The translations under genes and the position numbers were made by a program. Source: Candidatus Saccharicenans subterraneus (GTDB lineage: Bacteria > Acidobacteriota > Aminicenantia > Aminicenantales > Saccharicenantaceae). From it: a stretch of 64,000 bases of DNA. The stretch spans positions 124,001 through 188,000 of the forward strand of contig QUAH01000005.1 in assembly GCA_003426165.1 (NCBI GenBank), in the 5' to 3' direction. Shown here one piece after another: positions 1 through 64,000 of this stretch. Numbering within the stretch: position 1 is the first letter of the stretch; each line of letters opens with the position of its first letter. Under the pieces are notes generated by a model that searched no databases, was not told the DNA's origin, and saw only the letters and a program-made list of their open reading frames with translations.

Positions 1-529
1 CTCTTACCACCGATTCCACAGTTCTCGATTTATAGGGCCCCTTGATCAGGGGAATGCTGCAGAAAGAGCAACGATGGGAGCAACCTTCCGAGATTTTAAC
101 GTAGGCCCAGTGAGGACCGGTGGAGATCACCCGCGGCGTCCGGTGGTCCAGAAGAAAGGTACCGGCTCGGGACACATCTTTCTTCTTTTCGATTATCTCG
201 TCTATCCGGTCGAAGGCCCTGACCCCGCTCCAGACATCAACCTGGGGATAGCGGGCTTTCAGGTAATCGGGGAATCTTTCCGGGTAGCAGCCGACCACCA
301 CCAGCAGTCTTCCGGGCCTGGCCTGCTTCCAGCTCAACCCCTGGTCAATTGTCCTGTGAGCTTCTTCCCTGGCCGGTCCGATAAAGCCGCAGGTATTGAT
401 GACCAGGATATCGGCCTGAGAGAGGTCAGCGGTGAAACTGTAACCCCTGGAATCCAGCCTGGCCAGCATGACCTCGGAGTCGACCAGATTCTTGGCACAA
501 CCGAGGGTGACCAGCGAAACTTTTGGCAT
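1..529 (-). CDS. rimO: Ribosomal protein S12 methylthiotransferase RimO, 3' end outside window
   Basis: The first 176 residues are visible and the gene runs off the left edge. The N-terminus carries the UPF0004 domain with three cluster cysteines: C11 in TLGCAKNLVDSE, C47 in NTCGFI and C81 in VVGCYPE. The radical-SAM CxxxCxxC follows (C150, C154, C157, in EGCSHRCSFCSIP). The MPKVSLVTLGCAKNLVDSE opening is typical of RimO rather than MiaB. RimO methylthiolates an aspartate of ribosomal protein S12 using two 4Fe-4S clusters and SAM. The ATG at 527-529 is chosen because the family sequence starts there. It lies 11 bases after the end of asnS on the same strand, so the two are probably co-transcribed. 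The C-terminal TRAM domain is beyond the window. Confidence 0.93.
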   Translation of the reverse strand, partial: MPKVSLVTLGCAKNLVDSEVMLARLDSRGYSFTADLSQADILVINTCGFIGPAREEAHRTIDQGLSWKQARPGRLLVVVGCYPERFPDYLKARYPQVDVWSGVRAFDRIDEIIEKKKDVSRAGTFLLDHRTPRVISTGPHWAYVKISEGCSHRCSFCSIPLIKGPYKSRTVESVVR

Positions 530-540
530 CAAACCGAATT

Positions 541-1833
541 TCAGGGATAAATTCTGTAAAGCAGCCTGGGGAAGGGAATGGTTTCCCTGATATGAGGCAA
601 CTTGCATATCCAGGCCACAGTCCTTTCCAGCCCGAGCCCGAAGCCGGAGTGGGGGAAGGTTCCGTAGCGCCGCAGGTCAACGTACCATTTATAGGCTTCC
701 TCGGGCAGGTTGAACTCCTTGATTCTCCTTTCCAGGAGCTCCAGGTCATGAATCCTCTGGCCACCGCCGATGATCTCCCCGTAACCTTCAGATGCCATGA
801 AATCAACACCCAAAGCCAGGTCGGGTCGCTGGGGGTCAGGCTGCATGTAGAAGGCCTTGATCTTGGCCGGAAAGTGGGTGACGCAGACCGGGCGGTCATA
901 AATCTGGGAAAGGATTGTTTCTTCCGGGGCCCCGAAATCGTCGCCGTAGACCATTTTGGAGCCGTGTTCCACCAGCTGTTTTACCGCCTCGTCGTAGGTA
1001 AGTCGGGGGAAGGGCTTGGTTATTCTCTCCAGCGGAGCAGTATCCCTCTCCAGGACTTCCAGGTCCCTTTTCCTTCTTTCCAGGACCCTTTCCAGGATGA
1101 ACAGGATAAGGTCCTGGCCCAGCTCGATAATATCTTCCAGAGTGGCAAAGGCCACCTCCGGTTCTACCATCCAGAACTCGATCAGGTGTCGCCGTGTTTT
1201 TGATTTTTCGGCCCGGAAAGTTGGCCCGAAACAGTAGACCTTGCCGAAGGCCGCGGCCGTGGCCTCGTTGTAGAGCTGGCCGCTCTGGCTGAGGTAAGCT
1301 TTCTGGTCAAAGTACTGGGTTTCAAACAGGGTGGTGGTTCCCTCGCAGGCGCTGGGAGTCAGGATGGGGGTGTCCATCAACCTGAAGCCCCGGCCATCAA
1401 AAAAATCACGGATAGCCCTGACCGTTTCCGCCCTGACCTGGAGGATGGCGTGCTGCTTCTGGGAGCGGAGCCAGAGGTGGCGGTGCTCCATCAGGAATGG
1501 AACCGAATGTTCCTTGGGAGTGATGGGATAGTCCCTGGCAATCTGGATTACTTCAATGTCGGATATCTCCAGCTCGTAGCCGCCGGGGGCCCGCCGGTCC
1601 TCCCTGACTTTACCCCTGACGATGACTGAAGACTCCTGCGTCAAGTCGTCAAAGACTTTGAACAGCGGGAAATCCTTGTCGGGGTGAAAGACCGTTCCCT
1701 GGATAATCCCGGTGCCGTCGCGGACCAGCAGGAAGCGCACCTTGCCGCTGGACCTTTTATTGTAAACCCAGCCGCGAATTTCAACTTCCTGTCCGTTGTG
1801 CTGGCTTATATCCTCTATATAGACCCATTTCAT
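541..1833 (-). CDS. asnS: Asparaginyl-tRNA synthetase
   Basis: 430 residues, the normal length for a bacterial AsnRS. An OB-fold anticodon-binding domain occupies about residues 15-100. The class II core follows, with motif 2 around 204-224 ([16 protein letters not shown]) and motif 3 at 397-404 (GFGLGLER). The C-terminal [10 protein letters not shown] is of the AsnRS type (AspRS usually has a different ending and a GAD insert), so the enzyme should charge tRNA-Asn directly. There is no Shine-Dalgarno sequence before the ATG. Instead a -10 box ends only nine bases upstream, so the mRNA is probably leaderless or nearly so. rimO follows closely. An archaeal-type AspRS is the main alternative and is less likely. 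Confidence 0.93.
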
Positions 1834-1842
1834 AATGGAAGA

Positions 1843-1870
1843 ATTATATCAAAATGACCACCTAAATCAA
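1843..1870 (-). promoter_or_regulatory. Promoter of asnS, start codon nearly at the transcription start
   Basis: On the minus strand TTGATT (1865-1870), a 16-base spacer and a perfect TATAAT (1843-1848). Only nine bases separate the -10 box from the asnS ATG and they contain no purine-rich ribosome site, so transcription should start within a few bases of the start codon. Confidence 0.55.
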
Positions 1871-1966
1871 TCCGCCGGCCTCAACCGGGCTGTGGTTTTG
1901 AAAGCTCCTCAAGGCCAGGCCCTTGCAAATTTATTCCGGTTGCTCTAATTTAGCGAGTGGAAAGAC

Positions 1967-2506
1967 ATGGCTGAAATCAAGCCCTACAAACCGGTCAAGT
2001 TGGTCTGTGGAATAATTTTTCCCGGGGAAGAAATCCGGAAGCAGGCTGAAGCCAACCTGTCCGAAAGGTTCGGCCCGGTCGACCTGGCCAGTCCCTCGTT
2101 TCCTTTTACCTATACCGATTACTATCAACCCCAGATGGGGACGGGTCTGAACCGGGCCTTTGTCAGCTTTGCCCGGCTGATACAACCCGAGGAGCTGGCC
2201 GGGATCAAGGTCTGGACCAACCAGCTGGAAGACAGTTTCAGGCTGCGGTTTCAGGAACCGGCCAGGCCGGTCAACCTCGACCCCGGTTACCTGAGTGCTT
2301 CCGCCCTGGTTATGGCCACGGCCAAGGATTTTTCACACCGTATCCCGATCGGTCAGGGTATATACGCCCACCTGGAATTGCTGTTTACCAGGAAGGGGGT
2401 CAGGCTCCTGGACTGGACTTACCCCGATTTCAGGCATCAGGAATATCAAGATTTTTTTCTCCGGGTAAGGGAAATTTACCTGAGACAGCTCAGGGAAAAA
2501 TCATAG
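1967..2506 (+). CDS. DUF4416 family protein
   Basis: 179 residues, full length for DUF4416. Family-like features include the N-terminal KLVCGIIFP, FTDYY-like TYTDYYQPQMG, the VSFARLIQPEEL segment and the C-terminal LLDWTYPDF. The function of this family is unknown; it is sometimes labelled GTP-binding without a visible P-loop, and none is visible here either. No signal peptide or membrane segment is seen, so it is probably cytoplasmic. It is transcribed divergently from asnS and converges on the pterin-binding gene, ending four bases before that gene's stop. The family is known mostly from anaerobic and thermophilic bacteria. Confidence 0.75.
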   Translation: MAEIKPYKPVKLVCGIIFPGEEIRKQAEANLSERFGPVDLASPSFPFTYTDYYQPQMGTGLNRAFVSFARLIQPEELAGIKVWTNQLEDSFRLRFQEPARPVNLDPGYLSASALVMATAKDFSHRIPIGQGIYAHLELLFTRKGVRLLDWTYPDFRHQEYQDFFLRVREIYLRQLREKS

Positions 2507-2510
2507 GACT

Positions 2511-3320
2511 TCAGTCTTCTTTCTGGCCTGACCGGGCCCAGGTCAGAAACCTTTCCCTGGCCCCGGGCCGGTTATTCAGGAACTCGCTGACCACGACCGT
2601 GGCCTGGAAATCCGGGTGCAGCGGGTCGGCAATCACCGCGTCCAGGCCATGCCCGATGAGGTTGCTGAGAAAAGTCAGGTTGACCACCCGCCTCCTGGGC
2701 AAACCATAAGATATGTTGCTCAACCCGGCCAGGGTCTTTATACCCGGGAATTCTTTTCTGGCCAGGAGCAGGCTTTCGAGGAAGAGGCGCCCGGCCTCGG
2801 GTCTTACAGCCAGAGGCCTGGCCAGCAGGTCCAGGAAGATATCGTCCTTACTGAGTGAGGTCTGGCTCAAAAGCCGGTTGAGAATCTTATCGGCCAGTCT
2901 GACCATCTGGTCCGGTGTTTCCGGGAAGCCGCCATCGTCAAGGCAGGAAACAATGACCTGGGGCCGGTAATCACAGATTAGCGGAATTATCTCCTCCAGC
3001 TCGCGTTGCCTGCCGGGAAGAGAGTTCAATAAGGCCCGGCCACGATGAACTCTTAGCCCGGCCTCCAGGGCAGCCGGGCTGGTGCTGTCTATGGAAATTG
3101 GCAGTGAAGTCCTATCCTGAAGGATGGGAATGATCCAGGTGAGTATCTCCGACTCCCGGTCCAGCAGAGTAGAAGCATTGAGGTCCAGATAGGAACACCC
3201 GGCCCTTTCCTGTTCCGCCGCCAGTCCAACCAGATAACCCTCATCCTTCTGGAGAAAGGCCTCCTCCACCGGCCGGCGGCTGGAATTTAAGAGTTCGCCT
3301 ATGATGATAAGCATCTTCAC
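2511..3320 (-). CDS. Pterin-binding (MeTr/DHPS-fold) methyltransferase domain protein
   Basis: 269 residues forming a single TIM-barrel pterin-binding domain. Signature parts are IIGELLNSSRRPV near the start (compare IGERIN in MetH and AcsE), a GCSYLDLNAS strand, LPISIDSTSPAALEAGL, and NISYGLPRR near residue 205. Proteins of this kind bind methyltetrahydrofolate and pass the methyl to a corrinoid protein (MetH middle domain, AcsE, MtrH-like). No corrinoid or homocysteine domain is attached and no partner is adjacent. The partners may be the corrinoid and homocysteine modules at 36.3-37.9 kb. The reading frame starts with GTG at 3320, with an ATG two codons later at 3314; neither has a clear ribosome site. 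Substrate is not certain. Confidence 0.7.
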   Translation of the reverse strand: MKMLIIIGELLNSSRRPVEEAFLQKDEGYLVGLAAEQERAGCSYLDLNASTLLDRESEILTWIIPILQDRTSLPISIDSTSPAALEAGLRVHRGRALLNSLPGRQRELEEIIPLICDYRPQVIVSCLDDGGFPETPDQMVRLADKILNRLLSQTSLSKDDIFLDLLARPLAVRPEAGRLFLESLLLARKEFPGIKTLAGLSNISYGLPRRRVVNLTFLSNLIGHGLDAVIADPLHPDFQATVVVSEFLNNRPGARERFLTWARSGQKED

Positions 3321-3344
3321 AGTCCAGGTAATAAGTATCTCGGG

Positions 3345-4499
3345 TCAGACTTCAGGTTGAAAAGGAGAGATGGCTCTCAGCCGGGCAACTATTTCCGGCA
3401 TCTCCTTGAGCACCAGCTCCACATCCTGGTCGGTGTTGAACCGACCCAGCGACATCCTGATGGCTGACCTGGCAATCTCCGGCTTCAAGCCTATGGCCAG
3501 GAGGACGTGCGAAGCTTCTTCCGATTCCTCGCTGCAGGCCGAGCCGGTGGAAACATAAATCTCTTTGGTGGCCAGGGCCAGGAGAATGGCTTCAGCTTCC
3601 AGCCCGGGATAGGCAAAATTTATGGTCGATTTTATCCGTTTTTCCGGATGCCCGTTGAACACTATGTTGGGGATTTTCTCTTCCAGACCGGCTTTTAACT
3701 TATCGGCCAGCTTTTCCAGCCTGTCCTTATCCTTCTTCCACCTTTCCTGAAGGATACGGGCCGCCTCGCCGAAGCCCACAATCCCGGCCGTATTCTCCGT
3801 GCCTGCTCTGAGACCGAATTCCTGGTGCCCGCCGTGGATAAACGGCAGAATTGGCGTTCCCTTTTTTATATAGAGAGCCCCGACCCCCTTGGGTCCGTAA
3901 ATTTTGTGGGAGGATACGGTCAGCAGGTCCACTCCCAGTTTCCTGACGTTGAGCTCCATCTTGCCAAAAGCCTGTACGGCATCGGTATGAACCGGAACTC
4001 CATAACGCCGGGCCAGCCGGATTATTTCTTCCAGGGGTTGGATGGTACCGATCTCGTTATTGGCCATCATCACCGAGACCAGGGCTGTTTCCTCCGAGAT
4101 AACGGACTCCAGATAATTGAGGTCCACCAGCCCAAAACGGTCAACCGGGAGGTAATGCACGAGGTAACCCTTTTTCTCCAGGTATCGAGCCGTCTCCAGG
4201 ACCGCCGGGTGTTCTATAGCAGAAGTTATGAACTGCTTTTTCTCGGGCCGGGCTTCCAGGACCCCGATGATGGCAAAATTGTCGGCTTCGGTTCCGGAAC
4301 CGGTAAAAATTATCTCGCTACGGTGAGCCCCGAGGGCTGCGGCCACCTGTTCCCGGGCCTCGGTCAGAAGTTCTTTTACCTGGCGCCCGATCGGATAGAG
4401 CGAAGAGGGATTGCCGAAATGCTCCCGGATAAACCAGGCCATTTTTTCGGCCACCTGGGGGTCGAGGGGAGTGGTGGCGTTATTATCAAGGTATACCAT
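3345..4499 (-). CDS. Cysteine desulfurase (NifS/IscS family)
   Basis: 384 residues. It opens with YLDNNATTPLDP, the classic NifS/IscS start. The PLP lysine is K199 in SSHKIYGPKG, and the persulfide cysteine is C322 in STGSACSEES, placing it in the group I enzymes. It takes sulfur from cysteine for Fe-S cluster, thiouridine or other cofactor synthesis. No iscU, nifU or mnmA is next to it, so its acceptor cannot be told from context. It lies between the pterin-binding gene (24 bases downstream) and the serA-like gene (78 bases upstream) on the same strand. The RimO, radical-SAM and RACo-type Fe-S proteins in this window are obvious consumers of clusters. Confidence 0.92.
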   Translation of the reverse strand: MVYLDNNATTPLDPQVAEKMAWFIREHFGNPSSLYPIGRQVKELLTEAREQVAAALGAHRSEIIFTGSGTEADNFAIIGVLEARPEKKQFITSAIEHPAVLETARYLEKKGYLVHYLPVDRFGLVDLNYLESVISEETALVSVMMANNEIGTIQPLEEIIRLARRYGVPVHTDAVQAFGKMELNVRKLGVDLLTVSSHKIYGPKGVGALYIKKGTPILPFIHGGHQEFGLRAGTENTAGIVGFGEAARILQERWKKDKDRLEKLADKLKAGLEEKIPNIVFNGHPEKRIKSTINFAYPGLEAEAILLALATKEIYVSTGSACSEESEEASHVLLAIGLKPEIARSAIRMSLGRFNTDQDVELVLKEMPEIVARLRAISPFQPEV

Positions 4500-4577
4500 G
4501 TGTCTGCTTTCCAGTTATATTCTACGCCTATCCTAGGATTAGGGAAGAGGCCACAACAGCGGGCGGAACTTCGCGGT

Positions 4578-5489
4578 TCAGCTCTTGGCGAATTTTTCTT
4601 TCAGGATTCTGACCACTTCCATCCCAGCTCTTTTCTGGCCTTCCTCGGCCGCTGCTCCCAGATGGGGCGTGGCCGTTACCCGGGGATGGTCGATCAGAGA
4701 AAAATCCTCGGGCGGTTCTTTTTCAAAAACATCCAGGGCCGCGGCTTTAACCTTGCCGGAGTTCAGGGCCTGGAGCAGCGCTTTTTCATCAACGACACCG
4801 CCACGGGCCACGTTGACAATGACCACCCCGTCTTTCATCATGGCAAACTCGGCCTCACCCAGAATCGGTTTCTGGGTCTTGGGCACATGCAGGGTGATGA
4901 TGTCGGCCTGCTTGATAAGCTCTTCCAGGCTGACCTGTTTAACGGGCAGGTCGGTGGCTATCTGGATCACGTCGTAAGCCAGGACAGTCATGCCGAAGGC
5001 CAGGGCTCTTCTGGCCACTTCTTTCCCTATACGGCCGAAGCCGATGATGCCTAGGGTTTTTCCGTAAAGTTCGGTCCCGGTAAAGGCCTTCTTCTCCCAC
5101 TTGTGCTGTTTCATGGTCAGGTTGGCCGGACCGTGATGACGGACTGCTCCCAGCATCAGGCCCAGGGTATGTTCGGCCACGGAGATGGAGGTGGCGGCCG
5201 GAGTATTGGCCACTTCTATTCCCTTTTCTTTGGCCGCGGCCACGTCTATATTGTCCAGACCGATACCGGCCCTGATGAGCAATTTCAAATTCTTTCCGGC
5301 CTCTATGACCGGCCTGGTTATTTTGGTGGCGCTGCGAACCACGGCCACCTCAAATTCCGGGATGATCTGAACCAGTTCCGTCTCGCTCAGCCCGGTCTTA
5401 ACTGTCACCTCAAAACCGGGGACCTTCTGCAGCTCGGCCACGGCCTCTTTATCCAGGGTGTCGGCCACTAATATTTTTGTCATTGCCAT
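4578..5489 (-). CDS. serA: D-3-phosphoglycerate dehydrogenase-like 2-hydroxyacid dehydrogenase, short form
   Basis: 303 residues, the short form without a regulatory ACT domain. The Rossmann motif GFGRIG is at 150-155. The catalytic trio is visible: R229 in NVARGG, E258 in VFEKEPP and H276 in TPHLGA. It would oxidise 3-phosphoglycerate to 3-phosphohydroxypyruvate with NAD. Its start overlaps the end of the upstream aminotransferase by ten bases, so the two are translationally coupled. This pairing with a class V aminotransferase is a recurrent two-gene serine biosynthesis unit. A glyoxylate or hydroxypyruvate reductase role is the main alternative. The lack of an ACT domain means serine feedback is not expected through this chain. 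Confidence 0.85.
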   Translation of the reverse strand: MAMTKILVADTLDKEAVAELQKVPGFEVTVKTGLSETELVQIIPEFEVAVVRSATKITRPVIEAGKNLKLLIRAGIGLDNIDVAAAKEKGIEVANTPAATSISVAEHTLGLMLGAVRHHGPANLTMKQHKWEKKAFTGTELYGKTLGIIGFGRIGKEVARRALAFGMTVLAYDVIQIATDLPVKQVSLEELIKQADIITLHVPKTQKPILGEAEFAMMKDGVVIVNVARGGVVDEKALLQALNSGKVKAAALDVFEKEPPEDFSLIDHPRVTATPHLGAAAEEGQKRAGMEVVRILKEKFAKS

Positions 5490-6628
5490 CCCTCCCTTAA
5501 AATCTTCTGGGCGGCGGCCACCGAGGCTCCCGCCTGGAACTTATCGTAGCCCAAGTCCAGGAGAGTCATTTCCAGAGCGGACAGGGCGGTGATGATGTCG
5601 AAGCCACCCATGTAACCCAGGTGGGCAATGCGGAAGAATTCGCCCTTGTGTGGCTCCTGGGCGTTGGATATGTAAGCCATGTATTTACTCTGCATTGTCT
5701 TGACCAGCTTGTTGCCGTCAACCCCGGCCGGGGTCTTGACCGCGGTCAGGATGTTCCCGGGTTTTTTAGCCAGAAGTTCAAGGCCGATGGCCTTGACCGC
5801 GGCCCTGGTGGCCTCACCCAGAATCTGATGGTGCCTGAGCAGGTTATCCAGCCCCATGTTCCTGATGATATCCAGGGCCTTTTTCTGCTGGATGATCAGA
5901 GAAACGGCCGGAGTCCAGGGGGTGGTCTGCTTTTCCAGGTTCTTCCGGTACTTCTTGATATCAAAATAAAACTTGGGCAGCTTGGAGGTTTCCACCAGCT
6001 TCCAGGCCTTGGGGCTGAAGGCGAGGTAGGCCAGGCCGGGCGGAATCATGAACGATTTCTGGGAACCGGTAACCAGGACATCAATCTTCCAGTCGTCCAT
6101 GTAGCAGGCAGTGGCTCCCAGGCCGGAAATGCCATCCACCACCAGGATGGCCTCGGTGGCGGCCACCACTTCGCCAAAGCCTTTGATATCAAAGATGGCA
6201 CCGGTGGAGGTTTCTGACAGGGTGGTGAAAACGGCTTTCACCCCGGGATTCTTTTTTATTTCTTCAGCCAGCTGTTCCGGGCTGAAATCTTCACCCCAGG
6301 GGAGGACGATCTCTTTAGTGTCCAGTCCAAAAGCCCGGCAGATGTTGCCCCATCTTTCGCCGAACTTACCACCGTTGATGGTGATAACCTTGTCTCCTGG
6401 TGACAGGGTATTTATAACTGCCGTTTCCATGGCTCCGGTCCCGGAAGCGGCCAGGATGTAGACATCTTCCTTGGTCCCGAAGACGTATTTCAGACCCTCG
6501 GTCACCTCCATGAAGATCTTGGAAAATTCAGGGGTGCGGTGATGGATGATGGGCTCGGCGGCCACCGACAGAACCGATTCCGGAACTGGAGTGGGGCCGG
6601 GTGATAAGAGATAATACTTTTTTATCAT
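5480..6628 (-). CDS. Class V aminotransferase (serine/alanine-glyoxylate or phosphoserine type)
   Basis: 382 residues. The N-terminus LLSPGPTPVPESV and HHRTPEFSKI are typical of the alanine-glyoxylate/serine-pyruvate subgroup. The PLP lysine is K191 in VTGSQKSFMIPPG, and the ASGTGAMETA loop (61-70) grips the phosphate. In organisms without a canonical serC, enzymes of this group beside a short serA supply phosphoserine transamination, so the likely role is serine synthesis; glyoxylate or hydroxypyruvate transamination is the alternative. A strong AAGGAGG ribosome site precedes the ATG. The promoter at 6665-6693 should drive this gene, the serA-like gene and possibly the desulfurase. Confidence 0.85.
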   Translation of the reverse strand: MIKKYYLLSPGPTPVPESVLSVAAEPIIHHRTPEFSKIFMEVTEGLKYVFGTKEDVYILAASGTGAMETAVINTLSPGDKVITINGGKFGERWGNICRAFGLDTKEIVLPWGEDFSPEQLAEEIKKNPGVKAVFTTLSETSTGAIFDIKGFGEVVAATEAILVVDGISGLGATACYMDDWKIDVLVTGSQKSFMIPPGLAYLAFSPKAWKLVETSKLPKFYFDIKKYRKNLEKQTTPWTPAVSLIIQQKKALDIIRNMGLDNLLRHHQILGEATRAAVKAIGLELLAKKPGNILTAVKTPAGVDGNKLVKTMQSKYMAYISNAQEPHKGEFFRIAHLGYMGGFDIITALSALEMTLLDLGYDKFQAGASVAAAQKILREGWQ

Positions 6629-6664
6629 ATTATTCCTCCTTGAAATTAGTCATTCCTACCAAAT

Positions 6665-6693
6665 AATTAACCTAAATTGGATGAGAAAGTCAA
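6665..6693 (-). promoter_or_regulatory. Promoter of the aminotransferase-serA unit
   Basis: Minus strand TTGACT (6688-6693), a 17-base spacer and TTAATT (6665-6670). It lies 36 bases before the aminotransferase start, in the only gap between this gene and the M20 peptidase. Confidence 0.5.
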
Positions 6694-6696
6694 TCT

Positions 6697-7827
6697 TTAC
6701 AGCTCCAGGAGAAGCTTGGTGAGAAGAGCCGTTCGCTGGATCATGGTCGGCAGAAGGAGATGCTCGTGAGGGGCATGCATGCCCTCGCCCTCGGGCCCGA
6801 GCCCGTCCAGACACGGCAGACCCAGGTGAGAAGCGATTGAGGCGTCCGAGCCGCCCCCGCTGCGTCCCGGAACAAGGTCCATCCCCAGCGAAGAGGCGAT
6901 CTCGCGCGCTCTATTAAATAAAAGACGTGAAGCCGGGCTAAATTCCATCGGGGGAGTGAAGCTCTGCAGGCTGGCCTTGACCCGGGCCCCTTTCAGGACT
7001 GGCCGTAGCTCGCGCAGGTATGATTTCAGAGTGTTCAGGTCCTGGGAGGTCCAGAAGCGCAGGTCGCAGATGGCCCAGGCTTTTTCCGGAACCACGTTGG
7101 CTTTCTCTCCGCCCCCAATCAGCCCGATATTCAGGCTCAGGTCTTTTATCTTCAATTTTTTCAGTTTTGGCAGTTGGGCCATCAACTCTTCAATGGCATT
7201 CACACCTTTATCCGGAGTGCTGGCATGGGCCTGGCGCCCGCTGCAATCTATCCTGACCACCACCCGACCTTTCCTCTGGACTTTTATCGTTCCTCCGGGC
7301 AGGCCAGGTTCCAGACAGAGTACCAGGCCGGCCTTCCTGGCCAGGGCGGCAATCTGGCGATGGCTTTCCTCGTTTCCCGTTTCCTCGGCTGAATTTATAA
7401 ACAGCCAGATCTTGCGGCGGGGCCTGACTCCCAGGTTGCTGATAGCTCCCAGGGCGAAAACCGCCATGACCATACCGGCCTTCATGTCCAGAGCCCCAGG
7501 TCCGAAAACCTTGTCACCGGCCAGATAGAAGGGCATCCTGTCGATGGTGCCCAGCGGCCAGACGGTATCGATGTGGGTCAGAATCAGGATCGGACCTCCG
7601 GAGGTTTTGGTCCCGGGCCAGCCGAATTCGACCAGATGGAGGTCGCCTATTTCCTTCTGTGGAAATTTTTTGACCAGGCCTCCCAGGCCGGCCAGATGTT
7701 TCAGGACTTCGGCGCAGCATCTATCAACGGCTTTTTTCTCGGAGGTCGGAGATTCCAGCTGGACCAGGTTTTTCAGCAGCCTGACCATCTCACCCTGACG
7801 CGAACGGAAGTACCTCAGGAAATCCAT
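6697..7827 (-). CDS. M20 family metallopeptidase (carboxypeptidase G2-like)
   Basis: 376 residues. The di-zinc site is visible: H85 and D87 in LTHIDTVWP, bridging D114 in GALDMKAGM, the catalytic acid pair in SAEETGNEES (148-154), and a late His in the HAPHEHLLLP segment. A dimerisation domain occupies about residues 180-285. The best match is the glutamate carboxypeptidase/CPG2 branch, which removes C-terminal glutamate or hydrolyses acyl-amino acids. No signal peptide is seen, so it is cytoplasmic. A strong AAAGGAGG ribosome site precedes the ATG and a TATAAT lies at 7854-7859. It is probably one more step in peptide catabolism. Confidence 0.88.
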   Translation of the reverse strand: MDFLRYFRSRQGEMVRLLKNLVQLESPTSEKKAVDRCCAEVLKHLAGLGGLVKKFPQKEIGDLHLVEFGWPGTKTSGGPILILTHIDTVWPLGTIDRMPFYLAGDKVFGPGALDMKAGMVMAVFALGAISNLGVRPRRKIWLFINSAEETGNEESHRQIAALARKAGLVLCLEPGLPGGTIKVQRKGRVVVRIDCSGRQAHASTPDKGVNAIEELMAQLPKLKKLKIKDLSLNIGLIGGGEKANVVPEKAWAICDLRFWTSQDLNTLKSYLRELRPVLKGARVKASLQSFTPPMEFSPASRLLFNRAREIASSLGMDLVPGRSGGGSDASIASHLGLPCLDGLGPEGEGMHAPHEHLLLPTMIQRTALLTKLLLEL

Positions 7828-7965
7828 TGTCCCTCCTTTCTACTATTAATTGATTATATCCAGCCCAGGAAAAATTTAAAGTGAAATAACGCCTCCGGTA
7901 ATTCCGATAAACCACCCGGCCCGGTTAGATTTCCGAGGTCTGGTTGACCGGCAGCTTCAAGCCGG

Positions 7966-7994
7966 TTGATTATATCGATAATTTGAATTAAATT
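7966..7994 (+). promoter_or_regulatory. Promoter of the exported GH63-like gene, near-leaderless
   Basis: TTGATT (7966-7971), a 17-base spacer and TAAATT (7989-7994). The gene's ATG is only six bases later and no Shine-Dalgarno sequence is present, so this looks like a second leaderless transcript in the window. Confidence 0.4.
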
Positions 7995-8000
7995 TTAGTT

Positions 8001-10358
8001 ATGAAGAATCCCAAGTTGCTCTGGCTGCTGATTTCGGCAGCCAGCCTGCTGACCGTCCTGTCGCTCAGCGGAGAAATTTATTACCCCTGGAAAAATACCT
8101 TCATCGGAGCCCTGGACCCCAGGGCCTGGCCGGGCCTGGTGGTCGTGACCAGCCCGTCATCCGGCTTTGCCTTTGCCCCCAGGGTTTATCGCCAGGACAA
8201 ACTGGCCGAGTTTCACGACTTCTTCTATCTGGTTTCCGAGGTGGGTCCCCATTCTCCCGACGGCCTCTATGCCTCGATGAAGTTCGACCTGCGACTTCCG
8301 TTTAAGAAGGGAAGGGAAACCCCGATTTTTCTCAAGCCCACCCTTGACGATTATGTCATGCTGGTGGAATGGAGCCGGCGCGACGAGCAGACGGTCGTCG
8401 GCCGCTACCGTTTTCCGGCCATACTAGACCGGGTGGTCCTGGTCTTTTATTTTCCCTGGGATTTCAAGGGAAGCTATTATTATCTCCCGGCCTCGAGTTA
8501 CATCCACGGGCAGTCGGCCGCCCGTAAAAACGAGCAGTTTCTCTGCTGGTTGAGCCTGACCCCGGAAAAAGTGGAGCCGGTTGGGAGCGAGCTTCACGTG
8601 ACCTTCAAGGTCAAAGATGAAACCGAACTGCACTTCGCGGTCGGCAGCGGCGAAAGTCTGGAGACCATAAGCGACCGGATTTACCGCTTCAGGAGCGGCG
8701 GGGCCATTAATGACATCCTCAAAGAGGAACGTCTGGCCTACAATAAAAAGAGACTCCAGGTCACCGGGCTCTATCAGGGAGCAGCCGAGGCCATCACCAA
8801 CAACCTCTTCTGGATGACTCTTTACCAGAACGGGCATCATCGTTTTTATACTCCAGCCGGCCGGGGCTGGATATTTCCTCGACCCGACGGTCAGGCCGAC
8901 CACTGGACCATCTTTGAATGGGATTCCTTTTTCAATTCCCTGGAAATAGCGGTCGAGAGCCAGAAGCTGGCCAGCGACGTGGTGAAGGCCGTCCTCCAGA
9001 CCCAGTATCCAAACGGCAACATTCCCAACTGGCGCGGTCGCTTCAACGGTACTCCGGACCGCTCCCAGCCGCCGGTCGGGTCTTTTGCCGTGCTGAAACT
9101 ATTCCTGAGGACCGGAGACCGGGAGCTGATCCAGTTTGCCTACCCTTACCTGAAGAAGTGGCACCAGTTCTGGACAGAGCCGATGCCCGGTGGCCACCCC
9201 AGAAGGGATGGTAATAACGACGGCCTCCTGGAATGGGGAAGTGATGCCGGCCTGGTAGCCGGAGAGGTGCCCCCGTGGGAAAAGGAGGCCAGCGGGAAGC
9301 AAAGGGCCATGTGGGAGTCAGGCGAGGACGACCTCCCCAACTGGGACGAGGCCGGTTTTAATGACCGAACCGGAACGATGGAGATGAACTGCGTCGACCT
9401 GAATAGTCTCTATGCCCTTGATTCCTACTGCCTGGCCCGGCTGGCCGAGTTTCTCGGCAAGGATGAAGACCGGAAAAAATTTCTGGACGAGTATGAAAAA
9501 ACCAAGAAGCTGATGAACCTCCATCTCTGGAACGAAAAGGAGGGTTTTTACTTCGACCGCCACTGGGATGGTCGTTTTTCCAGCAGGAAGGCAGCTTCCA
9601 ACTTTTTCCCGCTGGTGGCCCGCATTCCCGACGAGAAGCAGGCCCTGAAGATGCTCCGCCACCTGTTAAATCCCGAGGAGTTCTGGGGCGATTTTGTCCT
9701 GCCCACCATCTCCAGAGATGACCCGGCTTTCTCCGACCAGCAATACTGGCGGGGAACAATCTGGCCGCCGACCAATTACCTGGTCTACCAGGGATTGAAG
9801 TCTTACGGCCTGGACCTGGTGGCTGCCGATTTCGCCCGCAAGAGTACCGACCTGTTCCTGCGGATCTGGAAGAATTATCAACTCTGCCCGGAAAACTTCG
9901 ATTCCAGGACCGGGGAAGCCGGGGGGCAGCGTTACCAGAGCTGGGGCCCACTTTTTGCCCTTATCGGGGTGGAAGAATACCTGGATATAACCCCGTGGGA
10001 TGGTTTCAGGTTCGGACAGCTCAAGCCGGAAACAAAGGGCCTGCTCAAGAGAATGTCCATACTCGGCCGCCACTACGAGGTGGAACTGTCCCCATCACGG
10101 GTGAAACTTATTGAAGAGGGAAGGGAGTTACTCAGGACCGACTCCCCGGCCGTGTTCCGTCATTTCCTTTATACGCCACGGGAAATTTCTTTTGAGGTCA
10201 AGAGCCTGAAGAAAAACACCATCAGCCTCAACCTGGGAACCAGGAAAAAGGGACAGATACTGATCAACGGAAAGGAAGCGGGCCAGTTTGAAGGCCGTCA
10301 GGTTGAAGTCCGGGTGCCAGAGGGAGAACAGGCCGTGGTGGTAATCATCCAGGACTGA
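8001..10358 (+). CDS. Exported (alpha/alpha)6-barrel glycosidase, GH63/GH37-like
   Basis: 785 residues. An N-terminal hydrophobic segment (about 5-23) acts as signal peptide or anchor. The C-terminal half is a GH63/trehalase-like barrel: FEWDSFFNSLEI carries the probable general acid Asp, followed by GNIPNWRGRFNGT, DRSQPPVG, WRGTIWPPTNYL, and PENFDSRTGEAGGQRYQSWG with the probable base Glu. The N-terminal 280 residues should form the beta-sandwich usual in GH63. Family members hydrolyse terminal alpha-glucosides or mannosylglycerate and glucosylglycerate; the substrate here is not known. It is transcribed divergently from the M20 peptidase and converges on rlpA. Confidence 0.8.
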   Translation: MKNPKLLWLLISAASLLTVLSLSGEIYYPWKNTFIGALDPRAWPGLVVVTSPSSGFAFAPRVYRQDKLAEFHDFFYLVSEVGPHSPDGLYASMKFDLRLPFKKGRETPIFLKPTLDDYVMLVEWSRRDEQTVVGRYRFPAILDRVVLVFYFPWDFKGSYYYLPASSYIHGQSAARKNEQFLCWLSLTPEKVEPVGSELHVTFKVKDETELHFAVGSGESLETISDRIYRFRSGGAINDILKEERLAYNKKRLQVTGLYQGAAEAITNNLFWMTLYQNGHHRFYTPAGRGWIFPRPDGQADHWTIFEWDSFFNSLEIAVESQKLASDVVKAVLQTQYPNGNIPNWRGRFNGTPDRSQPPVGSFAVLKLFLRTGDRELIQFAYPYLKKWHQFWTEPMPGGHPRRDGNNDGLLEWGSDAGLVAGEVPPWEKEASGKQRAMWESGEDDLPNWDEAGFNDRTGTMEMNCVDLNSLYALDSYCLARLAEFLGKDEDRKKFLDEYEKTKKLMNLHLWNEKEGFYFDRHWDGRFSSRKAASNFFPLVARIPDEKQALKMLRHLLNPEEFWGDFVLPTISRDDPAFSDQQYWRGTIWPPTNYLVYQGLKSYGLDLVAADFARKSTDLFLRIWKNYQLCPENFDSRTGEAGGQRYQSWGPLFALIGVEEYLDITPWDGFRFGQLKPETKGLLKRMSILGRHYEVELSPSRVKLIEEGRELLRTDSPAVFRHFLYTPREISFEVKSLKKNTISLNLGTRKKGQILINGKEAGQFEGRQVEVRVPEGEQAVVVIIQD

Positions 10359-10397
10359 CCGGACCCAGGAGCTGGTCGGCGCAGACCAAAGCTGGCA

Positions 10398-11036
10398 CTA
10401 TTCGCGAAGAAGGAGAACGGGATAACCGGCAGCCGTGAGCTTCTCGGCCAGCTGTCTAGCCTCAGCCTCGGTGGCTGCCCTGAGGCGGACCCGGTGAAAA
10501 ATCCGGCCGCTGGTTTGAAACGAGGAAAGGTAAACGCCGGGGAAGTCTTTCTGCAGTTTCTGGAAAAGGTTTCGGGCATTCTCCTCAACCGCAAAAGAAC
10601 CAACCTGGAGGACATAAGCACCCGACCTAAGTTCCACCGCGGGCGGTTCATACCCGGTGACCTCAAGTCTGACCCGGGCTGTACCGGGGCCAACCATGCC
10701 CAGCAGTCGAGCCGCGGCGTAAGACAGGTCTATGATACGTCCCTTGACAAAAGGTCCGCGGTCATTTATCCGGACCGTAACCTGGCGGCCGTTTTCCAGA
10801 TTGGTAACCAGCACCATCGTTCCGAAGGGAAGCGTGGGATGGGCGGCGGTCAGGTCATTCTGGTCGAAGATTTCCCGGCTGGAGGTCGGGCGTCCATGAA
10901 ACTCCTGGCCATACCACGAAGCTATACCTGTCTCCACGAAGCCGGAAGAAGGCGGGCTGACTGCCGGCCTGGAAGGCCGGCAGGAATAGACAGCAGTTGA
11001 TAAAATCAGCCAAGCTACCAGGAACGATTTTTTCAT
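10398..11036 (-). CDS. rlpA: RlpA-type septal-ring lipoprotein with SPOR domain
   Basis: 212 residues. The signal peptide ends in a lipobox with C19 (STAVYSC), so it is a lipoprotein. A double-psi beta-barrel RlpA domain follows (about 37-125: GIASWYGQEFHGRPTSS, RINDRGPF, IIDLSYAAARLLGM), with the Asp and His positions of the MltA/EG45 fold. A SPOR peptidoglycan-binding domain covers about 135-212 (YVLQVGSFAVEENA). RlpA proteins cleave or bind denuded glycan strands at division sites. The gene is monocistronic, convergent with the GH63-like gene and divergent from the LOG gene. Confidence 0.9.
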   Translation of the reverse strand: MKKSFLVAWLILSTAVYSCRPSRPAVSPPSSGFVETGIASWYGQEFHGRPTSSREIFDQNDLTAAHPTLPFGTMVLVTNLENGRQVTVRINDRGPFVKGRIIDLSYAAARLLGMVGPGTARVRLEVTGYEPPAVELRSGAYVLQVGSFAVEENARNLFQKLQKDFPGVYLSSFQTSGRIFHRVRLRAATEAEARQLAEKLTAAGYPVLLLRE

Positions 11037-11149
11037 CCTGCTTTATTCTGCCAGTCTCAGCCCCGAATTTCAAACTGATTGACAACTTCCCAAAAATCAG
11101 GCAAAAATTGATTCGTTATAACTAATTCAGAAACGGGCAGGAGTTGAGG

Positions 11150-11896
11150 ATGAAGAAAATCGAAATGAGAAAGCTGGAAATGCCGGAGTCTCCCTACCGC
11201 GACCTGGAATTCCTGGAATCCCAGGAAGGTAGAACCCTGAGAATACTCAGCGAGTATGTCTGGCCCATGGCCAGGCTGGAAAAGCTCAAGGTGGAAAGCA
11301 CCGTCCTGTTTCTGGGCTCGGCCAAGGCCAGCCCGGCCAGTTCTGATTCCATCCTGCACAGGTATTACTGGGAAGCAGAGGAGCTGGCCTACCGGATTAC
11401 CAAGTGGGGCATGAACATCAAGCCCAAGGGTAGAAAGTACGTGATCTGCACCGGTGGCGGTCCGGGAATCATGGAGGCGGCCAACCGCGGGGCCACCCGG
11501 GCCGGCGGCAAGAGTATCGGCATGAATATCTCTCTGCCGCAGCCTCAGCTACCGAACCCATATATAACGCCTGAATTGAATTTTACCTTTCATTACTTCT
11601 TCATGAGGAAATTCTGGCTGATGTACAAGGCCAAGGCGGTCATTGCCTTCCCCGGCGGTTTCGGCACCCTGGATGAGTTCTTTGAAATCATCACTCTGCT
11701 ACAGACCGGAAAGGTGTCCCGCAAAGAAGTGCTATTGATTCTGTACGGAAAAGAATACTGGGATAAGGTACTCAACTTCCGGGCCCTGGTTGACTGCGGG
11801 GCTATCACCGAGGAGGACGTCAGGCTGTTCTCGGTATTTTCTTCGCCCCAGGAGACTTTTAATTACCTTAAAAAGTGCCTTCCCGAAATGCACTAA
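11150..11896 (+). CDS. LOG family (TIGR00730/lysine decarboxylase-like) protein
   Basis: 248 residues from the ATG at 11150, which has AGGAG seven bases upstream; an in-frame TTG six bases earlier is less likely. The LOG signature PGGFGTLDE and the nucleotide-binding CTGGGPGIMEAANRGA are both present. LOG proteins are ribonucleoside 5'-monophosphate phosphoribohydrolases related to plant cytokinin activation; in bacteria the role is nucleotide salvage or unknown. This is one of the longer LOG forms, with about 60 residues before the Rossmann fold. The last four bases overlap the convergent VanZ gene. Confidence 0.85.
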   Translation: MKKIEMRKLEMPESPYRDLEFLESQEGRTLRILSEYVWPMARLEKLKVESTVLFLGSAKASPASSDSILHRYYWEAEELAYRITKWGMNIKPKGRKYVICTGGGPGIMEAANRGATRAGGKSIGMNISLPQPQLPNPYITPELNFTFHYFFMRKFWLMYKAKAVIAFPGGFGTLDEFFEIITLLQTGKVSRKEVLLILYGKEYWDKVLNFRALVDCGAITEEDVRLFSVFSSPQETFNYLKKCLPEMH

Positions 11897-12291
11897 GAGT
11901 GCCGGGCTGATTTTTCTGCCCGCTGCTCTTTCTTAAGAAATATCAGCCAGAAGACAGCCAATCCCACCAGGACCCCGATTATATCAGCCACCCAGTCCTT
12001 CCAGTCGCATTGTCTTCCCGGAACCAGGCTCTGGTGCAGCTCGTCCAGCAGGCCGATGGAAATCCCGGTCATGAAGGTCAGGTAGGCCCTGAGGAAGGGC
12101 AGGCCTGGCAGGTTATGGAAAAAGCCGAGGGCCAGCAGGAAGCCCAGGCCCACAAATTCCAGCCAGTGGGCTCCTTTATCCCAGAAGACCAGTCCGAACT
12201 TTAATTTCAGGGTACGGCTGGACAGGAAAAAAATAAGACCGCAATAGAAAATGGCCGGAGAAAAATACAGCCAGCGCCTGTCAAATCTCAT
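11893..12291 (-). CDS. VanZ family membrane protein
   Basis: 132 residues from the ATG at 12291; a TTG start at 12309 would add six residues but the AAAGG ribosome site fits the ATG. Four membrane segments are visible (about 6-24, 42-60, 65-83, 104-122). The VanZ signature GLLDELHQSLVPGRQCDWKDWVADIIG sits between the third and fourth segments; only its central DELHQS and PGR residues are needed for the call. VanZ-like proteins give low-level teicoplanin resistance in enterococci, but most members have no known role. It converges on the LOG gene with a four-base overlap. Confidence 0.85.
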   Translation of the reverse strand: MRFDRRWLYFSPAIFYCGLIFFLSSRTLKLKFGLVFWDKGAHWLEFVGLGFLLALGFFHNLPGLPFLRAYLTFMTGISIGLLDELHQSLVPGRQCDWKDWVADIIGVLVGLAVFWLIFLKKEQRAEKSARHS

Positions 12292-12411
12292 CAGGATAAC
12301 CTTTCTCAATAAATGGTATTTTACCAGCGGTTGGAATTAAAACAAGGGTCGGCCCGCGGCCAGCTTTTCTTGACTATCAGAATGGGGTATGATATCAAAC
12401 AGGTGAAGAAG

Positions 12412-13146
12412 ATGGATAAACAAACAACCTACCTCAGTGGCCTGGAATACCCGGGCCGGTTCATCATCGCCGGACAGTTCAAGGAAGGCGATGAGGTCTG
12501 CCTGGTCTACGGCCTCACCGGACGTTCTCCGGCCAGCCAGGCCCGGCACCTGGTAAAAAAGGAAAATGGTATCTGGGTGGAACCCACCGACCCCCAGGTG
12601 ATACTTACCGGAAAGCCCGAGCTGCTGATCTACCCGGCCATAATGTATTCTGCTGCCGGCCTGGTCGTTTCCAACGGCAAGCATACCACGGACATCATGG
12701 GCCAGCTGGAGGCCGTCCGCCAGCCGTTGCTGGCCCTGGCCAGGGCCCTTAAAGACTGGAAATACGAACCCGATGATCCCATTTTCACCCCGCGGATCAG
12801 CCTGGCCTTTGGCGGAGGTTTTAACCTGGCCATGAGCGTCATCAGAAGGGGAGAATACGGCTCGGTCATCAGGAATTACTTCGAACTGCCCCTTGTTCCC
12901 GGTAAAGGCTGGCTGGTTATGACCTACATGGGCATCAACGTCGACCCGTTGCCCTCATTTTTCGGTGAGCCCATTTCCCTGGAAATGTCAGGCCGAACGG
13001 CCGAAGAGGTGGCCGAGGGTGTTTTCAACTCGCTGGCTCCAGCCCCGGGCAAACCCGATTTCCGGGTGGCCCTGGCCGCCCTGCGGGCCTCGGTTCACGA
13101 CGGCCAGGTTCAGGAAATTAAAATAATCAACAAACATGAAGGATAA
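12412..13146 (+). CDS. purO: IMP cyclohydrolase, PurO-type
   Basis: 244 residues from the ATG at 12412, which has AGGTGA five bases upstream; an open frame extends 33 codons further but the family begins near the YPGR segment. YLSGLEYPGRFIIAGQ, LTGRSPASQARHL and ISLAFGGGFNLAMS match the PF07826 IMP cyclohydrolase family first described in archaea and also present in some bacteria. It closes the purine ring (FAICAR to IMP), the last step of de novo IMP synthesis. The AICAR transformylase gene follows four bases downstream, which strongly supports the assignment. A weak promoter-like TTGACT-N17-TATCAA lies at 12370-12398. Confidence 0.85.
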   Translation: MDKQTTYLSGLEYPGRFIIAGQFKEGDEVCLVYGLTGRSPASQARHLVKKENGIWVEPTDPQVILTGKPELLIYPAIMYSAAGLVVSNGKHTTDIMGQLEAVRQPLLALARALKDWKYEPDDPIFTPRISLAFGGGFNLAMSVIRRGEYGSVIRNYFELPLVPGKGWLVMTYMGINVDPLPSFFGEPISLEMSGRTAEEVAEGVFNSLAPAPGKPDFRVALAALRASVHDGQVQEIKIINKHEG

Positions 13147-13150
13147 GAAC

Positions 13151-14233
13151 ATGGAGACCAAGGACCAGAGAACGGCCCGGACCCAATACCAGACCAAGGT
13201 CAGCGAAGATTTCCCATCTTCTCTTATGGTGGGAGACACCCGCTTTACCAAGAAGATTTCCATGCGCTACGGTGAAAACCCCGGTTACCCGGCGGCTTTC
13301 TATGAGGAAGAGGGAGCCTCGGGCCCCAACATGGCCACCATGGAAGTGCTGCAGGAAGGAACCAAGGGCCTGAGTTATATCAACGTCGGCGACATGGACC
13401 TGGGGCAGCGCCTGGCCAAGAAATTGACGGAGGTCTTTCCAGGACAGGCCGTGGCCGTTATCATCAAGCACGAAATGCCGAGCGGGGTGGCCCTGGCCGC
13501 CACCGGCCTGGAGGCCTTTCAGAAGGCCTGGCAGACTGACCCGCTGTCCAACTTTGGCAGCGTTGATGTTTTCAACTTCCGGGTGGAAGCTGACCTGGCC
13601 CGCCTGCTGGTGGAGAGTCCCAGAAATATCGAAGTGGTCTATGCCCCGGACTTCAGCTCCGAAGCCCTGGAAATCCTGGCCACCAGAAAAGTTCTGCGGG
13701 TGGTAAAAATGGGCGCCCACCTGGACCAGCCTTCCATTGATAACGGGCTGGAAATAAAGAGAGTGGCCGGCGGCCTGCTTGTCCAAAAAAGATTTAATTC
13801 CCGCATCGTTTCCCCGGATTTCATCGATGTCGTTTCGAAGAAAAAACCTGGTGACCGGGAGCTGCGGGCGGCCCTGCTGTGCTGGACGGTAGCCTGTTAT
13901 ACCCGTTCCAACGCCATAGTCATCGGCACCGAAGACAAAATTCATGGCATCGGTTCAGGTCAGCGCAGCCGCATCGATGCGGCCGAAGACGCCATCCGGC
14001 TGTCCCGCCGTGGCTATGGCCCGCTGGGTTGCGTCCTGGCTTCTGACGCCTTCATGCCCTTCCCGGACGTGGTGGAGCTGGCTGCTAGCCATGGGATTAC
14101 CGGCATCATCTATCCCCTGGGCTCGGTCAAGGACCAGGAGGTCATCGCCAGGGCCGATGAGCTCGGGCTGGTGATGATGGTAACCCGAAGGCCAGGGGAG
14201 GTTGACTGCGAACGTTGCTTCCTGCATAGATAA
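13151..14233 (+). CDS. purV: Stand-alone AICAR formyltransferase (C-terminal PurH domain)
   Basis: 360 residues from the ATG at 13151 (GAAGGA seven bases upstream); an ATG at 13136 would overlap purO. It corresponds only to the AICARFT half of bifunctional PurH: RYGENPGYPAAFY, the catalytic Lys-His in IIKHEMPSGVA (normally KHNNPCG), TRSNAIVIG, and DAFMPFPDVVELA. It transfers a formyl group from 10-formyl-THF to AICAR. The N-terminal MGS-like cyclohydrolase domain of PurH is absent and is replaced by the separate purO just upstream. The change of NNPC to EMPS next to the catalytic pair is a departure from the textbook motif. Confidence 0.87.
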   Translation: METKDQRTARTQYQTKVSEDFPSSLMVGDTRFTKKISMRYGENPGYPAAFYEEEGASGPNMATMEVLQEGTKGLSYINVGDMDLGQRLAKKLTEVFPGQAVAVIIKHEMPSGVALAATGLEAFQKAWQTDPLSNFGSVDVFNFRVEADLARLLVESPRNIEVVYAPDFSSEALEILATRKVLRVVKMGAHLDQPSIDNGLEIKRVAGGLLVQKRFNSRIVSPDFIDVVSKKKPGDRELRAALLCWTVACYTRSNAIVIGTEDKIHGIGSGQRSRIDAAEDAIRLSRRGYGPLGCVLASDAFMPFPDVVELAASHGITGIIYPLGSVKDQEVIARADELGLVMMVTRRPGEVDCERCFLHR

Positions 14234-14265
14234 TCCGCTTCAAGGAAATCAGTCTGGCAGCTTCC

Positions 14266-14736
14266 GTGAACCGGCAGAAGAAAAAAGAATCAGGGTTAGT
14301 TTACGTAATTCAAAAACACCTGGCCTCCCGCCTCCACTATGACCTCAGGCTGGAAGAAAACGGTGTGCTGAAGAGCTGGGCCCTGCCCAAGGAACCCCCG
14401 ACCACCAGTGCCGAAAAACGACTGGCCGTTGAGGTGGAAGATCACCCCCTGGGATATGAAGATTTTGAAGGTTCAATCCCCGAGGGCGAATACGGCGCGG
14501 GCCGGGTGGAAATCTGGGACCGGGGAACCTATCAACCGCTTCACCGGGATCAAGACCTAAGAGAAATACTGATCCAGGGAAAGAAATTGCGCGGCGTTTA
14601 TACTCTTGTTCGCATCAAAGACCGCAGGCAGGGTAAAGAAAACCTGTGGCTATTTTTCAGAAACAAGAACCAGGAAAAAAGCGGATTAAAAAATGAAAAG
14701 AACTCTAACAGGAAAAGCAGAGAAAAGTTTAAATAG
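14266..14736 (+). CDS. Stand-alone LigD-type 3'-phosphoesterase domain
   Basis: 156 residues starting from GTG. VIQKHLASRLHYDLRLEENG, LKSWALPKEP, HPLGYEDFEGSIPEGEYGAG and VEIWDRGTY reproduce the phosphoesterase (PE) domain of the NHEJ ligase LigD, including the His, Asp and Arg of its metal site. The PE domain trims 3'-phosphates and terminal ribonucleotides at DNA ends. Here it is free-standing, with a basic, low-complexity tail of about 25 residues, and no ku, polymerase or ligase gene is near. The last 44 bases overlap the M28 peptidase gene. Confidence 0.85.
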   Translation: MNRQKKKESGLVYVIQKHLASRLHYDLRLEENGVLKSWALPKEPPTTSAEKRLAVEVEDHPLGYEDFEGSIPEGEYGAGRVEIWDRGTYQPLHRDQDLREILIQGKKLRGVYTLVRIKDRRQGKENLWLFFRNKNQEKSGLKNEKNSNRKSREKFK

Positions 14737-16129
14737 CTTTTATTGGCTGGCCTGTATACTGCCTCTGCTGTGGCTATCAGGCTGTAAGCCACAGGCTCAG
14801 GACAGAAGCTCGCCGCCAGCCCTGCGGCCGGAGCTTCTGCCAAAGTTTGAAGCCATCAAAGACCTGGGCCTGCGACAGGAAAAGGCCTACGAATTTCTCA
14901 AGCTGATTACCTCGATCGGCGGTCGTCTGACCGGGAGCCCCGAGGCTGACCGGGCGGTGGAGCTGACCGCCAGCTTGATGACCGAACTGGGGTTCGACCG
15001 GGTCTGGACCGAACCGGTCAAGGTTCAGCGCTGGGTCAGGGGACAGGCCGAAGAGGCCATGGTCCGAAGCTCGAAACTGGGAACACAAGCCCTCAGTATC
15101 TGTGCCCTGGGCAACAGCCTGGGTACCTCGGCCGATGGACTGGAAGCAGGAGTAGTTGAAGTTCGGAGTTTTGAGGACCTGGCTGCCCTGAAGGACGTTG
15201 TTCCCGGCAGGATAGTTTTTTATAACGTACCCATGGACCGGACGGTGGTCGAGCCCTTTGCTGCCTACGGCCGGGCGGCCCAATTCCGGGTCCGGGGAGC
15301 CTCGGAAGCGGCCCGTTACGGAGCCCGGGCGGTTCTTATCAGGTCTATGACCTTCAGGGTCGATCAAAATCCCCATACCGGGTTGATGGAATACGACGAC
15401 CGGGCGCCAAGAATTCCGGCTGCGGCTGTAAGCACGGCCGGGGCCGAACTGCTTCACCACTGGCTGCGGACAGATCCTGAACTGAAGGTATGGTTGAGAA
15501 TGAACTGTCGCCAGGAAGAGCCGGTGACTTCGGCCAACGTCATCGGCCAGCTGACCGGCTCCGAGTTTCCGGATGAAATAATTCTCATCGGAGGCCATCT
15601 CGATAGCTGGGACCTCAGCCCCGGGGCCCACGATGATGCCGCCGGCTGCGCCGTGGCCATCGAAGTACTCCGGTTGATAAAGGAAACCGGGCTGAAGCCA
15701 AAAAGAACAATCCGGGCAGTTATGTTCATGGACGAGGAATTCGGTGGAACCGGGGGCCGGGCCTATGCCGCCTCTGACAGCAGGAAGCAGGAAAAGCACC
15801 TGGTGGCCATTGAACAGGACAGGGGAGGAGCGGCCCCGGTTGGCCTGGCCTTCAGCCTGGAAATCCTGACCGACAGGCTCAAGCCTTTACTGGCTTACCT
15901 GGGCCCCCTGGGCATAAACTGGATCAGAACCGGCGGCGGGGGAGTGGACATCGGTCCCCTGCGAGAAAAAGGGGCAACCCTCGGTGGTCTTATTCCTGAA
16001 TCACAGCGCTATTTTGATTATCACCATAGCGCCCTCGATGTGCCGGAAGCGGTACATCCGCGGGAGCTGGAACTTCAGGCCGTAATACTGGCCATGGTTA
16101 TCTACTTCCTGGCCGAACAAGGAGTCTGA
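14693..16129 (+). CDS. M28 family zinc peptidase, lipoprotein
   Basis: 478 residues. The signal peptide has a lipobox at C31 (WLSGC), so the protein should be membrane-anchored outside the cytoplasm. A PA-like insert lies around 140-270. The M28 di-zinc centre is visible: H302 and D304 (GGHLDSWD), bridging D314 (GAHDDAAG), the E348-E349 pair (MDEEFGG), D376 (EQDRGG) and H444 or H445 (DYHHSALD). It resembles carboxypeptidase Q and bacterial aminopeptidases and should release amino acids from peptides. It overlaps the PE-domain gene and is followed one base later by a GH57 gene. Confidence 0.88.
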   Translation: MKRTLTGKAEKSLNSFYWLACILPLLWLSGCKPQAQDRSSPPALRPELLPKFEAIKDLGLRQEKAYEFLKLITSIGGRLTGSPEADRAVELTASLMTELGFDRVWTEPVKVQRWVRGQAEEAMVRSSKLGTQALSICALGNSLGTSADGLEAGVVEVRSFEDLAALKDVVPGRIVFYNVPMDRTVVEPFAAYGRAAQFRVRGASEAARYGARAVLIRSMTFRVDQNPHTGLMEYDDRAPRIPAAAVSTAGAELLHHWLRTDPELKVWLRMNCRQEEPVTSANVIGQLTGSEFPDEIILIGGHLDSWDLSPGAHDDAAGCAVAIEVLRLIKETGLKPKRTIRAVMFMDEEFGGTGGRAYAASDSRKQEKHLVAIEQDRGGAAPVGLAFSLEILTDRLKPLLAYLGPLGINWIRTGGGGVDIGPLREKGATLGGLIPESQRYFDYHHSALDVPEAVHPRELELQAVILAMVIYFLAEQGV

Positions 16130-16130
16130 G

Positions 16131-17453
16131 ATGCGATTGAACTTTGTCTGGCATTTTCACCAGCCCATCTACCACCTTCCGGACTCGGAGGTCTACCTGC
16201 TGCCCTGGGTAAATTACCATGCCACCAGGAATTACTGGCAGATGCTAAAAATTGTGGAAGAAACAGAATTCCCCTGCACCATCAACCTGGTTCCCTGCCT
16301 CCTGGAACAGCTCCTGGATTACGCCCGGGGCCGGGCGGTCGACCCGGTCCTGGAATCATTGCACAAAGAACCAGAGAAGCTGAGCCAGGAAGAAACTGAC
16401 AGGCTGAGAAGATTTTTCCCTCAATTTCACCAGGAAACCAGGCTGGCCGGGTTGCAGCGCCGGGTGCTGGAGCATTTCTTTTCGCCGCTGGCCCGGCCGG
16501 AAGAAAAAGGCCGGGATGAGCTCTTGAACCTGAGAAAGGATATACTGACCGGATTGCTGCCCTATTTCCAGAAGCTCCGTTCTAACCGGTTGCTGGAGCT
16601 GACGGTAACCCCCTACTATCATCCGCTGCTGCCGCTGCTGGCCGACCTGGGCCAGGCCCGCCCCGAAGCTCCCGACCTTCCCTCATTCGAACACCCGGAA
16701 GACGCCGCCTGGCACCTGGACCGGGCCCGGGTGTACTTCAGGGAGCTGTTTGGGCTGGCGCCGGCCGGCCTCTGGCCGTCCGAAGGTGCCCTCAGCCAGG
16801 TGGCCTGCGAGCTTATTGCCAGAAGCGGCTACGAATTTGCCATGACCGATGAACATCTTCTCTGGAAGAGCCTGGACCACCGCCCCGACCCGGCCCTCCT
16901 TTATCAACCTTATGACTGTGAGGGGCTAAAGATCTTCTTCCGCGACCGGGAACTTTCCGACCTGATCGGTTTTGAGTACCACCGCTGGCCGGCCGAACGG
17001 GCCGTTGATGATTTCATGAGAAAGCTGGAGAAGAGAGCCGCCGCAGTGCCAGAAGAAGCTATCTGTTCCATCATACTCGACGGTGAAAATCCCTGGGGTG
17101 CCTATAAAGACAACGGGATAGATTTCCTCCGGTTGCTGTTTGAAAAACTCAAAGCCTCCGTACATTTCCAACCTGTGCTACCCGGAGATTACCTCAAGAC
17201 ACACCGGCCGGCCAAATCCCTGAAACTTGTCTCCGGGACCTGGATGAGCAGCTTCTTCAAGTGGGTCGGGCACCCGGAAAAAGTCCAAACCTGGGTGAGA
17301 CTGGCCAGGCAGAGGGAAATCCATGGTTTCTCCGAATACCTGGCCGTGGCCGAGGGTTCGGACTGGTTCTGGTGGGCAGGGGAGACCGAGGAAAAAGAAT
17401 TTGACCTGCTATTCTCAAGCTACCTGGAAAAAGCCGCCAGCCGGGAGAAATGA
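16131..17453 (+). CDS. GH57 family glycoside hydrolase
   Basis: 440 residues. HFHQPIY at 8-14 is GH57 motif 1. The probable nucleophile is E218 in GLWPSEGALS and the probable acid is D317 in IILDGENPWG. GH57 members act on alpha-glucans (alpha-amylase, amylopullulanase, branching enzyme or glucanotransferase). The compact length and the DGENPWG motif point to the amylase-like branch rather than the two better-known branches encoded just downstream. No signal peptide is seen, so it probably acts on stored glycogen or maltodextrin. It overlaps the next gene by four bases (ATGA), showing tight coupling. Confidence 0.85.
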   Translation: MRLNFVWHFHQPIYHLPDSEVYLLPWVNYHATRNYWQMLKIVEETEFPCTINLVPCLLEQLLDYARGRAVDPVLESLHKEPEKLSQEETDRLRRFFPQFHQETRLAGLQRRVLEHFFSPLARPEEKGRDELLNLRKDILTGLLPYFQKLRSNRLLELTVTPYYHPLLPLLADLGQARPEAPDLPSFEHPEDAAWHLDRARVYFRELFGLAPAGLWPSEGALSQVACELIARSGYEFAMTDEHLLWKSLDHRPDPALLYQPYDCEGLKIFFRDRELSDLIGFEYHRWPAERAVDDFMRKLEKRAAAVPEEAICSIILDGENPWGAYKDNGIDFLRLLFEKLKASVHFQPVLPGDYLKTHRPAKSLKLVSGTWMSSFFKWVGHPEKVQTWVRLARQREIHGFSEYLAVAEGSDWFWWAGETEEKEFDLLFSSYLEKAASREK

Positions 17454-19414
17454 GCATGGAAAAACTGATTTTTCTTTTTGCCGTTCACAACCATCAACCC
17501 CTGGGCAATTTTCCGGATGTTTTCCGCCGGGCCTTTGACCGGGCCTATTTCCCCTTTTTGGAAACGGTCAGCCGCTTTCCGCGCTTCCGGTTCGCCCTTC
17601 ATTTCTCGGGTTTTCTCTGGGACTACCTCTTAAAAGAAAGAAAAGACTGCCTGGAGCTCATCAAGAACATGGTGAACTCAGGCCAGCTGGAGCTGCTGGG
17701 AGGCGGCTATTATGAACCCGTTTTGACCCAGATACCCGAACGAGACCGGCTGGCCCAGCTTTCTCTTATGACCGAATTCCTGCAGGAGACTTTTGGAGTC
17801 AGGCCGGAAGGGCTGTGGCTGACCGAAAGGGTCTGGGAACCGCACCTGGCCAGCCTGCTCCACCGGGCCGGTTTTCGTTACACTCTGCTCGATGAAGAAC
17901 ATTTCCGCTATGCCGGACTGAAGAACATCCACGGTTATTACATAACCGAAGACGAAGGGCTGACCTTCAGCGTATTCCCCATAGACAAGACTCTTCGCTA
18001 TTACATTCCATTCAGGTCGCTCCCGGAGCTCAAAGCCTATTTTGAAAAAATATTGAATGAAGGCAACGACACGGCCATCATCGGTGATGACGGTGAAAAA
18101 TTCGGGCTGTGGCCCGGAACCGACAAATGGGTCTATGAAGACGGCTGGCTGGTTAAGTTCCTGGAATTCCTGGAAAACAGCCCGGTAGAAATGATGACCT
18201 TTGGCCAGTATCTCAAACAGAGAGCTCCACTCGGCCGGGCCTACCTGCCCCCGGCCTCCTACGAAGAGATGATGGAATGGGTGCTCAATCCAGAAGACCA
18301 GCGAGAATTCATCCAGCTCAAGAACAGCCTGCCGCCGGCCGCCCGCCGTTTCCTGCGGGGTGGACTGTACCGTGATTTTTCTCTGAAGTATCCAGAAAGC
18401 CACCACCTGCGCTGCCGCCAGCTTCAGGTATCGGCCGAGGTCAGCCAGGGCGATGACCTGGAGGCCAGGAGAGACCTGTACCAGGCCCAGTGCAACGATG
18501 CCTACTGGCACGGGGTCTTCGGCGGGCTCTACCTGCCCCACCTGCGAAGGGCCGTGTATGAAAAGCTTATTTCGGCCGAGCTGAAGATTCCCTTTGTCAG
18601 CGGCTGGGAAAGGTTTGACTTTGACCTGGACGGCCACTATGAATACTCATTGAAGACGCCTTCCTTTTTCCTCTGGATTAAACCAGAAGCCGGAGGCGGA
18701 ATTACCGAGATTGACGACCGCCATCACGGTTTCAACCTGACCGATGTCCTGACCCGGCGCCCTGAGTTTTACCATCTTCACACCACTTCTCATGGCGAAA
18801 ACCAGGAAGGCAGGTCCATCCACGAACTCAGCCGGGCCCTGCCCCCGGAAGCCCAGAAGTGGCTGAAATTCGATAATTACCGCCGGCTGTCGTTCCTGGA
18901 AAGGGTGCTTCCTGCGGGAATCAGTCACCAGGAGTACGAAGACACCTATTTCCTGAAACCGGGTGAATTTATCGAAAAACCGTTTACGGCCGGGCTGGAA
19001 GATGACACCCTGATTCTTGAAAGGCAGGCAGAGGTCAACCTGGCCTCGGGCTCCGTTCAGCTCAGGCTGCGCAAACGGGTCAGGCCGGGACTCAGGGCCC
19101 TGCTGTTCGTCTACGAAATCGACAACCTGTCCGCTCAGGAGCTGGAACTTACCCTGACCTCGGAGTGGAACCTGGCCTTCTTTGAAAATGAGTTCCGGAC
19201 CGGGACCAACCGGGTGGAATTCCGTAAAGGAGAACTCGTTCTCGAGGCTCCCGAGGCCCGGGAGCTCTGGGTCTTCCCGATCAAGACAGTTTCTCAGTCA
19301 GAAAAAGACTATGAAATAATTACCCAGGGCTTCAGTTTCCATCCAGTCTGGCGGTTGAAACTTGCGCCCCGGGAGAAAAAGCTGGTTTATCTTGTGTTAC
19401 AGCACGGAAGATAA
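17450..19414 (+). CDS. GH57 4-alpha-glucanotransferase
   Basis: 654 residues, the length of Thermococcus litoralis glucanotransferase and Dictyoglomus AmyA. HNHQP lies at 13-17. E126 in LWLTERVWEP and D213 in IIGDDGEKFGLWPG fall close to the known nucleophile (E123) and acid (D214) of the Thermococcus enzyme. A beta-sandwich C-terminal domain follows from about residue 390. It disproportionates alpha-1,4-glucans. No signal peptide is visible. An ATG two codons later (17456) is possible, but the four-base overlap start is kept. It belongs to the glycogen cluster with the GH57 branching enzyme and glgC. Confidence 0.9.
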   Translation: MSMEKLIFLFAVHNHQPLGNFPDVFRRAFDRAYFPFLETVSRFPRFRFALHFSGFLWDYLLKERKDCLELIKNMVNSGQLELLGGGYYEPVLTQIPERDRLAQLSLMTEFLQETFGVRPEGLWLTERVWEPHLASLLHRAGFRYTLLDEEHFRYAGLKNIHGYYITEDEGLTFSVFPIDKTLRYYIPFRSLPELKAYFEKILNEGNDTAIIGDDGEKFGLWPGTDKWVYEDGWLVKFLEFLENSPVEMMTFGQYLKQRAPLGRAYLPPASYEEMMEWVLNPEDQREFIQLKNSLPPAARRFLRGGLYRDFSLKYPESHHLRCRQLQVSAEVSQGDDLEARRDLYQAQCNDAYWHGVFGGLYLPHLRRAVYEKLISAELKIPFVSGWERFDFDLDGHYEYSLKTPSFFLWIKPEAGGGITEIDDRHHGFNLTDVLTRRPEFYHLHTTSHGENQEGRSIHELSRALPPEAQKWLKFDNYRRLSFLERVLPAGISHQEYEDTYFLKPGEFIEKPFTAGLEDDTLILERQAEVNLASGSVQLRLRKRVRPGLRALLFVYEIDNLSAQELELTLTSEWNLAFFENEFRTGTNRVEFRKGELVLEAPEARELWVFPIKTVSQSEKDYEIITQGFSFHPVWRLKLAPREKKLVYLVLQHGR

Positions 19415-19439
19415 TGACCCGCCGCCCGGGGTCAGAATC

Positions 19440-19467
19440 TTTTCTCAAAAGATTTATATGGTATAAT
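19440..19467 (+). promoter_or_regulatory. Promoter of branching enzyme-glgC operon
   Basis: TTTTCT (19440-19445), a 16-base spacer and a perfect TATAAT (19462-19467) in the 88-base gap before the branching enzyme gene. A GGAG/AAGGG ribosome site precedes the ATG at 19503. Confidence 0.45.
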
Positions 19468-19502
19468 TTAGCCGAACCTGCGAGCTGGAGAAGGGAATTT
19501 AA

Positions 19503-21188
19503 ATGAAAGACCAGATTGAAACCGGGAAAAAATTTTTCTGCCTGGTTCTGCACAGCCATATTCCATACGTACTCAACCACGGCACCTGGCCCCACGGTAC
19601 CGACTGGCTTTTCGAGGCCGCCGCCGAAACTTACCTGCCCCTTCTCGATGTCCTGAACCGGCTGGAGAAGGAGGGCCTCAAGTCCGGCCTGACCATCAGC
19701 TTTACCCCGGTCCTGGTTGAGCAGCTCAAGAGCCCGAAGTTTGTCCGCGGGTTCATCGATTACCTGACGATGAAACTGGAAGCTGCCGTCAACGATTATC
19801 TCTACTTCCAGCGGTCCGGCCAGAAGGAACTCCTGCCCCTGGCCCTGTTCTGGCGCCAATGGTACGAAAAGATTTTCAGGCTGTTCGTTGACGAGTTTGG
19901 CTCGGACCTGGTCTTGGCTTTCTCCCGCTTTCAGGAGAGCGGCCAGGTGGAAATAATTACCTCGGCCGCCACTCACGGCTACCTGGCCCTTCTTTCCAGG
20001 GATGAAAGCGTGGTCCACCAGGTTAAGCAGGGCAAATTTGTTTACAAGAGATATTTTGGCCGACAGCCGAGCGGTTTCTGGCTGCCGGAGTGCGCCTACC
20101 GCCCCGGCTATTCCTGGAAGCCTCCGCTGGGCGAGTCGGAACCATACCTCAGGAAGGGCGTGGATGAAATCCTGGGAGAGCAGGGGCTCAACTACTTTTT
20201 CGTCGATGCCCACCTGCTCAAGGGCGGCGAGGCCCGTGGCGTTTACCTGGAAAAGTTTCCGGCCCTCAGGCATCTCTGGGAAAGGTACTGGGAAAAGTTC
20301 AAGGCCTCACCGGTCAGACCCCAGGACCCCTACCAGCCTTACCTGGCCCATCCGTCCCACGTCAGTTTCCTGGCCCGGGATGAAGTCTCGGGCAAGCAGG
20401 TCTGGAGCCGCTTCCAGGGCTATCCCGGAGACGGCCATTACCTTGAATTCCACAAGAAGCATTTTCCCGGAGGCCTGCGCTACTGGCGAATAACCGCTCC
20501 CGATTCCGACCTGGCCGATAAGCTGCCCTATGATTACAACCTGGCCATGGACAGGACCGAGGCCCATGCCGGCCACTTTGTCTGGCTGCTGAATGAAACC
20601 CTGAAAAATCACCAGGCCGGGGTGATTCCATCGCTTTATGATACCGAGCTTCTCGGCCACTGGTGGTTTGAGGGCCCGGAATGGTTCTACCGGGTGGTCA
20701 AAAAGCTCCACGAACCGGAGTCGGCAGTCAGGCCGGCCACCGTGTCCCGCGCCCTGCAGGAAGTCCCGGCCAGCCTGATCGTTTCCCTGCCGGAAGGCTC
20801 CTGGGGAGAGGGCGGTTATCACTGGATCTGGCTTAACGAAGATACGTCCTGGATCTGGTCCAGGATCTACGAGCTCGAAAATAGATGCCACAGCTGGCTC
20901 AGGGATCCCGGGCAACTCGGCCGGATCAACCCCAGACTTCTCAAGCTGCTCTGCCAGGAAAAGTTCCTGCTGGAGAGCTCCGACTGGCCGTTCCTGATTT
21001 CCACCATGACCGCCCGGGACTATGCCGAGGCCCGGGCCAGCCTGCATTTTGAAAGAGCCAAGGCGATTGTCCGGCTGCTGGAAAGAAATGGAGACCTCAG
21101 CCCGGAAGAAAGCTATTTCCTTGAAAAAATAGAAGAGGAAGATTCAATTTTTAAGGAGATCATACTGCCCGATGGAAACATTCTATAA
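19503..21188 (+). CDS. GH57 1,4-alpha-glucan branching enzyme
   Basis: 561 residues. HSHIPYV at 17-23, nucleophile E196 in GFWLPECAYRPGY and acid D380 in LYDTELLGHWWFEGP are the signatures of the TK1436/Thermotoga-type GH57 branching enzyme. The C-terminal helical DUF1957 domain (about 430-530) completes the match. It makes alpha-1,6 branches in glycogen. The last 17 bases overlap glgC, so it is translationally coupled to ADP-glucose synthesis. It replaces the usual GH13 GlgB, which is not seen in this window. Confidence 0.92.
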   Translation: MKDQIETGKKFFCLVLHSHIPYVLNHGTWPHGTDWLFEAAAETYLPLLDVLNRLEKEGLKSGLTISFTPVLVEQLKSPKFVRGFIDYLTMKLEAAVNDYLYFQRSGQKELLPLALFWRQWYEKIFRLFVDEFGSDLVLAFSRFQESGQVEIITSAATHGYLALLSRDESVVHQVKQGKFVYKRYFGRQPSGFWLPECAYRPGYSWKPPLGESEPYLRKGVDEILGEQGLNYFFVDAHLLKGGEARGVYLEKFPALRHLWERYWEKFKASPVRPQDPYQPYLAHPSHVSFLARDEVSGKQVWSRFQGYPGDGHYLEFHKKHFPGGLRYWRITAPDSDLADKLPYDYNLAMDRTEAHAGHFVWLLNETLKNHQAGVIPSLYDTELLGHWWFEGPEWFYRVVKKLHEPESAVRPATVSRALQEVPASLIVSLPEGSWGEGGYHWIWLNEDTSWIWSRIYELENRCHSWLRDPGQLGRINPRLLKLLCQEKFLLESSDWPFLISTMTARDYAEARASLHFERAKAIVRLLERNGDLSPEESYFLEKIEEEDSIFKEIILPDGNIL

Positions 21189-22356
21189 AAAAGTCCTGGT
21201 TATGATACTGTGCGGCGGAAAAGGGGAGAGGCTCTACCCCCTGACCAGGGACCGGGCCAAGCCCTCGGTTCCCTTCGCCGGAAGTTACAGGATAATCGAC
21301 TTCAGCCTGTCCAACTCCCTGAATTCGGGCTTCCGAAGGATCGCCCTGCTGACCCAGTACAAGTCTCTTTCCCTGGAAAGACATATCCTGCAGGGCTGGA
21401 GCATTTTCCATCCGGAAAGCAACGAATACATTATCTCGCTTCCGGCCCAGGGCCGGGTCAGCGAGCACTGGTACGAAGGAACGGCCGATGCCGTTTTCCA
21501 GAACATCTACACCATCCAGCAGGAAAACCCGGACATAATCCTGGTCCTGTCAGGTGATCATGTCTACCGGGCTGACTATCGAAAAGTGTTAAAATTTTTC
21601 CTGGACAAGAAAGCCGAGGCCGTGGTCATGACCCACACCTGGCCGGTGGCCGAGGCCAGCCGGTTCGGGGTGCTCGGCATCGACCAGGACCACCGGATAA
21701 TCAACTTCGCCGAAAAACCAAAGAAGCCATTTCCGCTGCCATGGTCGCCGGAACAGGCCCTGATTTCCATGGGAGTCTACATGTTCTCAACCCCGGTCCT
21801 GGTCAAGGCCCTGATCAAGGATGCCCGCAACCCCAGGTCCAGCCATGATTTCGGCAAGGATGTTCTGCCGGCGATGATAAAAGAAAGCCGCGTTTACGCC
21901 TACATTTACGAAGATTACTGGCAGGATATTGGAACCATCGACGCCTACTGGCAGGCCAACATGGACTTCCTGTCGGACAGGCCGCCCTTTCAGCTCAATG
22001 ACCCCGGCTGGCCGATCAGGACTTACAAGCCACAGTACCCGTCTTCTTACATTTCCAGTGGCAACATCAAGAACTCTATCATCGGAGATGGCTGCCTGAT
22101 AAACGGAGGCCAGGTTCAGAACTCCATCCTGTCCTACGGGGTCACGGTTGAACCTGGGGCGGTGGTGGAAGAGTCCATCGTCTTCGAGGGGACGGTTATC
22201 AAGAAAGGCGCCCGGATAAAAAGGGCTATAATAGATAAGAACGTGATCGTCCCGGAAAAATTTACAATTGGCTATGAAGACACCCGGGACGGCGATTATT
22301 TTAAGATCAGCGCGGGCGGCATCAGGACGGTGCCCAAGGGCTGGAGGCTGGAATGA
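21172..22356 (+). CDS. glgC: Glucose-1-phosphate adenylyltransferase
   Basis: 394 residues. The nucleotidyltransferase motif GGKGERLYPLTRDRAKP is followed by SYRIIDFSLSN, LSGDHVYRADY and a C-terminal left-handed beta-helix (from about 275). It makes ADP-glucose for the GlgA encoded at 25.1-26.6 kb. The start overlaps the branching enzyme by 17 bases and its stop overlaps the histidine kinase start by four bases. The N-terminal KVLVMILCGGKGERL is shorter than in enteric GlgC, so the usual allosteric residues cannot be assumed. Confidence 0.93.
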   Translation: METFYKKVLVMILCGGKGERLYPLTRDRAKPSVPFAGSYRIIDFSLSNSLNSGFRRIALLTQYKSLSLERHILQGWSIFHPESNEYIISLPAQGRVSEHWYEGTADAVFQNIYTIQQENPDIILVLSGDHVYRADYRKVLKFFLDKKAEAVVMTHTWPVAEASRFGVLGIDQDHRIINFAEKPKKPFPLPWSPEQALISMGVYMFSTPVLVKALIKDARNPRSSHDFGKDVLPAMIKESRVYAYIYEDYWQDIGTIDAYWQANMDFLSDRPPFQLNDPGWPIRTYKPQYPSSYISSGNIKNSIIGDGCLINGGQVQNSILSYGVTVEPGAVVEESIVFEGTVIKKGARIKRAIIDKNVIVPEKFTIGYEDTRDGDYFKISAGGIRTVPKGWRLE

Positions 22357-23699
22357 TCACCTCCTACCGGATGCAACCGGCCAACTTCAACCCCGAAATT
22401 CCCAAGGAGCTGGTGCTGCTGTCGATCATTGCCCAGAGCTTCTTCCAGCCCTTCTCGCTGGAGGATAACCTGCTGGTCATTCTAACTGCCCTGACTTCCG
22501 GAGCCGGCATCGGTTTTAACCGGGCCACCCTCTTCCTGAGCGAGGGGGATAAGCTCAAGGCCACCCTGTGGCTTGGCCCGAGGTCGCCGGAAGAGGCCGA
22601 GGCCATCTGGACCATGCTCAGCTCTCCCGGACTGGGTTACGCCGAAATTGTGGAACACAACCGGGAGCTGGTCAGCCGTCTTCTGCCCGACCTGCAGCCC
22701 AGGCTCAAGGCCCTGGAATACAACCTGGAAGATGAAGACCTGAAGTATCCGGCGGCCGCAGCCAGGGATAAAGAAATAGTCCTGGTGACCGGGGCCAGCA
22801 CCGAGCCCAGGGTCGACCGTCGCTTCCTGAATTTTGTCCAGGTGGAAGAGTTTCTGTGTCTACCGCTCGTAGCCCGCAATGAAATAATGGGTGAAATCGT
22901 AGTGGACAACGCCATCACTCATGCTCCGATCACCGCCCGGGACATAGAGCTGGCCAGCCTGTGCGGCCTGCTGGCCGGGAACTACATTCATACCACCAGG
23001 CTGTACAAGAAAGTCCTGGAGATGGAAAAACTGGCCGCCCTGGGAGAAATGGCCGCCTTCATCTCCCACCAGCTCCGAAACCCGATCGTGGCCATCGGCG
23101 GCTTTACCCGGCAGCTGGTCAACCAGCCCTGCAACCAGGAAAAATGCCAGAGAAACCTGCAAATCATCCAGGAAGAAATCAAGCACCTGGAAGAAATCAT
23201 CTTCCGGATGAGCCATTTTCTCCGGATTAAAATCAAAGAACTGGTGCCGATAGACTACCGTCCCATTCTGCTGGGAATCAGGGAAAGGCCGGACATAAAA
23301 GCCAAGGCCACTGGTAAGACGATTACCATCAGCCTGCCCGAAAACAATTCCCTGATCCTGTGCGACCCGGTGTACTTCGAAGAAGCCATGGTCAACCTGC
23401 TGGATAATGCCCTGGACGTCACCCCGCCCGGGGGACGGGTCTACATCCGGGCCTGTCAGAGAAACAAGAAATGGGTGACCATCACCGTCAAGGACTCCGG
23501 CCCGGGACTCGACGAGAAGAGCCAGGAAAAGATGTTCAGCCCCTTCTTTTCGACCAAGGAAAGCGGATTGGGACTGGGGCTGCTTTTTGTCCGGCGCGTG
23601 CTGGAGTCCTGCGGCGGCAAGATCGAGGTCCGGAGCAAGCCGGGCAGGGGTACTATGTTCAGACTTTATTTTCTGGCCAGAGAAAGGGGGTCAACATGA
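22353..23699 (+). CDS. GAF-domain sensor histidine kinase
   Basis: 448 residues with no membrane segment or signal peptide, so it is cytoplasmic. A GAF domain covers about residues 25-215. The HisKA H-box has H239 in FISHQLRNPIVAIGG, the N-box is VNLLDNALD, and G-boxes DSGPGLDE and GLGLGLLFV complete the ATPase domain. It starts inside the glgC stop (ATGA overlap) and its stop overlaps the receiver gene by four bases. It should sense a small molecule or redox cue through GAF and phosphorylate the receiver encoded next. Sitting inside a glycogen operon is unusual. Confidence 0.9.
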   Translation: MITSYRMQPANFNPEIPKELVLLSIIAQSFFQPFSLEDNLLVILTALTSGAGIGFNRATLFLSEGDKLKATLWLGPRSPEEAEAIWTMLSSPGLGYAEIVEHNRELVSRLLPDLQPRLKALEYNLEDEDLKYPAAAARDKEIVLVTGASTEPRVDRRFLNFVQVEEFLCLPLVARNEIMGEIVVDNAITHAPITARDIELASLCGLLAGNYIHTTRLYKKVLEMEKLAALGEMAAFISHQLRNPIVAIGGFTRQLVNQPCNQEKCQRNLQIIQEEIKHLEEIIFRMSHFLRIKIKELVPIDYRPILLGIRERPDIKAKATGKTITISLPENNSLILCDPVYFEEAMVNLLDNALDVTPPGGRVYIRACQRNKKWVTITVKDSGPGLDEKSQEKMFSPFFSTKESGLGLGLLFVRRVLESCGGKIEVRSKPGRGTMFRLYFLARERGST

Positions 23700-24049
23700 A
23701 AAAAATATTACTGGTGGAAGACGACAAGAGTTTGAGCCTGCTTTACCAAGAAGAGCTCAGCCGGGAGGGTTACGAGGTGGTTCTGGCCGCCGATGCCGAA
23801 TCGGCCCTGGAACTGGTCAGGTCTGGCGGCTTCGACCTGATCATCACCGACATCAGGATGCCCGGCAAGGACGGTATCGAACTCATCTCCAGTATCATGG
23901 GGATGAGAAAGGACATCCCCATCATCATCAACACCGCCTACCAGAGTTACAAGGGCGACTTCATGACCTGGGCCGCCGATGCCTACCTCATCAAGTCCTC
24001 GTCCCTGGACGAGCTGAAGACAAAAATCAGGGAGCTCCTGGCCGATTGA
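23696..24049 (+). CDS. Single-domain response regulator (receiver only)
   Basis: 117 residues consisting only of a CheY-like receiver. Acidic pocket D9-D10, phosphoacceptor D52 (IITDIRMPGKDG), T80 and K100 are all present. There is no DNA-binding or enzymatic output domain. The ATG overlaps the kinase stop and is preceded by AAAGGGGG. Such regulators act by protein-protein contact or as phosphate relays. The genetic coupling to glgC suggests, as inference, a target in glycogen metabolism. A longer frame extends upstream inside the kinase gene but is not coding. Confidence 0.9.
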   Translation: MKKILLVEDDKSLSLLYQEELSREGYEVVLAADAESALELVRSGGFDLIITDIRMPGKDGIELISSIMGMRKDIPIIINTAYQSYKGDFMTWAADAYLIKSSSLDELKTKIRELLAD

Positions 24050-24083
24050 GTCCGGTCAGCTGAGATTGAAAGGATGAAGGACA

Positions 24084-25127
24084 ATGCCTGAACTGAGAAA
24101 AGACATACTTACCGGTCGATGGGTAATCATATCGACCGAAAGAAGCAAGAGACCAGATGATTTCCGGCCGGCAGAGAGCCCGGAGCCAAAAAAAGAGAGC
24201 CTGGCCTTCTGTCCTTTCTGTCCCGGCAACGAATCCAAGACCCCACCCGAAGTCTATGCCGTTCGCGAAGACCATTCCGAGCCCGACCGTCCCGGCTGGA
24301 CGATCAGGGTGGTCCCCAACAAGTTCCCGGCCCTGCAACCCGGTTCTCCGCCGCCCAAGAAGACCAGGGGGTCTTACCAGTGGATGGAGGGGGTGGGAGT
24401 CCACGAGGTCATCATTGAAACTCCTGACCATAACCAGGAACTATCCGACCTGCCGCCCGACCACCTGGCCCGGATCATCCAGGTCTTCAGGGGGCGAACC
24501 ATCAACATAGAAGAAGTCTATCATCACCAGTATGTCCAGATTTTCAAAAATAAAGGAAAAGAAGCCGGGGCCTCGCTGGCTCACCCTCACTCCCAGCTGA
24601 TTGCCACTCCCATAGTTCCCAAGAGAATCAAGGAAGAAATCTACGGGGCGGAACGGCTTTACCGCAACCAGTTCCGGGAGTGCGTCTTCTGCCGGATGCT
24701 GAGAGAAGAGCAGACGGCCGGGGAGCGGCTGGTTTACCGGAACGAGAAATTCGCGGTGCTCGCCCCCTATGCCTCCCGCTTTCCTTTTGAAATGGCCATC
24801 TTCCCGCTGAGACATTCGGCTTTCTTCCGGGCCATAACCGACGGGGAAACGGACTTCCTGGCCGAGGCCCTGAAACAGGCCCTGGGCCGGCTGCGGCTCC
24901 AGCTGTCCGACCCGGCCTACAACCTGGTCTTCCATCATGCCCCCAATCCCCAGGTCTCGGAAAAGGCCTGGCCGGGAATAGATTCTTATTACCACTGGCA
25001 TATCGAGGTGATGCCCATACTGACCAAGGTGGCCGGTTTTGAGCTGGGCACCGGTTTCTACATCAACCCCGTGCCACCGGAGGTGGCCGCCGAATACCTC
25101 AGGAAAAACGAGCCGCCGGCCAGCTGA
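24084..25127 (+). CDS. galT: Galactose-1-phosphate uridylyltransferase
   Basis: 347 residues. The active-site HPHSQ (in SLAHPHSQLIAT) carries the nucleophilic His of the GalT/HIT superfamily. Zinc-type cysteines are seen in CPFCPGNE near residue 43 and in ECVFCRM around 205. The C-terminal YHWHIEVMP is also typical. It interconverts UDP-glucose and galactose-1-phosphate; relatives in glycogen clusters may prefer ADP- or UDP-glucose phosphorolysis. The gene follows the receiver by 34 bases, and its last 29 bases overlap the end of convergent glgA. Confidence 0.9.
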   Translation: MPELRKDILTGRWVIISTERSKRPDDFRPAESPEPKKESLAFCPFCPGNESKTPPEVYAVREDHSEPDRPGWTIRVVPNKFPALQPGSPPPKKTRGSYQWMEGVGVHEVIIETPDHNQELSDLPPDHLARIIQVFRGRTINIEEVYHHQYVQIFKNKGKEAGASLAHPHSQLIATPIVPKRIKEEIYGAERLYRNQFRECVFCRMLREEQTAGERLVYRNEKFAVLAPYASRFPFEMAIFPLRHSAFFRAITDGETDFLAEALKQALGRLRLQLSDPAYNLVFHHAPNPQVSEKAWPGIDSYYHWHIEVMPILTKVAGFELGTGFYINPVPPEVAAEYLRKNEPPAS

Positions 25128-26583
25128 GCATCTGGCGGTAAAGGTTGAAATAATCTCCGGCCGACTTTTCCCAGGAAAAGTCGCTGTCCAGGCCGTTGGC
25201 CACCAGGCGGGACCAGAAGGGCTCTTTCCTGTAAAAAGTCAGGGCCCTGGACACAGCCTCAACCAGGGGAGCGGTCTGGTAGTCCTGAAATAGAAAGCCG
25301 TTGCCCTGGAGAGTGGACGGGTTGAATTCAGAAACCGTATCCCTCAGGCCGCCGGTGCTCCTGACAATCGGAACCGTTCCATAGCGCAGGCTGTACATCT
25401 GGGTCAGGCCGCAGGGCTCGTAGCGGGAGGGAATCAGGAAGAAATCGCTGCCGGCGTAAATTAATCTGGCCAGACGGTCGTCGAAGGCAATCTTAAGACC
25501 CAGGCGGCCTGGATACTTTTTCTGGGCCTCTACTAAAAGGTTCTGGATTTCGATTTCTCCGGTGCCCAGAATGACCAGGTAAAGTTCTTTTTTGAGCAGT
25601 TCGTCCAGGCTTTTTGCCAGCAGGTCAAAACCCTTCTGCCCGGCCAGCCTGGAGACCATGCCCACCACCGGCCGGTTGGAGTCCAGTTGAAAGTTGAAAT
25701 ACCGAAGCAGCTCCAGCCGGCAGACTGACTTTCCGGCCAGGTTACCCTTCGAATAATGGGCGGGCAGGGCCGGGTCGGTTTCGGGATTCCATTCCAGATA
25801 ATCTATGCCGTTCAGAATGCCGAAAAGACGGTCCGACCTCTTGCGCAGAACTCCCTCCAGCCCGCAACCGAACTCGGCCGTCTGGATTTCCCGGCTGTAG
25901 GTGGGGCTGACCGTACTGATAGCATCTGAGTATAGAAGGCCAGCCTTAAGAAAATTAACCTTGCCGTAAAATTCCAGGTCTTCAGGGTTGAAGAGATGCC
26001 GGGGGAGCCCAACCCGGCCGAGCAGGTCAGCCGGAAACAGGCCCTGGTAGGCCAGGTTATGAATGGTAAAAAGAAGCCTGGTATCGGCAAAAAAACCGTC
26101 AGCGGCCGGGCGGTGGCGGAGATAGGCGAAAGCCAGGGCCGATTGCCAGTCATGGGCATGGATGATGTCCGGCTTCCAGGACAGGGCCCGGAGCGTTTCC
26201 AGGGCGGCCAGGGAAAAGAAGGCAAAGCGCTCGCCGTTATCCGGATAATCTCCTTCCGGCGTGCTGTAAAGATAATCCCGGTCAAATAGCCGCGGGTTGT
26301 CTATGAGGTAAACCCTGAAACCCTCAGACTGAAATTCCTGGACCGAAAAAACCTTTTCCGAACCGGGCCAGTCTATCGTCAGGTGCTCGAATGCTGTCTT
26401 CAGGGGGAAATTCTTCTTTCTTACCTCGCGGTGAAGCGGCATGATGGCCACCACCTCAAGTTGGGGATTGCGGGCCAGGTACCTGGGCAGGGCTCCGGTA
26501 ACGTCGGCCAGGCCTCCGGTCTTGGCCAGCGGGGCCATTTCCGGGGTAAGAAAAGCCACTCTGATCCTGGTTTCTGCGTTCAT
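25099..26583 (-). CDS. glgA: Glycogen synthase (ADP-glucose type, GT5)
   Basis: 494 residues, standard for GT5. The N-terminal KTGGLADVTGALP binds the ADP-glucose phosphate. DIIHAHDWQSAL, the ISTVSPTYSREI segment and the C-terminal PSRYEPCGLTQMYSLRYG with STGGLRDTV are diagnostic. It extends alpha-1,4-glucan from ADP-glucose made by GlgC. It is on the strand opposite to glgC and converges on galT. It lies nine bases after the CBM9-like gene and is probably co-transcribed with it. Confidence 0.93.
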   Translation of the reverse strand: MNAETRIRVAFLTPEMAPLAKTGGLADVTGALPRYLARNPQLEVVAIMPLHREVRKKNFPLKTAFEHLTIDWPGSEKVFSVQEFQSEGFRVYLIDNPRLFDRDYLYSTPEGDYPDNGERFAFFSLAALETLRALSWKPDIIHAHDWQSALAFAYLRHRPAADGFFADTRLLFTIHNLAYQGLFPADLLGRVGLPRHLFNPEDLEFYGKVNFLKAGLLYSDAISTVSPTYSREIQTAEFGCGLEGVLRKRSDRLFGILNGIDYLEWNPETDPALPAHYSKGNLAGKSVCRLELLRYFNFQLDSNRPVVGMVSRLAGQKGFDLLAKSLDELLKKELYLVILGTGEIEIQNLLVEAQKKYPGRLGLKIAFDDRLARLIYAGSDFFLIPSRYEPCGLTQMYSLRYGTVPIVRSTGGLRDTVSEFNPSTLQGNGFLFQDYQTAPLVEAVSRALTFYRKEPFWSRLVANGLDSDFSWEKSAGDYFNLYRQMLSWPAARFS

Positions 26584-26592
26584 GCCTTCTCC

Positions 26593-27435
26593 TTAAACTC
26601 TGATTTCTTTGCGGGAAAAAATTACCCGGGAAAAACACTCGGGTATGTGGGAATCATAAACTCCGTGGGCATTTAGGGCCCAGCCGGCCGAAGGTTCCAG
26701 CCGGCGGCCCGCCACATCCAGGGCTTCAAACCGGGAAAAGCTCATCCGCCAGATATCTCCGTCGCCGGGAGGCAGAGGGCGTCCCTGGGCCAGGACTTCC
26801 ATTCCTTTCCAGGGGAAGGCCAGTTCAACCGTCCAGCCGCGGTCGATATCGGTGGAGTTGTTCAGGGTGCCGTCTACCCGGACCGCCCACTTCAGTCCAG
26901 GAAAATCCCAGTCCTGGAAAGCCCAGCGCCGGCCGCGCGGGTGACGGCCGCAGCGGGAAGCATCCTGGAATCCGCCCAGGACATCAACCTGCCTCCGGTA
27001 GAGGTCAAATTCGGGCCTGTCAAAATAACCCCCGGGTTTCAGGGCTTCCTGCCAGATGTAAAAAACTTCATAGATGGTGCCCAGGGCATTGACCTGAAGT
27101 TCGTAGTAGCAATCCGGGCCGGCGATAAAGACCTCCACGTCATTCTCCAGCCAGAGGAAGGAATCCCTTTCCGAGAGATGGGCCCGGACATCGGGTTCTT
27201 CCACCCAGAAGGCCAGGTAGAAATATTCATCATCCCAGAGGGCGGCCATTCTGGTATCAAGGAAAGCCGGCCTTCCGGTAACCAGGTCCACGAACCTTTC
27301 CGAACGCGGTGCCCCCTTCCAGGTAGGTTTATCCAGGTTTCCGTCGACCTCAACGGGAAGGGGAGTCCGCAAACAGGTATAGCTGGCCGGAGGCCCAGGC
27401 ATCATTCGCTTAAAATCATACTGACTGTTTTCCAT
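26593..27435 (-). CDS. CBM9-like carbohydrate-binding protein, no signal peptide
   Basis: 280 residues. It begins the domain with VEVDGNLDKPTWKGAPRS, followed by AALWDDEYFYLAFWVEEPDV and DSFLWLENDVEVFI, a pattern typical of the CBM9-like (DOMON-type) beta-sandwich. The region NSTDIDRGWTVELAFPWKGM completes it. No signal peptide, membrane segment or catalytic domain is visible, so it should be cytoplasmic, although many CBM9-like domains are found on exported enzymes. Being nine bases ahead of glgA suggests binding to glycogen or a glucan intermediate; this is inference. Confidence 0.8.
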   Translation of the reverse strand: MENSQYDFKRMMPGPPASYTCLRTPLPVEVDGNLDKPTWKGAPRSERFVDLVTGRPAFLDTRMAALWDDEYFYLAFWVEEPDVRAHLSERDSFLWLENDVEVFIAGPDCYYELQVNALGTIYEVFYIWQEALKPGGYFDRPEFDLYRRQVDVLGGFQDASRCGRHPRGRRWAFQDWDFPGLKWAVRVDGTLNNSTDIDRGWTVELAFPWKGMEVLAQGRPLPPGDGDIWRMSFSRFEALDVAGRRLEPSAGWALNAHGVYDSHIPECFSRVIFSRKEIRV

Positions 27436-27567
27436 GCCGGTAAGCCCCTGAGAAGTGTCATCAAGAAAGACTTATATTACCAGCAAAAGCTTCTGCTGAC
27501 AATCCGGGGATGAACAAAATTCGGCCGGGTTGACACCGGAAGCAGGGTGGGGCAGAATTAGGTGCCG

Positions 27568-27951
27568 ATGATAGTGGTGGCTGCGGTCTTCAAGAAAGCG
27601 GGCCGGGTGTTGCTGGCCGAAAGAAACGACGGAATCTCTCCAACCGGCTGGGAATTTCCGGGCGGAAAGGTTGAGCCGGGAGAAACCCCGGAACAGGCTC
27701 TGGCCAGGGAAATAAGAGAAGAAATGGGAGTGGACATAAGCGTCATCCGTTTCCTGGAAGCGGTCCACCTGCCCGGGGCCCCCGGGTCCAGGTTGATGGC
27801 CTTTGAAGCCAGGCTGGAATCGGAAGAAATCAGCCTGACCTCGCACCGCCGGTATGCCTGGGTTGAACCGGGAGAGCTTGAAAATTTTAGGCTGCTTCCG
27901 GCCGACCGCGAACTTGTAAGGAAACTGGCCGCCCGGGACCTTCTGGGCTGA
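27568..27951 (+). CDS. Nudix hydrolase, MutT-like
   Basis: 127 residues from the ATG at 27568; a GTG two codons earlier is possible. The Nudix box GGKVEPGETPEQALAREIRE continues to EEMGVD and has all consensus residues. The small size, the VVAAVFKKAGRVLLAERN start and GWEFPGGK resemble 8-oxo-dGTP diphosphatase and related house-cleaning enzymes. It lies alone between divergent CBM9-like and co-directional rlmI-like genes. Confidence 0.88.
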   Translation: MIVVAAVFKKAGRVLLAERNDGISPTGWEFPGGKVEPGETPEQALAREIREEMGVDISVIRFLEAVHLPGAPGSRLMAFEARLESEEISLTSHRRYAWVEPGELENFRLLPADRELVRKLAARDLLG

Positions 27952-28025
27952 ACAGCACGGGCGAATTTGCTGACTGCCCGGGAAAGTTTGGCGGCGATTA
28001 AGATAGAAACCGGGACGGGTAAGAG

Positions 28026-29240
28026 ATGAATAGAGAAGGAAATCCAGAAAAAGACCGGAAAAAAGTAAAAGTCCGTCATGGCGTTGTTCTCAAGCCTGGG
28101 CGGGAAAAATCCGTCCTCAGCCGCCACCACTGGATTTTTTCCGGGGCCATACAGTCCTACCCGGAAAATTTTGTCAACGGCGGAATTTACCCCGTTTATT
28201 CTGCTGCCGGACAACTCCTGGGACACGGCTATTTCAACCAGAAATGTTCCCTAGCCGGCAGGTTGCTGAGTTTCGGCCAGGAAGACCCGGAGCTGGCCCT
28301 GAGAAGAAACCTGCAGCAGGCCGTTCAGCTCAGGCAGCGTCTCTACCGCCAGGCCGAAGCGGTCAGGCTGGTTAACGGCGAGAGCGACCACCTGCCGGGT
28401 CTGGTGGTTGACCGTTATGGACCCGGCCTGGTCATCCAGCTTTCTACCCTGGGAATGGAAAAACTAAAGGACCGGATACTGGACTTACTGAAAGAGACCC
28501 TGAAGCCCAGTTATATTTACGAAAAATCTCTAATACCATCGCGGAAGGAAGAAGGGCTGTCCGAGTTTGAAGGGCTGCTCCTGGGAAAGCTTGAAGAACC
28601 GGTGACGGTTGAGGAAAATGGTTTGAAGTTCAACATCTACCTGACTGAATCGCAGAAAACCGGATTTTTCCTGGACCAGCGCGAAATGCGCCAGCTGGTG
28701 CGCTCCCTGGCCGGGGGATTAAAAGTCCTGGATGGTTTCTGTTACACCGGAGGGTTTGCCGTGGCCGCTTTGAAAGGAGGGGCCCGCCGGGTGGACCTGG
28801 TCGATTATTCGAAAAGGGCCCTGGAAACGGCCGGAGCCAACCTGAGGCTTAACGGCTTTTCCGGCGATTCTTTCAGTCTTATAAATCAGGACATGTTCAA
28901 ATTTCTGGAAGAAGCCAAATCGTTTGACTATGGTCTGATCATCCTGGACCCGCCGGCCTTCGCCCGCAAGAAGGCGGACGAGAAGCAGGCGGTCAGGGCC
29001 TACCGGGAACTGAACCGCCTGGCCATGAGCCGGATGGAGCCGGGAAGCTTTCTGCTGACATTTTCCTGCTCCTATTACGTCGATAGCCAGACCTTCCAGA
29101 AAACCATCTTCCAGGCTGCCCTGGAGGCCGGGAGGGAGGCCAGGATAATCCAGCGTCACCGCCAGGCCCTGGACCACCCGGTGAGCATCTTCCACCCGGA
29201 GAGCGACTACCTTAAAGGCCTGCTCCTATATATAAGTTAG
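28026..29240 (+). CDS. rlmI: 23S rRNA (cytosine) methyltransferase, RlmI-like
   Basis: 404 residues. An N-terminal PUA-like domain (about 20-95, RHHWIFSGAI) is followed by an EEHD-like linker (GLVVDRYGPGLVIQ) and a Rossmann methyltransferase: FFLDQREMR, VLDGFCYTGGFAVAALKGGA and catalytic LDPPAFARKK. RlmI methylates a cytosine of 23S rRNA with SAM. The C-terminal SCSYYVDSQTF is also typical of the family. The position of the modified base cannot be told from sequence. The first 20 residues are charged and may be a non-conserved extension; the start at 28026 is kept. Confidence 0.9.
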   Translation: MNREGNPEKDRKKVKVRHGVVLKPGREKSVLSRHHWIFSGAIQSYPENFVNGGIYPVYSAAGQLLGHGYFNQKCSLAGRLLSFGQEDPELALRRNLQQAVQLRQRLYRQAEAVRLVNGESDHLPGLVVDRYGPGLVIQLSTLGMEKLKDRILDLLKETLKPSYIYEKSLIPSRKEEGLSEFEGLLLGKLEEPVTVEENGLKFNIYLTESQKTGFFLDQREMRQLVRSLAGGLKVLDGFCYTGGFAVAALKGGARRVDLVDYSKRALETAGANLRLNGFSGDSFSLINQDMFKFLEEAKSFDYGLIILDPPAFARKKADEKQAVRAYRELNRLAMSRMEPGSFLLTFSCSYYVDSQTFQKTIFQAALEAGREARIIQRHRQALDHPVSIFHPESDYLKGLLLYIS

Positions 29241-29509
29241 GACAGAGCAACCTCCTGCCAGGTCTATGAACTCGATCGGTTTTCAGCCAGATTGCCCTGA
29301 AATTTAAGATGGCTCAGTCATTAAAGTCGACAATATATGAACAGTCATTCATATATCGGGCACCGCGAACAGGAGAGGCCGAGAAGGGAAGAAACTGGCT
29401 TCTGAGCTGCTCCAGAATTGCTGCCCGGGCCCTTTCCAGACAAATAGCGGCAAAGAGCCCAAGGTTCAGGGCAACGGGCAGAAAGCTCTGGCCGTCTTCA
29501 TAACGCAGA
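29241..29509 (+). other. Intergenic gap without a recognisable gene
   Basis: About 270 bases before the next promoter. Short frames of 64-75 codons exist on both strands across 29309-29541, but neither has a ribosome site or any recognisable motif. Nothing else is seen. Confidence 0.5.
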
Positions 29510-29538
29510 TTGCCCCGGCCAGCAAAATTAAATATAAT
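29510..29538 (+). promoter_or_regulatory. Promoter of the four-TM membrane protein gene
   Basis: TTGCCC (29510-29515), a 17-base spacer and TATAAT (29533-29538). AAGGAGG at 29545-29551 then precedes the ATG at 29556. Confidence 0.5.
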
Positions 29539-29555
29539 CAAGCGAAGGAGGCAAG

Positions 29556-30023
29556 ATGGAAGCCCGGGAGATAATCAGAAGAACTCACCGCATCGCTGCC
29601 CTGGTCGGCTTTTCAGTCCTGGGAGCGATGGCCCTTTACCTGGTACTGGTAGAACTCATCCGGATTAAAATGGCCCCGTTTCATGGGCTGTACCCGATAA
29701 CCGACCCCGAGGCCGTGAGAAACCTGCGTTACCTGTTCTATGGCCTGTCAGCCGCAAGCGTTCTCCTGGCCCGTATCCTGCAGTCCCTCCTTCTAAGGAA
29801 AAAGCCGGGCGACCGCCCGGAGGACCTGCTCAACAAGCTTCATCGCACCTCGCTCATCATGGTTATTATGAGCGAGCTGCCGGCCCTGTTCGGGCTGATC
29901 TTATTTTTAATCCGTGGTTTGTACCGTGATTTCTACATCCTTCTTGCAATTTCGGTGGTGGTCCTGTTCATCTTCTTTCCCAGGCGCCGGGCCTGGGAAG
30001 AATGGCTGCTCAGCCAGACCTGA
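29556..30023 (+). CDS. Hypothetical four-TM membrane protein
   Basis: 155 residues with four hydrophobic segments (about 12-32, 58-78, 93-114, 121-141). A basic N-terminus (REIIRRTHRIA) and a basic loop RKKPGDRPEDLLNKLHRTS lie on what should be the cytoplasmic side. The C-terminus FPRRRAWEEWLLSQT is also charged. No family was recognised. It has its own promoter and a perfect AAGGAGG site. The next gene, an M1-like peptidase, follows after 120 bases with its own TATAAT-like box near 30107. Confidence 0.6.
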   Translation: MEAREIIRRTHRIAALVGFSVLGAMALYLVLVELIRIKMAPFHGLYPITDPEAVRNLRYLFYGLSAASVLLARILQSLLLRKKPGDRPEDLLNKLHRTSLIMVIMSELPALFGLILFLIRGLYRDFYILLAISVVVLFIFFPRRRAWEEWLLSQT

Positions 30024-30143
30024 GGCCAGAAAAACCATAAGGGTCAAGGCTGGCCCGGGGGATCCAGGGGCGAAAGCAAATCCAGCCGGACTGACTTTTC
30101 GTAGTATATAATATCCAGATATTTTTCAGGAAGTGAGGTTCGG

Positions 30144-32246
30144 ATGAGAAAACCAACTTGGCCGAAAGCCGGCCCGGTCTTCTGGTTATGGCTGATCCTG
30201 TTCCTGGCCTGCGGGCTGGCAGCCATGGCCGATGACCGGCCTGTTCGCTATGACCTTAAGGTGGAGCTGATACCGGAAACAGCCACGCTCCAGGGAAAAG
30301 AGACCATAGTCTGGATCAACCGGACGGCAGATTACATCCCGGATATCCAGTTCCATCTTTACTGGAACGCCTTCAAAAACGAGCGATCCACCCTGGCCCG
30401 TGAAGCCAGCCGGGAGAAGATGATCTCCAGGTACCGGGCCAAAAAAGACGAGTGGGGCTGGATCAAGCTGGTTTCCCTGTACACGGATTCAGGACTGGAC
30501 CTGATGCCGGCAGCTACCTTCATCAGCCCGGACGGACCCCACAATCCAGACGACCAGACTGTCCTGCGGGTGGAGCTACCCGAGCCCCTGGCTCCGGGCC
30601 AGTCCATCACCCTTAACCTGGAATTCCAGGCCAAAGTGCCAGGGAGTGGTCTAAGGACCGGTTATTACCGGGACGGGTTCTTCATCGCCCAGTGGTTCCC
30701 CAAGCCGGGTGTTTACGAAGAAGGCCGGGGCTGGAACTGCCACGAATATCACCTGAACTCGGAGTTCTATGCCGATTTTGCCGATTACCGGGTCGAGATC
30801 ACCGTGCCTGAACGGATGGTGGTGGGGGCCTGCGGGGAAGAAGTGGCCAGGCGGGATGACCCGGCCAGCGGGAAGACCACCTATACCTACGTCCAGCAGA
30901 ACATCCACGATTTTGCCTGGACCGCCTCACCCAGGTTCGTCAAGCTGGAAAGGTGGTTCAGGGGCGAGGAAGAAGTCACGCCAGAAGAATACCGGCAGAT
31001 GGCCGAGCTCCTGGGTCTGAGCCCGCAGGAACTCAAGCTGCCCGATGTCAAAATGATCCTGCTTATTGAAAAGCAGCATCAACACCAGGCCGAAAGACAC
31101 TTCAGAGCTTTGAGAGCAGCCCTCAAATATTATGGCCTCTGGTACGGCCCTTATCCTTACAGGACCATCACCATGGTCGACCCGCCCTATCGAACCGGAA
31201 GCGGCGGCATGGAGTATCCCACTCTCTTTACCGCCGGGACCTCGGTCCTGCTGGAAAAAGATGTCCTGTCCCCGGAACAGGTTATAATCCATGAATTCGG
31301 GCACGGTTACTGGTACGGACTGGTGGCCAACAACGAGTTCGAGGAAGCCTGGCTGGACGAGGGCATTAACACCTATTCCACGGGCCGGGTCTCCGAGGTA
31401 GCCTACGGTCCCGGACGCCTGCCATTTCGCTTCATCGGCCTGCCCCTTGGCTGGCTTATCAGGCCCCCGGCAGTTTACGACTGGCAGCTGGGGCGGGTGG
31501 TTTCGGCCACGGTGGCCGAGCTCGACCCCATACTCACCGCCTCCTGGAAGTTCTTTAACTCCATGAGCTATGCCCTGAACGTTTATTACCGGGCGGCCAC
31601 CTGTCTCCACACCCTGGAGAGATTGCTGGGAGAAAAGACCTGGGCCAGGGTCATGCGGACTTACCATATGAGATATCGATTCCGCCACCCAAAAACCGAG
31701 GATTTTATCCGGGTGGTCAACGAGGTTTCAGGCCAGGACCTGACCTGGTTTTTTAAGGAATTCTTTTTCAACGCCAATAATTTTGATTATGCCATAGGCT
31801 CGGTCGAGAGCCGCCTGAAGCCTGAAAAATACCAGGGAGTTTTCGACGGTCTGCCGACCGGCCAGGCCAGCTCGCCACCCGCGGGGGGTCAGGAGAAAAC
31901 CGCCAGAAAAAAAGAAAAAATTTACGAAACGGTAATTACCCTGCGCCGCTACGGCCCGGCCCGTACGGGGCCCGGCTACGGCCTGAAGCTCAGGGTGGAT
32001 TTTGAAGATGGCAGCAGCGAGTGGCGTGAATGGGATGGACACGGTCGCTGGGTTCGCTTTTATTTTGAGAAGCCGGCCCGGGTCAAAACGGCCGTCCTTG
32101 ACCCCGAGGCCATCTGGCTGGTGGACAGCAATTTATCCAATAATAGCTATTCCAGCCAGGGTCCCGGGGCCAGGCTTCTGGCCGCCACCGGAAAACTGGT
32201 CTGGTTCCTGCAGCACCTGCTGCTGACTTTCTCCGGCCTGCTGTAA
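30144..32246 (+). CDS. Exported M1-family-like gluzincin metallopeptidase
   Basis: 700 residues. A signal sequence or anchor covers about residues 10-28. The gluzincin site is H383-E384-F-G-H387 with the third ligand E406 exactly 18 residues after the second His (EEAWLDEG). A GAMEN-like GGMEYP precedes it (residues 353-358 region). The N-terminal 200 residues form the M1-type beta-sandwich (YDLKVELIPETATLQGKETI). The C-terminus has a basic, Pro/Gly-rich insert near 572-592 and a final hydrophobic stretch (about 680-700) that could be a second anchor. It should be an aminopeptidase acting outside the cytoplasm. Confidence 0.88.
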   Translation: MRKPTWPKAGPVFWLWLILFLACGLAAMADDRPVRYDLKVELIPETATLQGKETIVWINRTADYIPDIQFHLYWNAFKNERSTLAREASREKMISRYRAKKDEWGWIKLVSLYTDSGLDLMPAATFISPDGPHNPDDQTVLRVELPEPLAPGQSITLNLEFQAKVPGSGLRTGYYRDGFFIAQWFPKPGVYEEGRGWNCHEYHLNSEFYADFADYRVEITVPERMVVGACGEEVARRDDPASGKTTYTYVQQNIHDFAWTASPRFVKLERWFRGEEEVTPEEYRQMAELLGLSPQELKLPDVKMILLIEKQHQHQAERHFRALRAALKYYGLWYGPYPYRTITMVDPPYRTGSGGMEYPTLFTAGTSVLLEKDVLSPEQVIIHEFGHGYWYGLVANNEFEEAWLDEGINTYSTGRVSEVAYGPGRLPFRFIGLPLGWLIRPPAVYDWQLGRVVSATVAELDPILTASWKFFNSMSYALNVYYRAATCLHTLERLLGEKTWARVMRTYHMRYRFRHPKTEDFIRVVNEVSGQDLTWFFKEFFFNANNFDYAIGSVESRLKPEKYQGVFDGLPTGQASSPPAGGQEKTARKKEKIYETVITLRRYGPARTGPGYGLKLRVDFEDGSSEWREWDGHGRWVRFYFEKPARVKTAVLDPEAIWLVDSNLSNNSYSSQGPGARLLAATGKLVWFLQHLLLTFSGLL

Positions 32247-32256
32247 ACGAGAGGAG

Positions 32257-33126
32257 ATGACCATGAGCCTTCAAACCTACTTAAATCCCGGTCTTAACAG
32301 AACTATCTCCAGGTTAAGGTTATCGGTCTACATCTGGCTGATCTTGCTGGTGCTGGCTCTCCTGGCCCTGGCTCCCATTAACTCTCTTCTGAGAAACAGC
32401 CTGGGCCATTTTTACCTGCCGGACAAACCCGTTATGCCTTTTGAGCTGAACCTGGCCGAAGTTTTCCTGGCCAACCAGGAGATTCTCGGTCCATACCTCG
32501 GTTTTTTGCTGACCCTGATGCTGCTGGCCGGACTGATTTTTACCTTCCTCAGCGCCGGACTGTTCGGCCGGATGCTCAGCCCCGACCCGGTGGTGACCTT
32601 CAGGGAATTTCTCTCGGACGGAGCCCGTCATTTCTGGAAATTTTTCTTATCGTTCCTTCTCTTTCTGCCCTTTCTGGCCGTGCTTCTCATCATTTTCCGG
32701 TTGCTGGCCGCCCCTCTCAACCTGTGGTCAGGCCGGGCAGTGACCGAATGGCCGGTCATCATCTCATCCAACCTGCGGATGCTGGTTCTGGTCCTCCTCT
32801 GGACTGCCTTCAAGCTACTTCTGGACCTGGTCAGGATAATCATGGTATCCGAGTCAAAAAAAGTAATTCCGGCTTATGTCTCAGCCCTTAGTTTTCTGAG
32901 GCGACACTTTCTCGGGCTCTGGGGCCTCTATCTGCTGCTGGGCCTGGCGGTCATAATTATTTCTGCCTTCTGGTTCTTCATTATGCACCTGCTGCCGGCC
33001 GGGGCCGCCCCGGGAGTCCTGGCCTTTATAATTCTGGGCCAGATATATATAATCTTCAGAGTGTTGGCCCGTCAGGTGTTCATCGGAGTTGAATATGCCT
33101 ACTATCTCCGGCGGAAAGGCGAGTGA
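32257..33126 (+). CDS. Hypothetical six-TM membrane protein
   Basis: 289 residues with about six hydrophobic segments (23-43, 80-104, 123-146, 168-190, 220-242, 246-268). Charged stretches are short: an N-terminal NRTISRLRLS and a C-terminal EYAYYLRRKGE. No family was recognised with confidence. It starts ten bases after the M1-like peptidase and ends three bases before the beta-CASP nuclease, so the three are probably one transcript. Its job may be tied to the exported peptidase, but this is only context. Confidence 0.6.
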   Translation: MTMSLQTYLNPGLNRTISRLRLSVYIWLILLVLALLALAPINSLLRNSLGHFYLPDKPVMPFELNLAEVFLANQEILGPYLGFLLTLMLLAGLIFTFLSAGLFGRMLSPDPVVTFREFLSDGARHFWKFFLSFLLFLPFLAVLLIIFRLLAAPLNLWSGRAVTEWPVIISSNLRMLVLVLLWTAFKLLLDLVRIIMVSESKKVIPAYVSALSFLRRHFLGLWGLYLLLGLAVIIISAFWFFIMHLLPAGAAPGVLAFIILGQIYIIFRVLARQVFIGVEYAYYLRRKGE

Positions 33127-33129
33127 ATA

Positions 33130-34536
33130 ATGAAGGTCAAATTTCTGGGGGCTGCTTCCCAGGTCACCGGTTCCTGTTTTCTGCTTTCAGCCAACGGTCT
33201 GAATTTCCTGGTGGACTGCGGTCTCTACCAGGAACGTGATTACCAGGCCCGCAACTGGGAACCCTTTCCCTTTCCACCGCAGAAGATTAATTACATTTTA
33301 TTGACCCATGCCCACCTCGACCACTGTGGCCTCATCCCCAAAGTGGTCCGGGAGGGATTTCGAGGTCGGATTCTCTGCACTCCGCCTTCGGCTGAAATCC
33401 TGCCCATAGTTCTTTTCGACACGGCCAAGCTCCAGGAAGAAGACGCCCAGATCAAAAAGAAAAGGCATGAAAAAGAAGGGCGGCGCGGGCCTTACCCGGA
33501 AATTCCTCTATACACCACCGCCGACGTGGAGAAAGCCCTGCCGCTGGTGGAAGCGGTGGATTATCATCTCAAGGTCAACCTAAAGTCAGGAGTCCAGGCC
33601 ACCTTCAGGGAAGCCGGCCACATCCTGGGCTCGGCCATCATCGAGCTGACGGTTGAAGGCAGCCAGGGAGAAGGGCCCAGAAAGATTCTTTTTAGCGGAG
33701 ACCTCGGGCAATGGAACAAACCGCTGGTCCGAGACCCAGAAACCTTTGAGCAGGCTGACTACATTTTCCTGGAATCAACTTACGGCGACCGGGAACACGA
33801 CCACCCGGAAAAAGTCGCGGACCGGCTGGCCGAGAACGTCAACCGGGTGGTGTCGCGGGGAGGCAACCTGGTCATCCCGACCTTTGCCATCGAGCGGGCC
33901 CAGGAGCTGATGTTTCACCTCAGCCAGCTGGTGAGAGAGAAAAAAATACCGCAGCTGCCCGTCTTCCTGGACAGCCCGATGGCCGTTTCGGTAACCAACG
34001 TTTTCGGCCATTACCTAAAGTACCTGGACGACGAGTCCCGGGCCCTTTTCTCTTCCGGGCAGAATCCCTTCGAATTTCCCGGCCTGAAACTGGTCCAGAG
34101 TTTCGAAGAGTCCAGGTTGATTGAGAAAACCCGCGGTTCAGCCATCATCATGGCCGGTTCGGGCATGTGCACCGGCGGCCGAATCAAGCAGCACCTGGTC
34201 AACAACATCAGCCGCCCGGAATCAACCATCCTGTTTGTCGGTTACCAGGCCAGGGGAACCCTGGGCCGGCAGATTCTGGAAGGCCAGTCGCCGGTGCGTA
34301 TTTACGGGCAGATGTACCAGGTCCGGGCCACGGTCGACCAGATTCAGGGTTTCTCGGCTCACGCCGACCGGGCCCAGCTCTGGAAATGGCTGGGGTCGTT
34401 CCAAAAGACACCCAGGACAGTTTTCCTGATACACGGTGAAAAAGAAGTCATACAGCACTTTGCGGGGGAAATAAGCGAACAGACCGGCTGGCCGCTGGTA
34501 ATTCCCGAATACCTGAGCGAATACCAACTTGACTGA
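33130..34536 (+). CDS. Metallo-beta-lactamase/beta-CASP RNA nuclease
   Basis: 468 residues. The MBL site is H60, H62, D64, H65 (LTHAHLDHCG). GHILGSAIIEL and FSGDLGQ carry further ligands. The beta-CASP cassette (about 195-400) contains the GSGMCTGGRI motif, and the RMMBL end has FSAHADRAQL and LIHGEKE. The family is the CPSF73-related bacterial/archaeal nuclease group without KH domains (YsdC/TTHA0252-like). Thermus TTHA0252 is an RNA endonuclease, so an RNA-processing role is expected. No signal peptide is seen. Two inverted repeats follow at the stop codon. Confidence 0.88.
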   Translation: MKVKFLGAASQVTGSCFLLSANGLNFLVDCGLYQERDYQARNWEPFPFPPQKINYILLTHAHLDHCGLIPKVVREGFRGRILCTPPSAEILPIVLFDTAKLQEEDAQIKKKRHEKEGRRGPYPEIPLYTTADVEKALPLVEAVDYHLKVNLKSGVQATFREAGHILGSAIIELTVEGSQGEGPRKILFSGDLGQWNKPLVRDPETFEQADYIFLESTYGDREHDHPEKVADRLAENVNRVVSRGGNLVIPTFAIERAQELMFHLSQLVREKKIPQLPVFLDSPMAVSVTNVFGHYLKYLDDESRALFSSGQNPFEFPGLKLVQSFEESRLIEKTRGSAIIMAGSGMCTGGRIKQHLVNNISRPESTILFVGYQARGTLGRQILEGQSPVRIYGQMYQVRATVDQIQGFSAHADRAQLWKWLGSFQKTPRTVFLIHGEKEVIQHFAGEISEQTGWPLVIPEYLSEYQLD

Positions 34537-34537
34537 A

Positions 34538-34577
34538 TTCCCGAATCGGGAAATTTCATAAACCCGCGGACCGCGGG
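34538..34577 (+). terminator. Tandem hairpins after the beta-CASP gene
   Basis: The first repeat is TTCCCGA/TCGGGAA (34538-34552), just after the stop. The second is CCCGCGG/CCGCGGG (34563-34577), followed by CAAATTTTGTT. Each could form a stem ahead of a short T-rich stretch. The T-tract is interrupted, so a factor-independent terminator is likely but not certain. Confidence 0.4.
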
Positions 34578-34800
34578 CAAATTTTGTTGAGGCTTAAGCA
34601 CCGGGTCTCCAGAAACGCGGATAAAATTCTTTTTGATAGGATATCCGGTTACCCCAACCGCTGTTCATTGCCGCCCCTTCTATGTACCAATTAAAAAAAC
34701 CGGGCTGGATCCGAAACGATGACTTAATCTGCCTGCTGAATAGCGGGCAAGAAGGTATGGAAAGAGCCTGGCCATTCAGGAAGCAGGTACCAGAGTTAAC

Positions 34801-36282
34801 TTATTCCTTAAGTCCCGGCACTTCTGGCAGCCTGTCAAGACCGCAGGAGGCGGCGTAAGCCTTCATGATTTTCCGAAGCTCTCCGGCCTTTTCCCGGCAG
34901 AGCTCGGGCCTCTGGTAGAGGGATAACCTCCTGGCGATTTCCTTGCCGGCTCGCTGAAAGATATCGAGCCGGCCCAGGGCCGTCCAGGTATCGTAGACAT
35001 CGCGGTCCAGGACCGAAGAAAAATAATGCTCCTGCCGGTACCACTTCCTGGTGTGGGGGAGAACCAGGAAATTGAAGTCCTGGCCAAGTTCAGAGAACAG
35101 GTGCACGGCCAGCGGTTTCTCCCTCAGGGCTATGCCCCGAACCAGCCTCAGGGCCTGGCCGCAGATATCGTTGTCGATGACCAGCTTTTCCAGGCTCTGG
35201 GTGCTCTCAAAATTGAGCATGCCGGCACCGGACACAACATTTATCCCGGCCAGGGCGGCCAGGGTGGCGCCCATGGCCGTCTCCAGCCCGGCCTGGGCAT
35301 CGACCAGCTTGGAATCGCTTAAGCCCATGTAAGCGTGGGTGGGCAGGTTCAGATGCTTGGCCACCTGGGCGAAGGCGCAATCGATCATCATGGTTTCCGG
35401 GGCGCCCATCGGGGTGGTGCCTTTCCTCATGTCAAAACCAGCCGGAGACCCGCCGAAGATTACCGGGGCCCCGGGCCTGGCCAGCTGGCAGATGACCAGC
35501 CCGCCGAAACTTTCGGCCAGCTGCTGGACCAGGGTGCCGGCCAGGGTCACCGGGGAGGTGGCCCCGGTCAGGCCCATGGGTATGAGTTCCGACGGCACAC
35601 CCAGCCGGCTACAATCGATGAGGCTCTGGGCGGTCAGCCGGCTCCATTTGAGGGGAGGGGAGGGACAGGCATCGAAGATGGCCAGCGGTTTTTCGGCCAG
35701 GGCCTTTTCCCCTCCGCGCGCTGCCACCAGCAGGTCCAGCATCGGCTTCAGGCTTTCCACCCGGAAAATCCCGGTGACAAAAGGCTTGCGGGAAAATAGC
35801 AGGCCCAGGTACAGCCGGTAGATGTCGGCCATTTCTTTTGGAACATCGGCACTGACCAGGGCCGTGCTCTGGAAATCTAGGTTTTCCAGCGTTTCCACCA
35901 GTTGATAAAGGGTAACCAGGTCGGAGGTGCCGGCTTCCCGCTCCTTCAGAGTTGTGGAGTCAAGGATCTTGATGGCAGCCGAACCGGGGTCAAAGTGAAC
36001 TTCGTCCCGGCCCACCAGGTATTCACGGCTACCCTCCAGGTCATAGAGCCTGATTTCTGGCGGGCAGGTCTTCAGGCATTTTTCCACCAGGCCCCTCTCT
36101 ATAAAGACCCGGTTTTTGGCCCGGTCTATTTTCTGGCCGGCGTCCGCCAGGAGCTTCAGGGCTTCCTCGTTTTCGATAAACAGGCCCACTTTTTCCAGCA
36201 GCTCAAAAGATTCCTCAATAATCTGCTCCACGGCCTGCTGGCTCAAGAACCTGACCCGGGGTCTGAGAACTTCCTCAGTCAT
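34801..36282 (-). CDS. MttB-family corrinoid methyltransferase, without pyrrolysine
   Basis: 493 residues from the ATG at 36282, which has GGGGAGGT upstream; the open frame extends further into the corrinoid gene but is not coding there. The MttB-superfamily core is visible: GGSPAGFDMRKGTTPMGAPE, YMGLSDSKLVDAQAGLE and GAGMLNFESTQSLEKLVID. There is no in-frame TAG, so this is the non-pyrrolysine type typified by MtgB, MtpB and MtcB, which demethylate quaternary amines such as glycine betaine, proline betaine or carnitine. The methyl goes to the corrinoid protein encoded immediately upstream, whose end it overlaps by eight bases. The substrate is unknown. Confidence 0.87.
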   Translation of the reverse strand: MTEEVLRPRVRFLSQQAVEQIIEESFELLEKVGLFIENEEALKLLADAGQKIDRAKNRVFIERGLVEKCLKTCPPEIRLYDLEGSREYLVGRDEVHFDPGSAAIKILDSTTLKEREAGTSDLVTLYQLVETLENLDFQSTALVSADVPKEMADIYRLYLGLLFSRKPFVTGIFRVESLKPMLDLLVAARGGEKALAEKPLAIFDACPSPPLKWSRLTAQSLIDCSRLGVPSELIPMGLTGATSPVTLAGTLVQQLAESFGGLVICQLARPGAPVIFGGSPAGFDMRKGTTPMGAPETMMIDCAFAQVAKHLNLPTHAYMGLSDSKLVDAQAGLETAMGATLAALAGINVVSGAGMLNFESTQSLEKLVIDNDICGQALRLVRGIALREKPLAVHLFSELGQDFNFLVLPHTRKWYRQEHYFSSVLDRDVYDTWTALGRLDIFQRAGKEIARRLSLYQRPELCREKAGELRKIMKAYAASCGLDRLPEVPGLKE

Positions 36283-36949
36283 GTTTACCTCCCCGGCCGG
36301 ACAGCAGGTTCCGGGCCACGGAGACCGCCTGGACGGCACTTTCCCCGTAACCATCCGCACCGATTTCCCGGGCAAACTTTTCGGTAACCGGAGCGCCACC
36401 GACCATCACCTTGAATCTATCCTTGAGGCCACGGCTGACCAGCAGTTCCACCACCCTTTTCTGATTGAGCATGGTGGTGGTCAGCAGGGCCGACAGAGCA
36501 ATGATATCAGCCTTCTCCCGTTCGGCTGTTTCCACGAACCTTTCCACCTTGACATCGGCTCCCAGGTCGATGACCTCGAAACCCGAGGCCCGCAGCATGG
36601 AGGCCACCATGTTTTTACCGATGTCGTGGATATCGCCTTCAACCGTGCCGATGACCACCCGGCCGGCCGACTTCAGGCTCTGCCCGGAGGATTTCAGGGC
36701 TTCCTGGAGCACGGTCATGGCCGCTTTCATGGCCTCGGCCCCGGCGATGAGCTCCGGCAGGAAATAATCGCCGGCTTCCCACAGGCGGCCCACTTCCTCG
36801 ATGGCCGGAACGCAGGCCTGCTCGATCACCTGAAGCGGCTTCAGCCCGGCGTCCAGCGCTTTTTCGGCCAGCGGCCCGGCCTCATCCACCAGGCCCTGGA
36901 CTATGGCCTGGCTCAAGGCTTGAAGATGGCTATTCGGTTCTGGTTTCAT
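36275..36949 (-). CDS. Corrinoid (B12-binding) methyl carrier protein
   Basis: 224 residues from the ATG at 36949, with GGAG six bases upstream; an in-frame TTG at 36967 is less likely. A helical cap (about 5-92) precedes a Rossmann B12 domain with GTVEGDIHDIGKN, whose H108 is the lower cobalt ligand. This is the two-domain MtaC/MttC/MtgC architecture. It shuttles a methyl group between the MttB-like enzyme and an acceptor methyltransferase. The gene overlaps the MttB-like gene by eight bases and follows the homocysteine methyltransferase gene by 24 bases. Confidence 0.92.
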   Translation of the reverse strand: MKPEPNSHLQALSQAIVQGLVDEAGPLAEKALDAGLKPLQVIEQACVPAIEEVGRLWEAGDYFLPELIAGAEAMKAAMTVLQEALKSSGQSLKSAGRVVIGTVEGDIHDIGKNMVASMLRASGFEVIDLGADVKVERFVETAEREKADIIALSALLTTTMLNQKRVVELLVSRGLKDRFKVMVGGAPVTEKFAREIGADGYGESAVQAVSVARNLLSGRGGKHD

Positions 36950-36973
36950 CCCTGTCTCCTTTGCCAATACTGT

Positions 36974-37870
36974 TCAGTTGATTTTATCAAAAAAGGAACT
37001 TATTTTTTCAGCAATTTTTTTTATGTATTCCGGAGAGGTTCCACAGCAACCGCCGATGACCCTGGCCCCGGCTTCAATCAACTCCGGAATGAAATCGGCA
37101 TATTCACCCGGGCCCAGCTCGTAAAAGGTGGAGCCATCGGGTCCAACCTGTGGCTGGCCGGCATTGGCCTGGGCAATCAGCGGTCGGGAGCTCAGAGAAC
37201 GCAGGGTTTTAATCAGACCGATCATGTCGGCCGGTGACAGGGTGCAATTGGCCCCAAAGGCTTCCACGGTGTTTTCTTCCATGGTTCTGATAAAAGTCTC
37301 GGGCGACACTCCCATGATGGTGAAATACCCGCGCCTGGTAAGGTTGAAGGTCATGGTTACCAAGACCGGAAGAGAACAGGCTTCCCTGGCTGCCCTTAAA
37401 GCGGCCAGAGACTCTCTCAGGTCATACTGAGTTTCTATCAAAAGAAAATCGACGCCGCCGGCAGCCAGGCCCTCGACCTGGGGCCTGAAAGCTTCAAGTA
37501 ATTGGTCTTCGGTCAGGTCTCCAACCGGCTTTAAGAATTTACCCGTTGGCCCGATGCTCCCCCCAACATAACGGCCTTCGGGACAGACGCTCCGGGCCAG
37601 CTGAGCGGCCTTAAAGTTAAGTTCGTAAGTCCTGCTCTCCAGCCCATAACCGGCCAGCTTGAGGGCATTCCCGCCGAAGGAATTGGTCAGAACGGCCAGG
37701 GAGCCGGCTTCATAATAAGAGCGGTGAATCCCGGCCACCTCTTCCGGCCTTTCTTCGTTCCAGGATTCGGGACAATGACCGGGAGGCAGCCCGGCCCGAA
37801 ATAGCTCGGTGCCCATAGCCCCGTCGAGGAGAAAAACCTGTTTTTCCGTTAACTTCTTTATGTCAAACAT
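36974..37870 (-). CDS. Homocysteine S-methyltransferase domain protein
   Basis: 298 residues from the ATG at 37870, which overlaps the end of the RACo-like gene by eight bases; a GTG or similar start nine codons earlier is unlikely. LLDGAMGTEL opens the domain. Zinc-binding cysteines are C209 (GANCTLS) and C275-C276 (GGCCGTSPE). It corresponds to the N-terminal module of MetH or to MmuM/BHMT, without the folate, cobalamin or reactivation modules. With the corrinoid carrier next to it, the natural reading is transfer of a methyl from cobalamin to homocysteine, giving methionine. Confidence 0.88.
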   Translation of the reverse strand: MFDIKKLTEKQVFLLDGAMGTELFRAGLPPGHCPESWNEERPEEVAGIHRSYYEAGSLAVLTNSFGGNALKLAGYGLESRTYELNFKAAQLARSVCPEGRYVGGSIGPTGKFLKPVGDLTEDQLLEAFRPQVEGLAAGGVDFLLIETQYDLRESLAALRAAREACSLPVLVTMTFNLTRRGYFTIMGVSPETFIRTMEENTVEAFGANCTLSPADMIGLIKTLRSLSSRPLIAQANAGQPQVGPDGSTFYELGPGEYADFIPELIEAGARVIGGCCGTSPEYIKKIAEKISSFFDKIN

Positions 37871-39668
37871 CGTTTGCCCTCCAGTACCGGCGGCCAAGGC
37901 TTAAAGCCTTTAAGAATTCACCCTGAAAATTTTCCTGCCCGGCCAGGGAAATGTGTTGAACCTTAAGCGGAAGTCTGGCAGCGGATTTCCTGGCCTGGCC
38001 GCTGAGCAACAACAGCTCCGCCCCGGCCAGTGAAGCATTGCCGGCAAAAATGATCTTTCGGCGGGGCAGGGGAGGGAGAAGTCCAGCGGCAATACACTGG
38101 CCCGGGTCAATCGAGCTACCAAAGACTCCGGCCAGGTAAAGCCCGTCCAGTTCGGTCCAGTCCAGCCCGGCCGTGCCCAGCAGGAGCCGCATTCCGCTCT
38201 TGAGGGCAGCCAGGGCCAGCTGCAACTTTCTGATGTCAATCTGGCTTAGGGCCAGGCCCGGGGCCACAGGTACTTCTGAGCGGCCAGCGGTAATCCGGCC
38301 CGAAGGCAGTAACCAACCGGCCCTCAGCGATTCGGCCAGGACACCCAGCAGGCCCGAACCGCACAACCCGGTCGGTTTTTTCCGGCCTATCGTCCGGTAC
38401 TCAAAACTGCCCCCTGACCATTTCACGTACTCAATGGCCCCGGGCAGGGCCGGTTGCCCGCAGGAAATTCCGCTGCCCTCAAAGGCCGGGCCGGCCGCGG
38501 TGGAAGCAACCAAAATCTTCTTTCCCTTTTTAAGGGCAATTTCTCCGTTGGTGCCAAGGTCCACGTAGAGATAGTTTCCGGGTTTATCGGGCAGCCCGGT
38601 ATAAACCAGGCCGGCCGAAATATCGCCCCCGACAAAACCTCCGAGGTTGGGGCTGATAAAGACCATGGCCTGCGGATTAAGCTTCAGTCCGACTTCTGAA
38701 GCCGGAACCGGGTCATGGCACAAGAAGGCTGGCCTGAAGGGAGCCCGCCCCAGCGAGTCAACCGGCTGGTTTAGGAGAATGTGGTTCATGACTGCGTTGC
38801 CGGCCAGGCAGACGGCATAAATCCATTTTGGTTTGACCCCGGCCTCCCGGGCCAGGGATGCGGTCAGTTGTGCGATCGATTTGAGAGCAGCCTGCTGGAG
38901 CTTCTTCAGGTTGCCAGGTTTTTCGACAGAAAAAGCAATCCTGGAAATAAGGTCGGCCCCGAAGGCTGCCTGCAGGTTGGCCACGCTGGCCGAGGTTAGG
39001 GTTTTTCCCTTCACCAGGTCAAGCAGCCTGGCCGAAACGGTGGTGGTTCCCAGGTCGAGGGCCAGGCCAAGAATTCTATCATCGCTGCGCCCGGCTTCCA
39101 GGTCCAGCAGCAACCTGTCATCATAGATCACGGCCGTGGACTGGCGCCGCGAGGCGCCCACGTTTTTTGGTTTTTGCTCCGCGGCTGGACTTAATACCAG
39201 CTGCTTTAGGCCCAGACCGGACTTGATGGCCGACACCAGCCGTTCTTCTGCGGATAGATCTTCTCTTGAGAGCCGCAAAACATATTTTTTAACGAGCGGG
39301 TTAAAATCCCTTAGTGCAGGTCGATCGCTTCCAGGAAACATTCCGGCCAGATTCTTTATTTCCGGCTGGAGGAGAAGGTCATCCGGGATTCTAACAGTCA
39401 GGGACTGGTGGAGGCGGAGCTGGCAGGCCAGGCGAAAGCCGGGCGGAAACCGTCGCCCGAGCCTCAATTTTCTTTCGGCTTCAGTCTCTTCGAGCAGTCG
39501 TCCGCTTTTAATTTCAACCAGGCACCGGCCGCAGATTCCCCGCCCCTGGCAATAGAGCTTGATGGGCAGGCCAGCCCGGAACAGGACCCGGGAAAGAGTC
39601 TGGCCCGGCCTGGCCTCAGCCATTATGACTTTGTCGCCAGCTAACAGCTTTACTCTTATCTTGCTCAT
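37863..39668 (-). CDS. Reductive activator of corrinoid proteins (RACo/RamA-like ASKHA ATPase)
   Basis: 601 residues. An N-terminal 2Fe-2S ferredoxin domain has C40, C46, C49 and C82 (YCQGRGICGRC and LACQ). A linker (about 95-195) leads to a DUF4445/ASKHA ATPase domain: LGLALDLGTTTVSARL, GNAVMNHILL, YLYVDLGTNGEIAL and GSGLLGVLAE. This is the RACo architecture, which reduces inactive Co(II) back to Co(I) in corrinoid proteins at the cost of ATP. It is first in the minus-strand operon with HMT, corrinoid and MttB-like genes, so its client is almost certainly the corrinoid protein encoded here. Confidence 0.9.
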   Translation of the reverse strand: MSKIRVKLLAGDKVIMAEARPGQTLSRVLFRAGLPIKLYCQGRGICGRCLVEIKSGRLLEETEAERKLRLGRRFPPGFRLACQLRLHQSLTVRIPDDLLLQPEIKNLAGMFPGSDRPALRDFNPLVKKYVLRLSREDLSAEERLVSAIKSGLGLKQLVLSPAAEQKPKNVGASRRQSTAVIYDDRLLLDLEAGRSDDRILGLALDLGTTTVSARLLDLVKGKTLTSASVANLQAAFGADLISRIAFSVEKPGNLKKLQQAALKSIAQLTASLAREAGVKPKWIYAVCLAGNAVMNHILLNQPVDSLGRAPFRPAFLCHDPVPASEVGLKLNPQAMVFISPNLGGFVGGDISAGLVYTGLPDKPGNYLYVDLGTNGEIALKKGKKILVASTAAGPAFEGSGISCGQPALPGAIEYVKWSGGSFEYRTIGRKKPTGLCGSGLLGVLAESLRAGWLLPSGRITAGRSEVPVAPGLALSQIDIRKLQLALAALKSGMRLLLGTAGLDWTELDGLYLAGVFGSSIDPGQCIAAGLLPPLPRRKIIFAGNASLAGAELLLLSGQARKSAARLPLKVQHISLAGQENFQGEFLKALSLGRRYWRANDV

Positions 39669-39933
39669 TATTGCTTTGAATCTCTCCCGGTCAACCTTCG
39701 AGATAATTGTATTAAATTGCCCGGCTCCGTTAAACAGGGAATTTGTCAGGCTGTTTATTTGCTTTTAGCAGATGTTAACCAAGTCCGTCAGCGTTTTGAA
39801 GAAACTCTAATCCATAATAAAGAGCTTGACCCCGGTCGGTCAGATAGGCTAAAACAACTGGGACAGGAAAATATGGCCTGAAAATTTCTGAATAGATTCA
39901 GACCAACCCGAATCGTGATTTAAGGAGAGCGCC

Positions 39934-41457
39934 ATGAAAGATGTTTTTCCCGGGCTCCAACCCATCAACCGGCGGAAGTTTCTGAGCCTCGGTCTTCAGG
40001 GTGGACTGGCCCTGGCTGCCACCCCGGTCCTGGTCAGGTCGCTGCTGGCCGGGGAAGGACAGAAACTCCAGGTGCCGGACGAGCTTCTGAAAAAGGCCCT
40101 GGCCGCGGCCCTGAAACGGGGCGGCGATTTTGCCGATGTTTACGTGGAAAATCGCGTATCCAGGAGCCTGCTTCTGGAGGAAGGCAGGTTCAAGAGCGCG
40201 GTCTTTGGCCTGATCCGGGGGGCCGGGGTCAGGGTGATCGACGGAGATAAGACCGGCTACGCCTACACCGACGAGCTGACCGAAGAAAAAATCCTGAGGG
40301 CGGCCGAGGTCGCTTCGTTTATCGCCACCTCGGGAAAGAAAACCCAGCCGCTTGCCCTCAAGGAACAAAAGAGGCCATCCTACATCAGGGTCAAGATTCC
40401 ACTGCAGGAGGTGGCTGACGCCAGGAGAATGGAAATCATGAAAAGGGCTCACGAGGCGGCCCTGGGCTACGACCAGCGCATCAAGATGGCCAGCATAGAT
40501 TACTACGACGAAATAAGGGACAGGATAATAGCCACTTCAGAAGGGGTTTTGCTCAGAAGCAGCCTGCCGCTTATTTTCTTCATCGTCCAGACCCTGGCGG
40601 TGGGTAATAACACCTCCCACATGGGCCGGGAGAGGCTCAGCCGGCACGCCGGCCTGGAGATGTTTGACGAGCTGCCGCCGGAAAAAGCAGCCCGGGAAGC
40701 GGCCCGGGAATCGGTGGTCATGCTGGAAGCCCGCGAGGCCCCGGCCGGCAAGATGGACGTGGTCATCCAGAACGGCTGGGGCGGGGTGCTGGTCCATGAA
40801 GCGGTCGGGCACCCGCTCGAAGCCGATAACATATCCAGGGAAACCGGGGCCTTTGTCGGCAAGCTCGGGCAGAAGGTGGCCGCCGATATCTTTACCATGG
40901 TCGACGACGGCAGCCTGCCCAACTTCCGCGGAACAACTGACTTCGACGACGAGGGCACCCAGATGAAAAAGAATGTCCTGATAGAAAATGGTGTCCTGGT
41001 CAAGTACATGACTGATGTCCTGTCGGCCAAGCAGCTTAAAATGGAGAGGACCGGAAATGGCCGCCGCGAGAGCTTTCGCTATTACCCCATACCCCGGATG
41101 ACCAATACCTACATCGAAAAGGGCAAGGATAAGCCAGAAGATATCGTGGCTTCGACCAAATCGGGCCTCTACGTTCAGAGCCTGAGCGGAGGCAGCGTCA
41201 ACCCGACCACCGGTGTTTTTAACTTCACCTGCCGGGAAGCTTACCTCATCGAAGACGGCAAGAAGACCGTGCCGGTCAGGGGGGCCACCCTCATCGGGAG
41301 CTGCCTTGATATCATCACCAAGATAGACGCGGTGGGCAATGACCTTGATTTCGGCCCAGGTATATGCGGCAAGGGTCAATCGGCCGAGGTTACGGCCGGG
41401 CAGCCGACGGTCAGGATCAGGGGCATCACCGTTGGCGGAACCAGGCAGAGAGGTTAA
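39934..41457 (+). CDS. tldD: TldD family metalloprotease with Tat signal
   Basis: 507 residues. The zinc motif is H288-E289-A-V-G-H293 (LVHEAVGHPLEAD), the HExxxH unique to TldD. TldD/PmbA folds are seen before and after it. The N-terminus NRRKFLSLGLQGGLALAA (residues 12-29) has the twin arginine, FL and hydrophobic core of a Tat signal. This differs from the cytoplasmic TldD of Escherichia coli. With TldE it forms a heterodimer that degrades unfolded peptides and matures some peptide products. A perfect AAGGAG precedes the ATG. TldE starts 11 bases after the stop. Confidence 0.9.
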   Translation: MKDVFPGLQPINRRKFLSLGLQGGLALAATPVLVRSLLAGEGQKLQVPDELLKKALAAALKRGGDFADVYVENRVSRSLLLEEGRFKSAVFGLIRGAGVRVIDGDKTGYAYTDELTEEKILRAAEVASFIATSGKKTQPLALKEQKRPSYIRVKIPLQEVADARRMEIMKRAHEAALGYDQRIKMASIDYYDEIRDRIIATSEGVLLRSSLPLIFFIVQTLAVGNNTSHMGRERLSRHAGLEMFDELPPEKAAREAARESVVMLEAREAPAGKMDVVIQNGWGGVLVHEAVGHPLEADNISRETGAFVGKLGQKVAADIFTMVDDGSLPNFRGTTDFDDEGTQMKKNVLIENGVLVKYMTDVLSAKQLKMERTGNGRRESFRYYPIPRMTNTYIEKGKDKPEDIVASTKSGLYVQSLSGGSVNPTTGVFNFTCREAYLIEDGKKTVPVRGATLIGSCLDIITKIDAVGNDLDFGPGICGKGQSAEVTAGQPTVRIRGITVGGTRQRG

Positions 41458-41468
41458 TGGAGGAAAAA

Positions 41469-42803
41469 ATGGATTACAGAGCAATCGCCGAACAGGTCAT
41501 AAAAATCTGCAAGCAGAAGGGAGCCGACCAGGCTGAAGCCTACCTGGCCAGCGGCCGGGAACTCAGCCTTGAGGTCAGAAATGGAAAGATCGAGAGCATC
41601 CAGGAAGCCAGCAGCTACGGCCTGGGCCTCCGGGTCATCAGCGGCCACAAGCTGGGCTTTGCCTACGTCAATGATTTCCGGCCGGAAAGCCTGGAAGAAA
41701 CGGTCAGGCGGGCCCTGGATTTCGCCAGGATTCTGACCGCGGATGAAAATAACGTCCTGCCCGACGACCCGGCAATGACCGAGGTCAGGGGGCTGTATGA
41801 CCCCGGGCTGAGCCAGATACCCCTTGACAGGAAAATTGCCCTGGCCCGGGAGGTGGAAAGCCTGGCCCTGAAGGTCAAGGGAATTACCAGGAGTGAGGGA
41901 GCCAGGTACGGAGAAAGCGAGAGCGAAATCGTCCTGGCCAACTCCCTCGGCCTGGTCAAAAGCTATAAGTCCAGCGGTTGCGGCTTCGGGGTTGGGGCGA
42001 TAGCCGAAAAGGGCGAGCAGAAATCCAGCGGTTACGAGTCCTGCCAGCGCCGTTTCTTTGCGGACTTAAAGCCCCCGGCTGAAGTGGCCAAGCGGGCAGC
42101 GGACCTGGCCCTGGAAATGCTCGACCCCCGGCCGGTAAAAACCCAGCGGGCGGCGGTCATTCTTGACCCGGACGTGGCCTTTGCCATCCTGGGTGGAATC
42201 ATCCAGGCCATAAACGGCGAGCGGGTGCTGCAGGGAGCCAGCTTCCTGGGGAAAAAGCTCGGCCAGAAAATCGCTTCCGAGCTCATCACCATCATTGACG
42301 ACGGCACCCTGGAAAAGGGCCTGGCCAGCGCCCCCTTCGACGGGGAGGGAGTGCCCACGCAGAAACGGCCGGTAGTGGAGAACGGAATCCTTAAAGGATT
42401 TCTCTACAACACCTATGCCGCCAGAAGAGCCGGGGTCAAGAGCACCGGCAACGCCAGCCGGGGCGGATTTGACAGCCTGCCCGGCATCGGCCCGCATAAT
42501 TTCTACATCGCCGCCGGAAAGATGAAACCCGAGGAAATAATCGCTGCCACCGACAGGGGAGTGCTGGTCAAGGAAGTGACCGGCTACGGCATAAACCCGG
42601 TCAACGGCAACTTCAGCGGAGGAGCCGCCGGCCTGTGGATTGAAAACGGGAAAATAGCCTTCCCGGTAAAAGGCATTACCATCGCCGGCACGGCCGAGGA
42701 GATGCTGAACGGAATAGACATGCTGGGCAACGACCTGGACCTCAACCGCAGCCGGACCGCCCCCACCCTTAGGATTAAATCTCTGCAGATCGGCGGCGAG
42801 TAA
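41469..42803 (+). CDS. tldE: TldE/PmbA family protein
   Basis: 444 residues from the ATG at 41469, with GGAGG five bases upstream; an ATG at 41457 overlapping the tldD stop is possible. It lacks an HExxxH motif, as TldE should. Conserved blocks include SYGLGLRVISG, GVPTQKRPVVENG, LYNTYAARRAG and the C-terminal GITIAGTAEEMLNGIDMLG. It is the non-catalytic partner of TldD. No signal peptide is visible, in contrast to its partner, so either the pair is exported together or the tldD leader is used differently. Confidence 0.9.
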   Translation: MDYRAIAEQVIKICKQKGADQAEAYLASGRELSLEVRNGKIESIQEASSYGLGLRVISGHKLGFAYVNDFRPESLEETVRRALDFARILTADENNVLPDDPAMTEVRGLYDPGLSQIPLDRKIALAREVESLALKVKGITRSEGARYGESESEIVLANSLGLVKSYKSSGCGFGVGAIAEKGEQKSSGYESCQRRFFADLKPPAEVAKRAADLALEMLDPRPVKTQRAAVILDPDVAFAILGGIIQAINGERVLQGASFLGKKLGQKIASELITIIDDGTLEKGLASAPFDGEGVPTQKRPVVENGILKGFLYNTYAARRAGVKSTGNASRGGFDSLPGIGPHNFYIAAGKMKPEEIIAATDRGVLVKEVTGYGINPVNGNFSGGAAGLWIENGKIAFPVKGITIAGTAEEMLNGIDMLGNDLDLNRSRTAPTLRIKSLQIGGE

Positions 42804-43104
42804 ATACACGGGGTTCTTGCCTCGTCGACAATCCAGGCCTTTTCCCGAAGGTCAGGAAGACTTTCCGGCAGGCCAGACCGCAGCCTGGTCCAGAAATAGG
42901 GAAGCGACCGCACCGTCCCCGGGCGGAGGGCAAAATATCGCTTTCCGGGCTTAAACGGAATCTGACCTTCTGACTTGAAACAAAAATAACAAACCCAGGC
43001 GAAAATCCAAAAGCAGTCAGCAAAGCTGGACCCAAGCAGCCAGTTTTTCCGCTGGCGGCCGAGATGGCCAGTATAATCCCCGGACTGCTTGTCCTGGCAA
43101 CGGG
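42804..43104. other. Convergent gap without a recognisable gene
   Basis: 301 bases between the ends of tldE and the M14 gene. No ribosome site, conserved motif or clear terminator hairpin was seen. Confidence 0.5.
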
Positions 43105-44892
43105 TTATTTCAGGTTGATTTTTTGTTCCAGGTAGCCACCCTTTAGAGAATCATAAATCAGGTTAATCTCTCCCGAGCCTTCCAAAAGCAGCCTGAAGTC
43201 CACGTAGCCGAAGCCAGGGATGCCATTTTCCACCTGGAGATAATTTTTCCGGAGCTTGACCGGTTCGGCCAGCTCACGGAAGCGGTCGGTCAGAATGCCG
43301 GCCGAGACCAGCCTGGCTTTACCTTCAACTTTCAGCATATCCGGACGGTGCAGTTTCCTCATCACCGCCTGGCTCGAAATAGAGGGGGTTACCCGGTCGT
43401 TGGTGATCCTGACGTCCACCTGGTACTGCCCGTTTTCCAGCTTCTTGAGGCTGACTGTTTCCACCTTCAGTCTCGGTAGCTGGTCGGCATGGTACAGGCA
43501 GAAGGCAGCGTTGCGATGGCAGGTTTCGGCCAGCCTGAACAGGGCCGGCACCCGGCGCCCCATCTTCTTGACCCCGCCAATTTCAATCTCGCCGTAGAGC
43601 GGATGCTTGTAAGGCTTCCACTCCACCAGCTGTTCGCCCATCAGCACCAGCTGGTGGTAGATGATTTCCTCCAGGCCGGCCCCGGCCCGGAACATCCGGC
43701 CCCTGACGTCCTCTTCTTCCTCTTCGCCGCCCGCTCTCTGTGCGGCCGGCTGGGTTCCCGCGTACTGGTCAAAATCCAGCTCGTTGGAAAAGGTGAAGAT
43801 GCCGAGCAGATTATAGGTGAAATCTATCGTACCGCCGTAGACGGTGTACATGTCCTTGTAGATGACTATGTAACGGTAGCCGGGGAGAATCTTTTCGCCC
43901 TGCTTTCCGATGTAGTCATAGACCTGGCGGTCCTGGGGAAGGGTCTCGCCCAGGTTCTTAGCTCCAGGCCCGCGCAGAATCATTCCGCCGTAATTGTGGA
44001 AAGACTGGGCTCCCATGATGTTGGGATGGGCCAGGAGAAAATCCCGGACCGCCCTGGTCTCCGGCCAGCAGAAAGGGTAAGGGCCGGCTCCGCGCTGGAC
44101 GTAATTGGGCTGCCAGTTGTAGCCGAAGTTCCGGTTCATGTCGTAGCCACCGGGCCCGTCTTCATTGACCTGGCCATCGCCGTCGTTGTCCAGGCCTTCC
44201 GAGCCCAGCATGATGAATTCGCCCTTTTCCCCGGGCCGGCAGGGGACCATGACCAGTGGATTGTCCGGGCTGGCCTTGTAATTTCCCTTCGGGTCCCGCT
44301 TGCGCATGTAGGTTATCGAGCCATCACCGTCCAGGTCATCCGGGCCATCTTCATCGAGCAGGCCGTCGCGGTCGTCGTCATAGGGGACCAGCCCCGAGCG
44401 TGGCGCGTTGGAGTCGCTGGCCAGGTGCAGGAAATAATCGCGGCTGTCAGGGTTCATGGTGGGAACGATGTAAAAGGCCCGGTCCCGCAGCAGCCTGTCC
44501 ACAAACTCCAGCTTTCCGGAGTTCTTGAGGAGGTAATAGATGGTGTACAGGGACACTTCCGCGCCCTGGATCTCGTTTCCGTGGATGTTACCGTCAATAT
44601 AAAAACCCGGCTTCCTCTCGGCCGGGCCGGTAGCCGGATTATTGATGATGACCGCCCAGATATCCCGGCCCTGGTAGGACTTGCCGATTGATTCCAGCTT
44701 CATCAGGTCGGGATAGGCTCTCTGTAATTCCTTGAGGGCAGCGGTTAGCTCGGCCTGGTCATAAAAATGGTCAAAGCTCAGCCTGACCTCGGGCCTGGTT
44801 TTGCTGGTACCCTGGGCCGAATCGACCTGGCTCAGACCCGACAGCGTGACCATTAAAGCTATAAGTAAAACGATTCTTAGGGTTCGGTTCAT
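43105..44892 (-). CDS. Exported M14 zinc carboxypeptidase
   Basis: 595 residues with an N-terminal signal peptide (about 1-25). The M14 metal site is intact: HxxE in GNIHGNEIQGAE, a third ligand in QSFHNYGG, the substrate Asn-Arg in DMNRNF and a catalytic Glu in TFSNELDF. Two acidic calcium-type loops are inserted in the catalytic domain (DDDRDGLLDEDGPDD and DNDGDGQVNEDG). The C-terminal 110 residues are a beta domain. It trims amino acids from peptides outside the cytoplasm. It lies ten bases after its upstream paralogue and is co-transcribed with it. Confidence 0.9.
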   Translation of the reverse strand: MNRTLRIVLLIALMVTLSGLSQVDSAQGTSKTRPEVRLSFDHFYDQAELTAALKELQRAYPDLMKLESIGKSYQGRDIWAVIINNPATGPAERKPGFYIDGNIHGNEIQGAEVSLYTIYYLLKNSGKLEFVDRLLRDRAFYIVPTMNPDSRDYFLHLASDSNAPRSGLVPYDDDRDGLLDEDGPDDLDGDGSITYMRKRDPKGNYKASPDNPLVMVPCRPGEKGEFIMLGSEGLDNDGDGQVNEDGPGGYDMNRNFGYNWQPNYVQRGAGPYPFCWPETRAVRDFLLAHPNIMGAQSFHNYGGMILRGPGAKNLGETLPQDRQVYDYIGKQGEKILPGYRYIVIYKDMYTVYGGTIDFTYNLLGIFTFSNELDFDQYAGTQPAAQRAGGEEEEEDVRGRMFRAGAGLEEIIYHQLVLMGEQLVEWKPYKHPLYGEIEIGGVKKMGRRVPALFRLAETCHRNAAFCLYHADQLPRLKVETVSLKKLENGQYQVDVRITNDRVTPSISSQAVMRKLHRPDMLKVEGKARLVSAGILTDRFRELAEPVKLRKNYLQVENGIPGFGYVDFRLLLEGSGEINLIYDSLKGGYLEQKINLK

Positions 44893-44902
44893 GGTTGTTC
44901 TC

Positions 44903-46957
44903 CTAATCCACTTTGACCATAGTTTCTATGGGCGATATCCGGTTGCTCCAGACCCTGAGACCAAGGCTGGAGCCTTTCTTGGCCTGGACCGTCCATTCCA
45001 GCTTCCTGACCTCGCCGGCCTGCAGGAACGGCACCTGTTCCACCGGGCGGCCGGCAAAGAGCTTCTGCTTGCCCTCGAGCTTGAGGCTGACCCTGATGGG
45101 GTAGGAGGTCAGGGCCCGCCGTCCCTGAGCGAAGGAGGTGGGCAGAAGACCTTCATTCTGCAGGTAGACCGTCACCCGGTAGAGGTCAGTGCCAAGCTTT
45201 TCAATTTTGGTTTCCCTGATAGACACGCCCGGCAATTTCATCATGAGTTTTCGGCTGAACTGAACATGATATTTGACCGAGGCCTGAAGCTGGTCAGGAG
45301 GCGGCATGTATTTCAGGAAAGGAACAAAGCCGCCGATTTCCACCTGTCCCAGGTCGGAATGCTTAACCGGCTTCCAGCTAACGAAGCCCGCGCCTTTCAA
45401 AACGTTATCGGAATAGGCCGGCAGGTAGGCCTCAGGATTTTCTTCGGCCCCGACCACTCCGGCCCCGGCTGCCCTGGGCATTTTTTCCATCATCTCGGCC
45501 ATCCTGGCCGGGGTGACCTGACCCGACTGAACCATCTTGATCAGCATGGCCGCGTTGAAGTTGGGCGGAGCGCCACGCTCTTTCAGGAAGGCAGCAATTT
45601 TTTCTTCACCCAGGGCCAGGAATTCTTCTGACGACATCGACTTGAGACGGTCGGCAGTCAGCGCGTCCTTTTTTTCTTCTTTTTTGGGTTCCGGTACCTG
45701 CCACAGGTCAAAGGAAAAGACGGGCACTCCGTACTGGTAATAGCAAAAAGCCGGGAAGGAGCCCTTTCCCACACCCCTGGCTCTCTTTTCCAGGTAATCA
45801 AGGCCGATTTCCTTCAGCCCGCCCTTGTAATCCTTCTGGAGCTCTTCGTATATGGCCTGGTCCGAACGGTCAAGGTTCATGGCCGGGCCCAGCCCCAGGA
45901 AGGTGGCCACCAGGCTTTCGTCTATTTCCATGCCGCCACCGAACCCGGAGCTCTTCAGGACATCCACTATTTCCTTCAGCGTATATTCAGTATCCGGGTC
46001 CAGCCCGAGAAAGCCGGCGAACTGGCGGGGAACCCGCACCCGGTCAGCGCCAACCCTGGCCTGTCCGGTCTGCTGCATGTTCAGGAGGTTATTCTCGGTC
46101 GAAAAATTAATCACCATGGCTATGTTGTTATGGTCGAACATGAACTTCAACAGGCCTTCGGTCTCAGGCTCCGACACCGGGTAAAGGCCGGCCCGTTTCT
46201 GGAAGTACTCAAAGTCATGGGGAAAATTGCGGTTGAGCTCGACCCCGCCGGGGCCATCCTCGTTTATCTGGCCATCGCCGTCGTTGTCCAGGCCTTCGGT
46301 GTAGACCTGGTATTCACCCTTTTCTCCCTTTTTCGGGTCAGCCAGTCGCATCAACCTCGGCTCCTTGGGGTCGATTATCCAGCGGCCCTCCGGGGACTTG
46401 ACCCGCATCATCGTGATCAGGCCATCGCCGTTGAGGTCCTCGGGACCGTCCTCGTCGACCAGCCCGTCATTGTCTTCATCCACCGGACGGCTGTTAAATG
46501 TCCTTTCCTGAAGGGGTTTCGAGAAGTAGGCCGAGGCCGCTTCCGGGTTTAAGACGGGAATCACATAGACGGTGTTCCGGTTGAGAAAATCCGTCCAGGC
46601 CTTATCCTGGCCATAGGCGGCAAGAAGGTCTTCGGCCAGCTGCAGGGCGGCCTCGGTACCCGGGAGGTGAATGCCTTCCGAATTGGCTACCACCAGCACC
46701 GCTGGCCTGGCCTTGGGGTCGGGTTTATTATTCCGGGCGGCAATTTCCAGGAGGTAAATTTCCTGGCCACCATAGGATTTGCCTATGGTGCTTAACCGGC
46801 AGATTTCAGGGTATTTACCGGCCAGGCTTTTCAGGCCAGCCACCGCCTCGGCCGGTGAGTGAAACTTCGTTTCCGCCTGGCCGGCCAGCAGGGGAGTGGC
46901 CATTAAGATCAAGAAACCAGTCATTACCAGAAGCAACGGGATTTTTAACCTGGACAT
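44903..46957 (-). CDS. M14-like exported protein with altered active site
   Basis: 684 residues with a signal peptide (about 1-26). It aligns along its length with the next gene's product, including DEDNDGLVDEDGPED, DNDGDGQINEDGPGG and LNRNF. The catalytic residues differ: the HxxE of GNIHGNEIQG reads ANSEGIHLPG (ExxH), the third-ligand His of QSFHNYGG is Ser (INFSTENN), and the catalytic Glu of FSNELDF is Asp (FSFDLWQ). It has an extra segment of about 90 residues (MSSEEFLALGEEK). It is probably not a standard carboxypeptidase and may bind peptides or act as a partner of its paralogue. TATAAT lies at 46988-46993. Confidence 0.82.
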   Translation of the reverse strand: MSRLKIPLLLVMTGFLILMATPLLAGQAETKFHSPAEAVAGLKSLAGKYPEICRLSTIGKSYGGQEIYLLEIAARNNKPDPKARPAVLVVANSEGIHLPGTEAALQLAEDLLAAYGQDKAWTDFLNRNTVYVIPVLNPEAASAYFSKPLQERTFNSRPVDEDNDGLVDEDGPEDLNGDGLITMMRVKSPEGRWIIDPKEPRLMRLADPKKGEKGEYQVYTEGLDNDGDGQINEDGPGGVELNRNFPHDFEYFQKRAGLYPVSEPETEGLLKFMFDHNNIAMVINFSTENNLLNMQQTGQARVGADRVRVPRQFAGFLGLDPDTEYTLKEIVDVLKSSGFGGGMEIDESLVATFLGLGPAMNLDRSDQAIYEELQKDYKGGLKEIGLDYLEKRARGVGKGSFPAFCYYQYGVPVFSFDLWQVPEPKKEEKKDALTADRLKSMSSEEFLALGEEKIAAFLKERGAPPNFNAAMLIKMVQSGQVTPARMAEMMEKMPRAAGAGVVGAEENPEAYLPAYSDNVLKGAGFVSWKPVKHSDLGQVEIGGFVPFLKYMPPPDQLQASVKYHVQFSRKLMMKLPGVSIRETKIEKLGTDLYRVTVYLQNEGLLPTSFAQGRRALTSYPIRVSLKLEGKQKLFAGRPVEQVPFLQAGEVRKLEWTVQAKKGSSLGLRVWSNRISPIETMVKVD

Positions 46958-47144
46958 CAGTCCTCCTTCTTATTTCCGGTTAGATTAATTATACGGATAA
47001 AAACTCACCTGGTTCTGACGAAATCAGTTAAAAAAAATTCCAGGCCATCCGGAAATAAAATTAATTTCAATCTATTTTCATTGTCCGAGCTTCTTATCTT
47101 ATAATGGACACCGAACCGAAGTAAATCAAAAATTGGAGGTCCGC

Positions 47145-50100
47145 ATGTTCAGGCCGCAAAAAGATTCAGGCTTATTATTCCGGCGGATAAGAATCGCCTC
47201 GGTCCGGGTGGTTGTTTGCTGTCTTTTTCTATTCATATTCCTTCTGCCGTCACCGGTTTACTCGCAGCAACCGGACCAGATGGCCGACTACCTGAATAAA
47301 TTTATCACCTGGAGAAACATCGGCCCGGCCGTTCCCGGAGGCCGGACGGTGGACCTTGACGTGGTGGAAAGAAAGCCCTGGATCATCTACGCGGCCGTCG
47401 GTCCCGGCGGCCTCTGGAAGTCAGAAAATAACGGTGTTAGCTGGGCGCCGGTCTTCCAGCGTGAAGCCACGGTCTCGGTGGGAGCGGTGGCCGTGGCCCA
47501 GTCCGCGCCGGAGGTGGTCTGGGTGGGAACCGGGGAAAGCACCAGCCGGAATTCGGTCACCCTCGGAGACGGGGTTTACCGGTCAACCGACGGGGGTAAG
47601 ACCTGGAAGAACATGGGGCTCAAGGATACCAGGCACATCAGCCGGATTATCATCAGCCGGGGCGATCCCAACATCGTTTACGTGGCGGCCATGGGCCACC
47701 TCTGGGGGCCCAACTCTGAGCGGGGAATCTACAAGACCATAGACGGGGGTGCGACCTGGAAGAAAATTCTATATGTTAATGAAAATACAGGATTTAGCGA
47801 CTTGGACATTGACCCTGAAAATTCTCAGGTTCTCTATGCGGCCGCCTACGAGCACCGCCGGTGGCCCTACCGAATGGTCAGCGGCGGACCGGGCAGTGGC
47901 ATTTATAGATCCACCGATGGCGGCTTGACCTGGACCAGGCTTAAGCAGGACCTCCCGGAAGGAATAATGGGGCGGATAGGCCTGGCCGTGGCCAGGAACA
48001 GGCCGGGAGTGGTCTATGCCCTGATTGAACACCAGGACCCGGGCATCTGGCGCTCTGAAGATTACGGCCAGACCTGGAAAAGAACCTGCGACGCCAAGAC
48101 CTATAAAAACGTAAACAACCGACCTTTTTATTACAGCCATATCTATGTTGACCCGAACGATGACCGGACCATCTACGTCCAATCAACAGGGCTTTACGTT
48201 TCCAACGACATGGGCCAGAAATTCCGGGCGATAGGGCAGGGGACTCATCCCGACCACCACGCCCTGTGGATTGACCCGGCCAACCCGCTGCACCTTATAG
48301 ACGGCAATGACGGTGGAATCGATATTACTTACGACGGCGGGAAAACCTGGCTTCCGGTAACCAGCATCGATGCGGCCGAGGTTTACCAGGTGGGCTTTGA
48401 TTACAGCGTGCCCTACAGGGTCTATTGCGGACTCCAGGATAATGGCTGCTGGGGCGGGCCCTCCCATTCGCTGGACAGCCGGGGTATCCTTAATGAGCAC
48501 TGGGAATTCATCAACGGGGGAGACGGTTTTTTTGTCAGGCCGGACCCAAAAAATAGCTTTGTAGTCTATTGCAACTCCCAGAACAACGGCCTGATCAGGA
48601 AAGACCTAAGGCACGGCCTGGGTAAGGGCGTCAGGCCCGAAGCCTCGCTGAATGAGCCCCCTTACCGGTTCAACTGGAACGCACCGATAATGATCTCGCC
48701 CCACGACAGTAACACGGTGTATTGCGCCGGGAACTTCCTGTTCAGGTCAAAAGACGGGGGCTATACCTGGGAGAAAATCAGCCCGGACCTGACCACCAAC
48801 GACCCGGCCAAGCAGGTTGACGGCGTGGGTCCCATAACAGTCGAAAACAGCGGGGCCGAGGTTCACTGCACCATCACCGCCATAGCCGAATCGCCCGTCC
48901 AGGCCGGGGTTCTTTGGTGCGGAACGGATGATGGCAATTTGCAGATTTCCCGGGATGGCGGCCAGACCTGGACCAATGTTATCAGAAACATCCCCGGGCT
49001 TCCCAAGAATTCCTGGTGTTCCAGGGTGGAGGCTTCTCATTTTGAGGCGGGGACAGCCTACGTTGCCTTCGACAACCACCGCAGTGATGATTATTCCCCA
49101 TATGTTTATAAGACCACTGATTTCGGCAAGACCTGGAAATCCCTGCGTTCCAACCTGCCGGATTTCGGATGGATACATGTGGTCAGAGAGCACCCGGAAA
49201 ACAGGAATTTACTGTTTGTTGGAACAGAGTTCGGAATTTATGCAGCTTATAACTCTGGGTTAAGTTGGATAAAAATTCATGGCTCAAATTTACCCACAGT
49301 TGCCGTGCATGATATAGCCATTCATCCCAGGGAAAATGACCTGATCATAGGAACCCATGGTCGAGGCATCTGGATCCTGGATGATATCTGTTATTTGAGC
49401 CAGCTCAGCCAGGAAGTATTTAATTCAGATTTCTATCTTTTTAAGCCCAGGCCGGCCTACCTGTTTTTTAATTCGGGCCGGGGTGATATTTATTCAACTT
49501 TTGGATTCAGGGCTAACAATCCGCCAGCCGGGGCAGGCCTGACTTATTTTGTCAGAAAAGACCTGAGTGGAGATTTAAGAATCACCATTACCTCCGGTGA
49601 TCAAGAACCGATAATTGAACTGTCTCTTCAGAAGAAAGCCGGGCTCAACCGGACGTACTGGAACTTGCAGTTCATGCCCAAAACCGGCGGGGGAGAAAGG
49701 CCCCAGATGACTGGCATTATGAGCGTTATGTGTAACATAACTCCTGGAGAATACGATGTAATTATAAAAATAGGGGAAAAAGAATATAAGTCCAGAATAA
49801 AGGTCCTGCCAGATCCAAGGTTTGAGCTTAACCCGGCAGAACTTCAAAGCCAGTATCAGGTCGTAGCCGAGCTGGCCAAGACCAATAACCTTTATGCCAG
49901 GGCTGCGGCTGCAGCCAGAAACATTTCCAGGGATTTGGAAAAGATAGCTGGCGAAATCAGCACCATTAAAGACGAGGGAACCAGAAAACAAGCCCAGGAT
50001 CAATACAGGAAGTTCATGGACTCATTCAACGCCGTGTCCGAAATTTTCCAGACTGAAGGGACGCTGGTCGGGCTTTCTATTCCTTACCAGAAATTCCTTC

Positions 50101-50333
50101 GGGGTCCTTTGAATATCCGACTTATTACGCTAATTCAGGGCATTGCCGGTTATCCATCAGCGCCAACGACCACTGAATTAAAGCAGGCCGAAGAAGTCAA
50201 CCTCATGGTCCGCGATTCAATTCAGAAATTAAATGAATTCATTAAAAAAGACCTTGATGAATTTAACCACTTCCTCGAAGTGAACAAACTAACGGCGATC
50301 AAGAAACCAGAATTAATCAGCCTGGATAACTGA
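47145..50333 (+). CDS. Large exported Asp-box (BNR/VPS10-like) beta-propeller protein
   Basis: 1062 residues from the ATG at 47145, which has GGAGG five bases upstream. A signal peptide covers about residues 10-38 (VVVCCLFLFIFLL). At least nine Asp-box repeats of the S-x-D-x-G-x-x-W type follow (STDGGKTW, TIDGGATW, SEDYGQTW, SKDGGYTW and others), forming VPS10/sialidase-like propellers over about residues 45-740. The last 320 residues are a beta region plus a helical, coiled-coil-like end. Such proteins are common in protein- and glycan-degrading bacteria and are often labelled glycosyl hydrolase without proof. No sialidase arginine triad is evident. A likely surface binding or scaffold role is inferred. 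Confidence 0.82.
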   Translation: MFRPQKDSGLLFRRIRIASVRVVVCCLFLFIFLLPSPVYSQQPDQMADYLNKFITWRNIGPAVPGGRTVDLDVVERKPWIIYAAVGPGGLWKSENNGVSWAPVFQREATVSVGAVAVAQSAPEVVWVGTGESTSRNSVTLGDGVYRSTDGGKTWKNMGLKDTRHISRIIISRGDPNIVYVAAMGHLWGPNSERGIYKTIDGGATWKKILYVNENTGFSDLDIDPENSQVLYAAAYEHRRWPYRMVSGGPGSGIYRSTDGGLTWTRLKQDLPEGIMGRIGLAVARNRPGVVYALIEHQDPGIWRSEDYGQTWKRTCDAKTYKNVNNRPFYYSHIYVDPNDDRTIYVQSTGLYVSNDMGQKFRAIGQGTHPDHHALWIDPANPLHLIDGNDGGIDITYDGGKTWLPVTSIDAAEVYQVGFDYSVPYRVYCGLQDNGCWGGPSHSLDSRGILNEHWEFINGGDGFFVRPDPKNSFVVYCNSQNNGLIRKDLRHGLGKGVRPEASLNEPPYRFNWNAPIMISPHDSNTVYCAGNFLFRSKDGGYTWEKISPDLTTNDPAKQVDGVGPITVENSGAEVHCTITAIAESPVQAGVLWCGTDDGNLQISRDGGQTWTNVIRNIPGLPKNSWCSRVEASHFEAGTAYVAFDNHRSDDYSPYVYKTTDFGKTWKSLRSNLPDFGWIHVVREHPENRNLLFVGTEFGIYAAYNSGLSWIKIHGSNLPTVAVHDIAIHPRENDLIIGTHGRGIWILDDICYLSQLSQEVFNSDFYLFKPRPAYLFFNSGRGDIYSTFGFRANNPPAGAGLTYFVRKDLSGDLRITITSGDQEPIIELSLQKKAGLNRTYWNLQFMPKTGGGERPQMTGIMSVMCNITPGEYDVIIKIGEKEYKSRIKVLPDPRFELNPAELQSQYQVVAELAKTNNLYARAAAAARNISRDLEKIAGEISTIKDEGTRKQAQDQYRKFMDSFNAVSEIFQTEGTLVGLSIPYQKFLRGPLNIRLITLIQGIAGYPSAPTTTELKQAEEVNLMVRDSIQKLNEFIKKDLDEFNHFLEVNKLTAIKKPELISLDN

Positions 50334-50380
50334 AAATACGAAAATTCCTTATATTCTTTATTATCAATTACTTATAGATA

Positions 50381-50396
50381 TGTCGGCCTGCCGACA
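50381..50396 (+). repeat. 16-base inverted repeat upstream of parA
   Basis: TGTCGGCCTGCCGACA, a near-perfect palindrome with TGTCGG/CCGACA arms. It lies 48 bases after the propeller gene and 101 bases before parA. It could be a terminator stem (a T-rich stretch follows), a parA operator or a parS-like site. It does not match the usual parS sequence. Confidence 0.4.
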
Positions 50397-50422
50397 GGTT
50401 ATAAATTTTTCATAAATTTATC

Positions 50423-50451
50423 TTGTATTTACAAATGCTTTTTTGTATATT
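50423..50451 (+). promoter_or_regulatory. Promoter of parAB
   Basis: TTGTAT (50423-50428), a 17-base spacer and TATATT (50446-50451). The parA ribosome site (GGAGG, 50471-50475) follows about 20 bases later. Confidence 0.5.
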
Positions 50452-50481
50452 TTTATTAAAGCTATTAACCGGAGGATTAGC

Positions 50482-51249
50482 TTGATAATCGCTGTAACCA
50501 ATCAAAAAGGCGGAGTGGGGAAGACCACTACCTGCGTTAATGTTTCTGCCGCCCTGGCCTTGATGGGACATCGTGTTCTCCTGGTGGATATGGACCCGCA
50601 GGCTCATAGCACGATTTCAATAGTTAATAACCCTCACGAGATTCCAAGATCGCTCTTCGATGTTCTGATGGACAAGAATACAAAGATATCTGATGTAATC
50701 GTGAAATCCACCATACCGGGACTGGACGTGGCCATAAGCAGGATATCAATGGCCAAGCTGGAACCGGCTCTGATAGGAGAATTTGATGGCCATTATCGGC
50801 TGAGAGACGCGCTTAATACTGTCCGGGACCATTATGATTATATCTTCATAGATACACCGCCAACACTCGGGCTCATAACCCTTAATGCCCTGGTAGCGGC
50901 CAGCCACATCCTTATACCAATCCAATCGTCCTATTTATGTCTTGAAGGTACCGATGACCTGCTGGAAACCATAGATAAGGTTAAAAAGATTGCCAATCCA
51001 GAGCTGGAAATCATCGGGGTTATCATCACACTGCATGACCGCAGAACAAATATTTCCAAGGATGTGGTTGATAGGATAATTGAAGTATTTGGCGATAAGG
51101 TCTTTAAGACCTATATTTCCAAGAGCGTCAAGCTGGAGGAAAGCCCGGCTTATAAAGAAAGCATATTTACCTTTGCCCCTGATTCCATAGGGGCTATTCA
51201 ATATAAATCTGTGGCCGAGGAGTTGATCGAACGTGCAAACAAAAACTAA
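50482..51249 (+). CDS. parA: ParA/Soj family partition ATPase
   Basis: 255 residues from a TTG start at 50482, which has a perfect GGAGG six bases upstream and begins exactly at the IIAVTNQKGGVGKTT P-loop. The deviant Walker A KGGVGKTT, Walker A' VDMDPQA and Walker B DTPPTLGL are present. There is no N-terminal HTH, so it is Soj-like rather than the P1 ParA type. It drives DNA segregation with ParB, whose gene overlaps its last 17 bases. Codon use is more AT-rich than in the genes before 47 kb. Confidence 0.9.
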   Translation: MIIAVTNQKGGVGKTTTCVNVSAALALMGHRVLLVDMDPQAHSTISIVNNPHEIPRSLFDVLMDKNTKISDVIVKSTIPGLDVAISRISMAKLEPALIGEFDGHYRLRDALNTVRDHYDYIFIDTPPTLGLITLNALVAASHILIPIQSSYLCLEGTDDLLETIDKVKKIANPELEIIGVIITLHDRRTNISKDVVDRIIEVFGDKVFKTYISKSVKLEESPAYKESIFTFAPDSIGAIQYKSVAEELIERANKN

Positions 51250-52135
51250 AAAATCAGGTCTTCCTGACAATTTAATCATGAGGCATGATCCTCATTTTGT
51301 TGAGCTGATTGCCTCCAAGACCTCAGCTCCCAGGATAAGAATGATCCCGCTTGATAGAATAGAGCCAAATCCCAGGCAGCCGCGCAGCGAGCTGGGAGAT
51401 ATCCAGGAACTAATGGATTCAATCAAGGCCAAGGGCGTCCTGGAGCCGATCATCGTCAGGCCTAAGGGCGAAAAATTTGAGATTATTGCCGGAGAAAGGC
51501 GATTCGTGGCCTCAAAAAACCTGGGCCTGAAAGAAATTCCGTGCATTGAGATGACTGTTGACGACCAGGAGGCCATGGAAATCAGCCTCATTGAGAACCT
51601 GCAGCGAAAGGATCTTGATATATTTGAAGAGGCTGACGGCCTTAAGGCCCTCATGAATCTTTACGGGTACAGCCACCAGGAGGTTGCTGATAAGATCGGC
51701 AAAGCTAGGTCTACCATTACTGAAATTATTTCAGTCAGCCGTATACCCGTTGAGCTCCGCGAAAAACTTAAAAAGGCCGGCATAACCAGCCGCAGTACCA
51801 TAATTGAGATTGCCAAAGTCGAACCTGAAACTTTAATGGCCCAGGTCGTGGACCGAATCATTCAAAACCGGCTCACCAGGACTGATACCCGCGACCTGAC
51901 CAAGCTTTTTAAGGAAAAAGAAGAAAAAGAAAAGGAGAAACCTAAATTTTTCGTATTTAATTATGTACCAAAGGACAATAAGAGCTTCAGGCTCAGAATA
52001 GAATTTAAGAAACAGGTTGTAACCAGGCAGGAATTGATCAATATCCTTGAGGGGATTATCAGGCAACTTAAGGAAGAATCAGGGGGCAAAGCCAATCCCG
52101 GGCAACTAAAGCTTGACGATAACCAGGATAAATAA
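51233..52135 (+). CDS. parB: ParB/Spo0J family partition protein
   Basis: 300 residues starting from GTG inside the parA end; an ATG 15 codons later (51278) is an alternative. The ParB N-domain has PNPRQPRSE, IIVRPKGEKFEIIAGERRF and SLIENLQRKDLD (the CTP-binding region). A KorB-type HTH follows (GYSHQEVADKIGKARSTI). The C-terminal third has a highly charged segment (KEKEEKEKEKPK) before a terminal dimerisation domain. No parS site of the usual sequence was found nearby. It is the last recognisable gene before the AT-rich island. Confidence 0.88.
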   Translation: MQTKTKKSGLPDNLIMRHDPHFVELIASKTSAPRIRMIPLDRIEPNPRQPRSELGDIQELMDSIKAKGVLEPIIVRPKGEKFEIIAGERRFVASKNLGLKEIPCIEMTVDDQEAMEISLIENLQRKDLDIFEEADGLKALMNLYGYSHQEVADKIGKARSTITEIISVSRIPVELREKLKKAGITSRSTIIEIAKVEPETLMAQVVDRIIQNRLTRTDTRDLTKLFKEKEEKEKEKPKFFVFNYVPKDNKSFRLRIEFKKQVVTRQELINILEGIIRQLKEESGGKANPGQLKLDDNQDK

Positions 52136-53073
52136 GCCGCGCTATAGTCTCTATCCGTTTCCGATATATTAGTTTACATAATATAACTTATGCGACACCA
52201 TATATCCTTGTCTCCTATCTCCTTTATAATCAATTTTTTACCAGCCTGTTAAATCTGTGGATATCTCTTCTGCCGGGTTTTTGGGCAACTGTGAAAATCT
52301 CGGTTCTTCTCATCATAGATGGTCGACTAAATATGTGGAATTATTCTTTTATTCAAGCTCTTTTATGAGCCAACTTTTTTTAATATTAGCGTTATAAAAT
52401 TCGTATTAATGTGGGCTAATTTATCAAGTTTTCTTAGGCTTAATAAGCCAGATGGCTCCGAGTATATTTTTAAGAAAATTTTTTTCTTGGCCGGGAGGCC
52501 AATTAATAATGGTCTTATTGTCTTATATATTGGCCAAGATCCTCTTAATTTTATAATTTTTTAGCTCCGGCAGTTATGTAATATGTCCAACCTGTCATTG
52601 ACCACATTGGCGCTAATGGACGTACTCCGATCTTAGTCAACCCTAGTTTGGTCTAGCTTCCAGGATGCTGGCGTCACATATCCCGGAATCGGGCATAAAT
52701 CCTACAAGATATAGCTTTTTAGTTACATGTATAGGAATCTGATCATAAATGACTGGAACAACTGATTTATTCCAGAATGCCTTAGATTAAGATTAAGAAG
52801 GGTCATTATTTATCAGCGGCCAAGCTCCCCTGCCAATAACAGAATTAAATAAAAAACCAGCCATAAAAGAGATGTATTTCATGATAATAAAAGCCTGAGC
52901 GAAATCATGATGCCAAAACCATCTAAATTATTTAATAACAATAGGTTAGCCGGAATAATTCTATATATTATTCAAAATCAATAATATACACACAAACCGG
53001 TCCTTTTGAGCTCAGGCTAACTAAATAAGAGGGTTAAGAAATCCTTTCCGCTATATTTCTCTCCCTCCATATG
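52136..53073. other. AT-rich stretch without an intact gene
   Basis: Nearly 940 bases of much lower GC than the flanks. An uninterrupted but startless 65-codon frame lies on the minus strand at 52363-52560 (contains WPIYKTIRPLLIGLPAKKK); no family was recognised. Other frames are short. One DnaA-box-like TGTGGATAT lies near 52256, which is not enough to call an origin. It looks like decayed coding DNA. Confidence 0.5.
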
Positions 53074-53298
53074 CTAACACTGCCGGCTACCGGTTAATCT
53101 AATCATATCATAGAACCCCACGGGGCTCCGGTAGCCAGGGACCGAATGAACATAGAGCCAGTTGAAATCCTCTCTAATCCTCGAGTCTATTACTGATACC
53201 CCCGCAGTTCTTTGCGACCGACCATTGCCGGCTGAGTGCCCCCAGCACAATAGCCATCTGCTATCATCATCATCCCCTATCCACTTCCTTGGTTTCAC
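53074..53298 (-). pseudogene. Probable IS3-type transposase C-terminal remnant
   Basis: A 74-codon frame on the minus strand. Its end, with VHSVPGYRSPVGFYD, resembles the R-x-H-S-x-L-G-Y-x-S-P-x-x-F ending of IS3-family OrfB transposases. The catalytic DDE residues are absent and the upstream part does not continue in frame. The GC content is higher than its surroundings, as expected of an inserted piece. The match is short, so the call is tentative. Confidence 0.35.
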
Positions 53299-53401
53299 CC
53301 TTTAGCCTCTCGAATAGAGTATTAACTATAACTCTCAGCGGTTACCCAGTTAAAATTATTTGCCTCCTAATGTGGTCGGTATACTCTTAAGTTCTATAAC
53401 T

Positions 53402-53571
53402 TCCCGGAGGCAAACAAACGACGCCTCTCATCCATTAACATGCTGGAAAGGACCAACGGGGAGATAAGGAAGAGGAGCCGGGCGGTGGGAGTGTTTCCTC
53501 GGGTGGGCTCATACCTCAGGCTGATCGCCCCGCACCTCATAGAACATACTGAAAACCGGGCCAACAAGTAG
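53402..53571 (+). pseudogene. IS256-type transposase C-terminal remnant
   Basis: The frame reads FPEANKRRLSSINMLERTNG and then EIRKRSRAVGVFP, LRLIAPHLIEHTENRANK and stop. This matches the C-terminus of IS256-family transposases (FPEAH-x-RLRTTN-x-LERLN-x-EI-x-RRTRVVGIFP). Only about 56 codons survive and the DDE core upstream is missing, so the element is dead. It marks the left flank of the AT-rich cassette. Confidence 0.75.
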
Positions 53572-53633
53572 GCCTATACATCGGGCCAGAGCAGTTCAGT
53601 CAGGTATTAGAAAGTTCATTGGCTCAGAACGCA

Positions 53634-53694
53634 AACTGAGGCTTAAAATGGAGAGAGCACGATGGCCAAATCGCGAACAAAACTTGACATGGCC
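53634..53694 (+). repeat. Island direct repeat, left copy
   Basis: 61 bases beginning AACTGAGGCTTAAAATGGAG. It matches 57546-57611 with about five mismatches and one five-base indel, in the same orientation. It includes a short frame starting MAKSRTKL. It lies between the IS256 remnant and the end of the propeller gene. Confidence 0.8.
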
Positions 53695-53816
53695 ACTTCA
53701 AACAAAAGGAGGCGAATCGGATGAATAGTTCATCATATGGGACAAAGCAAGCCACTCTGATGGGAAAAAGGTGCGCGACAATATATCTCTTAAAAAGGAA
53801 ACAGTAAGTGAATTAC

Positions 53817-54947
53817 TTATCTGTTATATAAAAGTTTATATTTTAATAATTTTGGATAATCTTCTTTATGTATTACCATAGCGTAAAAATGATCATCCTT
53901 ATCGACAAGAGTCTGGTATACATATTCTCCTTTATTAAGCTCTGCTATTTTATCTAACAACTTATATCTTGTGATCAGGTTCAATTGCACATCATAAATA
54001 TCAAAATAAAAAATACTTTCCTCGGGATTTAAGAATGGGACAATAATTTTATTATCATTTTTAATGTTTACATCAAGGAGAATCCAACTTACATCAGGAG
54101 GATAAGTTATAATACTTGTTCCGAAATTATCAACTTTATATTCCACATTTTGATAAGTATTAAAATCAACTTTACCCATCACATCATTTATTATATCCCC
54201 TTTAATATTATATTTAATAAGACGGTAGGGATAACCCTGTGAATAAATAAATTCACTCTTACTTATACCAACTATTTTTGCAAAACTTACATCACCGTAA
54301 TAATAGCGCCACGGTTCAGGCATAGGGAGCTGGCTTATCTGCTTCAGGATACCAACTGCAGGCTCAATAAAGATTCCAAACTCGGCATCAATTTTCCCGA
54401 GCGAGCGGGAAACATGAATTGGCTTATGGTTTTCTTTTAGAATGATACTCGAAAGATAATAGGTCTTATTCAATAACTCAATATCGTTATACCAGGCCGA
54501 CGTTTTCGCCGAATACAAAAATTTCCCATCCTGGTCATAAACATTTATTCTCCGCTGTGGATTATCTATCACATAGATATTCCCATCAGACAGGATTTTT
54601 ATTTTGACTGCATCACCCGATAGTTCGCCCGGCCCTTGCCCCCGTCTCGCAAAGCTAAACAAGAAACTTCCTTCTTTGGAAAAACACAGAATCCTACTGT
54701 TACCCGAATCCAATATATAGATCTGCCCATTCCCGCCCACTGCAAATGTTGGGAGCTTATAAAAATCTTCGTTTGGCTTATCTGAGCCGATTTTTAATAC
54801 AAATTCAGCCCTGATTTGATATTCTTTTGGCTTACTATCATCAGGAGTAAGAACAATTGGCGTACTTGCCAGAGCACATTTGTTAAGTTGTTCCCCCAAT
54901 AGAATAAATAAAAATAAGCATAGATAGATAAACCTTTTTTTCCACAC
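53817..54947 (-). CDS. Exported six-bladed beta-propeller (NHL-like) protein
   Basis: 376 residues starting from GTG with GAGGTG seven bases upstream. A signal peptide covers about residues 4-28 (IYLCLFLFILLGEQ). Repeated blades of the NHL type follow, for example NGQIYILDSGNSRILCFSKE and DGNIYVIDNPQRRINVYDQDG. This matches the 6-bladed beta-propeller (BF3164-like) group found beside small exported peptides in Bacteroidetes-type genomes. No catalytic residues could be identified. It is the last gene of the AraC-MauE-peptide-propeller cassette and is 92 bases after the peptide gene. DNA composition is strongly AT-rich. Confidence 0.75.
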   Translation of the reverse strand: MWKKRFIYLCLFLFILLGEQLNKCALASTPIVLTPDDSKPKEYQIRAEFVLKIGSDKPNEDFYKLPTFAVGGNGQIYILDSGNSRILCFSKEGSFLFSFARRGQGPGELSGDAVKIKILSDGNIYVIDNPQRRINVYDQDGKFLYSAKTSAWYNDIELLNKTYYLSSIILKENHKPIHVSRSLGKIDAEFGIFIEPAVGILKQISQLPMPEPWRYYYGDVSFAKIVGISKSEFIYSQGYPYRLIKYNIKGDIINDVMGKVDFNTYQNVEYKVDNFGTSIITYPPDVSWILLDVNIKNDNKIIVPFLNPEESIFYFDIYDVQLNLITRYKLLDKIAELNKGEYVYQTLVDKDDHFYAMVIHKEDYPKLLKYKLLYNR

Positions 54948-55039
54948 CGCAACACCTCTTTCAAACTTTGATGAATGATGTCAGATATGCGCTTTTTCTT
55001 TCATCTATCCTCAAAAAATAATGTTATCTCTCATAGAAA

Positions 55040-55270
55040 TTAATATTGTTTGTGTACACAGCAAAGCCAGTGACCAAGGCTGCATGGATTCGCATTGCAA
55101 AAACACCCTCCGGGGCCATCATACATTGTACACCCGACGTTTGGCTTGCAATAATAACATGCTTCCCAGCAATGGCAGCTGTTCGGAATAACCTGGGCTA
55201 ATAAAAACCCGACTGTCAATATCAGGCTGCATGCAAGTAAAAATAATACCAACACTTTCCCCTTTTGCAT
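55040..55270 (-). CDS. Small secreted peptide with ten cysteines
   Basis: 76 residues with a perfect AGGAGG before the ATG. A basic start and hydrophobic core (6-24) form a signal peptide, with probable cleavage after A25 (FLLA-QV). The mature part of about 50 residues has cysteines at 32, 34, 38, 41, 47, 56, 58, 63, 70 and 71, so up to five disulfides or a metal-binding fold. It has two tryptophans (W35, W68) and three histidines. A possible lipobox at C14 is less likely because the hydrophobic run continues past it. No family was recognised. Immediately upstream is a MauE/thioredoxin fusion that could form its disulfides. Confidence 0.75.
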   Translation of the reverse strand: MQKGKVLVLFLLACSLILTVGFLLAQVIPNSCHCWEACYYCKPNVGCTMYDGPGGCFCNANPCSLGHWLCCVHKQY

Positions 55271-55351
55271 TTTATCCTCCTAATAAAGAGCTATATTTAA
55301 TGAATTTAAATTTTGGGCAACTATCTCAAGCAAGATAACCACCTCCTTTCT

Positions 55352-56431
55352 TTATTTTAGATAACTTAACAAGACTTTTTCATATTCATCCCGGAAGTTT
55401 TTTATATTGAAGCTTATTGGATCTACCCTTAATATTTTACCTTCTGGAGAAACGAGTAATATGAGGCTCTTATATCTTGATAATATATTAGAGCCTAACA
55501 ATACGGGGTCCTCTACGAATGGGTATGTAATTCCATATTCGTTCCTAAAATTATAAATCGCTGTTTTACTGATTTTCGGGACTATGGCACAGAAGTAAGC
55601 TTTTCCTCCATACTTAAAATTAAGATATTCAAGATAAGCCGACTCTTGAGCACAACTTCCACACTCCAATGTGTGGAGAGTTAATAATACAATAATATTA
55701 ATATCAGGATGTCTTGGAAATTCAATATTAGAAGAGATAGACTTTATGTCAGATCCTATTAAAGAGACAGCATCTGGCTTGTTTAGTTCTTTAATAATTT
55801 TATCCCTTTCTCCTGATACAACCGATATATACTTGGCTTCGTAAGAACGCTTCCCCATAAACGTTAATAAACAGAGAATGAGATACACGGCAATAAATAT
55901 CGACAGTGGGAAAATGGCTTGGCTCAAAAAAGAATATTGAGCTTTTTTATTAGAATAAAATCGCTTATCTAAATATATAGAAGCCGATAGTGCCATAAGC
56001 AGGTAGTTGATCGTTAACAAGACAAAAGGATTGGCCTGCTTATAGAAGACCAATTCAGATAAGAATCCGCAGGTTTGACAATTTCCTTTCCAAGCATTTA
56101 GAAGATTCGAGACTACAAAAACGACCAATATTATTGATATAGTCAAACTTACGTACCTTGACAGATAACCGGATATTAATAATGCACCAAGAATCAATTG
56201 TGCCCAGGGAAGTGTTGAGATCACAAGACGGCCAAATGAATTTGATAGAAAATTATAGGAATTAATTATTTTTCTAAATAAATCAGGATTCATTATGTTA
56301 TGCAGGGCAGAATAAATAAATACGATTCCGACTACAAGCCGAAATATATAGAACAAAATCAAATCTTTTTTGTCTTGAATCAAGTTGAAATTCGGCTTCG
56401 CTACGAGCCTTTTCGAGTGCCCTTTGCCCAT
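55352..56431 (-). CDS. MauE/DoxX-type membrane protein fused to thioredoxin-like domain
   Basis: 359 residues. Five membrane segments (about 24-44, 68-90, 94-113, 134-153, 170-190) form a MauE/DoxX-like core with a C118-x-x-C121 pair (GNCQTCG) in a loop. An extracytoplasmic thioredoxin-like domain follows (about 220-359) with C257-G-S-C260. This combination moves electrons between the membrane and periplasmic thiols; MauE and MauD do this separately for methylamine dehydrogenase. It is placed directly upstream of the ten-cysteine peptide, which is a natural substrate. The ribosome site is AAGGGG. Codon use is AT-rich like its neighbours. Confidence 0.8.
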   Translation of the reverse strand: MGKGHSKRLVAKPNFNLIQDKKDLILFYIFRLVVGIVFIYSALHNIMNPDLFRKIINSYNFLSNSFGRLVISTLPWAQLILGALLISGYLSRYVSLTISIILVVFVVSNLLNAWKGNCQTCGFLSELVFYKQANPFVLLTINYLLMALSASIYLDKRFYSNKKAQYSFLSQAIFPLSIFIAVYLILCLLTFMGKRSYEAKYISVVSGERDKIIKELNKPDAVSLIGSDIKSISSNIEFPRHPDINIIVLLTLHTLECGSCAQESAYLEYLNFKYGGKAYFCAIVPKISKTAIYNFRNEYGITYPFVEDPVLLGSNILSRYKSLILLVSPEGKILRVDPISFNIKNFRDEYEKVLLSYLK

Positions 56432-56505
56432 TTTTCCCCTTTTGTTGTTTATTAAATATTAGGAATAAAAACAGTTCTTGTTTTTTTTTATTTTTGTCTT
56501 TTTTA

Positions 56506-56979
56506 CTATTTATTCGTCTTTTTTGCCCTCAATAACAGGCAAAGCTGAGATACATCTCTACCAAGAGCTTCTGCAAGCTTGATGTTATTAGAAAGGTAGA
56601 AATAGGATTTCTTCCTTAAAACACATGTTTCTGGATTAAGATTACAATTCCTGAACTTCTTGGGCGTACACCCAAAATGTTTCTTGAATTGCTTTATAAA
56701 ATTTGAAACATCATCAAAGCCACACCAGAAAAGCACATCAGTTTCTGAAAGTTTTTGGTCTGATCTGAGCAGAAAGCCAGCTTCATAAAGTCTCTTAATA
56801 ATCAGGAATTTTTTAACCGGAATCCCAACTTCTTGCTTGAATATTGTCTCGGCTCGTGACGCGCTCAAATTGGCTGCCCGGAAAACCATTTCATGGAGGG
56901 AAACATTTTTGGCGTAATTCGCGTCAACATAACCAATGATTTTCCATACCCTCGCCGAAAATAATACCTTTCCATGCAT
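56506..56979 (-). CDS. AraC-type transcriptional regulator, short
   Basis: 157 residues from the ATG at 56979. An open frame extends to 57033, but a strong promoter at 57012-57040 covers that stretch, so the ATG downstream of it is chosen. An AraC double HTH covers about residues 12-110: NVSLHEMVFRAANLSASRAE, FKQEVGIPVKKFLIIKRL, then DVLFWCGFDDVSNFIKQFKK and HFGCTPKKFRN. No effector-binding domain precedes it; a tail of about 45 residues follows. It is the first gene of the cassette, 74 bases before the MauE-like gene, and may control its own operon. Confidence 0.82.
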   Translation of the reverse strand: MHGKVLFSARVWKIIGYVDANYAKNVSLHEMVFRAANLSASRAETIFKQEVGIPVKKFLIIKRLYEAGFLLRSDQKLSETDVLFWCGFDDVSNFIKQFKKHFGCTPKKFRNCNLNPETCVLRKKSYFYLSNNIKLAEALGRDVSQLCLLLRAKKTNK

Positions 56980-57011
56980 AAGAAAACTAACCCTTTGCTT
57001 TCCCCAAAAAT

Positions 57012-57040
57012 AAATTATTTTGGCGTCCCGCAAAAGTCAA
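57012..57040 (-). promoter_or_regulatory. Promoter of the AraC-MauE-peptide-propeller cassette
   Basis: Minus strand TTGACT (57035-57040), a 17-base spacer and TAATTT (57012-57017). It is placed correctly for the AraC gene at 56979 and is the best promoter seen for the whole cassette. Confidence 0.5.
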
Positions 57041-57175
57041 GTCTCTTTTTCTTTCCGGTTAAGACATAGTATCCAGCCTTAGGGGTCTTTATGGAAGCGG
57101 CGTGGTGGCAGTCCGGTGATAGGGGTTGGGGTAGAGGAAGCGGGGAGATTTATAAGGTTGGTACTTGAAAAAGCG

Positions 57176-57229
57176 GGGCTTCCTCCCTTAAAAGTTTTGT
57201 TAAAACTTTTAATGGAAAGGAGGAAACCC
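57176..57229 (+). repeat. Long imperfect hairpin ahead of the transposase remnant
   Basis: Outer arms GGGCTTCCTCC/GGAGGAAACCC and inner arms AAAAGTTTT/AAAACTTTT around a GTT loop. The right outer arm contains the GGAGG (57219-57223) of the transposase remnant at 57238, so the folded RNA would hide its ribosome site. Confidence 0.6.
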
Positions 57230-57237
57230 ACCCACCA

Positions 57238-57551
57238 ATGACGAGTAATATATATCCTACTTACCAGGAGATTGGCAAGAGTGCGCCGGTACTGGTCAGG
57301 AAGTTCGTGGTCAAGGCCTATGAGGAGAGGGGGAATATCTCTGAGGTAGCCAGGCTGTTTAGGACCACCAGGAAGAGGGTCCGGAAGGTGCTGAGGAGGT
57401 GGAAGGAAGGCGGGGAGGAATGGCTTAAGGATCTGTCCCGGAGGCCAAACGCTCACCGCGGAGGACCTCAGCGGCCGTGGAGGCGATGATAGTGTCCGAG
57501 AGGAAGAAGATCGGCTACGGCCGGCATCATAATACCTATGCTGCCAACTAA
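57238..57551 (+). pseudogene. Broken IS481-like transposase N-terminus
   Basis: The first frame starts MTSNIYPTYQEIGK and reads an HTH domain typical of IS481/IS3-group transposases (GNISEVARLFRTTRKRVRKV, EEWLKDLSRRP). It then shifts: the expected continuation (SPRRTSAAVEAMIVSERKKI, GYGRHH) lies in another frame from about 57445 and stops at 57551. The DDE catalytic part is missing. So it is both frameshifted and truncated. It sits at the right flank of the AT-rich cassette, next to the right copy of the direct repeat. Confidence 0.7.
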
Positions 57552-57611
57552 GGCTTAAATTAAAATGGAGAGATCACGATGGCCAAATCGCGAACGAAAC
57601 TTAACCTGGCC
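57546..57611 (+). repeat. Island direct repeat, right copy
   Basis: 66 bases beginning AACTAAGGCTTAAATTAAAA, matching 53634-53694 in direct orientation. It follows directly on the truncated transposase. The 160 bases after it, up to the end of rho, show no gene. Confidence 0.8.
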
Positions 57612-57772
57612 GAGGAGACTAAAAAACTATATACCTTTTGCCCTGAAAAAAGGGGAAATTGTGTCTGGCCAGCGGCCCAAAATGGAATGCGGGGGCCAAA
57701 AATCAGCCAGGCAAACTAACCCGGTCATATAAAACTGGACCTTTTCGACACAATAGCCCGGCTGGCTCACGC

Positions 57773-59053
57773 CTACAGGCCCTTGCTCATGGCATCCAGG
57801 AAGTCACTGTTGGTCTTGGTCTTGGAGAGTTTTTCCAGCAACAGTTCCATGGCTTCCACTTCGTTAAGCTGGCTGAGAATCTTGCGCAGAATCCAGACGC
57901 GGTTCAGGTCCTTGTCTCCGATCAGCAGCTCTTCCTTTCTGGTTCCGGAACGGCTGATATCAATGGCCGGGAAGATTCTCTTGTCAACCAGGCGACGGTC
58001 AAGGTTTATCTCCATGTTGCCCGTGCCCTTGAACTCTTCGAAAATGACATCATCCATGCGGCTTCCGGTATCCACCAGGGCCGTGGCCACTATGGTCAGG
58101 CTGCCGCCTTCTTCGATCTTTCGGGCCGAGCCGAAGAATTTCTTGGGCTTGTTCAGGGCATTGGCATCGATACCGCCTGAAAGTACCTTGCCCGAGGGCG
58201 GGACAATGGCGTTATGGGCCCTGGCCAGCCTGGTGATGGAATCGAGCAGGATGACCACGTCGCGCTTTAATTCGACCAGCCTCTTGGCCTTTTCCAGGAC
58301 GATGTTGGCCACCTGGACGTTTCGGGTTGGCGGCTCGTCGAAGGTCGAGGCCACCACCTCGCCGTTAACGCTTCTTTTGAAATCGGTAACTTCTTCCGGC
58401 CTTTCTGCCACCAGCAATACTATCAGGAATATCTCGGGATGGTTCTTTTCGATGGACTTGGCAATGGTCTTGAGCAGGGTGGTCTTGCCGGCCCGGGGCG
58501 GGGAAACGATCAGGCCCCTCTGCCCCTTCCCTATCGGGGTCAGCAGCTCCATGACCCTGGCATTCATATTCTTCGGGTTTCCGTCCTGGAGCTTTATGAG
58601 TTCAAAGGGATAAACCGGGGTCAGCTGTTCGAACTGGACGTTTCGCCTGGCTTCCAGGACCACGTCGGGATGCAGGAAATTTATGGCTTCTATCTTGATC
58701 AGGGCAAAATATTTTTCTCCGTTCTTGGGGGGTCTGACCACGCCAGAAATGGTGTCTCCGGTCCGGAGCTGGAACTTGCGGATCTGGGAGGGCGACACAT
58801 ATATATCGTCCGGGCTGGGCAGATAGCTGAACTCCGGGGCCCGCAGGAAGCCAAACCCGTCTTCCAGGCATTCCAGGACGCCCTCGGAAAACAGCAGACC
58901 CTGCTTCTTGGCCTGGGCCTCCAGGATCTTGAAGATCAGGTGGTGCCGGCTGGAATTTTCGATGTCCTCTTCTTCCAGCCCGAGGGAGTTGGCAATTTTC
59001 TTCAGACCGGACAGTTCCTTTTCTTCCAGGTCGATCAGACTGTATTCTTTCAT
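57773..59053 (-). CDS. rho: Transcription termination factor Rho
   Basis: 426 residues, normal length without a large N-terminal insert. The N-terminal helix and cold-shock-like RNA-binding domain contain [20 protein letters not shown]. The Walker A SPPRAGKT lies at 184-191, and [32 protein letters not shown] (Q- and R-loop region) and [14 protein letters not shown] at the end are standard. It is a hexameric RNA-dependent ATPase. It is 91 bases downstream of lon; that gap holds competing hairpins. The AT-rich island begins right after its end. Confidence 0.96.
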
Positions 59054-59075
59054 CGCTCCTACCTCACATATAAAT

Positions 59076-59123
59076 TTTTCGATTCAATTCATCTTGAATC
59101 TATTTCGAGGAAAAAATCGAAAA
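59076..59123 (-). promoter_or_regulatory. Competing hairpins in the rho leader
   Basis: In the lon-rho gap two stems share sequence. GATTCAA (59094-59100) can pair with TTGAATC (59081-59087); TTTTCGATT (59115-59123) can pair with AATCGAAAA (59076-59084). Both cannot form together, a layout seen in attenuators. Rho is often autoregulated, so a control role is plausible but unproven. Confidence 0.35.
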
Positions 59124-59144
59124 TGGTTTTCAGTTAACCTTTCC

Positions 59145-61559
59145 TCAATTGGTCATCTGGGGTTCCTTGGTGGCTTCGGCCCCGGCCGCCGGCTGCTTTT
59201 CCTTGGCTTCGGGCTCGCTCGGTCCGGCCTTGGGCACCAGCTCCTCGGTCAGGGCTATTTTCAGCACCTGGTCCATGTTTTCCACCAGATGGACTTTCAG
59301 GTTTTGTTTCAGTTTCTTGGGCAGGTCCTTGAGGTCGGGACGGTTGTCAACCGGCAGGATGACCTCGGTGATGCCCTCACGGAAGGCGGCCAGGAGTTTT
59401 TCCTTGATTCCGCCCACCGGCAGGACCTTGCCTCTCAGGGTGATTTCTCCGCTCATGGCCACCTTCTTGCTGACCGGGATACCCGTCAGCAGGGAGATGA
59501 TAGCGGTGGCGATGGTGATACCGGCCGAGGGCCCTTCCTTGGGCGTGGCCCCTTCGGGCACGTGGATGTGTATGTCAAAGTTCTTTTCCAGTTCCTTGCC
59601 CATGTTTAGCCCGTAGAGCTTGTGACGGACATAACTGTAGGCGGCCTGGGCCGACTCCTGCATGATTTCGCCCAGGTGGCCGGTCAGCATCAGGTTGCCC
59701 TTGCCGTGAATCTTGGTGGCTTCAAAGGTCAGCAGCTCGCCGCCAAATTCGGTCCAGGCCATGCCCAGCGAAACGCCGATTTCATTCTGCTGGTCTATTT
59801 CCAGCCGGCGGTACTTGGGGATGCCCAGGTAGTTTTCCACCGCCTTGGCCGTCAGCTTTTCGCGGTATTCCTTGCCCTTGGTCACCACTTTCTTGACCAT
59901 CTTGCGGCAGATGGAGGTGATTTCCCGCTCCAGGTTTCTGACTCCAGCCTCCCTGGTATACTCCCTGATTATTTTCAGGATGGCCTGCTCGGTGAACTCC
60001 AGGTTCTTGGAGGTCAGGCCGTGCGCCTTGAGCTGCTTGGGAATCAGGAACTGCCGGGCAATCTGGACCTTTTCATCCTCGGTGTACCCGGGCAGCCTGA
60101 TAACTTCCATCCGGTCCAGCAGGGCCCGCGGAATCGGGTCTATGGAATTGGCGGTAACGATGAACATCACCTGGGACAGGTCAAAATCGGTATCTATGTA
60201 GTGATCGAGAAATTCCTTGTTCTGTTCTGGGTCCAGGACTTCCATCAGGGCCGCGGCCGGGTCACCCCGGTAGTCCATGCTCATCTTGTCGACTTCATCC
60301 AGCAGGAAGACCGGGTTCTTGGTGCCGGCCCGCTTGATCATCTGGATGATCCGTCCGGGATAAGCCCCGATGTAGGTCCGGCGGTGACCCCTGATTTCAG
60401 CTTCATCCCGGACGCCGCCCAGCGACAGCCGGACAAATTTCCGGCCCGTGGCCCGGGCGATGGACTTGCCCAGGGAGGTCTTGCCGACTCCCGGCGGCCC
60501 GATGAAGGCCAGGATGACCCCCTTGGGGTTCTTGACCAGCTGGCGGATGGCCAGGTATTCCAGGATTCTTTCCTTGACCTTTTCCAGGCCGTAATGGTCT
60601 TCGTTCAGAATCCTTTCGGCTTCCTTCAGATCCCTCTTTTCCCTGGATTTCTTGTTCCATGGCAGGGAAATAAGCCAATCAAGATAGTTCCGGCTAACAG
60701 TAGCCTCGGCCGACATCGGCGGCATGGTCTCCAGGCGCTCGATCTCCTTCATGGCCTTCTCGTGGGCGTCGGGAGGCATCTGGGCTTCGGCCACCTTTCT
60801 CTTCAGCTCCTCTATCTCGTTGGGCTGTTCTTCTTTCTTGAACTGGCCACCGGGGATGAAGGTCCGCTGGCCGCCTTCCTTCGGCCCTCCCCTTCTCCGG
60901 GAGGAACCGGCCCCCGGTTCCCGGCCGATAAAATTGACCAGGGATTCCTGGAGCAGGAATCTCAGGCGGTTAAGCCTCTCCCGGGTATTCAGGGTCTCCA
61001 GCAGGTTCTGCTTCTCTTCGAGCGGCAGGTAGAGATGAGAAGAAATGATGTCGGCTATCCGGTCGGTGCTGTTTTCCCTGAGGGCCGGGATGATAGAATC
61101 CAGGTTGGCGTTCTGGTTGATCTTTAAGTATTCCTCGAACAGGGCCAGGACTTTCTTGAGCAGTTCCTGGGTCTCCGGCGAATTGTCCTCGATTTCCTTG
61201 ACCACCTTGGCCAGGATCTGGTAATAGGGGTAGGTGCTGAGAAACTCAACGATCCGGGCCCGGTTGAGTCCCTCGACGATGACCTTCATGTTCCGTTCAT
61301 CGGTCCTGGCCGTCCTGATAATCCTGGCCGTCACCCCCATGGTGTAGATATCACGCGGCAAGGGATTGTCGATGCCGGCATCCATCTGGGCCGCCAGGAA
61401 AATCAGCTTGTCCTTCTCGTAGGCCTTTTCCAGGGCCTTGATTGACGACGGCCGGCCGACCACAAAGGGCACCAGGGTGGCCGGAAAAACTACCAGGTCC
61501 CGGAGCGGGATGAGCGGTATATTTTTTATGAGTTCAGAATTTTCCTGGGACTCGGTCAT
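59145..61559 (-). CDS. lon: ATP-dependent protease Lon
   Basis: 804 residues. A Lon N-domain (about 14-205), AAA+ module with Walker A GPPGVGKT at 354-361 and DEVDKM Walker B region, and a protease domain with the S678/K721 dyad (KEGPSAGIT and GGIKEKLLAA) are all present. The linker between N-domain and AAA+ is odd: the usual long helix with QREYYLREQ is missing and replaced by a Gly/Arg-rich stretch (about 212-245, GREPGAGSSRRRGG). It lies one base after clpX. It degrades misfolded and regulatory proteins. Confidence 0.95.
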   Translation of the reverse strand: MTESQENSELIKNIPLIPLRDLVVFPATLVPFVVGRPSSIKALEKAYEKDKLIFLAAQMDAGIDNPLPRDIYTMGVTARIIRTARTDERNMKVIVEGLNRARIVEFLSTYPYYQILAKVVKEIEDNSPETQELLKKVLALFEEYLKINQNANLDSIIPALRENSTDRIADIISSHLYLPLEEKQNLLETLNTRERLNRLRFLLQESLVNFIGREPGAGSSRRRGGPKEGGQRTFIPGGQFKKEEQPNEIEELKRKVAEAQMPPDAHEKAMKEIERLETMPPMSAEATVSRNYLDWLISLPWNKKSREKRDLKEAERILNEDHYGLEKVKERILEYLAIRQLVKNPKGVILAFIGPPGVGKTSLGKSIARATGRKFVRLSLGGVRDEAEIRGHRRTYIGAYPGRIIQMIKRAGTKNPVFLLDEVDKMSMDYRGDPAAALMEVLDPEQNKEFLDHYIDTDFDLSQVMFIVTANSIDPIPRALLDRMEVIRLPGYTEDEKVQIARQFLIPKQLKAHGLTSKNLEFTEQAILKIIREYTREAGVRNLEREITSICRKMVKKVVTKGKEYREKLTAKAVENYLGIPKYRRLEIDQQNEIGVSLGMAWTEFGGELLTFEATKIHGKGNLMLTGHLGEIMQESAQAAYSYVRHKLYGLNMGKELEKNFDIHIHVPEGATPKEGPSAGITIATAIISLLTGIPVSKKVAMSGEITLRGKVLPVGGIKEKLLAAFREGITEVILPVDNRPDLKDLPKKLKQNLKVHLVENMDQVLKIALTEELVPKAGPSEPEAKEKQPAAGAEATKEPQMTN

Positions 61560-61560
61560 G

Positions 61561-62808
61561 TTACGCTCCCATTACCCGTTTATATTTTTCGTAGCTGAGT
61601 CTCTGCTCCTCCACCATCTCCCGGGTGATGACGATCTTGGTTTCCTTTTTCTGTGACGGCAGGTAAAACATCAGGTCGAGCATCAGGTCCTCGATTATGG
61701 CCCTCAGTCCCCGGGCTCCCAGCTTCTTTTCTATCGATTTCTCGGCAATGGCCTGGAGGGCCTCTGCGGTGAATTCCAGTTCGACCCCCTCCATCTCAAA
61801 CAGCTTCTGGTACTGCTTGATGATGGCGTTCTTGGGCCCGGTCAAGATTTCGATCAGGTGGTTCCGGTCCAGGTCGTGGAAAACGGCCACCACCGGCACC
61901 CGGCCCACCAGCTCGGGAATCAGGCCGTATTTGATCAGGTCCTCCGGCATCAGGTGGCGGTAAATGTCCTGGCTGTCCACCAGTTTCTTGATCTCAGACT
62001 TGAAACCGACCGTGGACTTGCCCAGCCGCTGGGCGATTATCTTGTCCAGGCCGTTAAAGGCCCCGCCACAGATAAACAGTATATCAGAAGTATCCACGGG
62101 AATGAATTCCTGGTAGGGGTGCTTGCGGCCGCCCTGGGGAGGCACGTTGGCCACCGTGCCTTCGATGATCTTCAGCAGGGCCTGCTGGACCCCTTCCCCG
62201 GAAACGTCCCGGGTGATCGACGGGCTATCGCTCTTGCGGCTGATCTTGTCTATTTCATCGATGTAGATGATTCCCTTCTGGGTCTTTTCGATGTTGCCCT
62301 TGGCCGCCTGGAAAAGCTTCAGGATGATGTTCTCCACGTCCTCGCCCACGTAGCCGGCCTCGGTCAGGGTGGTGGCATCGGCAATGGCAAACGGTACCGA
62401 CAGCAACCTGGCCAGGGTCTGGGCCATCAGGGTCTTGCCGGTTCCCGTCGGGCCGATGAACAGCAGGTTGCTCTTGGTTATTTCCACCTCGCTCTGGCCC
62501 CTGGGCTGGTTGATACGTTTATAATGGTTATATACGGCCACCGATATTTTCTTCTTGGCTTCTTCCTGGCCGACGATGTATTCGTCCAGGGCTTTCTTGA
62601 TCTGAACCGGGGTCAGGAAGGGCTCTTTTTTCTGCTTTATTTCCAGTTCCTGCTGCCGGTCGGAAACCAGGATCGAATGCGCAATTTCCACGCAGTTATC
62701 ACAGATATAGACTTTCTGCGGACCGGCAATCAGTCTCCGGACCTGGGTCTGGGTCCGGTGACAGAAACTGCACTTGACCGTGCCCGAATTCTGTTCGTTG
62801 GTTGTCAT
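61561..62808 (-). CDS. clpX: ATP-dependent Clp protease ATP-binding subunit ClpX
   Basis: 415 residues. The N-terminal zinc-binding domain has C13, C16, C36 and C39. Walker A GPTGTGKT lies at 119-126 and YIDEIDKI is Walker B. The IGF-like ClpP-binding loop region and the C-terminal [17 protein letters not shown] are standard. It unfolds proteins and feeds them to ClpP, whose gene ends 41 bases upstream in the same transcript. Confidence 0.96.
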
Positions 62809-62849
62809 GCTCTATGCCTTACCTGCTCCCGGCGGGGAGCCTTTGCCAC

Positions 62850-63446
62850 TCAGGCGAGAGTTTCCTTACGGGAACTGATGATCTGGTCAATCAGACCGTA
62901 GTCCTTGGCCTGAACAGGAGTCATGATGAAATCCCGTTCGACCTCAGCCTGGATCTTGTCCAGGGGCTGCCCGGTATGCCTGGCCAGGATCTGGTTCAGG
63001 TTCTCGCGCATTCTAAGAATCTCTTTGGCCTGGATGGCCAGGTCGCTGGCCTGGCCCTGGAATTCGCCAAACGGCTGGTGAAGGACGATCCGGGAATTGG
63101 GCAGGGCAAATCTCTTGCCCGCCGTCCCGGCCGCCAGCAGTACCGCAGCCATGCTGGCCGCCTGCCCCAGGCAGATGGTAGTTACGGGTGAAGTTATGAA
63201 CTGCATGGTATCATAGATGGCCAGGCCGGCAGTTATGCTGCCTCCCGGTGAATTTATATACAAGGAAATATCCTTATCGCTGGCTTCAGCCTCGAGGTAT
63301 AGCAACTGGGCAATCACCAGGTTGGCCACCTCATCCGTTATTTCAGTGCCCAGGAAAATTATTCTGTCCTTGAGCAACCTGGAATAGATATCATAACCGC
63401 GCTCGGTGCGCCCCTCGGATTCAATGACAAAAGGAATTATGGCCAT
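62850..63446 (-). CDS. clpP: ATP-dependent Clp protease proteolytic subunit ClpP
   Basis: 198 residues. The catalytic triad is S98 ([11 protein letters not shown]), H123 (IVLHQPFGE) and D172 (VERDFIMTP). [17 protein letters not shown] is the oligomer and substrate-binding segment. It forms the tetradecameric protease chamber used with ClpX. It starts ten bases after trigger factor, the common tig-clpP-clpX order. Confidence 0.97.
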
Positions 63447-63456
63447 AGGGGAAGCT

Positions 63457-64000
63457 TTACTCTATTATAACCCTCCCGGACAAAAAGTCAACCGTTTTTC
63501 TCAGGAGCAGGTTGAGCTTCCAGTCCTCGTCGCGACCTTCCCGGGCCAGGGCCGCCTGGAGCTGGTCCAGGGGAATATTTCTTGATTCGGACACCTTTTT
63601 CAGTTCCTGCTCGAACTCTTCGGCCGTGACCTGGAGTCCTTCCCGGGCGGCAATCTTGCGCAGCAGAATATGATTCTTAAGGTTGGCCTCTGCCTGTTTC
63701 CGGGCCTGTTCCAGCAGTCCGGGCCAGAGGTCGGAGGGAATCTTTTTCAGCTCTTCCTCGCGGAACTGGCGCCCGATTATGGCCTGGGCCTCTTCCTTGA
63801 CCATGCTCTCGGGAATGACCAGGTTTATCTCCGTGGCCAGTTTTTCCAGGTACTGGTTTATGGCTTTATCCCGGGCTTCCTCCTCCCGGTGCTTGACCAG
63901 GTCCTGGCGGATTTTCTCCTTCAGGGTTTCCAGGTTTTCCACGTCATCTACTAGCTTGGCAAACTCGTCGTTGAGCTCGGGCAGTTTTTTCTCTTTTATC
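63457..64000 (-). CDS. tig: Trigger factor, C-terminal part (5' end outside window)
   Basis: About 180 C-terminal residues are visible and the frame is open to the right edge. The edge segment [20 protein letters not shown] matches the trigger factor motif that links the PPIase domain to the helical C-domain. The rest is the helical chaperone arm ([35 protein letters not shown]). A shorter reading from an internal GTG is not the true start. It assists folding at the ribosome. Its place before clpP supports the call. Confidence 0.93.

Follow-up and report, generated by a model that had tools for sequence, protein, structure and literature searches.

Here, we analysed a stretch of 64,000 nucleotides (the window) from the genome of Candidatus Saccharicenans subterraneus and found, as originally predicted, a cassette of four minus-strand genes. 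It encodes an AraC-family regulator (56506..57033), a membrane protein of the MauE/DoxX type that ends in a fused CxxC domain (55352..56431), a 76-residue exported peptide (55040..55270) and an exported propeller (53817..54947), in this order and with gaps of 74, 81 and 92 nt. The predicted AT-richness was also evident: the G+C content is 0.351 in the cassette and 0.554 in the remaining window (35% and 55%), and the cassette has the lowest G+C of any block of its size in the window.

The cassette lies in an insert between parB and rho (52298..57773; no strand assigned to the insert or its repeats), with parA, parB, rho and lon identified around it by Pfam. None of the five relatives examined (0/5) carries it at this site, where their gap measures 0.8-1.1 kb. 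A 52-nt direct repeat pairs across the cassette (left copy 53643..53694, right copy 57560..57611, 92% alike); it is the end of a multicopy element and has 13 matches within the source genome. The cassette gave no PHROGs or PADLOC match at E ≤ 0.01, and a phage or defence origin was dropped on these empty searches.

The regulator consists of a DNA-binding domain only (HTH_18, 2.8e-16, and HTH_AraC), in agreement with the predicted lack of an effector domain. Its reading frame opens with TTG; judged from the sequence, the ATG at codon 19 is the likelier start. A promoter-like element, TTGACT-17 nt-TAATTT (57010..57050, minus strand; 8/12 consensus positions, by eye), overlaps the TTG, and the homology among three cassette copies starts at this element. 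The claim of one good promoter did not hold: the promoter scan, which missed this element, returned 13 promoter-like sites in the region against 13.1 expected and listed none upstream of AraC.

The fusion protein, the propeller and the peptide

The fusion protein (359 aa) passes the gathering score of MauE (PF07291; 53.3 bits versus 27, 4.5e-14, residues 25-151) and also matches DoxX (8.3e-7). The MauE core (55979..56359, minus strand) is modelled confidently over residues 21-110 (mean pLDDT 89-97), after which confidence falls; judged from this model, the five predicted transmembrane helices are plausible. The core carries C118-Q-T-C121-G-F, and a single cysteine of the pair aligns with the C-G-C-F-G motif of the other aligned MauE proteins, a motif absent from the window's fusion. 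The outer half (residues 206-359; 55355..55816, minus strand) carries the predicted CxxC, C257-G-S-C260, but the thioredoxin fold proposed for it is tentative, with weak profile matches (Redoxin 0.085, ResA 0.026) and most of the half modelled at pLDDT <60. A profile-profile comparison with a TlpA-like set gave a probability of 44.6 and an E-value of 2.3e-4, and Foldseek found no match at E ≤ 0.001 (best E 0.17) for the fusion model with its poorly modelled outer half.

The propeller gene is read on the minus strand from a GTG preceded by a Shine-Dalgarno-like AGAGG. Its product is clearly the predicted six-bladed propeller, of NHL type: it matches DUF5128 (PF17170) with 39.9 bits (gathering score 22.9 bits; 3.8e-10), NHL (1.3e-6) and NHL chains in the PDB (up to 1.2e-25), and a profile from 19 relatives' propellers covers its residues 3-373.

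The peptide gene, likewise on the minus strand, has a Shine-Dalgarno-like AGGAGG before its ATG. Ten of its 11 cysteines lie after the hydrophobic N-terminus, as predicted for the mature part (positions 32, 34, 38, 41, 47, 56, 58, 63, 70 and 71). Pfam gave no match at E ≤ 1. A contig search returned four loci, each already known from one of three other genomes (G028, G037 and G055); with the window's own peptide there are five sequences from four genomes. The alignment proposed in the original prediction revealed a common cysteine frame, with ten cysteines in four sequences and eight in one decayed copy; the ten-cysteine frame is retained at 39-48% identity while the remaining sequence varies. 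The dN/dS values against three homologues are 0.28, 0.27 and 0.15 (dS saturated for the last two); because of these values and the homologues in three other genomes, the peptide is no chance frame. The dN/dS of G055 versus G028 is 0.61. Weak matches were also seen in G016 (E 0.002 and 0.007). An AlphaFold model of the peptide built with the five sequences was discarded (pLDDT 56.7).

MauE and MauD act in the maturation of methylamine dehydrogenase, as reportedly described by van der Palen et al. in 1997, a work cited in PMC7794033. The cassette resembles that system in its components: a MauE-type membrane protein, a thioredoxin-like partner with a CxxC, a small exported protein rich in cysteines and a propeller, all encoded side by side. 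It differs in that both activities are fused in one chain, the propeller belongs to the NHL/PF17170 type and no other mau gene was seen in the cassette. Propeller and peptide might then be two enzyme subunits, like the heavy and light chains of methylamine dehydrogenase, in which case the fusion would combine MauE and MauD. The MauE match, a weak MauD match (0.049) of the thioredoxin at one locus of a relative (L114) and the pairing of a small cysteine-rich protein with a propeller agree with this. However, none of the invariant columns of the five aligned peptides is a tryptophan, so the tryptophan pair of the light chain is unmatched and a tryptophan-derived cofactor is not to be expected; nor is there a core common to the peptides of the other loci. 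We regard such an enzyme as very improbable.

Further copies of the cassette

The gene order is repeated, wholly or partly, at three further loci. One copy in G037 (C13) reads AraC-fusion-peptide-propeller, a second (C8) reads fusion-peptide-propeller at about 50% divergence, and G055 carries peptide-propeller; both G037 copies are decayed. The two G037 loci are also the only ones with close homologues of the fusion among 99 relatives searched, and at each the fusion stands ahead of a cysteine peptide and a propeller. The original prediction had staked itself on two points, the co-occurrence of the fusion with cysteine peptides and propellers and the conservation of the peptide frame in relatives, and both were borne out. 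In G028, the peptide is present, and no propeller, fusion or AraC was found nearby. A paralogous locus in the source genome (G000:C12), itself a mosaic, has kept the propeller and an AraC copy (94% identical) and has lost the fusion and the peptide.

The dN/dS of the fusion against pieces of a G037 copy is 0.21 and 0.25, and across all comparisons of AraC, fusion and propeller that yielded a ratio it ranges from 0.13 to 0.34, which indicates purifying selection. These values bear on whether the four genes could be unrelated debris in a transposon graveyard, as the flanking multicopy repeat ends and the mosaic paralogue might suggest. The order held at C8 already contradicts this, and with purifying selection and the same three functions turning up again at other loci, we give it hardly any weight.

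Cysteine peptides beside PF17170 propellers in related genomes

Is the pairing of a cysteine peptide with a propeller common in relatives? At 15 of 39 PF17170 propeller regions, the propeller's strand also encodes a small exported peptide rich in cysteines, with frameworks of several dissimilar kinds (two of 44 propeller rows were left out of the region set; 16 candidate reading frames, less the doubtful, opposite-strand L119). With L119 retained and L126 added because its peptide had already been seen, the 40 regions contain 17 candidates; control stretches totalling 288 kb, some of them overlapping, contain 2, and 20 shuffles gave 1.6 on average (0-4). The propeller regions belong to related genomes and are not independent. 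Starting instead from one peptide family, we obtained 24 matches in 20 of 396 genomes. A same-strand propeller accompanied 22/24 of them and a TlpA-like gene 20/24 (16/18 and 14/18 after removing the six loci that built the query); two loci were without a propeller.

A TlpA/ResA-like thioredoxin and an ABC transporter are frequent extra genes where a peptide is present and rare at peptide-less propellers. Across 15 peptide loci, Pfam assigned 10 of the 49 neighbours on the same strand to AhpC-TSA, versus at most 1 of 50 at non-peptide loci, the latter figure being deduced from its absence among the families listed there; the count covers 15 of 16 peptide loci (L121 out, L126 in) and 21 of 24 others (three had no eligible reading frame). 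A TlpA-like profile hit 10/16 peptide loci versus 1/24 others, a partly circular contrast since that profile derives from ten peptide loci, and the AhpC-TSA count is the cleaner one. For the ABC transporter the figures are 9/16 versus 1/24, with a model built from four of those nine. The CxxC is retained in all ten aligned TlpA-like proteins. It is the peptide that the thioredoxin accompanies, rather than the propeller in general. Among the closest relatives of the window's propeller, all five loci scanned lack a peptide, and of 17 further loci from the same search only one (L068) has it.

The window cassette combines an exported cysteine peptide, an adjoining PF17170 propeller on the same strand and a CxxC redox protein, and it contains no ABC transporter; it looks like a rare version of the module in which the MauE-CxxC fusion takes the place of the thioredoxin. 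Kinship of the ten-cysteine and twin-C-x6-C peptides was rejected (probability 13.6, the profile match lying mostly in the signal region), and the modules may therefore be analogous.

Peptides that differ this strongly among loci, with a patchy distribution, an association of the cassette with mobile elements and a GldA/DrrA/lantibiotic-protection-like ATPase at many peptide loci, could also be bacteriocins or intercellular signals that the thioredoxin or fusion folds and against which the ABC transporter gives immunity. However, the transporter missing from the window cassette, Sec-type signals in place of leader peptides and the empty PADLOC and PHROGs searches speak against this. A stable propeller partner is moreover atypical of bacteriocin loci. 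We consider this role quite unlikely.

Proposed function and known systems

We favour the reading in which the redox protein matures the peptide and the propeller partners it, with the cassette as a still intact version, gained by horizontal transfer, of a module found repeatedly in Aminicenantia; for this explanation as a whole, we estimate a probability of roughly 55%. Most probably, AraC would control transcription of the cassette, and the peptide would be exported by Sec, with removal of its signal sequence. The cysteine pair of the MauE part and the CxxC of the outer domain would relay electrons between membrane and peptide and thereby form or correct peptide disulfides, by the oxidation originally predicted or possibly by reduction or isomerisation, and the folded peptide would be held by the propeller. 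The module would thus comprise a Sec-exported cysteine peptide, an exported six-bladed propeller and a membrane-bound thiol-disulfide oxidoreductase. The last of these would be the fusion in the window cassette; most other loci have a TlpA/ResA-like thioredoxin in its place, frequently together with an ABC transporter. Of the original prediction of a peptide-maturation or peptide-export system, the maturation part is consistent with the recurrence of redox CxxC proteins and cysteine peptides beside PF17170 propellers; the peptides bear Sec-type signal sequences, so a role of the system in their export is unlikely. Against our reading stand the peptide-less loci of the nearest propellers, the loss of fusion and peptide at G000:C12, the decay of both G037 copies, the solitary peptide of G028, the two loci of the peptide-first search that have no propeller, the G055-G028 dN/dS of 0.61 and the tentative fold of the fusion's outer half.

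Alternatively, the peptide may be a metal-binding thiol peptide, a copper or zinc buffer like the bufferins, whose thiols the fusion would keep reduced for metal loading while the propeller serves as holder. Exported cysteine-rich peptides with signal sequences and DoxX genes form the core of bufferin clusters (PMC12452194); the ten clustered cysteines, the DoxX match of the fusion and its weak HvfX match (0.077) fit this. However, the MNIO and DUF2063 proteins of that core are unseen in the cassette: no cassette protein matched either, and MNIO (DUF692) was also missing from five neighbouring window ORFs. Further, the cassette has a propeller and a CxxC domain, and the twin-C-x6-C peptides at thioredoxin loci resemble disulfide-linked helical hairpins more than metal sites. 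We regard metal buffering as unlikely and retain disulfide maturation.

The nearest report found is that of decRiPPter candidate families in Streptomyces, where mauE occurs in three families and mauD also in one, beside precursors with at least eight cysteines each; its authors conclude that these genes take part in modifying the precursor (PMC7794033). These families belong to another phylum, and the available text of that report describes neither a propeller nor a module of exported peptide, TlpA and ABC transporter. In NHLRC2, thioredoxin-like and NHL propeller domains are likewise linked, but within one eukaryotic protein and, in the portion of the source at hand, without a peptide (PMC6107167).

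The open-licence PMC literature yielded no description of a peptide-propeller-oxidoreductase module, and nothing on NVEALA, DUF5128/PF17170 or MauE with thioredoxin in methylamine dehydrogenase disulfides. PF17170/DUF5128 propellers adjoin NVEALA peptides in Bacteroidetes, and those loci share with the cassette the propeller family and the small exported neighbours. The proposed NVEALA parallel found no sequence support: PF14055 matched neither the peptide (E ≤ 1) nor the source genome (E ≤ 0.01), while PF14055 and PF17170 were both matched in the control genome of Bacteroides ihuae but were not seen side by side there, and kinship was dropped.

More tentatively, Aminicenantia as a lineage may possess an undescribed system of secreted mini-proteins, many of their genomes pairing locus-specific cysteine peptides with a cognate NHL propeller as specific receptor or chaperone and with a dedicated CxxC oxidoreductase, in some cases with an ABC transporter. 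The machinery would remain constant as its peptide is swapped for another or diversifies, and the window cassette would be a case of such a unit being transferred horizontally with MauE in the redox role; this wider scheme is possible rather than probable. The peptide frameworks it counts are ten-cysteine, eight-to-nine-cysteine, twin C-x6-C and others.

In summary, we found a cysteine peptide, a propeller and a redox protein in a conserved and recurring gene order, for which we infer a role in peptide maturation. The peptide families have no Pfam match, so annotation is likely to miss them. If our reading is right, some of the very common PF17170 propellers would for the first time become accessible to functional work, since both their partner (the peptide) and the chemistry involved (the setting of disulfides by a MauE or TlpA protein dedicated to it) can be tested. 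The peptides could, in addition, serve as small model substrates in studies of MauE, and what MauE does for methylamine dehydrogenase is still presented as speculation in PMC7794033.

The cassette and its insertion site

The cassette comprises four open reading frames on the minus strand (window positions 53817-57033) in the order AraC, MauE fusion, 76-residue peptide and propeller, with a G+C content of 35.1% against 55.4% in the remaining window, and in gene order, strand and AT-richness the original prediction was thus borne out. The peptide and propeller frames have good start contexts. Pfam recognised the AraC DNA-binding domain, MauE/DoxX and a PF17170/NHL propeller, and assigned no family to the peptide. 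The good promoter predicted ahead of the genes was not recovered, since a promoter scan of the cassette returned no excess of sites and none upstream of AraC.

Neighbours of the cassette are parA, parB, rho and lon, and the parB-rho gap measures 5.5 kb here compared with 0.8-1.1 kb in relatives. The insert is absent from this gap in all five relatives compared (G009, G012, G004, G015 and G010, whose rho is 97%, 96%, 90%, 89% and 89% identical to the window's). A 52-nt repeat lies on both flanks; it occurs in 13 copies in the window's genome, 8 each in G009 and G037, 4 in G017 and 1 in G012, and was not found in G018, G028 or G055. Because this repeat is multicopy in the genome and some of its relatives, we regard the surroundings of the cassette as remains of a mobile element. 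Transposase-like remnants stand on either side, on the right at window 57238-57489 (HTH_28 by Pfam) and on the left at 53394-53567, which we take to resemble the C-terminus of an IS256-type transposase. Elsewhere, the exported protein encoded at window 47133-50333 is 1066 residues long and contains many repeats of the WxxP/DGG type; by eye it is a propeller of the sortilin/BNR-like kind.

Further copies and the peptide family

Homology among the window copy (contig C18), a paralogous locus on contig C12 of the same genome and the copy in the relative G037 starts at almost the same position, at a promoter-like stretch. On C12 (locus L003, 7077-8907), AraC is followed by a frame in which the fusion's 26 N-terminal residues continue directly into a mosaic propeller, the fusion body and the peptide being absent. 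Between C18 and C12, the AraC DNA is 96% identical and the propeller consists of blocks at 96-98% and at 61-82%, a combination that points to recombination among the copies. In G037, propeller fragments are spread over several contigs, many at contig ends.

Is the peptide conserved? Two homologues were found in G037 and one each in G028 and G055; a scan of the genome contigs gave four confirmed loci, and of 396 genomes drawn evenly across the phylum, 3 carry the family, the window's own included. The ten mature cysteines are kept in four of five sequences, and the peptide on G037 contig C13 shows eight before its frame is lost. There, AraC, fusion, peptide and propeller are all visibly broken save the first part of the peptide; on G037 contig C8, the end of the fusion, the peptide and a broken propeller remain, and a radical SAM protein (PF04055; L048, 1508-2308, opposite strand) adjoins this decayed copy, possibly by chance. 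In G055, the contig starts just before the peptide and carries the propeller as well; G028 has the peptide alone. The dN/dS ratios of the peptide were 0.28, 0.27 and 0.15 (dS above 2 in the last two comparisons) and 0.61 for G055 against G028; those of the fusion were 0.21 and 0.25, of the propeller 0.13-0.19 and of AraC 0.34.

Cysteine peptides at other propellers

We compared 39 regions, covering 42 of the best 44 PF17170 rows in 24 relatives, and additionally L126, for frames of 45-130 residues with a hydrophobic N-terminus containing a basic residue and at least four cysteines beyond residue 20. Seventeen such frames were found in the 40 propeller regions, whereas control stretches amounting to 288 kb contained 2 and 20 shuffles gave a mean of 1.6 (range 0-4). 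The L119 candidate was dropped because it lies opposite in strand to its propeller. All 16 others share the propeller's strand; nine end between 121 nt upstream of and 21 nt inside the propeller frame, and several lie directly 3' of it. These comprise a twin C-x6-C group (nine aligned sequences, four invariant cysteines), an 8-9-cysteine group and single cases. Seventeen further propeller loci yielded one peptide, and none was found at the five loci of the window propeller's closest relatives.

A conserved family of 215-225 residues lies 3' of propeller and 8-9-cysteine peptide at three loci (L092, 1456-2133; L095, 3345-3989; L104, 1457-2113); Pfam assigned no family to the L092 member, the one scanned. 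Close relatives of the window propeller adjoin a propeller-plus-TPR protein in three genomes (L047, 1935-3485; L061, 1-1368; L079, 1-1449). At L014 (1486-3292), a lone MauE gene adjoins a PF17170-type propeller, and no cysteine peptide was found there.

All nine twin C-x6-C loci show the order peptide, propeller, TlpA/ResA-like protein, with an ABC ATPase nearby. The TlpA-like proteins carry CxxC in 10/10 aligned sequences and match StoA (1e-10) and ResA (1e-8) in the PDB. In an unbiased Pfam count, 10 of the 49 neighbours considered at peptide loci carried AhpC-TSA, versus at most 1 of 50 at other propeller loci. The twin C-x6-C profile, run against 396 genomes, had 24 matches in 20 of them, 22 adjoining a same-strand propeller and 20 a TlpA-like gene; L167 and L173 lack both, and L166 and L170 have the propeller only. 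Contig C7 of the window's genome holds such a locus, with two tandem peptides (L175, 7610-8085) preceding one propeller, and a thioredoxin; similar tandem pairs occur in L176 and L177.

Proposed working and relation to known systems

Judged by this co-occurrence, the thioredoxin goes with the peptide, and the partner they share is the propeller. The MauE fusion of the window cassette would stand in for the thioredoxin, and C118/C121 of its membrane core together with the outer CxxC (C257/C260) could pass electrons to the exported peptide or take them from it. The original prediction, in which the fusion oxidises the peptide and the propeller binds it or its product, is still the best functional reading available; its chemical part, like redox direction, propeller binding and the peptide's final use, is what we infer.

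The proposed redox service of the fusion to a small exported peptide resembles that of MauE and MauD to the small subunit of methylamine dehydrogenase. However, the cassette does not belong to the methylamine dehydrogenase system, because it has no conserved Trp, its propeller is of another family and its MauE motif is altered. The decRiPPter report describes clusters from Streptomyces in which mauE or mauD accompanies precursors containing eight or more cysteines (PMC7794033), and in bufferin clusters exported cysteine-rich peptides are paired with DoxX (PMC12452194). In the open-licence PMC literature, we found no paper naming PF17170, DUF5128 or NVEALA, and a search by topic found nothing on a peptide-propeller-redox module. 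The recurrence of this module in related genomes is a more valuable find than the observation of the window cassette.
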